Positions 1 through 35,758 of a stretch of DNA of 35,758 nucleotides are shown piece by piece. The DNA comes from Bacteroidota bacterium. Its GTDB lineage: Bacteria > Bacteroidota > Bacteroidia > UKL13-3. Position 1 is the first letter of the stretch; the number at the start of each line of letters is the position of its first letter. The stretch covers positions 1 to 35,758 of the forward strand of contig JAWXAU010000081.1 of assembly GCA_034439655.1 (NCBI GenBank), written 5' to 3'. The translations under genes and the position numbers were made by a program. The notes under the pieces were generated by a model, which did no database searches, had not been told where the DNA came from, and saw only the letters and a program-made list of their open reading frames with translations.

Positions 1-125
1 GAGTTCGCGGCGAGCGATACTACAATAAAATAAAGTGTCCGTTATAATTTGGCTTTTCTTATTTGAATTATGAAAGAGGTCTATTGAGTTTCGGTATAAC
101 AGATCAACAATCATTAAATTATATT

Positions 126-162
126 ACAAAAAAAAAGTCCGCTATAATATATATAACGGACT
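126..162 (-). terminator. Terminator downstream of the OmpA-family gene
   Basis: Read on the minus strand, an AT-rich hairpin with GTCCG/CGGAC at its base (137-161) is followed by a run of about nine T (128-136 as A on the plus strand). The one imperfect stem position is a U-G wobble on the minus-strand RNA but a C-A mismatch on the plus strand, so minus use is preferred. It lies about 60 nt after the OmpA-family stop codon. Confidence 0.7.
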
Positions 163-183
163 CTTTTTTATCGAGGTGCTGTC

Positions 184-210
184 GGGTGTTCCGATGCTTC
201 GGAACCACCC
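184..210. repeat. Short GC-rich palindrome
   Basis: GGGTGTTCCG and CGGAACCACCC flank ATGCTT, forming a hairpin with one bulged base, 12 nt beyond the OmpA-family stop codon. No T-run follows it, so it looks like a REP-type element or an mRNA 3' stabiliser ahead of the true terminator at 126-162. Confidence 0.5.
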
Positions 211-222
211 TGCAAAAATATA

Positions 223-2820
223 CTATTCGCTAATTTTCAATTCCACACGTCTGTTTTTCTGACGTCCTTCGTCGTTATCATTCACTGCCACTGGCCGAGT
301 ATCGCCATAGCCTTCCGATTTGATATTTGCAGCTTTCACACCTTTGGAAACTAGGTACTTCTTAACTTCCGCAGCACGATCACGACTCAGTTTCAAATTG
401 GCTGCAGGTTTACCCACCTTATCAGTATGTCCACTAATTGTAAGTTTATATTCTGGGTGTTTCGCTAGTAAGCCAGCAAGTTCATCCAAGTTCGGTTTCG
501 ATATGGGGTTTACTGCCGATTTTCCGCTTGCAAATTCGAGGTTATCGAATGCACGTTTCAATATATCCTGATCTCCCGCATCAAGATCTACTGATTTTAC
601 AGTATCAACAATTGCTACTAATGGGCAGCCTAGGTTCAATGGGTCACCATATTGGTCAGGACAGTTATCGTCTTTATCAGCAACTCCATCAAGGTCACGG
701 TCGGGGCAGCCATCAAGCTTAGCCATACCAGGTTGGTCGGGGCATTTATCCAAATTATCAACTACTCCATCATTGTCTGTATCGGGGCAGCCTTTGTTTT
801 CAACTTTACCAGCTTTGTCAGGGCATAAGTCTATATCATCTGTTACACCATCATTGTCACTGTCGGGGCAACCTTTAGTAGCCAATGGGCCTTTGGAGTC
901 AGGACATTTATCTTCAGAATCTATGATACCATCATTGTCTCGATCGGGGCAACCATCTTCGTTTTTACCAAACTCGTCGGGGCATTTATCGTTCTTATCA
1001 TATACCCCATCTCCATCGCGGTCGGGACATCCCTTATTCACTACACTACCTTTTTCGCTAGGGCAAAGGTCATCGTCGTCGGTTACGCCATCACCATCGG
1101 TATCGGGGCAACCACGTAAGTTAAATGGGCCTGGCAAGGTGCGACATTTATCTTCATCATCGGGTATACCATCGCCATCTTGGTCAGGGCAACCTTTGGC
1201 ACTCCATGCACCAGGCACATGTATGCAATGATCATTGCGATCAGATACACCATCTTTGTCACGGTCTTTAGGTTTTCCTTTAAATAGTGGGATAGTAGCT
1301 CCTGTATATAAGTCTATACCATTAAAATTATTGGAACCTAGGAACCCTCCTATATTATCAGATCCAATAAAAAATACGCCAGTGCGGAGGAACAAACCCA
1401 CATTTAGTTTTGAATAACCAAAGGTAGCTAGAATGGGCATGGAAACTTCCAACCAACGGAACTCAATGCGAGGAGTAATTCCCAGTAGAGAATTAACTCT
1501 GAACCCAATACCATTTTTCGATGTGATACTTTGCATCAAAACACCACTTACAAAGAAATGATTCGTAACACGATAATCAAAATTGATATTGATAGAACCT
1601 GGCATGTACCAATTGAATGAGGTAGCCGTGTCTTTAAATCCAAAAACTTTACCAAGGGCCGAATCTAAATCTTGGCTATTCCTAAGCTTCAAATTATTAA
1701 GCTGACCCCAATAAGCAGTATCATTTATTTTTATATCGCTTCGCGGCTTTAACTGATGGTATTTTACCCATTTTGGATTGCTATATTTTATATAACCGAT
1801 ATTCATAATTGAAAATCCAATTTTATATAAATATTTTACTTTTCGGTCATCATATCGGGTAACGCCATCCATGGTATATTTATATTTTTCAATATCGGGT
1901 CTGTATTCATATTGAAATCCTAGGTCGAAACCGTAACCTTTGCCTAATACACTTCTTGGGAATAAGTCCTTCCCAATTAATCCCGACCTTTTATTATTTA
2001 AATCTGGATTGAGTAAACCATAAAATTGCTCGGCAACCATACCATATTTGACATCGGTTTGCACCGCAAACAAACTGTCTTTATTTACAAAGTTTACGTT
2101 CACGCCTTTGTTTTGCACAAATAAAGCTGCAAGTCCTTGATAATATTTGAGGCTAACGCCCCCTGTAAAATAATGCTTATCTAAGTCGATAATTTTACGT
2201 GCATATGATGCAGAAACTTCTGTGTACGCACCAATATTTAATCCAAAAGAATTATCCAATTGTAATACATTCAAATAGGGTTTAGTTTGGTTTTTATCCA
2301 ACCCATACACAGCAAATCGGGCAAAAGGCTCTGCTATATCATTTACCTGCAAGCCTGCCATTACCCTTGTTCCCAAAGCAATGGTATTTTTATTGTTCCA
2401 GCTATAAGAAAAAGAAGGGCCACGTACTTCGGCACTTAGATTTACATATTTGGCTTTGCCATTTATATTTTCACCCAGATAACTATTATCATCTTTCCAA
2501 CCTTTTATAGAATCGAGTGTATTGGTTGATTGATTCGTAAAATGGTAATAATCCTTATTACTATATTTATTGGACAGAATTTGTTTCAAATATTGGTAAC
2601 TGCTATAAGGAAGTTTGGCTTCAGCATAATTGTTTGCAAAGTTTAAATTCATTGAACTAAGATTCACGTAAGCACGATAACGGGTATCGGCTAATGTGGC
2701 GGGATTGAAGTACATTCCGTTAGTACCTGCATAGTTGCTGCTAACAAACCCCTGAAAATACTGGGCATTTGTGGTGAGAAGCGTGAAAACAATAAATGTG
2801 AGACTGAGTAATTTTTTCAT
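223..2820 (-). CDS. OmpA-family outer-membrane protein (DUF5723 + TSP type-3 repeats)
   Basis: 865 residues. Residues 1-19 are a Sec signal peptide ending TTNAQ. Residues 20 to about 500 resemble the DUF5723 beta-barrel family, with a GMYFNPATLADTR stretch near the N-terminus. About 518-735 hold eight calcium-binding thrombospondin type-3 repeats (DxDxDGxxDxxDxC, separated by GCPD). The last ~100 residues are an OmpA peptidoglycan-binding domain with SGHTDKVG and KNRRVEL. By family knowledge the barrel sits in the outer membrane and the OmpA domain holds the cell wall; the repeats would be a rigid calcium-dependent stalk between them. It stands alone, 174 nt from the HAD gene upstream, with its own terminator. 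A near-consensus -7 element (GATATTTG) lies just before the ATG. The domain calls are firm; the cellular role is not known. Confidence 0.9.
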   Translation of the reverse strand: MKKLLSLTFIVFTLLTTNAQYFQGFVSSNYAGTNGMYFNPATLADTRYRAYVNLSSMNLNFANNYAEAKLPYSSYQYLKQILSNKYSNKDYYHFTNQSTNTLDSIKGWKDDNSYLGENINGKAKYVNLSAEVRGPSFSYSWNNKNTIALGTRVMAGLQVNDIAEPFARFAVYGLDKNQTKPYLNVLQLDNSFGLNIGAYTEVSASYARKIIDLDKHYFTGGVSLKYYQGLAALFVQNKGVNVNFVNKDSLFAVQTDVKYGMVAEQFYGLLNPDLNNKRSGLIGKDLFPRSVLGKGYGFDLGFQYEYRPDIEKYKYTMDGVTRYDDRKVKYLYKIGFSIMNIGYIKYSNPKWVKYHQLKPRSDIKINDTAYWGQLNNLKLRNSQDLDSALGKVFGFKDTATSFNWYMPGSININFDYRVTNHFFVSGVLMQSITSKNGIGFRVNSLLGITPRIEFRWLEVSMPILATFGYSKLNVGLFLRTGVFFIGSDNIGGFLGSNNFNGIDLYTGATIPLFKGKPKDRDKDGVSDRNDHCIHVPGAWSAKGCPDQDGDGIPDDEDKCRTLPGPFNLRGCPDTDGDGVTDDDDLCPSEKGSVVNKGCPDRDGDGVYDKNDKCPDEFGKNEDGCPDRDNDGIIDSEDKCPDSKGPLATKGCPDSDNDGVTDDIDLCPDKAGKVENKGCPDTDNDGVVDNLDKCPDQPGMAKLDGCPDRDLDGVADKDDNCPDQYGDPLNLGCPLVAIVDTVKSVDLDAGDQDILKRAFDNLEFASGKSAVNPISKPNLDELAGLLAKHPEYKLTISGHTDKVGKPAANLKLSRDRAAEVKKYLVSKGVKAANIKSEGYGDTRPVAVNDNDEGRQKNRRVELKISE

Positions 2821-2994
2821 TGAGTTTAGTATTGTTGGGCAAATATCTTATAAAACGCTGCAATAATACTACAGCACTCGTAAAAATTGGGTTATAAAAA
2901 CATAAAAAGATGGTGGCGAACTGTTAATAAAAAGCATGAAAGAATAATATTTAATAGGATAAGCTACTTATATGTTGTGATTTACGGGTTGCGT

Positions 2995-3708
2995 TTATAT
3001 ATAATTCATTAAGCTCTTGAGCTCGTTAATTTCAACTAGATTTTGATACAAAGTTTGCTCCTCATGGTAAGGGTTAAACCACACTGGGCAAATACCCGAA
3101 TTATATGCTCCTCCAATGTCAGAATCAATGTTGTCGCCTACCATTAAAGCGTGTTGTGCCTTGCCATTTGTTTGCAATAGGGCGGTTTCAAATACTTTTT
3201 TATGCGGTTTTTGCACGCCAATATTTTCAGTGATGAGTATATGTTCGGGTTTAAAATAAGCCATCAAGCCAGAATGCTCCAGTTTGTTGTAAGTCGCTTC
3301 CAAAAAACCATTCGTGATAATGGCTACTGTGTATTTTTTTGAGGCATGGTCTAAAATTTCGTGGGCATTTTCAAAAACATGGGGCATCCTTGTGCACAAT
3401 TCTATATAGTCTTCTCCAAATTGGTCAACATCGAAATTTATATCGACACCCACTTTGCCAAAAGCTTCACGAAAACGACGGTAGCGAAGTTCATCTTTGG
3501 TTATTTTTTGATAGTTATATAATTGCCACATGGCCTTGTTTGTGATTTTATACTGCGATAAAAATGAATTGGATAAAAGGCTTCCAGTGGGGGCGATATT
3601 ATATCTGTCTAATAGCAATGCTAAGGTCTCGGCTGAGTTTCTGTCAAAGTCCCAAAGGGTGTGGTCGAGGTCGAAAAATATATGGGTAATGTATTTTGGT
3701 ATTTGCAT
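2995..3708 (-). CDS. YjjG-family HAD hydrolase (noncanonical pyrimidine nucleotidase type)
   Basis: 237 residues, the usual length for YjjG. HAD motif I is FFDLDHTLWDF, with nucleophile D13 and acid/base D15; motif II is IITNG; motif III lysine is in QKPHKKVF; motif IV is MVGDNIDSDIGGA. The helical cap follows motif I, as in subfamily I phosphatases. YjjG relatives dephosphorylate non-canonical pyrimidine nucleoside monophosphates to clean the nucleotide pool; the substrate here is inferred from the family. The ATG at 3708 is well supported because motif I begins at residue 11. It is monocistronic and divergent from the coiled-coil gene at 3879. Confidence 0.85.
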   Translation of the reverse strand: MQIPKYITHIFFDLDHTLWDFDRNSAETLALLLDRYNIAPTGSLLSNSFLSQYKITNKAMWQLYNYQKITKDELRYRRFREAFGKVGVDINFDVDQFGEDYIELCTRMPHVFENAHEILDHASKKYTVAIITNGFLEATYNKLEHSGLMAYFKPEHILITENIGVQKPHKKVFETALLQTNGKAQHALMVGDNIDSDIGGAYNSGICPVWFNPYHEEQTLYQNLVEINELKSLMNYI

Positions 3709-3800
3709 TATACTGCAAATGTGCGTTATTTGTATAATATATACTGACCAAAATTATGGACGATAATGGTATATCACCTCAAAATGTTTACAATAAAATA

Positions 3801-3832
3801 TTTGAGTGTTGAAAAAAAGTGTCCTAATTTCG
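3801..3832 (+). promoter_or_regulatory. Bacteroidota-type promoter for the coiled-coil gene
   Basis: TTTG (3801-3804), a 20-nt spacer, then TAATTTCG (3825-3832), one base off the TAnnTTTG -7 consensus. The element lies 46 nt upstream of the ATG at 3879. The match was found by eye. Confidence 0.5.
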
Positions 3833-3878
3833 CCTCCACTCTAAACGATAATAAAACAACCCAAATAAAGTCAGAATT

Positions 3879-4811
3879 ATGAACATGGAATCAACCCCCC
3901 AAGAACGAAAATCAGGATCGAGCAAAGTAATTGTAGTAGTAGCATTGATACTGCTGATAGGTGCCGACGTCTTTCTCCTGTGGCAATTATTTGACACCAA
4001 AGAAGACTTTAAGGAAGCCAACAGCATCAATAAAGTTCAGAAGAGTCAGATTGATTCGCTCAATATAGAGATTGATAATTTAGAGGCAAAGCTCAAGGAA
4101 CTGGAAAGACAAAAAGAAGAGTTGGGCATATCAGACAGTACCCACCAAGCAGAGATTGACCAGCTCCGGAAACAAATACCTTTGATGAGAAGTGCTGCAA
4201 GAGGGGGCAATCCAAGCGAAATAGCAAAACTTAGAACCGATCTGAAAAGGGCCAACGACAAAGCAGAATCTGAAAGGATGCGTGCTGAAGCCGCCAAGGG
4301 CGATTATAGTAAGCTCGAGAATGATAGTAAATCAACCAGAGATAGTTTAAAAAGGGCACAAGAGCTTGCCGAAAAACTGGGAAGGGACAAGAATTCGCTC
4401 AACAAAAAAATTAAAGAAGGATCGGCACTTAAGGCTGATAATATTATAGGGATGGGGATTAAAGTAACTAGCAAGGGAGAGACTCCTACCCCAAAAGCCA
4501 AGAAAGCAAACAAAATTAAAGTGTCTTGTAAAATACAACAAAACTTGGTGGCCGACGCTGGACCCAAAATGATATATATGCGTGTGCTTGACCCATCAAG
4601 ACAAATCATTACTTCTAATGCGAATGAGAAATTTACCTACGAAGGAAGTGAGTTGCCTTTTACCCAGAGCCAAGAAATAGATTATCAAAATAAGGATCGT
4701 GAGGTAAACATCAAGTTTGGCAAAGCCACTGCATTTGTTAAAGGTGCTTATACCGTAGAAATATATGAAGGAGGATTGATGATTGGTAAATCTTCATTCA
4801 CTCTCAAATAA
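3879..4811 (+). CDS. Membrane-anchored coiled-coil protein, unknown function
   Basis: 310 residues. A short Ser/Lys-rich N-terminus (1-15) is followed by one hydrophobic helix (about 17-38, VIVVVALILLIGADVFLLW) that acts as an uncleaved anchor. A long charged coiled coil rich in Lys, Glu and Asp heptads runs over about 40-175, and about 205-310 form a compact beta-rich domain starting KANKIKVSCKIQQNL. The layout suggests a type II membrane protein with a periplasmic rod and end domain. I do not recognise a named family. A good promoter lies upstream and a hairpin terminator follows, so it is probably transcribed alone. The minus-strand reading frames over it are shadows of the coiled-coil codon pattern. 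Confidence 0.8.
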   Translation: MNMESTPQERKSGSSKVIVVVALILLIGADVFLLWQLFDTKEDFKEANSINKVQKSQIDSLNIEIDNLEAKLKELERQKEELGISDSTHQAEIDQLRKQIPLMRSAARGGNPSEIAKLRTDLKRANDKAESERMRAEAAKGDYSKLENDSKSTRDSLKRAQELAEKLGRDKNSLNKKIKEGSALKADNIIGMGIKVTSKGETPTPKAKKANKIKVSCKIQQNLVADAGPKMIYMRVLDPSRQIITSNANEKFTYEGSELPFTQSQEIDYQNKDREVNIKFGKATAFVKGAYTVEIYEGGLMIGKSSFTLK

Positions 4812-4858
4812 AATATTTTTTACCGCCGCTGGTATATATTAGTTGCGGTTCAACTACT

Positions 4859-4888
4859 AAAACCCTTGCATCATTGCTGGGGTTTTTT
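4859..4888 (+). terminator. Rho-independent terminator after the coiled-coil gene
   Basis: AAAACCC (4859-4865) pairs with GGGTTTT, followed by more T residues. It sits about 48 nt after the stop at 4811 and separates that gene from the small ORF at 4949. Confidence 0.65.
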
Positions 4889-4948
4889 GTTTTAGGGAAT
4901 TTATTTTTTGTTAGCATTGCTTATTAACCGTATTTTGTATTCCCTAAA

Positions 4949-5110
4949 ATGGACCCAGTAAAAGAGACAAAACCAACCAAATATAAATGGCTGAAAAAGC
5001 TTGGTGTTTGGACGGTTGTTTTCTTTGTGGTGAAAGGCACTATAAGTACCATACTTATATATTATTTTGGAAAAGGCATTTGGCAATACGTAGCCGAGTG
5101 GCTTAAATAG
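4949..5110 (+). CDS. Small single-pass membrane protein (53 aa)
   Basis: ATG at 4949 to TAG at 5110, 53 residues. It begins MDPVKETKPTKYKWLKKLG (positively charged), continues with a hydrophobic helix of about 20 residues (VWTVVFFVVKGTISTILIYY), and ends GKGIWQYVAEWLK. This Lys-rich head, single membrane helix and short amphipathic tail are typical of small Bacteroidota membrane proteins of unknown function. A real terminator precedes it and palindromic repeats start directly after the stop, so the ORF fills its gap exactly. Support is compositional only: it is too short for strong statistics, and I recognise no named family. Confidence 0.6.
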   Translation: MDPVKETKPTKYKWLKKLGVWTVVFFVVKGTISTILIYYFGKGIWQYVAEWLK

Positions 5111-5127
5111 TTCTTTGAAAGGAGTGA

Positions 5128-5237
5128 TCCCGATAGCTATCGGGAGTGAGACATTGATGTCAGTCTGAGTTTATCGAAGACGGTCTTCGATAAACTCAGA
5201 CTGACAGAAAAATATAAAATAATCCCGCCTCGGCGGG
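5128..5237. repeat. Cluster of three palindromes between the small ORF and ssrA
   Basis: Three palindromes lie in tandem. At 5128-5145 is TCCCGATAGCTATCGGGA, perfect. At 5159-5205 are two perfect 23-nt arms (5' arm begins GTCAGTCTGAGTTTATCG) around a single central G, making a 47-nt near-perfect palindrome. At 5224-5237 is CCCGCC-TC-GGCGGG. None is followed by a T-run. The first belongs to the family found in most larger gaps of this window. The cluster fills the space upstream of tmRNA. Confidence 0.85.
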
Positions 5238-5259
5238 GTAAAATACAAAATAACACTTT

Positions 5260-5631
5260 GGGGCTGACCGGAATTGACGGGATGTGTAGCACGGGGGTAA
5301 GCATGCAGTGCCTTGTAAGGGAGCACTTTAATCTGAACTTTCAAGCCTTAACCGGCAACACTTCATTTGCTTTGGCTGCCTAATCGGTTAGATTACGCAC
5401 TCAATCGTTTGCAGAAACTTTGCCCCAACAGCAACTGAGCACAGACGATCAAACCCCAGTTGGGGACTTTTAGTTACCGTGGTTGCGGGTTTCTAAATGT
5501 ATTAGTAACCTAAGGAATAGATTGGTGAGCGGGACTCCTGCCTATTCTCTAAAATTAAATTTCTCGACAAGCATGTAGAAAGCTCTATCGAGTTCCATCT
5601 CCGGACCAGGGTTCGACTCCCTGCAGCTCCA
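5260..5631 (+). ncRNA. ssrA: tmRNA (SsrA)
   Basis: One-piece tmRNA of about 372 nt. The 5' end GGGGCTG (5260-5266) pairs with CAGCTCC (5624-5630) to form the alanine-type acceptor stem, followed by discriminator A5631. The conserved start GGGGCTGACCGGAATTGACG and the T-arm loop GGTTCGACTCC near the 3' end are diagnostic. The tag reading frame starts at GGC 5354 and ends at TAA 5381-5383, encoding GNTSFALAA after the charged alanine; the LAA end is the protease-recognition signal. The DNA after the discriminator reads CTA, not CCA, so CCA must be added enzymatically. tmRNA rescues stalled ribosomes together with SmpB, which is not in this window. A strong terminator follows at once. Confidence 0.97.
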
Positions 5632-5638
5632 CTAAAAT

Positions 5639-5680
5639 AATGACTTGTATTATATATATAATATGAGTCATTTTTTTTTT
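5639..5680 (+). terminator. Rho-independent terminator of ssrA
   Basis: A 15-bp stem (arms 5639-5653 and 5658-5672, AATGACTTGTATTAT and ATAATATGAGTCATT) with two G-U wobbles and an ATAT loop, followed by ten T residues (5671-5680). It starts 8 nt after the mature 3' end of tmRNA. Confidence 0.9.
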
Positions 5681-6254
5681 ACACTCCGAGTTTACACTCC
5701 AATTTCCCAACTCAAATACCCCCCCTGTAAGTCGCCGTTCTGCGAACGGTGACTTACAATAACAGGCAGGGTTTGCAACCCGGCAAAAGAAGAGCCCATT
5801 CACTAATCATTCTAGGATCAGCCAAGGCGGATTATTTTAAGTAAGCCTTCCCCCTGCATAATCAACTGAACTGGTGAGCCTGTATTTATTTATGCGGCTC
5901 GTTCACCAATCCAGCCCGCACTGGGCTGTGGTCATCTGGTCATCTTAACTTATGGAACGGCATACACTCGTACTTTGCATATATATTGCAAATATCAATC
6001 AATACCCGGCATATAGTATTTCCAGTTCGCAGACCTTGCAGTTATAGGCCCGTATCATTAAGTTACTGCTCGCAGAACGGCGACAACGGAAGTGAGTTAT
6101 TATAATAATCTAGGGTTATATCGTAGTAATCGTAAACAATTGCAGCATTAATAAGTCAGGAGCTTTTTATAGATTTTAAAAAAGGGAATTAGTTGTTAGA
6201 TTTCATTGGCCAAAATTAAATTAATTTTTGTATATAGCGAAATTATTATTAAAA
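5681..6254. other. Long non-coding gap holding a 354-bp segment bounded by inverted repeats
   Basis: No credible gene is visible. A perfect-looking hairpin sits at 5727-5757 (arms GTAAGTCGCCGTTC and GAACGGTGACTTAC, one G-U). The motif GTCGCCGTTCTGCGA at 5731-5745 recurs exactly in inverse orientation at 6070-6084, and similarity extends inward to about 37 nt with a few mismatches. The 354-bp segment 5731-6084 thus has imperfect terminal inverted repeats, like a non-autonomous mobile element or a large structured RNA. Inside it are further small hairpins, e.g. CAGCCC/GGGCTG near 5920 and GGTGAGCC/GGCTCGTTCACC around 5873-5910. The right part, 6085-6254, is AT-rich, with no clear terminator for the M28 gene. 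Confidence 0.5.
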
Positions 6255-7250
6255 TTACTTCTCTCCATATATCACCTCCATCACCGTCTGTCCCACATTT
6301 TTTAAAGTAAACTTACTGATGTTTTTAATATTATCATTATGGGTATGCCAAGTGTGGCTGAAATGGTCGCCCACATCTTTGTCTTTGGTGTATTCTATGA
6401 TATCTATAATAGGTATTTTCGCAATTTGGTTCACATAATAATGGTCGTCAATAACACCAGTATTCGGCTCATTAACAAAATTGGTATAACCTAGTTTCTG
6501 TCCTGTGGCCCAAACTTTTTCAACTACTGCAGGGGCAAACTCCATAGAGCCTTTTTCTTTGGTAAACTGTGCATCGGGGGCACCAACCATATCAAGCAAA
6601 ATACCATAAGCAGGCATATAGTTTTTAATATGTAGGTTTTTGGCCCAATATTGCGAACCTATACAATAACTGTCTTCCATGTGTGGGTCGTCGCTATCGC
6701 CGGGTTGTCCGTAATCTTCCAAATCGAAAAGTATAATATCAATTCCTATTTCAGTAGGTTTTAATTTAAGTTGGCGGGCTATTTCTAATAATACCCCTAC
6801 CCCGCTTCCACCATCATTTGCCCCATCAATGGGCTTGTCTATGTCTTTGGTGTCTTGGTCGGCAAAGGGGCGTGTATCCCAATGGGCACTAAGCATCACG
6901 CGTTTGCTAGCTTTCAGGTTGAACGATGCTATAATGTTTTTACACTGGTGCGTTTTTCCATCGAAAGTCTTTAATGGAGCACCGTTTATTTCTACTTTAT
7001 CAGCATATTTTTTAAGTTCTTTTATAAGATAGTCGGCACACAATTTATGACCATTGGTGCTGGGCACACGTGGGCCAAAATTACATTGAGCAGCCACATA
7101 AGCAAAGGCACTGTCCTCATTAAAATTGGGCGAGGTTTGCACATATTTCGCAGCTACAGGCTCAATTATTTTTTCAGGGTCTTTGGGATTATCGTTTTTG
7201 CAAGCTGCAATGGCGGTTATCAGCAAAGTAATATATAATAGTTTTTTCAT
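6255..7250 (-). CDS. M28-family peptidase / glutaminyl-peptide cyclotransferase-like lipoprotein
   Basis: 331 residues from the ATG at 7250. A longer reading starting 21 nt upstream (MGNRNYY) is less likely because the signal peptide MKKLLYITLLITAIAAC begins here. Cys17 sits in a lipobox, so this is a lipoprotein. The zinc-dependent M28 fold is shown by SAHWDTRPFAD (metal His and Asp), GANDGGSGVGVLLEIAR (bridging Asp), DLEDYG (catalytic or metal Glu) and a C-terminal HTWHTHNDN (metal His). Length and motif spacing fit the glutaminyl-cyclase branch of M28, which makes N-terminal pyroglutamate; an aminopeptidase cannot be excluded. The ATG overlaps the phosphopantetheinyl transferase stop by 4 nt (ATGA), implying translational coupling as last gene of the minus-strand run. 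Confidence 0.85.
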   Translation of the reverse strand: MKKLLYITLLITAIAACKNDNPKDPEKIIEPVAAKYVQTSPNFNEDSAFAYVAAQCNFGPRVPSTNGHKLCADYLIKELKKYADKVEINGAPLKTFDGKTHQCKNIIASFNLKASKRVMLSAHWDTRPFADQDTKDIDKPIDGANDGGSGVGVLLEIARQLKLKPTEIGIDIILFDLEDYGQPGDSDDPHMEDSYCIGSQYWAKNLHIKNYMPAYGILLDMVGAPDAQFTKEKGSMEFAPAVVEKVWATGQKLGYTNFVNEPNTGVIDDHYYVNQIAKIPIIDIIEYTKDKDVGDHFSHTWHTHNDNIKNISKFTLKNVGQTVMEVIYGEK

Positions 7251-7876
7251 ATAATAGTTTCTATTGCCCACACAAGCATATAATCATGGGTGTGGCGGTG
7301 TTGCAAATTAAAGTGTTTTTGGTAAAGTTCTTTATGTATATGCCCTACAAATGTAGCATCGTTTTTTTGAATGGTGATATGTTTAATAAAGTCGAGTTCT
7401 TTTTGTTCGTAAAGTTTGTATAAGCATTCTTTGCTACACCATATCATCAAAGCATCTTCAGGGTTTGTTGCTGCCCATGTTTTTTCTTGTTCATTCAAAA
7501 ACTTATGTTTGATACGGTCTATTTTTTCCAGTTTGGTTTCTATGTCAATTCCTGTATTATAATTACTCACCGAAACTGCAGCATGTGTTTGTGTATGAGA
7601 AACGGATATATATATATTGTTCAAATTTGAAATCATCAATTTCCCAAAATCAGTTTTATATAATTCTACTTTATGATAGTCGTTTAAAAGCATTCCCAAT
7701 AAAATTCGTGTGGCCAGCCATTGCCTATGGTTTTGAGGATGTGCAAATTCTTCAGGTCTGCTGAGGTCTATAATATTTGAAGGAAATAATTCTTCTAATA
7801 TATATAACTCTTCGCTGAGTTCCCACACTGCAACCTGCGTTTCTTTTGGTTGTTCGGTTTGCCAAATAATGGGCAT
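7247..7876 (-). CDS. 4'-phosphopantetheinyl transferase superfamily protein
   Basis: 209 residues from the ATG at 7876 (MPIIWQTEQ). A longer frame reaches back into the Fe-S gene, but this ATG lies 1 nt after that gene's TAA, the usual coupled layout. Family motifs are VSVSHTQTHAAVSVS, GIDIE (magnesium-binding acidic residues) and WCSKECLYKLY (W/F-x-x-KE-x-x-x-K). These enzymes move the 4'-phosphopantetheine arm of coenzyme A onto a serine of acyl carrier proteins. The size and the lack of a biosynthetic cluster suggest a general-purpose carrier-protein activator rather than one tied to a natural-product pathway; this is inference. Confidence 0.85.
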   Translation of the reverse strand: MPIIWQTEQPKETQVAVWELSEELYILEELFPSNIIDLSRPEEFAHPQNHRQWLATRILLGMLLNDYHKVELYKTDFGKLMISNLNNIYISVSHTQTHAAVSVSNYNTGIDIETKLEKIDRIKHKFLNEQEKTWAATNPEDALMIWCSKECLYKLYEQKELDFIKHITIQKNDATFVGHIHKELYQKHFNLQHRHTHDYMLVWAIETII

Positions 7877-7877
7877 A

Positions 7878-9182
7878 TTAGTTTTCTTTGGCCCAATCGG
7901 CACGCGAGCTTTGGGCCATTTGCCAAGGTGCTCCATTGTTTTCCATATTGGTAAAAGTGAGATTCAATTCCTGCGGAGCTTCACTTTTTTCCATTACCAA
8001 GTAGCGACGCATATCTACAATAATCTCAACGGGGTTAATATTCACAGGGCAAATTTCTACACATGCATTACAAGTAGTGCAGGCCCACAATTCTTCAGCA
8101 GTTATATAAGTGTGCAAGTTTTTTTCATCGGCTACAAACTCTCCGTTTTTATCAATATTTTTTCCTACTTCTTCTAGTCTGTCGCGGGTATCCATCATCA
8201 CTTTACGCGGTGATAATAGCTTGCCTGTAATATTCGCAGGGCATACACTGGTGCAGCGGCCACACTCGGTGCAGGTATACGCATCCATTAAATTTTTCCA
8301 ATTAAGGTCTTGCACATCTTTGGCTCCAAAACTTGTGGGTGGTGTATATCCTTCAGGCGTTGGGGCAGAAGGATCCATCATAAGCTTTACTTCAGTAGTA
8401 ACACTTGGCATATTGCTGAGTTCGCCTTTGGGTTCCAAATTACTATAATAAGTATTGGGGAAAGCCATGATAATATGAAAGTGTTTGCTAAAGGGCAGAT
8501 AGTTCATAAAGACAAAAATGCCTAGTATATGTCCCCACCAACACACGCGTTCAAACATAATTAGATTGCTTTCACTCATTCCAACGAACATGGAAACTAA
8601 TACATTGGATACAGGGAAGAAACCTGCTTGCACAAAATGTTCGCTGCCCATGTTTTGTAATGATTTGTCTACTGCATTTAGCAATAACAAACAGGTCATT
8701 AGTATGATTTCTATAATAAGTATTGTTGCGGCATCACGCACTGGGAATGCACGCATCTCGAAGCCACTAAAGCGTTTCACTTTAAGCACATGCCTGCGGA
8801 ATAAAAATATAATACATGATACCAAAACCAATAATGCCAATACTTCGAAGAAGGCCATCATGCCATTATATAATATGCCGAGTATGCCTGCAAGTACACG
8901 GTGGGTTCCCGCTACACCATCTATCAATATTTCAAGCACTTCTACATTAATGAGTACGAATCCTGCATATACAAATAAATGCAATAGAGCAGGAATGGGG
9001 CGGGTAAACATTTTGCCCTGACCAAGTGCGACCATAAACATAGTACGCCAGCGTTGAGCACTATTACCGCTCAAATCCACATCACGGCCTAGTAATATAT
9101 TTCGCCTAACCTTGCCTATGTTGCGGGCAAACAGCCATACCGAGGCTGCAAGAATAATTGCAAAAATGAGTTGTTGTGCCAT
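7878..9182 (-). CDS. Membrane-bound (Fe-S)-binding protein, heterodisulfide-reductase-like
   Basis: 434 residues. The first ~265 contain about five or six hydrophobic helices (e.g. LIFAIILAASVWLFARNIG; LALLVLVSCIIFLFRR; AATILIIEIILMTCLLLLNAV), resembling a NarI/HdrE-like membrane domain. The C-terminal part has two 4Fe-4S motifs: CTECGRCTSVCP (about residue 304) and CTTCNACVEICP (about 368). Such proteins pass electrons between the quinone pool and a partner carrying cysteine-rich CCG domains. No CCG partner is in this window: the next gene, 1 nt downstream, is the phosphopantetheinyl transferase. An extended TACTTTG-like -7 element lies just upstream of the ATG at 9182, so it may also have its own promoter. 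Confidence 0.85.
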   Translation of the reverse strand: MAQQLIFAIILAASVWLFARNIGKVRRNILLGRDVDLSGNSAQRWRTMFMVALGQGKMFTRPIPALLHLFVYAGFVLINVEVLEILIDGVAGTHRVLAGILGILYNGMMAFFEVLALLVLVSCIIFLFRRHVLKVKRFSGFEMRAFPVRDAATILIIEIILMTCLLLLNAVDKSLQNMGSEHFVQAGFFPVSNVLVSMFVGMSESNLIMFERVCWWGHILGIFVFMNYLPFSKHFHIIMAFPNTYYSNLEPKGELSNMPSVTTEVKLMMDPSAPTPEGYTPPTSFGAKDVQDLNWKNLMDAYTCTECGRCTSVCPANITGKLLSPRKVMMDTRDRLEEVGKNIDKNGEFVADEKNLHTYITAEELWACTTCNACVEICPVNINPVEIIVDMRRYLVMEKSEAPQELNLTFTNMENNGAPWQMAQSSRADWAKEN

Positions 9183-9254
9183 TGGCTTGCAAAGTAAATA
9201 GGAAATGGTTAAATTCCGTCGACTAAAGTCACACGATATTTAAAAATACTTTCC

Positions 9255-9701
9255 TTATGCTTCCACCATCGCATTACTCGCCTTCCTAAAAGAAAAACTT
9301 TGGAAAATATGTCTTCGGGCAAAACGTATTTGGGTGGGGGAATTGATGAGTTTATTATAGGTACTCTGAGGCACACCAAAGTACTCATAAATGCTTCCAT
9401 CAAGGAAGGTCACTTTTAGCATTTGGCCTTTGTATATAAAATCGTCGATGCCGCTGCTGGTAATAGTTTGGGTATAGGCTTCTTGTTGTTGCAGATGTGT
9501 TTCGGGCGAGAGGCTTACCAAGAAGTGATACGCTTCTATAATAGTTTTGCTTTTGGTTTCTGCTTCGTGCTTTTGGGTTTCGTCTTGGAACTTATCGGGG
9601 TGCGATTCCTTCATTAGGTTTCTGTAAAGGGTTTTGAGTTCTGCGAGGTCGGCATCTTTGGTAATGCCAAAGAGTTTTCTGTAATCGGTAATTCTTTTCA
9701 T
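9255..9701 (-). CDS. J-domain protein with C-terminal KTSC domain
   Basis: 148 residues. Residues 1-65 form a DnaJ-like J domain (YRKLFGI, then LYRNLMKESHPDKF with the HPD tripeptide needed to stimulate Hsp70 ATPase). About 85-145 match the KTSC domain: LKVTFLDGSIYEYFGVP, YNKL, then RFARRHIFQSFSF. The name-giving KTSC tetrapeptide is not obvious. The pairing suggests a small co-chaperone or nucleic-acid-linked adaptor; KTSC domains are tied to lysyl-tRNA synthetase-like and RNA-related proteins in some bacteria, but the function is unproven. It starts with ATG at 9701, 57 nt after rlmF. Confidence 0.8.
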   Translation of the reverse strand: MKRITDYRKLFGITKDADLAELKTLYRNLMKESHPDKFQDETQKHEAETKSKTIIEAYHFLVSLSPETHLQQQEAYTQTITSSGIDDFIYKGQMLKVTFLDGSIYEYFGVPQSTYNKLINSPTQIRFARRHIFQSFSFRKASNAMVEA

Positions 9702-9758
9702 TTATTTATTATAGTGGAATTTAATCTGCAAAGGTACGCCTCTTGCCTCACAATAACG

Positions 9759-10703
9759 TTAAGAGCGACCTTGAGCCGTTTGAAACGTCCAAGCTACAAT
9801 ACGGCTTATTTTATTCCCCTGACCCATGGGGATGGTTTGCACCTCAGGAACAGCCGCTTTTTCGAATAGCTTGTATATATATTCCAGATTTGCTTCTTTC
9901 GAAATTAAACAAGAAAACCAAAGGCACGATTTTTTATATATAATACTTTGCTCAATCATGAGTCGTACAAATTTTTTCTCACCACCTTCGTACCACAATT
10001 CAGTATTGTTGCCACCGAAGTTTAATATAGGCTTGGTGATTTTTTTTTGTTTCAAATTGCTTAATTTTCTATGCGTTCCAATTTGTGCCTCGGCCAATGA
10101 CCCATGAAAAGGAGGATTGCAAATAACCAAATCGAAGCGTTCGTTATTATATATAATGTTATTGAATATATCATTTTTATTTGTTTGCAATCGTAGTTCA
10201 ATTTGTCCTTTAAGTGTGGGATTTTTTTCTATGATATTTCTTGCTGATTCAATAGCAACAGAATCTACATCAGTTCCTACAAACGACCATCCATACTCAC
10301 TGTTTCCGATAATGGGATAAATACAATTTGCACCCATTCCTATATCCAAACATTTTACAGATGCACCTTTTGGAATGATTCCTTTATTGCTTTCACTTAA
10401 TACATCAGCCATATAATGTATATAATCGGCTCTGCCAGGTATGGGTGGACATAAATAATTTTTCGGAATATTCCAGTAATCTATATTATAATACAACTTT
10501 AAGAGAGCAGTGTTGAGGGCCTTTACGGCTGCGGGATTGAAGAAGTCTATAGATTCATTATCATAATCATTTAACCTAACAAATTCCTCCAATTCTTGAC
10601 TTGCATTAATAAGCGATTTGAAATCGTATTGTCCGCGATGTTTGTTTCGGGGATGGAGATTTGTTTTTTCTGAAGGGATTTGTTTCTGCTTTTCTACTTT
10701 CAA
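9759..10703 (-). CDS. rlmF: 23S rRNA (adenine(1618)-N(6))-methyltransferase
   Basis: 314 residues, typical for RlmF. The N-terminus LHPRNKHRGQYDF is characteristic, the SAM-binding loop is CLDIGMGANCIYP, and the N6-adenine methylase motif IV is NPPFHGS, followed by the family stretch EAQIGTHRKL. The enzyme methylates N6 of A1618 (E. coli numbering) in 23S rRNA. No ATG is available before the conserved N-terminus: the start is a TTG at 10703, 22 nt downstream of cdd, so it probably belongs to the same transcript. Identification is confident; the exact start codon is less so. Confidence 0.9.
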   Translation of the reverse strand: MKVEKQKQIPSEKTNLHPRNKHRGQYDFKSLINASQELEEFVRLNDYDNESIDFFNPAAVKALNTALLKLYYNIDYWNIPKNYLCPPIPGRADYIHYMADVLSESNKGIIPKGASVKCLDIGMGANCIYPIIGNSEYGWSFVGTDVDSVAIESARNIIEKNPTLKGQIELRLQTNKNDIFNNIIYNNERFDLVICNPPFHGSLAEAQIGTHRKLSNLKQKKITKPILNFGGNNTELWYEGGEKKFVRLMIEQSIIYKKSCLWFSCLISKEANLEYIYKLFEKAAVPEVQTIPMGQGNKISRIVAWTFQTAQGRS

Positions 10704-10725
10704 AATATTATTTTATGATAAAAAA

Positions 10726-11217
10726 TCAGCCCACTTCACTTTGCACCTTCAACTCAAATTGAAAAGGCATGAGATCTTTAATCCCTGATAGTTCGAATAT
10801 TCTTTCATCGCTACCATATAATAATAATTTGATTGGACTACCCTGTTTGCGTTCATACTCTATCATGGCTTGCATGCACGCACCACAAGGTATTACAGGA
10901 TTTTCGGTATTCCATTTATTACTATTTGCTGCTATAGCAATTTGGTTTACAACGCCATTGGGATGGCTATGCCCCGCATGATATATTGCAGTTCGCTCGG
11001 CACATAATCCTGAAGGGTAAGCTGCATTCTCCTGATTGCTGCCTGTAATAATTTCACCTGTATTCATTTGCAAAGCACAACCCACAAAGAATTCGGAGTA
11101 TGGAGCGTAAGCCTGATTGGTAGCCGCAATAGCAAGTTGGATAAGTTCTTGTTGCTGCTTGTCCAACTCATCCAGAGCCAATTCTTTATATATTATTTTC
11201 AGTTCTTTGTGCTGCAA
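10726..11217 (-). CDS. cdd: Cytidine deaminase
   Basis: 163 residues, close to the tetrameric class. Zinc site: CAERTAIYHAG (CAE, with Glu as proton shuttle) and PCGACMQAM (PCxxC). YAPYSEFFVGCALQ matches the substrate loop. It deaminates cytidine and deoxycytidine to uridine and deoxyuridine for pyrimidine salvage. The start is TTG at 11217, 15 nt after the sprA stop; no ATG lies in that gap, so the gene appears translationally dependent on the sprA transcript. In other Bacteroidota cdd is often next to T9SS genes (porV in Flavobacterium), so this neighbourhood is a variant of a known association. Confidence 0.92.
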   Translation of the reverse strand: MQHKELKIIYKELALDELDKQQQELIQLAIAATNQAYAPYSEFFVGCALQMNTGEIITGSNQENAAYPSGLCAERTAIYHAGHSHPNGVVNQIAIAANSNKWNTENPVIPCGACMQAMIEYERKQGSPIKLLLYGSDERIFELSGIKDLMPFQFELKVQSEVG

Positions 11218-11232
11218 AATATAATATACCGG

Positions 11233-14200
11233 TTACTGTAATGTATACCTAGCGGTTACGCCAAATTGCACATTGGTGGTTGGGTAAGAGCTGGTAGTAT
11301 AAGGTTTTGAAATGCGTTGATCATAATACAAGCGTATCAATACTTTATCGCTGGCTTGGTAGTCGATGGTGGGTTTAATACTGATTATTTTCATACCAGC
11401 AGTAGGAACGCTTACCCCATCAAATTTGCGAATGGTGGTCCAGTTATCACGAATAGAAAAATCGAAACGGAAACTGGCATCATTGGGCAAATACAAGGAA
11501 TTACCGCGGAATTTGATCCACCTAATGGTCAATCCCTTTTTGCGGAAACCTGCACCTATTACTATTTCTCGGTTCTTCATTTCTTGCAATTGCGGGTTAA
11601 CGGGCACCAATGACAGCATGCGTTCTTTCTTCAATTCAAATTTAAAAGTAAAGCTATTGGTAAAAGTCATATCAACCCCAATAAGCGGTGAGAAGCGTTC
11701 GGCAATCGTTACATTTTGAAGTGCAAGTCTAGGTTCCAAGGTATAGGTGGCACCCACACCTCTGCTAGATAATGCCGAATCGACAGAATATCCCAGCGAT
11801 GAACCAAACCCTCCTACCGAATAAGTAGAAGCATAGGCATGTGATAGACTTAGATTGGGGATTATTTTTTTGATAGCGGGAATTTTACTTAGCCCATTCC
11901 ATGTAACACGCCATGATGCACTTGGTATTTTAGGGAACAATTCGGCCTTATAATTAATTGGGTTTTTGCCACTGTATGCCGATAGGAATGAGTGTATTAC
12001 AACATCGTGTTGTAGCGGTGAATAGCCCATCGGATAGCCAGTTAAAACATCAACGCCTTTGCCTTTTGATCGGTCATCGGTGCTTTGCAATTGGCTGGCA
12101 ATGGTAAATCTTTGGTCACGCATTTTTTCAAATACATCCGAGTTTATTGGAGTGCTCTTACTAAATGCAGTACGTATAATATTATAGGTCATACTAAATG
12201 TTCCATTCTCTAAAGGAGCAAAATTGCTATATCCATTCGTACTGGGTTCATAGTTGAAAAAGCTTTGATAGGAAGTGGTCATCGACCGCTGGAAAGTGAG
12301 CTGAATTCTAAAATCGTTGAACGGTTCTACAGTAGCCTGCATATTAAATTGCTTGTTTAGCGTTCGTGTATTTGGGTTGTTCACTCCAGACCCTGCTGCA
12401 AGCCAACCATTTTTGGCGGCATCATACTTTAGCATGCTGTCCTGGCTTCCAGTAATAAAGTCCCAGCCCGGTGCCATCATATCAAAATTTTGGCCAAAGT
12501 ATTTTGGTTTGGGTAAGAAACCTGGCAAGGTGGTTCCCCTATTTTCAGTATAGGTAAAATTGATGGTTTTCACCATCATCACCAATCGGGCAGTGTGCTC
12601 GGCTAATGACAGTAAAGGGTTTTTGCTATTGGGTGTTGGTGTTTCATCAACCTTCGATGTGTCTTCATCGGTCGCTTTTTTCTTGGGAACCTTATTGGGT
12701 ACTTTAGGCTTTACTTTTGGAGGTGGTGGAGGTGGTGTTTGTTTTTTACCGCTGGCAATCCGTTCTAAAAATTTAATTTTATTGTATAGTTGCTGCATAT
12801 TGAATTGCCCCGTTAAAGAATTGTTTTTTGAGTTTGCGATCGTATTTCCTATAGTGTCTTGCAAACCTGGAGGGCCTTGAGTCCATGAATAATTTACACT
12901 TACCCGGGCTGTCATACTTATAAAATTGGTCAAAGGGAACTTATTGAAAGGCAAGGTATAACTAAGGTTGCCCATTTGATTAAATTGGGTAATGCGGCCC
13001 AATCGTTTGATATTTTTTATAATAGAGTCGTGCCCCTCACCAGAATATCGAAAAACGGCCCCTGCTGGTTCATCTATCCTCGCATTCGTAATAGCATTAT
13101 AATCGAACTTGAGGGCTTTGGTCAAATCCCATTTAACATCAAATTGCCGCGAAGTGGTGAAATTCTTATCATATAAGGTATCGATGCGGGTATTGTTTAA
13201 GTTATCGTTTACGCGGTTCACCATTTCGCCGTAACGTCTGTCGGTATTGGTAATAATATTTATTGACTGTGGTTTGTAGTAAAAATTAAAATCACGTATC
13301 AATTGTAAATACTTCGACTTAAAATGCTTTTTGAAAGGTTCGACAGGTTTGGCCTGCGTTTGGAAAGAATAGTTGAGTTTAAAGTTATATAGTTTTATCT
13401 TATTGTATTGTATCAACTGGTTCCGTTGAAAAAACTCGTTGAAGGCATAAGAAAGATTGAAATTTTCAATGCTATAAAATTTCTTCTTTTTGCTACCAGT
13501 TAAATTTTTGTGTACATTCGACACGTTCCATCCCTTTTTAATGGTTAGGTCGTCGGCGTTATATTTAATATTGGCCCGTTCGTCGGCAGGGGTTACATTA
13601 AGCACACTGCTCATAGGAATATCGGGATTTAAAGGATAAAAATGCGGCCTTACCAAGGTTTGGTTATATCCATAATAGAAAGGAATGCTCACGCCCGATT
13701 TTGCAGGGAAAAACTTGCCCAACTCTAGCATGGTATTTAGGTCGAAGTTTGTAGTGAGGTTTCTCGCTCGGTCGTTCAATTTTTTATCAATTCCTCCATA
13801 TCCTACGGTAGTGATATTTCCGGCCATATTCAAGGTGCCGATATCAGCTAACTTTATCACACTTCTGGCTGTTGCAGCCCAACCACCGGGGTTTTCAAAT
13901 CCGCTCACTCTTAATTCGTTCACCCATATTTCACCACATTTTGATAATCCATCGTCGGCGGGGTTGTCAAATTGTTTGGGGTTTCGCACCCCTATTAATA
14001 TTACCCGTATATTGCTCATATCGGGGATACCGTTTACAGCCAACCTTTTACCATCGGGTGTATAATTCTCAAAATAGGTATTCGTGCCTCCTTGTTTTAG
14101 TCGCAATACTTTCAAATCATAAAAGGCGGCAATATCAATATTCAATTCATTGTCAGCTCGCCAAATATCGTTTTCGTTGGTCTGCCCCCAATTGGTTAGC

Positions 14201-17200
14201 TTAAGCGGGATTTCATATTCATAATAGTTATTGGTAAAGTCGGTACCGAGCCTCACAAATACAGATAGGTCTTTGTCTTTTAATATCTCACCAGCCAATG
14301 CCTCGGCATGCACAAACATTTTCAAGGTCTTATAATTCCGGATGTCTAATTTTACATTCTTGAACACAGCCCTTGCATCGCCATCTTTCAGTCCGCATAC
14401 CCTAAGCGACAATGATTGCTCATTTTGTTGAATGGGGTTTGGCTGACTCACATCCAATTGCCTGAAAATACCTGGGGGTAGCACATAAGGAACAGGCTGT
14501 CGTTGGTTGTTTTCTTCCACATTTACGGTCGAAACTACAAATGAGGTATTATCATTGGGGTCGATGGGATTAACTGAACCGGGGGTAGCAAGCGATACCA
14601 AGTACTTACGCCATTCGGCCCTAATCAGTTGCATGTTTGCAAACCGAAGTACGACGGAATCAGTAAATCCTCTCATTATCATACGCATAAAACGAATGGA
14701 CTTAAAATCGGGTATACTCCCAATTCTACGCTCATAAGAACGAACAGGTACCTTCAATTGGTACCAGGTAACAGTATCGTCGGGACAGTTACAAGGTTTT
14801 TCAAGTTTTGGTCCTGAGCGAACGGAGTCTGTGACATAGTTTTGCCCAACTATCAGTTTGCTTTTGCTTAGGTCTATTCGGTATTGATAGTACTCTTCTA
14901 TTTCATTGAGGGTAAAGTCTTTATTAATATCCTCGTCGTTAGGGTTGGGTTGGTTGGCAACGGGGTAAGTTTCTTTAGGCTGGTGTGGGGGCGGAGCATT
15001 AGGGCTTGGCGAGTTTCCGTCAGGGCCATTAAAATATTTATAACGGGCTAGTATACTGGTTTTGGCCGAGTCGAAATCGCTACCTCTATAAAAATGGTAG
15101 TTATCTGATGCAGGGTCATTTAAAGCATCAATATATGCTTTAGAGTTTGTGCCAAAATTATTGGCTAAGGAATCTAAATACTTTTTCTTATAAAAATCTC
15201 TTTCGTTGGCATCGCTCAATCCATCAAGTCCTACGTCCTGCTGCAAACGAGAATTGGGATCGTTGTCGAAGGCATTGTTGATAGCTGGTATTGCAGGCAC
15301 ATTGCCCCACACTGTGGTGTCCATGCGGAGATTGGGTTGCGTGTTGGTTGTTAAACCGTTTTCAAAACTTTTTCGTGAGTCGCTTAACATATCTTCGCTC
15401 ACGTTTCCTAGGTGTAGGTATAATTGTCCGCTGTTATTGGGTTGCGGGTTATGTCCGTTCAAGAATGGATCCATCATCCACAATTCTATATAATCAATAT
15501 TGGCAGCTTCAAAGTCGTTCTGGTCTATTTTACGCATTATCCCTGCCCAATTGCTCTTTGGACTTTTAAAAGTACCGTCACTATTTATATCAGTTGCGTT
15601 AAAGTTGTAGGGGCCGCGTTGGTTGGGGAAGTAGCTTATATCAAAAGTGTTTTGCGTTTGTGGTACCCCCTGTTGTATTTGTTTGTTTTTGAAAACTTCG
15701 TTTACCACCACCTGCCTCACATAATGATTGGATAATTGTCCAGGATCATTTTTTAAATGAGGTGGGGTAAGGTTATTATTGGTATAGAACAAAGGGTCTA
15801 GAATATACCATGACATGCGTGCTGCATGGTCTCTGAAACCAATATTGTATCTATTGTTTCCGTCAGGGAATAAATCTGCTTGTCCTTGAGGGGTGCTGGC
15901 CAGTTGCCAATAATTACCCAACCTCAAATCGGTAGGGATTTCGCTTGCTTCAAAATCGTCAACAAAAGAAACTCCTGACTTGTCAAGGGTTTTCTTGATG
16001 GCGGGTGCTACTCCAGGGATAATTTTTGCAAATTCGCCAGTGAATAAAAAATTACTCATTTCTTTGGTAGAGAGAAAGGGCAAACGATCAATTGCTTTTG
16101 TAAGTCCTCTCCAATTGCTCTTATAAGTTGCATCGAGTCCAACTATAGTATTGTTCAAAGGCTCATCGCCAATACTTACTTTGGGTATAATAGGTCGTTC
16201 ACGCAGATTAAGCAAGGTGCCGCCGATAATAAAATCCTCACTCACTTTAAAATCGAGCCGAGTGCCCATTAGTGTTCGCTGTTGTGTAGTAAAGGTAGCT
16301 GTGTTTTCACAACTGGCTTTTATGGCAGCTCCTTGTGCCAATATTCCAGTATTGATAATGGTTACGCGGCCGGTTGAATAGTCTACCAAATAGTCATTTC
16401 CCTCAATTAAAGGTGTTCCATTTGAGGTTACCTTTACCGAACCTTTAGGTGCATTGAAACAACTCAATTGTATCTCGTTGCTTGCCGAACCTTTAAAACT
16501 ACCTCGAATAAAAAATTTGTTTTTGGTAGCTTTTTGCTGTGCAGCCCATCGGGTCGAATCATATAATTCATCAAAAGCATAATAGTTGGCATTGGCACCA
16601 TTAGGGTCTTTAAACTTGCTTCGTAAAAATTTGCCAAAGGGTTCCAGTACGGGAAATATAATTCTGCCTTGTTGTGGAGATATGGTAATTCCTTCAATCC
16701 AGTCAAACTGTCCATCAGGTTGTGCTTCTAAGTTACTATTAACTCGGTCTATATTTAACACCCGCACCAAGGGAAGACCTTGGAGTTTGGGTTCGTCTTT
16801 GGCTGGCAAATATATCATATCAGCATTCGATGGGTCATCGGCATACCATACGTTCAATTTAAAATCTTGTTTTTGTATCTGATAGCTTCCCACTGAATAT
16901 ATATTTTTCATCATCAGTTTCCAGTTGGGCAAATCGGGGCGGATAGAGATCGGTTTCAAAAGTTTTAAAAACAATACATTTGGGCTTTGTCTATCGGTAG
17001 GAACCTGTCTCGAAAATTCACCTACCTGATAGGGCTGGCCGCCTATTTCGTATTCAAAAGCCACCGCCAAAACCTCATCATTATTTAAGGTTTGATTGAG
17101 TGAAATGTAGCCAAGTTGCGTATGGAAAGTAAATTCATTGGGGTTAAGTTGGCGGGCAAAGTTTATTAACTGATAGTCATCTATTTGCTTCATCTTATTA

Positions 17201-18483
17201 GTTTGCGTGTTCTGTTGAAGCTCGTTCACACTTTTAAAAGTAGATCGGAAATTGACATTGTTAGTAAGTGTTTTGTAGAGGTCGTTTGCAATATTTTCGG
17301 GGAATACCTTGGCAGGGGTCGCAGTAATTTGTTTGTTATATATATGTGCTGCGTCTTCGCCCAGATCCATAAAGCCCATAATGTCGCGGGCATTGTCCAC
17401 AGCACTCGTGCGGTTGGTAACCCATACCTCCACACGGGTAACTCTTACGGGGCTTTGCACCAAAGGAGGTCTATCAAGAAACGCTTCATAATGGTCGCGG
17501 AAATATTGCGAAAGGAAATAATGTTTGTTTTGTTCGTATTGGTCGCACTGTATATCAAAAGGAGTGATTTGTGCACCACCTTGCACCGTAACTTCACTCG
17601 CCCTACTTTTTTGTTGCGAGAACAAAACGGTAGATGTAAGTCGGCCAAATTGAAATTTTACTTTTGCTCCAAACAGGCTTTGGCTACCTGGAATTAAAGT
17701 GCCATTAAGCGGCATGCTCACATTACCCACTTCTATCTTTTTAAGAATACCATCTTCCTTTCCATCCCAATTTAATTTCATTTGGTTTTCAAAATCGAAT
17801 AGGGCTTCAGTATTATAGTTGGTATTAATTTTAAATTTGTCGCCAATGCTACCCGCCACATTTAATTGTATTTTTTGTTTAAAATCGAACTGTGCATTAC
17901 GCTGTTGGCGGCTATTAAGAATAGGGTTTCTAATTAAATTATATATTCCACCAAAAGTGAGCTCGGCTGAGCCCGTAGGTTTGATTTCAACTTTACCATT
18001 GCCAAAAAAGTCTTGAAAGGTTTTACCCGGTATAAATAGTGGAGGGATAGTTCCGCCACTGCTTCTCACAAAATTTTGTGCTTTTGCACGTTGCTTGAAA
18101 TAATTCTTGTTCTGTTCCTCATCTTTTATTTTGGAATAATCTTCGAGCGAAATAGTTTCGGGAGTGCCCACAGGGGTATTACCTATGGATTGCTTCTTGG
18201 TATAAAATTTACCACTGCTATCCAGTTCGTAGGTGGTTTTTATTATATCGGGTTCTTTTAAGTCGAATGCTTTTTTACGGGGTTTGTCCCACGATTGGCG
18301 GGGCCAGTTCTTAAAACGTGTTGAGTCACCAGGCTTAGCGACTTGTTTTTCCGATTTATGAAAGCTTAAAAATTTGACATTTGCCCCAAAAGCTAATGCA
18401 GTGGTGATGCCCAAAAAGAGCATAATGGCTCCGACACTTTTGCCCAAAACCTTGTTCTGTTGAATGCTTTGTTTTTCTCTCAC
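11233..18483 (-). CDS. sprA: T9SS outer-membrane translocon protein SprA (Sov)
   Basis: 2416 residues, the expected giant size. A signal-like hydrophobic segment lies at about residues 13-34 (SVGAIMLFLGITTALAFG). The rest is rich in beta strands and in conserved SprA stretches such as SGGTIPPLFIPGKTFQDFFG (about 140-160), GVSFVDDFEASEIP and GEIWVNELRVSGF. SprA forms the very large outer-membrane barrel through which T9SS cargo leaves the cell; PorV and plug proteins gate it. A Pro/Lys-rich linker (QTPPPPPPKVKPKVPNK, about residue 1910) is probably an exposed, lineage-specific loop. The start appears to be GTG at 18483, overlapping the ruvA stop by 3 nt, so it is coupled to ruvA. At least three proteins with T9SS tails are encoded in this window. 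Confidence 0.96.
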   Translation of the reverse strand: MREKQSIQQNKVLGKSVGAIMLFLGITTALAFGANVKFLSFHKSEKQVAKPGDSTRFKNWPRQSWDKPRKKAFDLKEPDIIKTTYELDSSGKFYTKKQSIGNTPVGTPETISLEDYSKIKDEEQNKNYFKQRAKAQNFVRSSGGTIPPLFIPGKTFQDFFGNGKVEIKPTGSAELTFGGIYNLIRNPILNSRQQRNAQFDFKQKIQLNVAGSIGDKFKINTNYNTEALFDFENQMKLNWDGKEDGILKKIEVGNVSMPLNGTLIPGSQSLFGAKVKFQFGRLTSTVLFSQQKSRASEVTVQGGAQITPFDIQCDQYEQNKHYFLSQYFRDHYEAFLDRPPLVQSPVRVTRVEVWVTNRTSAVDNARDIMGFMDLGEDAAHIYNKQITATPAKVFPENIANDLYKTLTNNVNFRSTFKSVNELQQNTQTNKMKQIDDYQLINFARQLNPNEFTFHTQLGYISLNQTLNNDEVLAVAFEYEIGGQPYQVGEFSRQVPTDRQSPNVLFLKLLKPISIRPDLPNWKLMMKNIYSVGSYQIQKQDFKLNVWYADDPSNADMIYLPAKDEPKLQGLPLVRVLNIDRVNSNLEAQPDGQFDWIEGITISPQQGRIIFPVLEPFGKFLRSKFKDPNGANANYYAFDELYDSTRWAAQQKATKNKFFIRGSFKGSASNEIQLSCFNAPKGSVKVTSNGTPLIEGNDYLVDYSTGRVTIINTGILAQGAAIKASCENTATFTTQQRTLMGTRLDFKVSEDFIIGGTLLNLRERPIIPKVSIGDEPLNNTIVGLDATYKSNWRGLTKAIDRLPFLSTKEMSNFLFTGEFAKIIPGVAPAIKKTLDKSGVSFVDDFEASEIPTDLRLGNYWQLASTPQGQADLFPDGNNRYNIGFRDHAARMSWYILDPLFYTNNNLTPPHLKNDPGQLSNHYVRQVVVNEVFKNKQIQQGVPQTQNTFDISYFPNQRGPYNFNATDINSDGTFKSPKSNWAGIMRKIDQNDFEAANIDYIELWMMDPFLNGHNPQPNNSGQLYLHLGNVSEDMLSDSRKSFENGLTTNTQPNLRMDTTVWGNVPAIPAINNAFDNDPNSRLQQDVGLDGLSDANERDFYKKKYLDSLANNFGTNSKAYIDALNDPASDNYHFYRGSDFDSAKTSILARYKYFNGPDGNSPSPNAPPPHQPKETYPVANQPNPNDEDINKDFTLNEIEEYYQYRIDLSKSKLIVGQNYVTDSVRSGPKLEKPCNCPDDTVTWYQLKVPVRSYERRIGSIPDFKSIRFMRMIMRGFTDSVVLRFANMQLIRAEWRKYLVSLATPGSVNPIDPNDNTSFVVSTVNVEENNQRQPVPYVLPPGIFRQLDVSQPNPIQQNEQSLSLRVCGLKDGDARAVFKNVKLDIRNYKTLKMFVHAEALAGEILKDKDLSVFVRLGTDFTNNYYEYEIPLKLTNWGQTNENDIWRADNELNIDIAAFYDLKVLRLKQGGTNTYFENYTPDGKRLAVNGIPDMSNIRVILIGVRNPKQFDNPADDGLSKCGEIWVNELRVSGFENPGGWAATARSVIKLADIGTLNMAGNITTVGYGGIDKKLNDRARNLTTNFDLNTMLELGKFFPAKSGVSIPFYYGYNQTLVRPHFYPLNPDIPMSSVLNVTPADERANIKYNADDLTIKKGWNVSNVHKNLTGSKKKKFYSIENFNLSYAFNEFFQRNQLIQYNKIKLYNFKLNYSFQTQAKPVEPFKKHFKSKYLQLIRDFNFYYKPQSINIITNTDRRYGEMVNRVNDNLNNTRIDTLYDKNFTTSRQFDVKWDLTKALKFDYNAITNARIDEPAGAVFRYSGEGHDSIIKNIKRLGRITQFNQMGNLSYTLPFNKFPLTNFISMTARVSVNYSWTQGPPGLQDTIGNTIANSKNNSLTGQFNMQQLYNKIKFLERIASGKKQTPPPPPPKVKPKVPNKVPKKKATDEDTSKVDETPTPNSKNPLLSLAEHTARLVMMVKTINFTYTENRGTTLPGFLPKPKYFGQNFDMMAPGWDFITGSQDSMLKYDAAKNGWLAAGSGVNNPNTRTLNKQFNMQATVEPFNDFRIQLTFQRSMTTSYQSFFNYEPSTNGYSNFAPLENGTFSMTYNIIRTAFSKSTPINSDVFEKMRDQRFTIASQLQSTDDRSKGKGVDVLTGYPMGYSPLQHDVVIHSFLSAYSGKNPINYKAELFPKIPSASWRVTWNGLSKIPAIKKIIPNLSLSHAYASTYSVGGFGSSLGYSVDSALSSRGVGATYTLEPRLALQNVTIAERFSPLIGVDMTFTNSFTFKFELKKERMLSLVPVNPQLQEMKNREIVIGAGFRKKGLTIRWIKFRGNSLYLPNDASFRFDFSIRDNWTTIRKFDGVSVPTAGMKIISIKPTIDYQASDKVLIRLYYDQRISKPYTTSSYPTTNVQFGVTARYTLQ

Positions 18484-19061
18484 AGTACTTTAAGTGCTTG
18501 TTTGATGATATCTTCAGTGTTTTGGTTTTGCAAATTTAATTTAGTCAAGGTTTTTTCTACAGCTACTCGGTTAAAGCCCAGTGTTACCAGTGCTTCCATG
18601 GCCATTCGTTGGTTTGCGTTGCCAGGTGTGGCAGGCATCGAGTGCTCGCCGTTCAGCCCTTCTTTAGATAGTTTCGATTGTAAGTCAATCACAATTCTTT
18701 GGGCTGTTTTCTCACCGATACCTTTAATAGATTTTAACAAACCTACATTTCCGTTTACTATGGCATTATATAGTTCTCCGGGGTTTAGACTCGATAGCAT
18801 CATACGGGCGGTATTGGCTCCTACACCGTTCACCAAAATAAGCTGGCGGAAAAGATTCCTTTCCGCTTCGTCCACAAAACCATATAGTGTATGACCATCT
18901 TCTTTGATACTCAAATGCGAAAACAACAAGCCATTTTTTTGGTCTTTGATTTTCTCGAAAGTATATAACGAAATGTGCAGACAGTAGCCAACTCCATGGC
19001 AATCAACCACTACATAAGCGGGTGTAACTTGTATAAACTGTCCTTGAATGTGAGCAATCAT
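18480..19061 (-). CDS. ruvA: Holliday junction branch migration protein RuvA
   Basis: 193 residues from the ATG at 19061 (MIAHIQGQ), the normal RuvA start. The reading frame also opens at a TTG 15 nt upstream, but that TTG is part of a -7 promoter element. Domain I is the OB fold with VVDCHGVGYCLHISL; domain II carries the helix-hairpin-helix motifs FRQLILVNGVGANTARMML and LLKSIKGIGEKTAQRIVIDL; domain III (about 150-193, EALVTLGFNRVAVEKTL) contacts RuvB. RuvA binds four-way junctions and loads the RuvB motor. It is first in the minus-strand run that continues into sprA. Confidence 0.95.
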   Translation of the reverse strand: MIAHIQGQFIQVTPAYVVVDCHGVGYCLHISLYTFEKIKDQKNGLLFSHLSIKEDGHTLYGFVDEAERNLFRQLILVNGVGANTARMMLSSLNPGELYNAIVNGNVGLLKSIKGIGEKTAQRIVIDLQSKLSKEGLNGEHSMPATPGNANQRMAMEALVTLGFNRVAVEKTLTKLNLQNQNTEDIIKQALKVL

Positions 19062-19073
19062 CCTACCTTGGTC

Positions 19074-19094
19074 CAAATATAATCAGCAAATATA
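19074..19094 (-). promoter_or_regulatory. Tandem -7 elements upstream of ruvA
   Basis: Two copies of TATATTTG on the minus strand (CAAATATA at 19074-19081 and 19087-19094) match the Bacteroidota TAnnTTTG element exactly. For the nearer copy an ATTG lies 22 nt further upstream as a weak -33. Transcription would begin a few bases before the ATG at 19061, giving a very short leader. Confidence 0.5.
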
Positions 19095-19372
19095 CGCGAA
19101 AACGCAATTTAGGTAGATGTGTTACATAATTTAATAATAAGGAATGTTAAAAAAGTGTTTTGAAATAGTAAGACCATAAAAAGTAAAAAATGGTTGCATT
19201 GGGGTGTAAATATTTTTTTGTGAGCGTTGCATCAAAGATGGAAAGCACGTTGCTTGTTGTTGGGTCGCAAAAAGATTCGGGGAACCATCTATAAAAATCC
19301 TACACACTTTCAGCAGATTGCCACGTTTCAGTTTGAAGAACGATTAGCCGCGGAGAACGCTATGAAGGTATA
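19095..19372. other. Intergenic gap between ruvA and the TrpF-like operon
   Basis: About 280 nt, AT-rich at 19100-19220 and more balanced at 19230-19370. Short reading frames cross it on the plus strand, but none has a recognisable domain or bounded start. I see no clear terminator for the operon ending at 19373 and no palindrome. It may hold a decayed gene remnant in 19230-19360, judged only by its changed composition. Confidence 0.35.
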
Positions 19373-19984
19373 CTATAAAACCTCGTTCAACTCCACAATT
19401 TCTTCCAATTGCAAATTCAAGTTTTCTGTATCACCCATACCAGGTTTTTCTTCAGGCTCGCCACTTATTTGGAAACCTATGACATTGATGTTTTTTGCAA
19501 GTGTTTTATATAACCCAGCTTCAAAATTAAAACCCAAATATATATTTTTATTTGCAGCAAATTGTTCCAAAAAACTATAATAGATGGGTGAATATTTTCC
19601 ATTAAAAACATAGTAAATCAAGTGGTGAGAAATCCTATTCAGTCGAGAAATTTGCGATAGGAAATTTTCATTCTCACAATGCACTGCTACAAATATTTCT
19701 TTGTCTAATTCGAATAATTTTTCATCAAAAGCACTGAGTGGGATTTGTATCGCATCAAGGGGTAAAATACCGCACACACCTTGAATGGTTTCAAAATCTG
19801 CGTCATTAAATTCCCCAATATATTTTGGCCCAGTAAGCCAACCCGCAATTTCTTTGGCCTTCAATACATTTATATAATTAGGCGATTCAGCATCGAAACA
19901 AAAACCCACCCAATCAGCCATTGCAGCAGCGGCAAAACGGGCTGCTGTGAGGTTGCTGATATTTGAAAACTTGAGTTCGTACAT
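19373..19984 (-). CDS. TrpF-like (phosphoribosylanthranilate isomerase fold) protein, catalytic motif altered
   Basis: 203 residues, the size of TrpF. The N-terminus MYELKFSNISNLTAARFAAA aligns with the TrpF start (LKICGITNLEDARFA), WVGFCFDAESPNYI matches the GFIFxxxSPRYV stretch, and the C-terminal INVIGFQISGEPEEKPGMGD aligns with GVDVSSGVExxPGxKD. The KICG motif is replaced by KFSN, so the catalytic Cys is Ser, and the phosphate-binding GGTG-type loop is not visible. It may bind a related ligand or have lost activity. No other trp genes are nearby. It is last in an operon with DUF1573, DUF721 and DHS-like genes, 9 nt after the DUF1573 stop. Confidence 0.7.
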   Translation of the reverse strand: MYELKFSNISNLTAARFAAAAMADWVGFCFDAESPNYINVLKAKEIAGWLTGPKYIGEFNDADFETIQGVCGILPLDAIQIPLSAFDEKLFELDKEIFVAVHCENENFLSQISRLNRISHHLIYYVFNGKYSPIYYSFLEQFAANKNIYLGFNFEAGLYKTLAKNINVIGFQISGEPEEKPGMGDTENLNLQLEEIVELNEVL

Positions 19985-19993
19985 TATAATGAT

Positions 19994-20377
19994 TTAGTAG
20001 ATTGCCACCTCGGCCATTATTGTGAGTACTATAATAGAATCTGTAGGACAAGTAGTTTTTAATTTTACCTCCTTCTCTTGACTTCCGTTCAACCATTTTT
20101 GCGGCAAAAATTTCACGATTACAGAATCTGTTTTGCCTGCTTTTATATAATACTCGGGATATTTCACCGTGGTACAACCGCAGCCCGCCTTTGAATTTTT
20201 AATCAGAATAGAATCCTTAGAGTTATTCGTAAATCTAAATATGGCGGTCTTTTCCCAAGGTGCTTTCAATAAGCCAAAATCAACAACTTTTTTTTCGAAA
20301 ACTAAGCAAGAACCTTGATGACTTTGAAAAGCCATGATGCAAAACGAAACAAGTATGATATATATAAACTTTCGCAT
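19994..20377 (-). CDS. DUF1573 domain protein, secreted
   Basis: 127 residues. A signal peptide spans about 1-20 (MRKFIYIILVSFCIMAFQS), then an immunoglobulin-like DUF1573 domain with VDFGLLK, FRFTNNSKDSILIKNSKAGCGCTTVKYP and AGKTDSVIVKF. The CGCT turn is the family signature. DUF1573 proteins are common periplasmic or surface proteins in Bacteroidota with no assigned biochemical role. The gene starts 3 nt after the DUF721 stop and ends 9 nt before the TrpF-like start. Confidence 0.85.
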   Translation of the reverse strand: MRKFIYIILVSFCIMAFQSHQGSCLVFEKKVVDFGLLKAPWEKTAIFRFTNNSKDSILIKNSKAGCGCTTVKYPEYYIKAGKTDSVIVKFLPQKWLNGSQEKEVKLKTTCPTDSIIVLTIMAEVAIY

Positions 20378-20380
20378 CTA

Positions 20381-20668
20381 TTATAAAAACATCACATCCG
20401 TAATCAATTTCATTTTGGCTTGCTCGTTCACCATCTCTATTATTTTCGATTTGCTCATTTCAAATTCATTCCTAAGTACACTGCTATCCAAATGCACATA
20501 CATACATTTTTGCTTGATATATATTTTCAGCGTGTGCTTAGCAACTACCTTGCCCATTATGTTTTCCCAGGTACTCATAATGTCATACCTCGCCATAGGT
20601 TCTTTTAACCTAAACTTGTTGAGCATTTGCTGCATGGCATCCGATAAGGTAGTATGGTCTTTCGCCAT
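20381..20668 (-). CDS. DUF721 / DciA-like protein
   Basis: 95 residues from the ATG at 20668 (MAKDHTTLSDAMQQML). A TTG 9 nt upstream also opens the frame but falls inside a TATTTTTG sequence. It matches the short DUF721 family of Bacteroidota: WENIMGKVVAKHTLKIYIKQKCMYVHLDSSVLRNEFEMSK. Relatives include DciA, the loader of replicative helicase in bacteria lacking DnaC, so a role in replication is possible but inferred. It lies 26 nt after the DHS-like stop and 3 nt before DUF1573. Confidence 0.8.
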   Translation of the reverse strand: MAKDHTTLSDAMQQMLNKFRLKEPMARYDIMSTWENIMGKVVAKHTLKIYIKQKCMYVHLDSSVLRNEFEMSKSKIIEMVNEQAKMKLITDVMFL

Positions 20669-20694
20669 TTGCTTCAAAAATAAGTATTATAAAA

Positions 20695-21666
20695 TTATTG
20701 GCCTAATATATATGCAAACATTAAGGGGGCCACAATTGATGCATCCGATTCTATTATAAATCTTGGGGTTTCTTTGCTCAGTTTTCCCCAGGTAATTTTT
20801 TCATTGGGCACCGCACCACTATAGCTTCCATAGCTAGTTGTGGAATCGGAAACTTGGCAGAAGTAGGCCCAAAAAGGAACATCATGCCATTCCAAATCTT
20901 GATACATCATAGGTACCACACATATAGGAAAATCGCCGGCTATGCCTCCACCTATTTGATAGAATCCAACGCCTTGACCCGCAGAATTATTTCTGTACCA
21001 TTCACTCAACCAAACCATATAATCAATTCCCGATTTCATGGTGGTAGATTTGAGTTCGCCTTTTATACAATAACTGGCAAATATATTTCCCATGGTACTG
21101 TCTTCCCAACCTGGGCATATAATAGGCAGATTGCGTTCGGCGGCTGCAAGCATCCAACTATTTTTGGGATCAATTTCATAATACTGTTCCATCTCGCCGC
21201 TGTTTAGCATTTTATACATATATTCATGCGGCAAAAAACTGGTTCCAGCATCTTGTGCATCTTTCCACTGTTTATGTATATGTTTTTGTATGCGACGAAA
21301 AGCTTCCTCTTCGGGAATGCAAGTATCAGTTACACGATTATAGCCTTGCTCGAGCAAAGCCCATTCATCATTGGCACTTAATTCTCTATAATTAGGCACG
21401 CGTTTGTAATGGCTGTGTGCCACAAGATTCATAATATCTTCTTCCAGGTTAGCACCTGTGCAACTTATTATATCAACTTTTCCTTGACGAATCATTTCAG
21501 CGAGACTAATTCCAAGTTCAGCGGTACTCATCGCACCTGCAAGGGTAATCATCATTTTACCACCTTTTTCTAAATGAACTCTGTAAGCTTTCGATGCATC
21601 GACCAATGCTGCGGCATTGAAGTGTAAATAATTTTTTTCGATAAATTGTGATATAGGTCCTGACAT
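20695..21666 (-). CDS. Deoxyhypusine synthase-like family protein
   Basis: 323 residues from the ATG at 21666 (MSGPISQFIEKNYLHFNA); the frame extends 18 codons further but across the promoter. The DHS fold is shown by MMITLAGAMSTAELGISLAE, IISCTGANLEEDI, the C-terminal GAVPNEKITWGKL and ESDASIVAPL. In the eukaryotic enzyme a catalytic Lys follows GGG (GGGVVKHH); here that stretch is GGGIAGDFPICVVP, so the Lys is absent. Bacteria have no eIF5A substrate; bacterial relatives are tied to polyamine chemistry or unassigned. First gene of a four-gene operon with a good promoter. Confidence 0.85.
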   Translation of the reverse strand: MSGPISQFIEKNYLHFNAAALVDASKAYRVHLEKGGKMMITLAGAMSTAELGISLAEMIRQGKVDIISCTGANLEEDIMNLVAHSHYKRVPNYRELSANDEWALLEQGYNRVTDTCIPEEEAFRRIQKHIHKQWKDAQDAGTSFLPHEYMYKMLNSGEMEQYYEIDPKNSWMLAAAERNLPIICPGWEDSTMGNIFASYCIKGELKSTTMKSGIDYMVWLSEWYRNNSAGQGVGFYQIGGGIAGDFPICVVPMMYQDLEWHDVPFWAYFCQVSDSTTSYGSYSGAVPNEKITWGKLSKETPRFIIESDASIVAPLMFAYILGQ

Positions 21667-21688
21667 GTTTTGTGTTTTAATTCGACTG

Positions 21689-21721
21689 CAAAAATATGGG
21701 GTTATATGCAGATTTGACAAA
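21689..21721 (-). promoter_or_regulatory. Bacteroidota-type promoter of the DHS-like operon
   Basis: Minus strand: TTTG (21721-21718), 21-nt spacer, TATTTTTG (21696-21689), an exact match to the consensus. The leader would be about 20 nt to the ATG at 21666. The -33 TTTG lies inside the first GATTTGACAA repeat, read in reverse. Confidence 0.65.
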
Positions 21722-21821
21722 TTAGCCTTGCCTGTACGTACACGAACTTGTCAAATCAAAGCATGCCCAGCAAGATTTGACAACTTTACGTTCGACGATG
21801 CGAGGCAAAGTTGTCAAATCT
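21711..21821. repeat. Paired inverted GATTTGACAA repeats
   Basis: Four copies of GATTTGACAA in alternating orientation form two stem-loops: arms 21711-21720 and 21748-21757 (10 bp), and arms 21773-21787 and 21807-21821 (15 bp, AGATTTGACAACTTT). The second overlaps the stop codon of the LLM oxidoreductase; the first overlaps the -33 element of the DHS-like promoter. Confidence 0.8.
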
Positions 21822-22803
21822 GGCTAAACAAATTATTGATGATTTCAAATTCATTCTCATTCTTAATCGTGAGCACCATCGAATGTATTTTTTGTTCGCA
21901 CAAATTGGTTATGATATTTTTGATTTCCTCGTAACTTCCAACTATATAAGGGCAATCGGCATATTTGTTTTTGAAAGGGTCCAACCAATATTGGGGGAAA
22001 GTTTCAGATACTTCTGTTTGCATTTCAGTATTCAGGCGGTCTTTCCAATCGGTTTGATTTCCGATCATCGACATTTTTAACAGCTTTTGTCCGAATCGGT
22101 CTGCGGGATATAACTCATTTGCCGCTTGCCATGCCTCTTCATTTGTGGGCCTAGCAATAATTCCCAGAGCCAAACTTTTATGATATACTTTTTGCAAATC
22201 GTCTTGTACTGAAGGAAGCATTTGCATTTGCGTAAACCCACTATTTTTAATTAAGCTTAGTGCATGTTCCGATTCGCCTGCAATAATAATTTCGGGCATT
22301 ATGGACTTCTCAATTTGCCCTTCGAGCGAGGCTTGTTTTATGATATAATATTTACCTTCATAACTCACTGGGCCATTGGTGGCCAGGAACAATTGTATAA
22401 TTTCAATATACTCAGCCAATCGTTGATATCTCTGCTCATGGATTAGATTGTCATTAAGTTGAACAAGGTCGGCTTGGGCCGAGCCCGTCACACAATTAAT
22501 ATATAATTTGCGGTTATATAATTTGCTTAATGAAAATATTTTACGGGCAGCGGCAAATGGATGGACATAAATGGGGTTGAGTGCCACGATAGGCGATATA
22601 TTACTATGTTCACACAGATATTGAGCCCAAACCCAAGTATCAAAAGCATCGTAGCCCGAGGTGCTACATAACATTCCTTCGCACGCAAACTTATCGCTCC
22701 AACCAATCACGTCTTTGTGGTTTTGCAAATACGTGTCGAAAGTATAGCTGCGATGCGGGTGCGTAAAAATTTTAACGGTATGGTCTTGGTAGTTTATGTT
22801 CAT
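21814..22803 (-). CDS. LLM-class flavin-dependent oxidoreductase (luciferase-like)
   Basis: 329 residues from the ATG at 22803 (MNINYQDHTVKIFTHPHRS). The TTG 15 nt upstream is part of a TACCTTTG promoter element and is unlikely to be the start. The TIM-barrel of the bacterial luciferase/SsuD family shows in ISPIVALNPIYVHPFAAARKIFSLSKL, LYINCVTGS, RYQRLAEYIEIIQLF and PEIIIAGES. These enzymes use reduced flavin and oxygen to oxidise substrates such as alkanesulfonates or aldehydes; no sulfonate transport genes are nearby, so the substrate is unknown. The last codons lie in a repeat (CAGATTTGA gives Gln-Ile-stop). Confidence 0.85.
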   Translation of the reverse strand: MNINYQDHTVKIFTHPHRSYTFDTYLQNHKDVIGWSDKFACEGMLCSTSGYDAFDTWVWAQYLCEHSNISPIVALNPIYVHPFAAARKIFSLSKLYNRKLYINCVTGSAQADLVQLNDNLIHEQRYQRLAEYIEIIQLFLATNGPVSYEGKYYIIKQASLEGQIEKSIMPEIIIAGESEHALSLIKNSGFTQMQMLPSVQDDLQKVYHKSLALGIIARPTNEEAWQAANELYPADRFGQKLLKMSMIGNQTDWKDRLNTEMQTEVSETFPQYWLDPFKNKYADCPYIVGSYEEIKNIITNLCEQKIHSMVLTIKNENEFEIINNLFSQI

Positions 22804-22815
22804 GGAAAAACAGGT

Positions 22816-22823
22816 CAAAGGTA
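22816..22823 (-). promoter_or_regulatory. -7 element upstream of the LLM oxidoreductase gene
   Basis: TACCTTTG on the minus strand matches TAnnTTTG exactly, 12 nt upstream of the ATG at 22803. No convincing -33 TTTG lies at the expected distance, so support is moderate. Confidence 0.4.
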
Positions 22824-22955
22824 TGGGCTTAATTACTGCGAATTGGCGATGGAAAACAATCTGGTTTACAATGTGTTGAAAATTAAATAATTCTATTTTG
22901 TTGATTAGTTAACTTTTGCGTTTTACTTTTCGCCACAATAAATTACAATAGCTAT

Positions 22956-23429
22956 ATGGATTGGAAAAGGTTCAATGGTGAAAAAATAAAAAATGATATT
23001 GTACTCGAAGTGGAGAAAACACTTCTTGCAGAAACTGCTGCAGGCCACAAACTAAAAGTATGTATCGGTACCGATTCGCAGGTAAAAGGCGAAGTAATAG
23101 AGTTTGCTACGGTTATCGTTTTTGTGCGGGAGAAACACGGTGGTTTTATGTTCATCAGCATGGACAAAAAACGCCAAAAAATGGGCATTAAGGAACGGAT
23201 GATTACCGAAGTAGCCATGAGTATAGAAATTGCCTACAAGCTTTGTCCCCTATTGGAACAATACAGTGTTGATTTAGAAGTTCACGCAGATATAAACACC
23301 AATCCTTCATTCAAATCGAACACCGCACTAAGCGAAGCTATGGGATATATATTAAGCATGGGTTTTGTTTTTAAAGCCAAACCCGATGCATTTGCCAGTA
23401 GTTACTGTGCCAATAAGATGGTGCATTAA
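22956..23429 (+). CDS. YkuK-family (DUF458) RNase H-like protein
   Basis: 157 residues starting MDWKRFNGEKIKNDI at ATG 22956. It matches DUF458/YkuK: KVCIGTDSQVKG with the first acidic residue of an RNase H fold, then FVREKHGGFMFISMDKKRQKMGIKERMITEVAMSIEIA, EVHADINTNPSFKSNTALSEAMGYI (second acidic site), ending FKAKPDAFASSYCANKMVH. An RNase H-like fold suggests a nuclease or RNA-binding role; YkuK itself is uncharacterised. It is divergent from the LLM gene and followed 52 nt later by rlmD. Confidence 0.88.
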   Translation: MDWKRFNGEKIKNDIVLEVEKTLLAETAAGHKLKVCIGTDSQVKGEVIEFATVIVFVREKHGGFMFISMDKKRQKMGIKERMITEVAMSIEIAYKLCPLLEQYSVDLEVHADINTNPSFKSNTALSEAMGYILSMGFVFKAKPDAFASSYCANKMVH

Positions 23430-23430
23430 T

Positions 23431-23462
23431 CCATTGCCGTTGACTTAAGTCAACGGCAATGG
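23431..23462. repeat. Perfect 32-bp palindrome upstream of rlmD
   Basis: CCATTGCCGTTGAC (23431-23444), TTAA, then GTCAACGGCAATGG (23449-23462). The arms match without error and TTAA is itself symmetric. It starts 1 nt after the YkuK stop. No T-run follows, arguing against a simple terminator. It overlaps the -33 element proposed for rlmD, so it could be an operator, a dispersed repeat, or both. Confidence 0.9.
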
Positions 23463-23471
23463 ATATCTTTG
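23439..23471 (+). promoter_or_regulatory. Promoter candidate for rlmD
   Basis: GTTG (23439-23442), 21-nt spacer, TATCTTTG (23464-23471), the latter an exact TAnnTTTG match 10 nt before the ATG. The -33 element lies inside the left arm of the 32-bp palindrome. Confidence 0.5.
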
Positions 23472-23481
23472 CAGCTTAATT

Positions 23482-24897
23482 ATGAGACGCAAGCACAAAA
23501 AGTATATTACCCAAACATTTGAAAATCTTGAGATAACCAATTCTGGCGGATTGGGCCAAAGTATCGCACGCCGAGATAACCTGGTGGTGTTTGTGGACCG
23601 AGCAGTGCCAGGCGATATAGCCGATGTATATATTTATAAAGAAGAGAAAAAAGCAGTATGGGGAACTATTGTAAAACTACACCATGCATCGCCCAATAGG
23701 GTTGAACCTTTTTGCGAACATTATAGTATTTGCGGTGGCTGTAAATGGCAGCAGATGGATTATGCTACCCAGCTCAAATACAAGCACCAACAGATAGTGG
23801 ATGCTTATGAACGCACTGGTAAAATTCCCTATAAAGAATTACTGCCTATTATAGCATCTGAGCATACCAAATATTATAGAAATAAATTACAATATTCTTA
23901 TACCAACAAAGCTTATATGGAGGTGTTCGATAAGGACAATCCCGACCACATGGGCAAGCCTGCACTTGGTTTTCATATCCCCAATAAGTTTGATAAAGTA
24001 TTCGATGTAAACAAATGTCATTTGATGCATGACTTGCATAATAATATGCGAAATTTTTTGCGGGATAAAAGTTTAGAACTGGGTTATACTTTTTATGACC
24101 TTAGGCAAAATACAGGATTGATGCGGGAAGTGATGTTCCGCAATACTATTGACGGGCAATGGATGGTGCTTATGGTGTTTGCTGAACCCCAAATGGAAGC
24201 TATCGACAAACTATTACAACTTTTACACCAACAATTTTCGCAAATAAGTTCCTTATATTATACTATCAATCAAAAAACAAATGACAGTTATGATGGCTTG
24301 GAAATGATATATTATAGTGGCAATCAATTTTTGACTGAAACTTTAGGCGATTATAAATTTAAAATTCATCCCAAATCTTTTTTTCAAACAAATCCGGTAC
24401 AGGCTTTAAAATTATATGAAACCACTAAGTTGTTTGCCAATTTGCAGGGCTATGAAAACGTATATGATTTATATTCGGGAACTGGCACAATTGGGCTGTA
24501 TGTATCGAAACATTGCAAACAGGTAACGGGTATAGAATACGTGCAAGAAGCGGTGCACGATGCTTATGAGAATGCAAGAATAAATGATGTGAGCAATGCC
24601 AAGTTTTTTGCAGGCGATATGGTGAAGGTGTTAGATGAAGCGTTTGTTGCAGCCCATGGCCGCCCTGATTTAATAATAACCGACCCACCCCGAGGGGGCA
24701 TGCACCCCGATGTAGTGAAAAAAATTATGGAGTTAGCACCCAAAAGAATTGTATATGTGAGTTGTAATCCTGCTACACAGGTGCGGGATTTGGCTTTAAT
24801 GCTTGATAAATATGATGTTGAGAGGGTTCAGCCTGTCGACATGTTCCCACATACCCACCATGTGGAATGTGTAACTGAGCTGGTTTTGAAACCATAA
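23482..24897 (+). CDS. rlmD: 23S rRNA (uracil(1939)-C(5))-methyltransferase
   Basis: 471 residues. An N-terminal TRAM-type OB domain (1-70) is followed by iron-sulfur ligands C78-x5-C84-x2-C87 in CEHYSICGGCKW; the fourth may be the Cys of NKCHLMH (about 175). The SAM domain has FFQTNPVQA, DLYSGTGTIGLY, TDPPRGGMHPDVV and the catalytic-cysteine motif YVSCNPATQVRDL. It makes m5U in 23S rRNA; the closely related RlmC/TrmA-type activities (U747, tRNA U54) cannot be excluded from sequence alone. It has its own promoter within a palindrome and probably forms a single transcription unit. Confidence 0.9.
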   Translation: MRRKHKKYITQTFENLEITNSGGLGQSIARRDNLVVFVDRAVPGDIADVYIYKEEKKAVWGTIVKLHHASPNRVEPFCEHYSICGGCKWQQMDYATQLKYKHQQIVDAYERTGKIPYKELLPIIASEHTKYYRNKLQYSYTNKAYMEVFDKDNPDHMGKPALGFHIPNKFDKVFDVNKCHLMHDLHNNMRNFLRDKSLELGYTFYDLRQNTGLMREVMFRNTIDGQWMVLMVFAEPQMEAIDKLLQLLHQQFSQISSLYYTINQKTNDSYDGLEMIYYSGNQFLTETLGDYKFKIHPKSFFQTNPVQALKLYETTKLFANLQGYENVYDLYSGTGTIGLYVSKHCKQVTGIEYVQEAVHDAYENARINDVSNAKFFAGDMVKVLDEAFVAAHGRPDLIITDPPRGGMHPDVVKKIMELAPKRIVYVSCNPATQVRDLALMLDKYDVERVQPVDMFPHTHHVECVTELVLKP

Positions 24898-24983
24898 AAA
24901 TATTTTTTTTGCCAAGCAACTAAATTTGTCACTTAAAAGTCATTAATTTGCATAACTTTTTAATCAATTAATAAAAAACGGAA

Positions 24984-25841
24984 ATGAAAAAAATTTACTT
25001 TATACCATTAATGGTTCTGGCTTGGTTTGCCTTCACCGTATTTGAGGTTATTTCGCGTGAGACGCACGATTCTTCTAGTTTAGCTAAAACAGGTGCTCCT
25101 GGTGAAGGGCTTTGTAACGACTGCCATGGCGGAAGTCAGCCCAATTCAGGTATAGGGATTACCTCATTCAGCTTAGGAACAAATGGAGATAATAGGTATT
25201 TCAATGACGCCACGGGCAGTGATAACCGCATTGATATTACGTTTACCGGAGGCTCCCGTAAATTTGGTTTTCAAATGACGGCCTTGGACAAGAACAATAA
25301 AGCTGTGGGCCATTTTTGGGCTCCAAATACGTATGTTGACTCAGGCTTTAAAAACAACCGTTATTATGGTTTCCAGAGCTTCGGCGGAACTTCATTTCCC
25401 AATTCAGGCGGGGCTCAATGGGTGATTATGTGGCATTCCCCGCTCAATTATACAGACCCTGTCCATTTTTACACCGCATACAATCAAGCCAATGAAGATT
25501 TCACCACAGATGGTGACCGCATATATACACGCCACGATACTGCATTTGTAGACCCTCTGGTTGCTATTGCAATGGCCAAAAAAAATCCCGCAGCTTTCAA
25601 TGCGTTTGTTACTGCCAACCATAAAATACAAATAGCTTTTGAACCTGAAAAATCTATGAATGTATTGGTTGATTTATATAATATGAACGGCCAAAAAGTT
25701 CAAACCCTCCTAAACAGAGAAATGAAACCGGGGGTAACGGAACAAACAATCGATATTCCTGCCCATATCTCTAGTGGCATTTATTTGATAAACTGCGAAA
25801 GTAATGGCACAAGGGTGGTAAGGAAGATTTTTATAAATTAA
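24984..25841 (+). CDS. T9SS cargo with choice-of-anchor V (Reeler-like) domain and CxxCH motif
   Basis: 285 residues. Signal peptide about 1-20 (MKKIYFIPLMVLAWFAFTVF). TGAPGEGLCNDCHGGS is the hallmark start of the choice-of-anchor V domain and contains CNDCH, a possible c-type heme or metal site. A beta-rich Reeler-like domain follows (ITFTGGSRKFGFQMTALDKNN). About 210-285 form the T9SS type-A tail, with VLVDLYNMNGQKVQ and SGIYLINCESNGTRVVRKIFIN. It would cross the inner membrane by Sec and the outer membrane through SprA, then stay on the surface or be released. An exact TAAATTTG sequence (24921-24928) lies upstream, without a clear -33 partner. A terminator follows. Confidence 0.88.
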   Translation: MKKIYFIPLMVLAWFAFTVFEVISRETHDSSSLAKTGAPGEGLCNDCHGGSQPNSGIGITSFSLGTNGDNRYFNDATGSDNRIDITFTGGSRKFGFQMTALDKNNKAVGHFWAPNTYVDSGFKNNRYYGFQSFGGTSFPNSGGAQWVIMWHSPLNYTDPVHFYTAYNQANEDFTTDGDRIYTRHDTAFVDPLVAIAMAKKNPAAFNAFVTANHKIQIAFEPEKSMNVLVDLYNMNGQKVQTLLNREMKPGVTEQTIDIPAHISSGIYLINCESNGTRVVRKIFIN

Positions 25842-25863
25842 AAGTATTATAAAACTATTATAT

Positions 25864-25894
25864 AAAACCGGTCAAGGAATGGCCGGTTTTTTTT
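25864..25894 (+). terminator. Rho-independent terminator after the choice-of-anchor V gene
   Basis: AAAACCGGTC pairs with GGCCGGTTTT (one wobble) around AAGGAAT, followed by four more T residues, 22 nt after the stop. Confidence 0.85.
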
Positions 25895-25907
25895 ATGTTT
25901 AGAACGT

Positions 25908-25984
25908 CATTCTGAGAATTGCTTCAATTCGAAGAATCTGCATTCGCGTTCAACAGATTCTTCGTTGGAAGCCAACTCAGAATA
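25908..25984. repeat. Imperfect 77-bp inverted repeat
   Basis: CATTCTGAG...CTTCAATTCGAAGAATCTG on the left pairs with CAGATTCTTCGTTGGAAG...CTCAGAATA on the right, with small loops. A related half-copy (AACAGATTCTTCG...CTCAGAATGACG) lies at 27037-27089. It fills the gap before the inositol-monophosphatase gene. Confidence 0.7.
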
Positions 25985-26004
25985 ACGGATAACCGATAAC
26001 AACC

Positions 26005-26808
26005 ATGCAAAACATAGCATTAAAAAACATACACCAAGATATACAAAAGCTTGTTATTGATACAGGAAACTTTATTAGAAACGAAGGGCTTAATTTTGAC
26101 CTAGGCGTAGTGGAAACAAAAAGCTTCAACCAATTGGTATCGTATGTAGATAAAACTGCCGAAGAAAAATTGGTGAAAGGGCTATTACAAATATTGCCGA
26201 CAGCAGGATTTATTACCGAAGAAAAAACAATTAACCGCAAAGGCGACCGTTATACTTTTGTGATAGACCCACTTGATGGTACTACCAATTTCGTGCATGG
26301 TCTTCCAGTCTTCAGCGTGAGTGTGGGCCTGATGGATGGAAATAAATTAGTGGCGGGATATGTATTTGATGTTTGTCAAAATTGGCTATTTCATGGATAC
26401 GAAGGTGGCACTGCGATGCTGAATGATAGTATTATACAAGTATCGAAAGCGGCAAAAATGGAAGATGCATTAATGGCCACCGGTTTCCCTTATTATGATT
26501 TTGTGCAAATGCCCGAATATATAGAAGTGCTGAAAGTACTGATGAGGGAAACACACGGACTGCGAAGAATGGGTTCGGCGGCGATAGATTTGGTATATAC
26601 AGCTTGTGGCAAATTTGATGGTTTTTTCGAGTATGGTCTACAACCTTGGGATGTGGCAGCAGGGGCATTTTTGGTAAAACTTGCGGGAGGTAAGGTAGCC
26701 GATTTTAAAGGCGGGGACGATTATCTGTTTGGTAAAACTATTATAGCGGGTAATCCCCAAATATTTGAGAGTTTAACGAAGTTGATTGAGGAGAAATTTG
26801 AGAATTAA
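26005..26808 (+). CDS. Inositol-monophosphatase family phosphatase
   Basis: 267 residues, the normal IMPase size. Metal ligands: Glu in GFITEEKT, the signature DPLDGTTNFVHGLPVFSVSVGL, and the C-terminal WDVAAGAFLVKLAGGKV (Asp ligand). GLRRMGSAAIDLVYTACGKFDGFFEYGLQPWD is also typical. It hydrolyses myo-inositol monophosphate or related sugar phosphates (SuhB-like) with magnesium. Start ATG at 26005; an upstream inverted repeat occupies its leader. The stop codon TAA (26806-26808) overlaps the first two bases of the MITE-like repeat downstream. Confidence 0.9.
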   Translation: MQNIALKNIHQDIQKLVIDTGNFIRNEGLNFDLGVVETKSFNQLVSYVDKTAEEKLVKGLLQILPTAGFITEEKTINRKGDRYTFVIDPLDGTTNFVHGLPVFSVSVGLMDGNKLVAGYVFDVCQNWLFHGYEGGTAMLNDSIIQVSKAAKMEDALMATGFPYYDFVQMPEYIEVLKVLMRETHGLRRMGSAAIDLVYTACGKFDGFFEYGLQPWDVAAGAFLVKLAGGKVADFKGGDDYLFGKTIIAGNPQIFESLTKLIEEKFEN

Positions 26809-26971
26809 TACCGAAACTCTATAATAATAGTCCAAAAAAAGGGGGACTAATCCTCCCGCATCCCGATAATTATCGGGATTAAGCGGGGCTTTCGGGATGT
26901 AGTTCGGCATTGCCATTCTACAAAGTAATCCGCCACAGGCGGAGAACTATTATAGTTTAAGAATTGGTATT
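26807..26971 (+). repeat. MITE-like element, copy A (165 bp)
   Basis: Terminal inverted repeats begin AATACCGAAACTCTATAATA and end TATAGTTTAAGAATTGGTATT (aligned with gaps over about 28 nt). Inside are CCCGATAATTATCGGG (26862-26877), GTAGTTCGGCATTGCC...CTAC and CCGCC-ACA-GGCGG hairpins. Copy B (35527-35661, opposite orientation) is about 90 percent identical outside one block of about 30 nt. No clear target-site duplication. Confidence 0.75.
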
Positions 26972-26987
26972 ACAATCAGTTAAAGAC

Positions 26988-27089
26988 GAAACGAAGAATT
27001 TCATGATACCGAGCTATAAGTTAGGTGAATATTCCCAACAGATTCTTCGCCCGAAGCGGGTCCGATAGCAATCGGACTCAGAATGACGT
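26988..27089. repeat. Diverged AACAGATTCTTCG / ACTCAGAATGACG repeat
   Basis: It contains AACAGATTCTTCGCCCGAAG, TCCGATAGCAATCGGA (27061-27076) and CTCAGAATGACG, shared with the 25908-25984 repeat and the CCGATA palindrome family. It lies between the MITE-like copy and the 3' end of the large T9SS cargo; its hairpins may help end that transcript. Confidence 0.6.
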
Positions 27090-27099
27090 ATATGTTATA

Positions 27100-29010
27100 C
27101 TATTTCGCAACCACTAATTTTTGCGTATTCAAATTCTGCTGCTTTTCGTTTACAATATGTATATAATAAATGCCGTTAGCTAGGTTTGAAGTTTCTATCA
27201 TAAAAGAATATTTCCCTTCGGGGAGCGTTGCGTTGCTAAGTGTTTTCAACCATTTCCCTTCGGTATCATACACATCAATTTTAATTTTTCCAGTATGCCT
27301 AATACTAAAATCCAAGTGGGTATACTCTAAATTGACAGGGTTGGGATATATAGTTGCATTTAATAAAGGTTCAATGGGGTTTTCTATGCTATTCGGGTTG
27401 CAATAAATTAAGCGGGTCATCCTGTTTGCATAATCGCCAAAAACAGAAGCCCCTTGTACCCTCTTTAATGCATAAGAAGTATGCGTAACCACCGCAGGGC
27501 AATAGTTTCCATTCCACCTGCAAATACCTGTGTAATCACCCCAACGTTCGTCGGTCTGACTACCTTGACTATTATAATACCAATTGCCTGATTTTATAAG
27601 TGTGGGAGGAGCCCAGGTAAAATCTTGTTCGATAGTAGTATAATAAGCAGAAGGATACATTTTTTTGGAAGATACGAGGAAGGTCATAGCTATGGTATTG
27701 TCCCAATCGCCATAACCTATCGAAGCAATATTGGGGAACCCAAAGCTTGCTTGGTAACCACTAAGCGAGGATGAATCAATTTTTCCCGTTTTTGTATTAA
27801 ACCTGCATAATAATAAACTTGCATATCCATTGGTATAAATATCAGCATGAAAACAAAAGAATATATAATTCTTCAAAGTAAACGCACCTAAAATTCTGCA
27901 ATCATTATTGATTAATTGTTTTGCATTGGGCGAACCTAGCATCAACGCTTGCATAGGGACACTATAATTGAACGAGGTATTATATTGTGTAACTTTAAAA
28001 ACTGCCTTGCCTGAGTTGAGTGAATCAGTAATCTGACTGATGTCAATTTCGTTTCCACCCCCTTTAATACTATTTACAAAATACATTCCTGGCCCTGAAA
28101 GAGATTGTCCGTGGCCAACGGGATATAAGGAAAACAAGGGGTCTTGAAACACTGTTTCCAAGGTATCGTAGATTTTATATTTTAAATTGCCCCCACCCTT
28201 ATAACCCGTTTGTTTCACTATTTGAAAAATAACGGAGCCTTTGCTTGCTCCGGCATCTGTGAATTTATTTCCGCACACAAATAAATCATTTTCAGAAACT
28301 GCAATGTTGGGAAAATCGAACCATATACCTTGGTTGTTTACATTGCCACTTAAATGATATATAAACCATTTGCCAGTAGGATCGCCACTGGTAGAAAAGC
28401 ATATAACTACTTTAGAGGTGCTTGCCGTTTTGCCTTGTAAAAATACCAAAATAAAACGGTCGTACACCCAATCATAAATCACTTTGGGGTCATAAGAAAA
28501 AGCAGACCCGTCCATTGTAAATGCGGGCAATGTATATGTTTTTATTCGGGTATTACTTTTATCATAAAAGTTCACGGTTGAATTAGCTGCTGCTACCACA
28601 AACCCAGCCCGCGACACCGCTACCGTATTGTCGCTGGGGCTGCCACCATCGTAGGTGCAACCATCCACGTCAGATTCGATTGAAGCTGTACTTGCCACAT
28701 TGGTTTTATAGGAAGTATTCAAATCTATTCCCATATCTGGGCCAGGATTTTGAGCAATTAATTTTTTTCGTTTGGCAATAACTTTTTCCAGTTCAGGGTC
28801 TTCTTCTTCGAGGTTTCTTTGCACAATAGCCACATTCCACACACCGCTGTCATTTTTGGGGTCAAATACTTGAATAGATTCTGAGTATAATATTTCACTT
28901 CCAACGCAAACAGTTTTTGCACCGGGTAATATATCCATTTGGCAAACCGCGTTTTTTGTAGTCATCAAAAAACATATAGTAATGCTGATAGTAAATAATC
29001 TCAATTTCAT
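27100..29010 (-). CDS. Large T9SS type-A cargo protein, unknown function
   Basis: 636 residues. Signal peptide about 1-23 (MKLRLFTISITICFLMTTKNAVC). The body is rich in aromatic and Gly residues and beta strands, with repeated stretches of a beta-propeller-like kind (DNTVAVSRAGFVVAAANSTVNFYD; YDPKVIYDWVYDRFILVF; WFDFPNIAVSENDLFVCGNKF); no catalytic motif is recognised. The last ~80 residues are a classic T9SS tail: NATIYPNPVNLEYTHLDF, IKIDVYDTEGKWLKTL, LANGIYYIHIVNEKQQ. It is exported by Sec then SprA. A TATCTTTA -7-like element (29022-29029) lies 11 nt before the start, with TTTT about 21 nt further up. Convergent with the IMPase gene; repeats fill the gap. Confidence 0.85.
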   Translation of the reverse strand: MKLRLFTISITICFLMTTKNAVCQMDILPGAKTVCVGSEILYSESIQVFDPKNDSGVWNVAIVQRNLEEEDPELEKVIAKRKKLIAQNPGPDMGIDLNTSYKTNVASTASIESDVDGCTYDGGSPSDNTVAVSRAGFVVAAANSTVNFYDKSNTRIKTYTLPAFTMDGSAFSYDPKVIYDWVYDRFILVFLQGKTASTSKVVICFSTSGDPTGKWFIYHLSGNVNNQGIWFDFPNIAVSENDLFVCGNKFTDAGASKGSVIFQIVKQTGYKGGGNLKYKIYDTLETVFQDPLFSLYPVGHGQSLSGPGMYFVNSIKGGGNEIDISQITDSLNSGKAVFKVTQYNTSFNYSVPMQALMLGSPNAKQLINNDCRILGAFTLKNYIFFCFHADIYTNGYASLLLCRFNTKTGKIDSSSLSGYQASFGFPNIASIGYGDWDNTIAMTFLVSSKKMYPSAYYTTIEQDFTWAPPTLIKSGNWYYNSQGSQTDERWGDYTGICRWNGNYCPAVVTHTSYALKRVQGASVFGDYANRMTRLIYCNPNSIENPIEPLLNATIYPNPVNLEYTHLDFSIRHTGKIKIDVYDTEGKWLKTLSNATLPEGKYSFMIETSNLANGIYYIHIVNEKQQNLNTQKLVVAK

Positions 29011-29096
29011 AATAATGGCTGTAAAGATACAACAGATATTTGAAATGGGGAAAACACCTGTATCAGTTTTGTGTCAAAGAAACCTTATCATTCCGT

Positions 29097-29217
29097 TCCG
29101 ATAACTATCAGAAGGGCGAGGCTCGCCGACGGCGGGTGCGATGTCGTCCCTTAGTACTTCGTTGGTGAGCAGTAGCTGTCTCCTACTCCCGATAGCTATC
29201 GGAAGACATGACAAAAA
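29097..29217. repeat. Intergenic palindromic repeats between ABC and T9SS cargo genes
   Basis: TCCGATAACTATCAGA (29097-29112), a GGCGAGGCTCGCC hairpin, and CCCGATAGCTATCGGA (29188-29203) framed by GTCTCCTAC and GACATGAC. The frame GTCTCCTAC...GACATGACAAAA recurs at 32495-32519 without the central palindrome. The repeat abuts the ABC gene stop at 29218. Confidence 0.7.
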
Positions 29218-30849
29218 TCAAACAATACTCTGCAATAGCTTGTCAGTATATAGCGATTTCGGATTATTGAATACCTCCTCTGTACTGCCATAATCTTCCA
29301 CTTGCCCTTTTTGCAATACCAAGATTTGATGCCCCATAAAACGGGCTACGCTCAAATCGTGCGTGATGAATAAGTATGATAACTGCAATTCGTCTTGCAA
29401 ATCTTTGAGCAAATTTAGGACTTTTGCTTGTACCGAAACATCTAGAGCAGCAACACTTTCGTCGCATACTATAAATTGTGGATTGAGTGCCAAGGCTCGT
29501 GCAATACAAACCCTTTGTCGCTGCCCGCCGCTTAATTGGTGCGGATAGCGTTTGGCAAAATCGGCAGGCAAACCAACTTTTTCCAGTAAATAAATTACTT
29601 TCTCATTTATCTTTATACTTTTGTCTCTATACACCTCAAAAGGTTCCCCTATAATAGTTTCAATTTTATGTTTTGGATTTAGCGAAGAATAAGGATCTTG
29701 AAACACCATTTGCAAATGCCTGCGATAATTTCTATATTGTGCTTCGTTTAATTTTGCAAGGTCAGTATTATTATACAATATTTCGCCAGCAGTGGGTTTA
29801 ATTAATCCCAATAACATGCGGCCTACGGTTGATTTGCCCGAGCCGCTCTCGCCCACCACGCATAGAGTCTGGCCTTTGTAAACTGTAAAACTCACATCGC
29901 TTACTGCCGTGAATTCTGGGGCTTTGGCAAATATTTTTTTACTAGGAAGTTTATAAGTTTTATATAATGATTTTCCTTCTAATAATATTTCATTTGAAGT
30001 ATTATATATGATAGTTTTGGGCTCTACATTTTCACCCGAAACAGGCAGTCTTTTACTATTATAGTTTTTCGAAGGTCGGCAATTAATCAAATTAATAGTA
30101 TAGGGGTTTTGCGGATTATTGAACACCGATTTCATTTCGCCACGTTCTACAATCTCACCTGCTCTCATCACCATTACTTTTTGTGCCAGGTGGTTCACCA
30201 AATTCAAATCGTGACTGATAAATATGAGCGACATATTTCTATCTTTCACCAATTTCAATAATAATTCAACCACTGTTTTTTGCACTGTAACATCTAATGC
30301 AGTAGTAGGTTCATCGGCAATTAATAGTTGCGGGTTCGACGATAATGCCATGGCAATCATCACACGTTGTCTTTGTCCGCCACTCAATTGGTGTGGATAC
30401 GATTGCCATATTCTTTCAGGGTCTGGCAATTGTACTTCTTCAAACAATTTAATCGTAGCTGCCTTTGCTTCTGTTTTTTTTTTGCCCAAATGCTTTTTGA
30501 TTCCTTCGGCTACTTGCCAACCACAAGTATATGCTGGATTGAGCGAACTCATCGGCTCTTGAAATACAAATCCTATTTGCTTTCCCCTGATATGTTCTAA
30601 TTGTTTTTCACTTAGTTTTAATAAGTCTGCAGTTTTTCCTTCACTATTAGTAAATATAGCTTCACCCGTAATTTTGGTAGTATGTTTATCTAATAATTTG
30701 AGTATTGAAAAACAAGTAATGGATTTTCCAGAACCGCTCTCACCTACAACGCCAAGTATTTCGCCATGCCCCAGTTCAAATGATATATCTTTTACCGCAG
30801 GCGTATTTTGTCCTGCAAATGATATACTGAGGTTTTTTACACGAAGCAT
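29218..30849 (-). CDS. Double-ATPase ABC transporter protein, oligopeptide type (DppD-DppF / YejF-like fusion)
   Basis: 543 residues, two nucleotide-binding domains in one chain. NBD1: Walker A GESGSGKS (about 36-43), signature LSGGQRQRVMIAMAL, Walker B LLIADEPTTALD. NBD2 (from about 290): GESGSGKSTVGRMLLG, LSGGQRQRVCIARAL, and FIVCDESVAALD, where the usual Pro is Ser. Each is followed by a short oligopeptide-type tail (NPQNPYTINLI; NPKSLYTDKLL). It powers uptake of peptides or related solutes; permease and binding-protein genes are not adjacent. ATG at 30849. The 182-nt gap to serS upstream is filled with palindromes, so it is probably a separate transcript. Confidence 0.9.
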   Translation of the reverse strand: MLRVKNLSISFAGQNTPAVKDISFELGHGEILGVVGESGSGKSITCFSILKLLDKHTTKITGEAIFTNSEGKTADLLKLSEKQLEHIRGKQIGFVFQEPMSSLNPAYTCGWQVAEGIKKHLGKKKTEAKAATIKLFEEVQLPDPERIWQSYPHQLSGGQRQRVMIAMALSSNPQLLIADEPTTALDVTVQKTVVELLLKLVKDRNMSLIFISHDLNLVNHLAQKVMVMRAGEIVERGEMKSVFNNPQNPYTINLINCRPSKNYNSKRLPVSGENVEPKTIIYNTSNEILLEGKSLYKTYKLPSKKIFAKAPEFTAVSDVSFTVYKGQTLCVVGESGSGKSTVGRMLLGLIKPTAGEILYNNTDLAKLNEAQYRNYRRHLQMVFQDPYSSLNPKHKIETIIGEPFEVYRDKSIKINEKVIYLLEKVGLPADFAKRYPHQLSGGQRQRVCIARALALNPQFIVCDESVAALDVSVQAKVLNLLKDLQDELQLSYLFITHDLSVARFMGHQILVLQKGQVEDYGSTEEVFNNPKSLYTDKLLQSIV

Positions 30850-30901
30850 ATATTATAATAGTTTTTTCATTGTGATGTTGAGTTTTTCAATGTCATGTTG
30901 T

Positions 30902-31024
30902 CCCAATAATTATCGGGCTTATCGAAACATTGCATTGATAAACATAATGCTCCTTATATTATTGTTGTCGTGCTTTTTTGTCATGCTGAACCGATAGCTA
31001 TCGGGATAATCGAAGCACGACAAA
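30902..31024. repeat. Palindromes and inverted repeat between serS and the ABC gene
   Basis: CCCAATAATTATCGGG (30902-30917) and ACCGATAGCTATCGGG (30990-31005) belong to the dispersed palindrome family. Around the second, TTGTCGTGCTT (30965-30975) pairs with AAGCACGACAA (31013-31023), giving a long hairpin 8 nt beyond the serS stop that could end or stabilise that mRNA. Confidence 0.7.
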
Positions 31025-31031
31025 AAATAAA

Positions 31032-32300
31032 CTATGATATACTTTCAAAACCAAGATATGAATGTAATACTTTTGGAAGTATAATACCTTCGGCGGTTTG
31101 GTTATTTTCGAGCAATGCGGCTACAATTCTAGGCAATGCCAATGCTGAACCGTTGAGTGTGTGAGCCAATTTTGTTTTGCCATCACTCTTATATCTTAGT
31201 TTTAATCTGTTACTCTGAAACGATTCAAAGTTTGAAACTGAACTTACTTCTAACCAACGTTCTTGTGCAGCACTCCACACTTCCATATCATAAGTATGTG
31301 CAGATGCAAAACTCATATCACCCCCACATAAACGCAGCACACGATAAGGTAGTTCCAATTTTTGCAAAAGACTTTGAACATAGTTACTCATTTGTTCCAA
31401 TATATCATAACTTTCATCGGGATGGGCAATCTGTACAATCTCCACTTTATCGAACTGGTGTAAGCGATTGAGTCCGCGTACATGGGCTCCCCAACTACCC
31501 GCTTCCCTGCGGAAACAAGGTGTATATCCCACATTTTTTACAGGTAAATCTTCTTCACGCAAAATCACATCTCTATATAAGTTTGTAATAGGAACTTCTG
31601 CAGTGGGAATACAATATAAATTATCGGCAGGCATATAATACATTTGTCCTTCCTTATCGGGCAGTTGCCCAGTGCCGTATCCTGAATCTTCGTTCACTAA
31701 AATAGGTGGTTGTATCTCCATAAAACCCTGCTTCAATGCTTCATCTAAAAAAAAATTGATGAGGGCACGTTGCAGTCTCGCACCTTTGCCTTTATATACA
31801 GGAAATCCTGCACCTGTTATTTTATTTCCAAGTTCAAAATCTATTATATCATATTGTGAAATTAAATCCCAGTGCGGCTTGGCACCATCATATAGTTTTT
31901 TTATTTCACCATGTTCTAATACTATTTCATTTTCTTCTGGAGTTTTACCTGCGGGTACGCTTGTGTGTGGTAAGTTGGGCAACAGAATCATCATTTTCTG
32001 TTGCTCATCTTCCAAAGATTTCAATTGCTCCTCTAACGATTTATTTTGTTCTTTAATTTCCAAGGTGCGGGCACGCATTCCCTCAGCTTCATCTTTTTGC
32101 CCCGCCTTCATCAGGTCACCAATTTGTTTCGACAATACATTAAGTTCGTTCAAGTTGGCCTCCACCCCACCTTGGCACTTGCGGCGTTGCTCGTCAGTAT
32201 TTATAATATTGTCCACGAGTTCAGGCTGCTTGAAATTTTTCTTGGCAAGCCCCGCCAATACTAGCTCTTTTTGCTCGCGAAGTAATTGTATTTGTAACAT
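31032..32300 (-). CDS. serS: Serine--tRNA ligase
   Basis: 422 residues, standard size. The N-terminal antiparallel coiled-coil arm (about 30-105, ending LKSLEDEQQKMMILLPNL) binds the long variable arm of tRNA-Ser. The class II core has motif 2 NVGYTPCFRREAGSWGAHVRGL, the substrate loop TAEVPITNLYRD, and motif 3 NGSALALPRIVAALLENNQ with SSVSNFESFQSNRLKLRY before it. It charges tRNA-Ser and tRNA-Sec with serine. A -7 element (TATCTTTG) sits 20 nt upstream of the ATG. Confidence 0.97.
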   Translation of the reverse strand: MLQIQLLREQKELVLAGLAKKNFKQPELVDNIINTDEQRRKCQGGVEANLNELNVLSKQIGDLMKAGQKDEAEGMRARTLEIKEQNKSLEEQLKSLEDEQQKMMILLPNLPHTSVPAGKTPEENEIVLEHGEIKKLYDGAKPHWDLISQYDIIDFELGNKITGAGFPVYKGKGARLQRALINFFLDEALKQGFMEIQPPILVNEDSGYGTGQLPDKEGQMYYMPADNLYCIPTAEVPITNLYRDVILREEDLPVKNVGYTPCFRREAGSWGAHVRGLNRLHQFDKVEIVQIAHPDESYDILEQMSNYVQSLLQKLELPYRVLRLCGGDMSFASAHTYDMEVWSAAQERWLEVSSVSNFESFQSNRLKLRYKSDGKTKLAHTLNGSALALPRIVAALLENNQTAEGIILPKVLHSYLGFESIS

Positions 32301-32320
32301 GGTTTATAGGTTTTGGGCTG

Positions 32321-32328
32321 CAAAGATA
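32321..32328 (-). promoter_or_regulatory. -7 element of serS promoter
   Basis: TATCTTTG on the minus strand is an exact TAnnTTTG match, 20 nt before the serS ATG. No good -33 TTTG is visible at 19-21 nt. Confidence 0.45.
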
Positions 32329-32657
32329 GGAATGTAATGGTTAATTACTGTCGGCTGAAGCACGACGGGTATGGATAGGATAAGGGAGGTTTTGGGCCTT
32401 GTTTGTAATTTAAAAAGATTTAAGAATAAGCACTAACGAAGTATAAGGTGCGAAGTTTTATAACCCAGGCAACCATCATAATAATTTTGTAGATGTCTCC
32501 TACCGTCGACATGACAAAATACGAGGAACATGGTGCGTCAGCCACTTTTAATACGATTGCTATCGGGACTTCATTCGTTAATCCTTGAAAAAGATAAATT
32601 AATTTTATAGAAAAATATGAAGGACGGCACATTGATTGTAAGTTGGAGTATCACAAT
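32329..32657. other. Intergenic gap between divergent serS and the TPR gene
   Basis: No gene is visible. A repeat related to 29175-29217 (GTCTCCTACCGTCGACATGAC, 32495-32515) and a half-palindrome GATTGCTATCGGGACT (32565-32580) lie here. The final ~80 nt before the TPR gene are AT-rich and probably hold its promoter, though I find no clean TAnnTTTG. Confidence 0.45.
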
Positions 32658-34565
32658 ATGAATAAAAAAAATACTTTATATATATTTATTGGTTTCTTAT
32701 TATTTGCTCACATTTGCAAAGCGGACGATAACTATATAAACAAGCTGGAACAACAACTAAAAACCAAAACCGATACTGCAAAAGCAAATACACTGAACGA
32801 TTTATGTTGGCTTTATCGCAGACAAATACCCGAAAAAGCATTACAATATGGAGCAGAGGCTTTAAAAATAAGTGAACAGTTACATTACAATAAAGGCATT
32901 GCTTATTCTTATAAAAATCAGGGTGTAGTATATTGGATTAAGGCTGATTATTATATAGCAAAAAAGTATTATAATAATGCATTAAGGAAATTTGAGGAAT
33001 TGAAAAATAATGTTGAAATTGGGAATATTCACAATTTATTCGGATTAATTTATGCCGACCAAGGCAATTATAAAGAAGCAATATATAGTTATAAGAAATC
33101 ATTTGAACTATTTACACAAATAAATGATGATGATGGAAAAGCTAAGGCAAATTCTAATTTGGGAATTGTATATTACCACCTCAACCAATTTGATAAAGCA
33201 CTAGATAGATATCTGTTCGCACTAAAAGTATATGAAAATAAAAACGACAAATTCGCACTATCGAATGTATTTACCAATATAGGTATTATTTATCTCAATC
33301 AAAATAATTTCTCACAAGCTTTAAAATATTATCAGTCGTCTTTACTTATAGATATGGAATTAAATGATATAGCAGGTACTGGAAAAAGTTATACAAATAT
33401 GGGAGTCTGTTATTTTGATATGGAGCAACTTGATAGCTCCTTTGCGTACCACCTTAAAGCAATGGCCGCATACAAACAAATTGGCGATAAAAAAGGAATA
33501 TCAGAAACTTATATTAATATTGGTGAATTATTCTTCCAAAGAAAGAATATGGCTGAGGCTGAGAAGTATTTGTTAGCGGCTTTACAACTTAAAAAACAAA
33601 TCGGAGATCAATCTGGAGAAGTAGTAGCGAATATTAATTTAGGCAGATTGTATATCGACCAAAAACTATATAATAAAGCCCTCAACCATATGTTATTTGC
33701 GTTACCTTTAGCTACGCAAATAAACTCATTAAAATATCAAGCTGAAGCAAATTTGTACATATCAAAAGTATATGAAGAACTCCAACAACCAATTAAAGCA
33801 TTATCATACTTTAAAGCATTTAACACTTTAACTGACAGTATTAATAACGATGAGTCACGCAATAAATTATTAAATTTACAAATAGCTTTTGAAACGGATA
33901 AGAAAGAGCAAGAAATAGAATTGCTCAAAAAAGAATCTATTATAGAAACGAATAAAAAAAGAGCTTATGCCATAGGCGGTGTGCTACTCACTTTATTGGC
34001 GGTAGTCATAATCAGTAGACAAAGATTAAAACATCAAAAAGAAAAAAAGATAGCTGAAAGTGAATTGGAAAAAAATACAATTAAACAAGAGGCGTTGCAA
34101 TTAGAACTTGATAAACTAGAAATCGAATTGACCTATAATAAACAAGCCCTGATTACGTTTACGAAAAACATGATAGAAAAAAATGATTTGCTAGAACAAT
34201 TGAGAGAGCAGGTAACTGAATTGGAATCGAATAATCAAAACAATATTAGAATAGAAAAAATAAATGAACTTACAGAATCTAGAATTATAACAGATGATGA
34301 CTGGGAAAAATTCAAAAAATTATATACCAAAGTTTACCCAACATTTATGATTCGTGTGAAAGAAATCTATCCTACAATTACCCAAGCTGAAATAAGACTT
34401 GCTGCTTTGATTGGATTAAAATTATCATCAAAAGAAATTGCTTCCATGATTGGAATATCGGTTGACAGTGTAAAAAAGGCACGTCAACGATTGCGGAAAA
34501 AAATAAAATTAGAAACTGATGACGATTTAGATTCTCATATTTTGAATCTGCTTAATTCTAAATAA
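32658..34565 (+). CDS. TPR sensor protein with membrane helix and LuxR-like HTH
   Basis: 635 residues from the ATG at 32658; a TTG 15 nt upstream is less likely because the signal peptide MNKKNTLYIFIGFLLFAHICKA starts here. About eight tetratricopeptide repeats fill about 55-400 (e.g. GNIHNLFGLIYADQGNYKEA, AKANSNLGIVYYHLNQFDKA). One membrane helix lies at about 436-456 (YAIGGVLLTLLAVVIISR), then a cytoplasmic coiled coil (460-540) and a C-terminal helix-turn-helix (about 575-620, ITQAEIRLAALIGLKLSSKEIASMIGISVDSVKKARQRLRKK) of the GerE/LuxR kind. This architecture is common in Bacteroidota and suggests periplasmic TPR input coupled to DNA binding. It is followed by a small T9SS cargo gene, a possible target. 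Confidence 0.88.
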   Translation: MNKKNTLYIFIGFLLFAHICKADDNYINKLEQQLKTKTDTAKANTLNDLCWLYRRQIPEKALQYGAEALKISEQLHYNKGIAYSYKNQGVVYWIKADYYIAKKYYNNALRKFEELKNNVEIGNIHNLFGLIYADQGNYKEAIYSYKKSFELFTQINDDDGKAKANSNLGIVYYHLNQFDKALDRYLFALKVYENKNDKFALSNVFTNIGIIYLNQNNFSQALKYYQSSLLIDMELNDIAGTGKSYTNMGVCYFDMEQLDSSFAYHLKAMAAYKQIGDKKGISETYINIGELFFQRKNMAEAEKYLLAALQLKKQIGDQSGEVVANINLGRLYIDQKLYNKALNHMLFALPLATQINSLKYQAEANLYISKVYEELQQPIKALSYFKAFNTLTDSINNDESRNKLLNLQIAFETDKKEQEIELLKKESIIETNKKRAYAIGGVLLTLLAVVIISRQRLKHQKEKKIAESELEKNTIKQEALQLELDKLEIELTYNKQALITFTKNMIEKNDLLEQLREQVTELESNNQNNIRIEKINELTESRIITDDDWEKFKKLYTKVYPTFMIRVKEIYPTITQAEIRLAALIGLKLSSKEIASMIGISVDSVKKARQRLRKKIKLETDDDLDSHILNLLNSK

Positions 34566-34592
34566 AAATTCTGATATATAAACAGTTATCTT

Positions 34593-34623
34593 GTTGTACC
34601 CCTTTTTGTCTTGCCCTATTTTG
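34593..34623 (+). promoter_or_regulatory. Promoter candidate for the small T9SS cargo gene
   Basis: GTTG (34593-34596), 20-nt spacer, TATTTTG (34617-34623), one base shorter than TAnnTTTG. It leaves a leader of about 60 nt before the ATG at 34691 and implies transcription separate from the TPR gene. Confidence 0.4.
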
Positions 34624-34690
34624 TTACCAATATTGGTTGTCTGCACGTGTTTTGCCAAAAATAAAATTCACCATTAAAAACAAAATAATT

Positions 34691-35443
34691 ATGCAATTTA
34701 AAAAACTATTTCTATTATCAGCACTGGCAACATTTATTACCAGTAATTCCTATGGGCAAACTGTAAAAAATGCCAATGTAGCTTTAGGTAACTTATCGAC
34801 CAATCTTTATTTCGATAGTTATGACGACAATACAAAAACAGTGAAGAATTTAAACTTCACTGCCTTATGTGATGGTTCAAATTCAGCAGAAATAACAGAG
34901 GCTTTTACTATTAAAGTATATATATGGGATGGTTCAAATCCTACGTTTGTAAAAACCTACAATAATGATGGTTTATATCATTTTGGAGCCAAAGAATATG
35001 CAAATCAAGATATTGATTTAAGTGGTTTACAACTTGCAGCTGGCACTTATCGTTTGGGCGTATTTGTGGATGCAGACAATGCTATTCCTAACCCTCCAGA
35101 TGATCCTACTGACAATGCTTACCTTACCCAAGGCAATATAGTTTTTACACCTAAAAGTGGAAATAATAGCATTACAGCAAAACAAAGTATTTTTAGTTCT
35201 GTTTCTGTATTCCCGAATCCTGCTACTGAGCAAATAAATGTCAAATGGGATGCAACTGAAAAATTAGATTTGGTAACTATTGCTAACATGAATGGGCAAA
35301 TTGTCAAACAAATTACTTTCAGCAATAATCAAAATTTAACTACAATTAATACTACAGATTTGCCAATTGGTATTTACACACTTACCATGCATTCTGCTGC
35401 AATTATATCAGTTCAAAGATTTAGTATAGTTACCAATAAATAA
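34691..35443 (+). CDS. Small T9SS type-A cargo protein, unknown function
   Basis: 250 residues from the ATG at 34691 (MQFKKLFLLSALATFITSNSYGQ, signal peptide cut after YGQ). The frame extends 18 codons upstream, but those precede the signal peptide. Residues ~25-155 form a beta-sandwich-like domain with ALGNLSTNLYFDSYDDNTKTV and LAAGTYRLGVFVDADN, reminiscent of CARDB-type adhesion folds; this is tentative. The T9SS tail covers about 175-250: SVFPNPATEQINVKWD, VTIANMNGQIVKQI, DLPIGIYTLTMHSAA. It lies 125 nt after the TPR regulator and has a strong terminator. Confidence 0.85.
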   Translation: MQFKKLFLLSALATFITSNSYGQTVKNANVALGNLSTNLYFDSYDDNTKTVKNLNFTALCDGSNSAEITEAFTIKVYIWDGSNPTFVKTYNNDGLYHFGAKEYANQDIDLSGLQLAAGTYRLGVFVDADNAIPNPPDDPTDNAYLTQGNIVFTPKSGNNSITAKQSIFSSVSVFPNPATEQINVKWDATEKLDLVTIANMNGQIVKQITFSNNQNLTTINTTDLPIGIYTLTMHSAAIISVQRFSIVTNK

Positions 35444-35476
35444 TATTATATTTACATTTAATAGCGAGAGATTAAA

Positions 35477-35520
35477 AGTATCAAATACTGCTAAATGAGA
35501 AGTATTTGATACTATTTTTA
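35477..35520 (+). terminator. Terminator after the small T9SS cargo gene
   Basis: A perfect 13-bp stem AGTATCAAATACT / AGTATTTGATACT (35477-35489 and 35501-35513) with an 11-nt loop, followed by ATTTTTA. Confidence 0.85.
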
Positions 35521-35526
35521 AATATT

Positions 35527-35661
35527 ATACCAATTCTTAAACTAAAATAGTTCTCCACCTGTGGCGGATTGGTTTGTAGAATGGTAATGCCGAACTACAT
35601 CCCGAAAGCTTTCGGGATTAGTCCCTTTCTTTTGGACTATTATATATTGAGTGTCGGTATT
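35527..35661 (-). repeat. MITE-like element, copy B (135 bp)
   Basis: On the minus strand it starts AATACCGACACTCAATATA and ends TTTAAGAATTGGTAT, matching copy A at 26807-26971 closely. It has CCCGAAAGCTTTCGGG (35601-35616) where A has a longer block with CCCGATAATTATCGGG. The CCGCC-ACA-GG(C/T)GG hairpin keeps pairing through a G-U change. It overlaps the 3' end of the partial minus-strand gene. Confidence 0.75.
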
Positions 35662-35758
35662 ACCACTATTCCTGCCATTTCTCAATAGTTGAATCTCCTG
35701 CATCAATTGTGCAACTAATATTTTGAGTTCAACAATCTCTCGTTTAAGAGAATCATAC
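35542..35758 (-). CDS. Partial CDS, C-terminal coiled coil, runs off the window
   Basis: An open frame enters at the right edge and stops at TAG (35544-35542), about 71 codons. The first ~32 residues (YDSLKREIVELKILVAQLMQ, then EIQLLRNGRNSG) form a short amphipathic coiled coil like the end of tail-fibre/S74-type or YadA-like surface proteins in Bacteroidota. The remaining ~39 residues (starting NTDTQYIIVQKKGTNPESF) are translated from MITE-like copy B. The original C-terminus was probably replaced or extended by the repeat. Only the tail is visible, so no function is given. Confidence 0.45.
   Translation of the reverse strand, partial: YDSLKREIVELKILVAQLMQEIQLLRNGRNSGNTDTQYIIVQKKGTNPESFRDVVRHYHSTNQSATGGELF

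Follow-up and report, generated by a model that had tools for sequence, protein, structure and literature searches.

A high-copy, lineage-specific family of MITE-like repeats in an uncultured member of the Bacteroidota

The repeat and its surroundings

The stretch of DNA that was analysed, the window of 35,758 bp, is the complete contig G000:C81 of a 3.5 Mb genome assembled in 205 contigs. Its host belongs to the Bacteroidota, as judged from a methyltransferase in the window, whose best relatives come from uncultured Bacteroidota (~50% identity), and from the SprA and Por genes described next. A tmRNA gene (5260-5634, + strand, 104 bits), Por secretion-tail genes and a SprA homologue of 2416 aa (type IX secretion; 11233-18483, − strand) are present. 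At 641-1194, 71-nt repeats with a spacing of 81 bp lie in an OmpA-family protein with thrombospondin type 3 repeats.

The window contains a short repeat in two inverted copies (Table 1), as observed in the initial annotation, with inverted arms of 83 nt that are 94% identical (26888-26970 and 35527-35609). The two copies align end to end outside the central block, which agrees with the shared ends and differing central palindromes described before. The element itself was placed correctly, but based on the target-site duplication its true ends lie slightly inside the boundaries first assigned. Its terminal inverted repeats are indeed imperfect (TACCGAAACTCAATATATAATAGTCC versus TACCAATTCTTAAACTAWAATAGTTC), with a length of ~26 nt instead of ~28 nt. 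Copy 1 is 90-97% identical to 39 other scored copies.

Table 1. Positions of the two repeat copies in the window and of their component parts.
Feature	Position	Strand	Remarks
Copy 1, 161 bp	26809..26969	+	162-bp subfamily; ends TACC...GGTA
Left target triplet of copy 1, TAA	26806..26808	+	Stop codon of inositol monophosphatase gene (26005-26808)
Right target triplet of copy 1, TTA	26970..26972	+	Middle base differs from left TAA
Left terminal inverted repeat, copy 1	26809..26834	+	
Right terminal inverted repeat, copy 1	26944..26969	-	
Central palindrome, copy 1	26860..26879	none	ATCCCGATAATTATCGGGAT
Right module, copy 1, ~59 bp	26911..26969	+	First bases TGCC; a TACC...GGTA inverted-repeat unit in most copies
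Hairpin, copy 1	26929..26943	none	TCCGCC-ACA-GGCGGA
Copy 2, 132 bp	35528..35659	-	133-bp subfamily; opposite orientation
Target triplet, one side of copy 2	35525..35527	-	TTA (+ strand)
Target triplet, other side of copy 2	35660..35662	-	TTA (+ strand); agrees with the first
Central palindrome, copy 2	35599..35618	none	ATCCCGAAAGCTTTCGGGAT

Copy number and distribution

A 23-nt core of the repeat gave 219 matches in the genome at up to three mismatches and the terminal repeat gave 471, against 0 for the controls. One genome therefore holds at least 219 cores and ~470 terminal-repeat matches, and the question raised in the initial annotation, whether the genome contains only the two copies of the window, is answered in the negative. 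At ~150 bp per copy, 219 copies represent ~1% of the genome. Many of the listed copies are located at contig termini, indicating that the element interrupts the assembly and that the count is probably too low; the family illustrates assembly breakage by such repeats.

The BLASTN comparison with relatives that had been proposed was performed with the 165-bp copy, and no match was obtained in 57 relatives (two congeners and 55 further). The plasmids and phages searched by blastn gave no match either. The core pattern was absent from collections of genome contigs and viral contigs, and the terminal-repeat pattern had no match in viral contigs, collections from which near records were possibly omitted.

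Ends, target site and empty sites

The copies start with TACC, end with GGTA and are flanked by a duplicated 3-bp TWA. In 83 end-to-end units, which include some composite or mis-paired units, the left flank terminates with T-W-A and the right flank opens with T-W-A. In the right flank, A is also favoured at position +4 (59 of 83) and T at +5 (60 of 83), a bias that has no counterpart in the left flank. Among 67 clean copies, the middle base of both triplets was equal in 47 (29 TTA/TTA and 18 TAA/TAA; Fisher p=0.002) and unequal in the remaining 20. One TGA/TGA target was encountered besides TWA. Unequal triplets (TAA versus TTA) are frequent though the copies are young, and the copies bearing them, among which is copy 1 of the window, are only slightly more diverged (p=0.08). 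Examination of duplication lengths of 2 and of 4-10 revealed no excess of matches. In a mutual-information scan the middle-base pair ranked third, inside the permutation range, so the triplet statistics alone are moderate.

At locus L056, a copy interrupts a VOC-like gene that is intact in a congener (G001, 78% identity). When the element and 3 bp are subtracted, a gap-free junction with the orthologous empty site in G001 is obtained. At L103, where one copy is nested in another, removal of the inner element and 3 bp leaves joined flanks that match the outer element at unchanged length. Sequence comparison at these two loci provides the decisive evidence for a 3-bp duplication. At the window locus, the flanking genes are found in the same order and without the element in both congeners (G001 and G002); divergence of the intergenic DNA prevents the empty site from being located exactly.

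The copies are thus dispersed, have common ends, are inserted at T(A/T)A with duplication of the triplet and are absent from the congener site. The term MITE-like used in the initial annotation is borne out by the copy number, the common ends, the duplication and the empty site: the repeat is almost certainly a family of MITEs, non-autonomous DNA transposons that are here specific to one lineage and high in copy number. It is short, has terminal inverted repeats and ends common to many copies, carries no transposase gene, and is flanked by a target-site duplication (3-bp TWA), though the triplets are unequal in 20 of 67 copies. With its exact ends, target rule and an empty site, the family documents a burst, confined to one uncultured species of the Bacteroidota, that produced more than 200 MITE copies.

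The number of unequal triplets exceeds the expectation from mutation only, given the low divergence of the copies, and counts against the MITE explanation; possible causes are recombination, joins made in the assembly and an untidy reaction. Rearrangement is not the cause for copy 1, since its flanks are syntenic in the congeners. The A-T preference beyond the triplet, seen on the right only, counts against the same explanation.

Modular anatomy

Element length ranges from ~115 to 166 bp, leaving no room for a transposase gene. Subfamilies of ~162, 133 and 121 bp have the ends in common and differ in the central palindrome, and a few copies carry a different right-end hairpin. In most copies the 59-60 bp at the right are in themselves an entire inverted-repeat unit, TACC...GGTA, and the left module occurs alone at L244, where it is 60 bp long and flanked by TAA at either side. 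The usual element is therefore best described as two terminal-repeat modules placed head to tail. At L038 and L061, an extra right module follows the element.

As a MITE, the element would have its ends cut by a trans-acting DDE transposase, of which no gene was found in the assembly, and the cut ends would be joined to the target with a 3-bp stagger. The central palindrome may have been lost or replaced in the subfamilies via slippage or deletion at palindromes.

Genomic context

Of 68 complete copies, 57 are intergenic and 11 fall within predicted ORFs; some of these ORFs are short and may be spurious. Simple ORF calls were used and not those of a gene finder. The intergenic copies are located between convergent (19), co-directional (33) or divergent (5) genes. 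For ten complete copies a stop codon is no more than 10 nt away; no copy is as near to a start. This placement may reflect the purging of harmful insertions. An exact coincidence of triplet and stop codon, as for copy 1, was considered as a rule of its own, but with five cases against four and one in shifted frames it was not convincing.

Candidate transposases

The initial annotation reported that no transposase was visible. This was extended to the whole genome, where a patterned search for a partner with matching ends found none. Terminal-repeat patterns, excluding MITE interiors, retrieved only truncated, variant or interrupted MITEs from this incomplete, fragmented assembly. The absence of a transposase with matching ends counts against the MITE explanation; the enzyme was lost, is missing from the assembly or escaped recognition.

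Matches to PF01609, PF13586 and PF13359 in the genome were few and had other ends or were nested in MITEs. One PF01609 candidate is an IS4-like gene at L062 (G000:C83, ~430-1860), belonging to a degenerate element that has its own ends (CCTATCGTGTGGACAC) and is inserted in a MITE copy. Another is an IS1182-like gene without MITE ends. The PF13586 and PF13359 candidates are contig-end fragments with different ends. An element in the relative G013 (L236, L252) has ends, TTA/TACCAATTCTGTAAATAAATTAG...CTAATTTATTTACAGTATTGGTA, that resemble the right end of the MITE family; the likeness is confined to the ends, as the interior is unrelated. About two copies were seen, one of which is interrupted by another transposase gene, and the gene beside these ends appears to belong to an unrelated insertion within a MITE-like element.

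The leading guess, a tentative one, is that an IS5/IS1031-type transposase (TNA target, 3-bp stagger) mobilised the family and that the MITEs arose from it by deletion, although 3-bp target repeats are produced by other transposase families too. Members of the IS1031 group target TNA and generate a 3-bp repeat exclusively (PMC12016507), and both the target, here TWA and one TGA/TGA, and the duplication were found in the MITE family. In contrast to the MITEs, these elements encode their transposase, and the cited member has different terminal repeats, GAACCTGTC... (PMC12016507). None of the few domain matches in the genome has MITE ends. It is improbable that a transposase type new to such ends is responsible, one that often leaves unequal triplets (TAA/TTA) and joins 60-bp inverted-repeat modules head to tail.

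Comparison with known MITEs

The closest precedent for the MITE family is MITECca01 of the Cardinium endosymbiont cOegib (PMC9769881), a comparison made by description and not by sequence. Both are short, gene-free elements with inverted repeats, high in copy number (169 for MITECca01), restricted to one lineage within the Bacteroidota and mostly intergenic. MITECca01 differs in its size of ~240 bp and in being derived from a known parent, the IS982 element ISCca4, of which the genome holds intact copies (PMC9769881). The reviewed bacterial MITEs Chunjie, QMITE2, Correia and ERIC likewise occur in tens to hundreds of copies with size variants, truncated copies and palindromic interiors, but in other hosts and at other sizes, the likeness again being one of description and not sequence (PMC10969869).

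Base pairing within the element

In the initial annotation, pairing kept between the diverged copies was taken to suggest selection on structure, as in REP/BIME elements or a mobilised structured RNA. Strong folds are predicted (-57.8 kcal/mol for the 162-bp consensus) and one weak terminator-like hairpin was found, but the folds are strong because the DNA is palindromic, and the hairpins likewise follow from the palindromic make-up of the element. The change rate is slightly lower at paired than at unpaired sites (0.040 versus 0.054), which taken alone is weak evidence.

Comparison of the copies argues against selection on pairing and reveals no covariation. In the 162-bp set (36 copies, 53 pairs), 110 of the 148 changed paired cells break pairing and 38 keep it, a number equal to the shuffle null (36.4 +/- 1.2). 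Double changes numbered two, against 0.8 in the null, which reached up to four. The 133-bp set had 9 kept and 31 broken cells without double changes, and the 121-bp set 11 and 33, with two double changes that both occur in one aberrant copy. The CCGCC/GGCGG hairpin was intact in 41 and changed in 28 of 69 scored copies, with 23 broken cells, 11 one-sided changes that keep pairing and no double change. The reported difference of GGCGG to GGTGG does exist; it is a one-sided C-to-T change present in two of the 69 hairpins. Entire stems are absent in subfamilies, and Rfam gave no match at the MITE, the tmRNA being its only match in the window.

Since most changes break pairs and pairing is kept at shuffle level, the suggested selection on structure was abandoned, together with the likeness to REP/BIME or structured RNA. 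A mobilised structured RNA or a regulatory hairpin under base-pairing selection is very unlikely; a stem common to two copies does not count as evidence of RNA-structure selection when the transposon is palindromic. The repeat adds a new member to an ordinary class of element.

Spread as REP/BIME, with hairpins as the substrate of a REP-associated Y1 (RAYT) transposase, is scarcely credible: numerous dispersed palindromic copies, mainly intergenic, would suit it, but REPs are palindrome units of 20-40 bp with a GTAG-type tag and no target duplication on moving, which does not fit a 115-166 bp element with long terminal inverted repeats, gene-interrupting copies and a 3-bp duplication, and the empty site with duplication largely refutes it.

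Other repeats near MITE copies

A second dispersed repeat, with inverted arms AGATTCTTCG...CTCAGAATGACG, is located in the window at 25905-25916 and ~27040-27090, and was also found at L062, L013, L027, L030, L055, L119, L120 and L136. At L142, L250 and L262, a further insertion sequence, with end AGACCTCTTTCATAATT, was found at the ends of contigs and beside a MITE end. In the congener G002, a different inverted repeat, GTCATTGCGAGGAGC...CTTCTCGCAATGAC, lies between the same two genes as copy 1 of the window.
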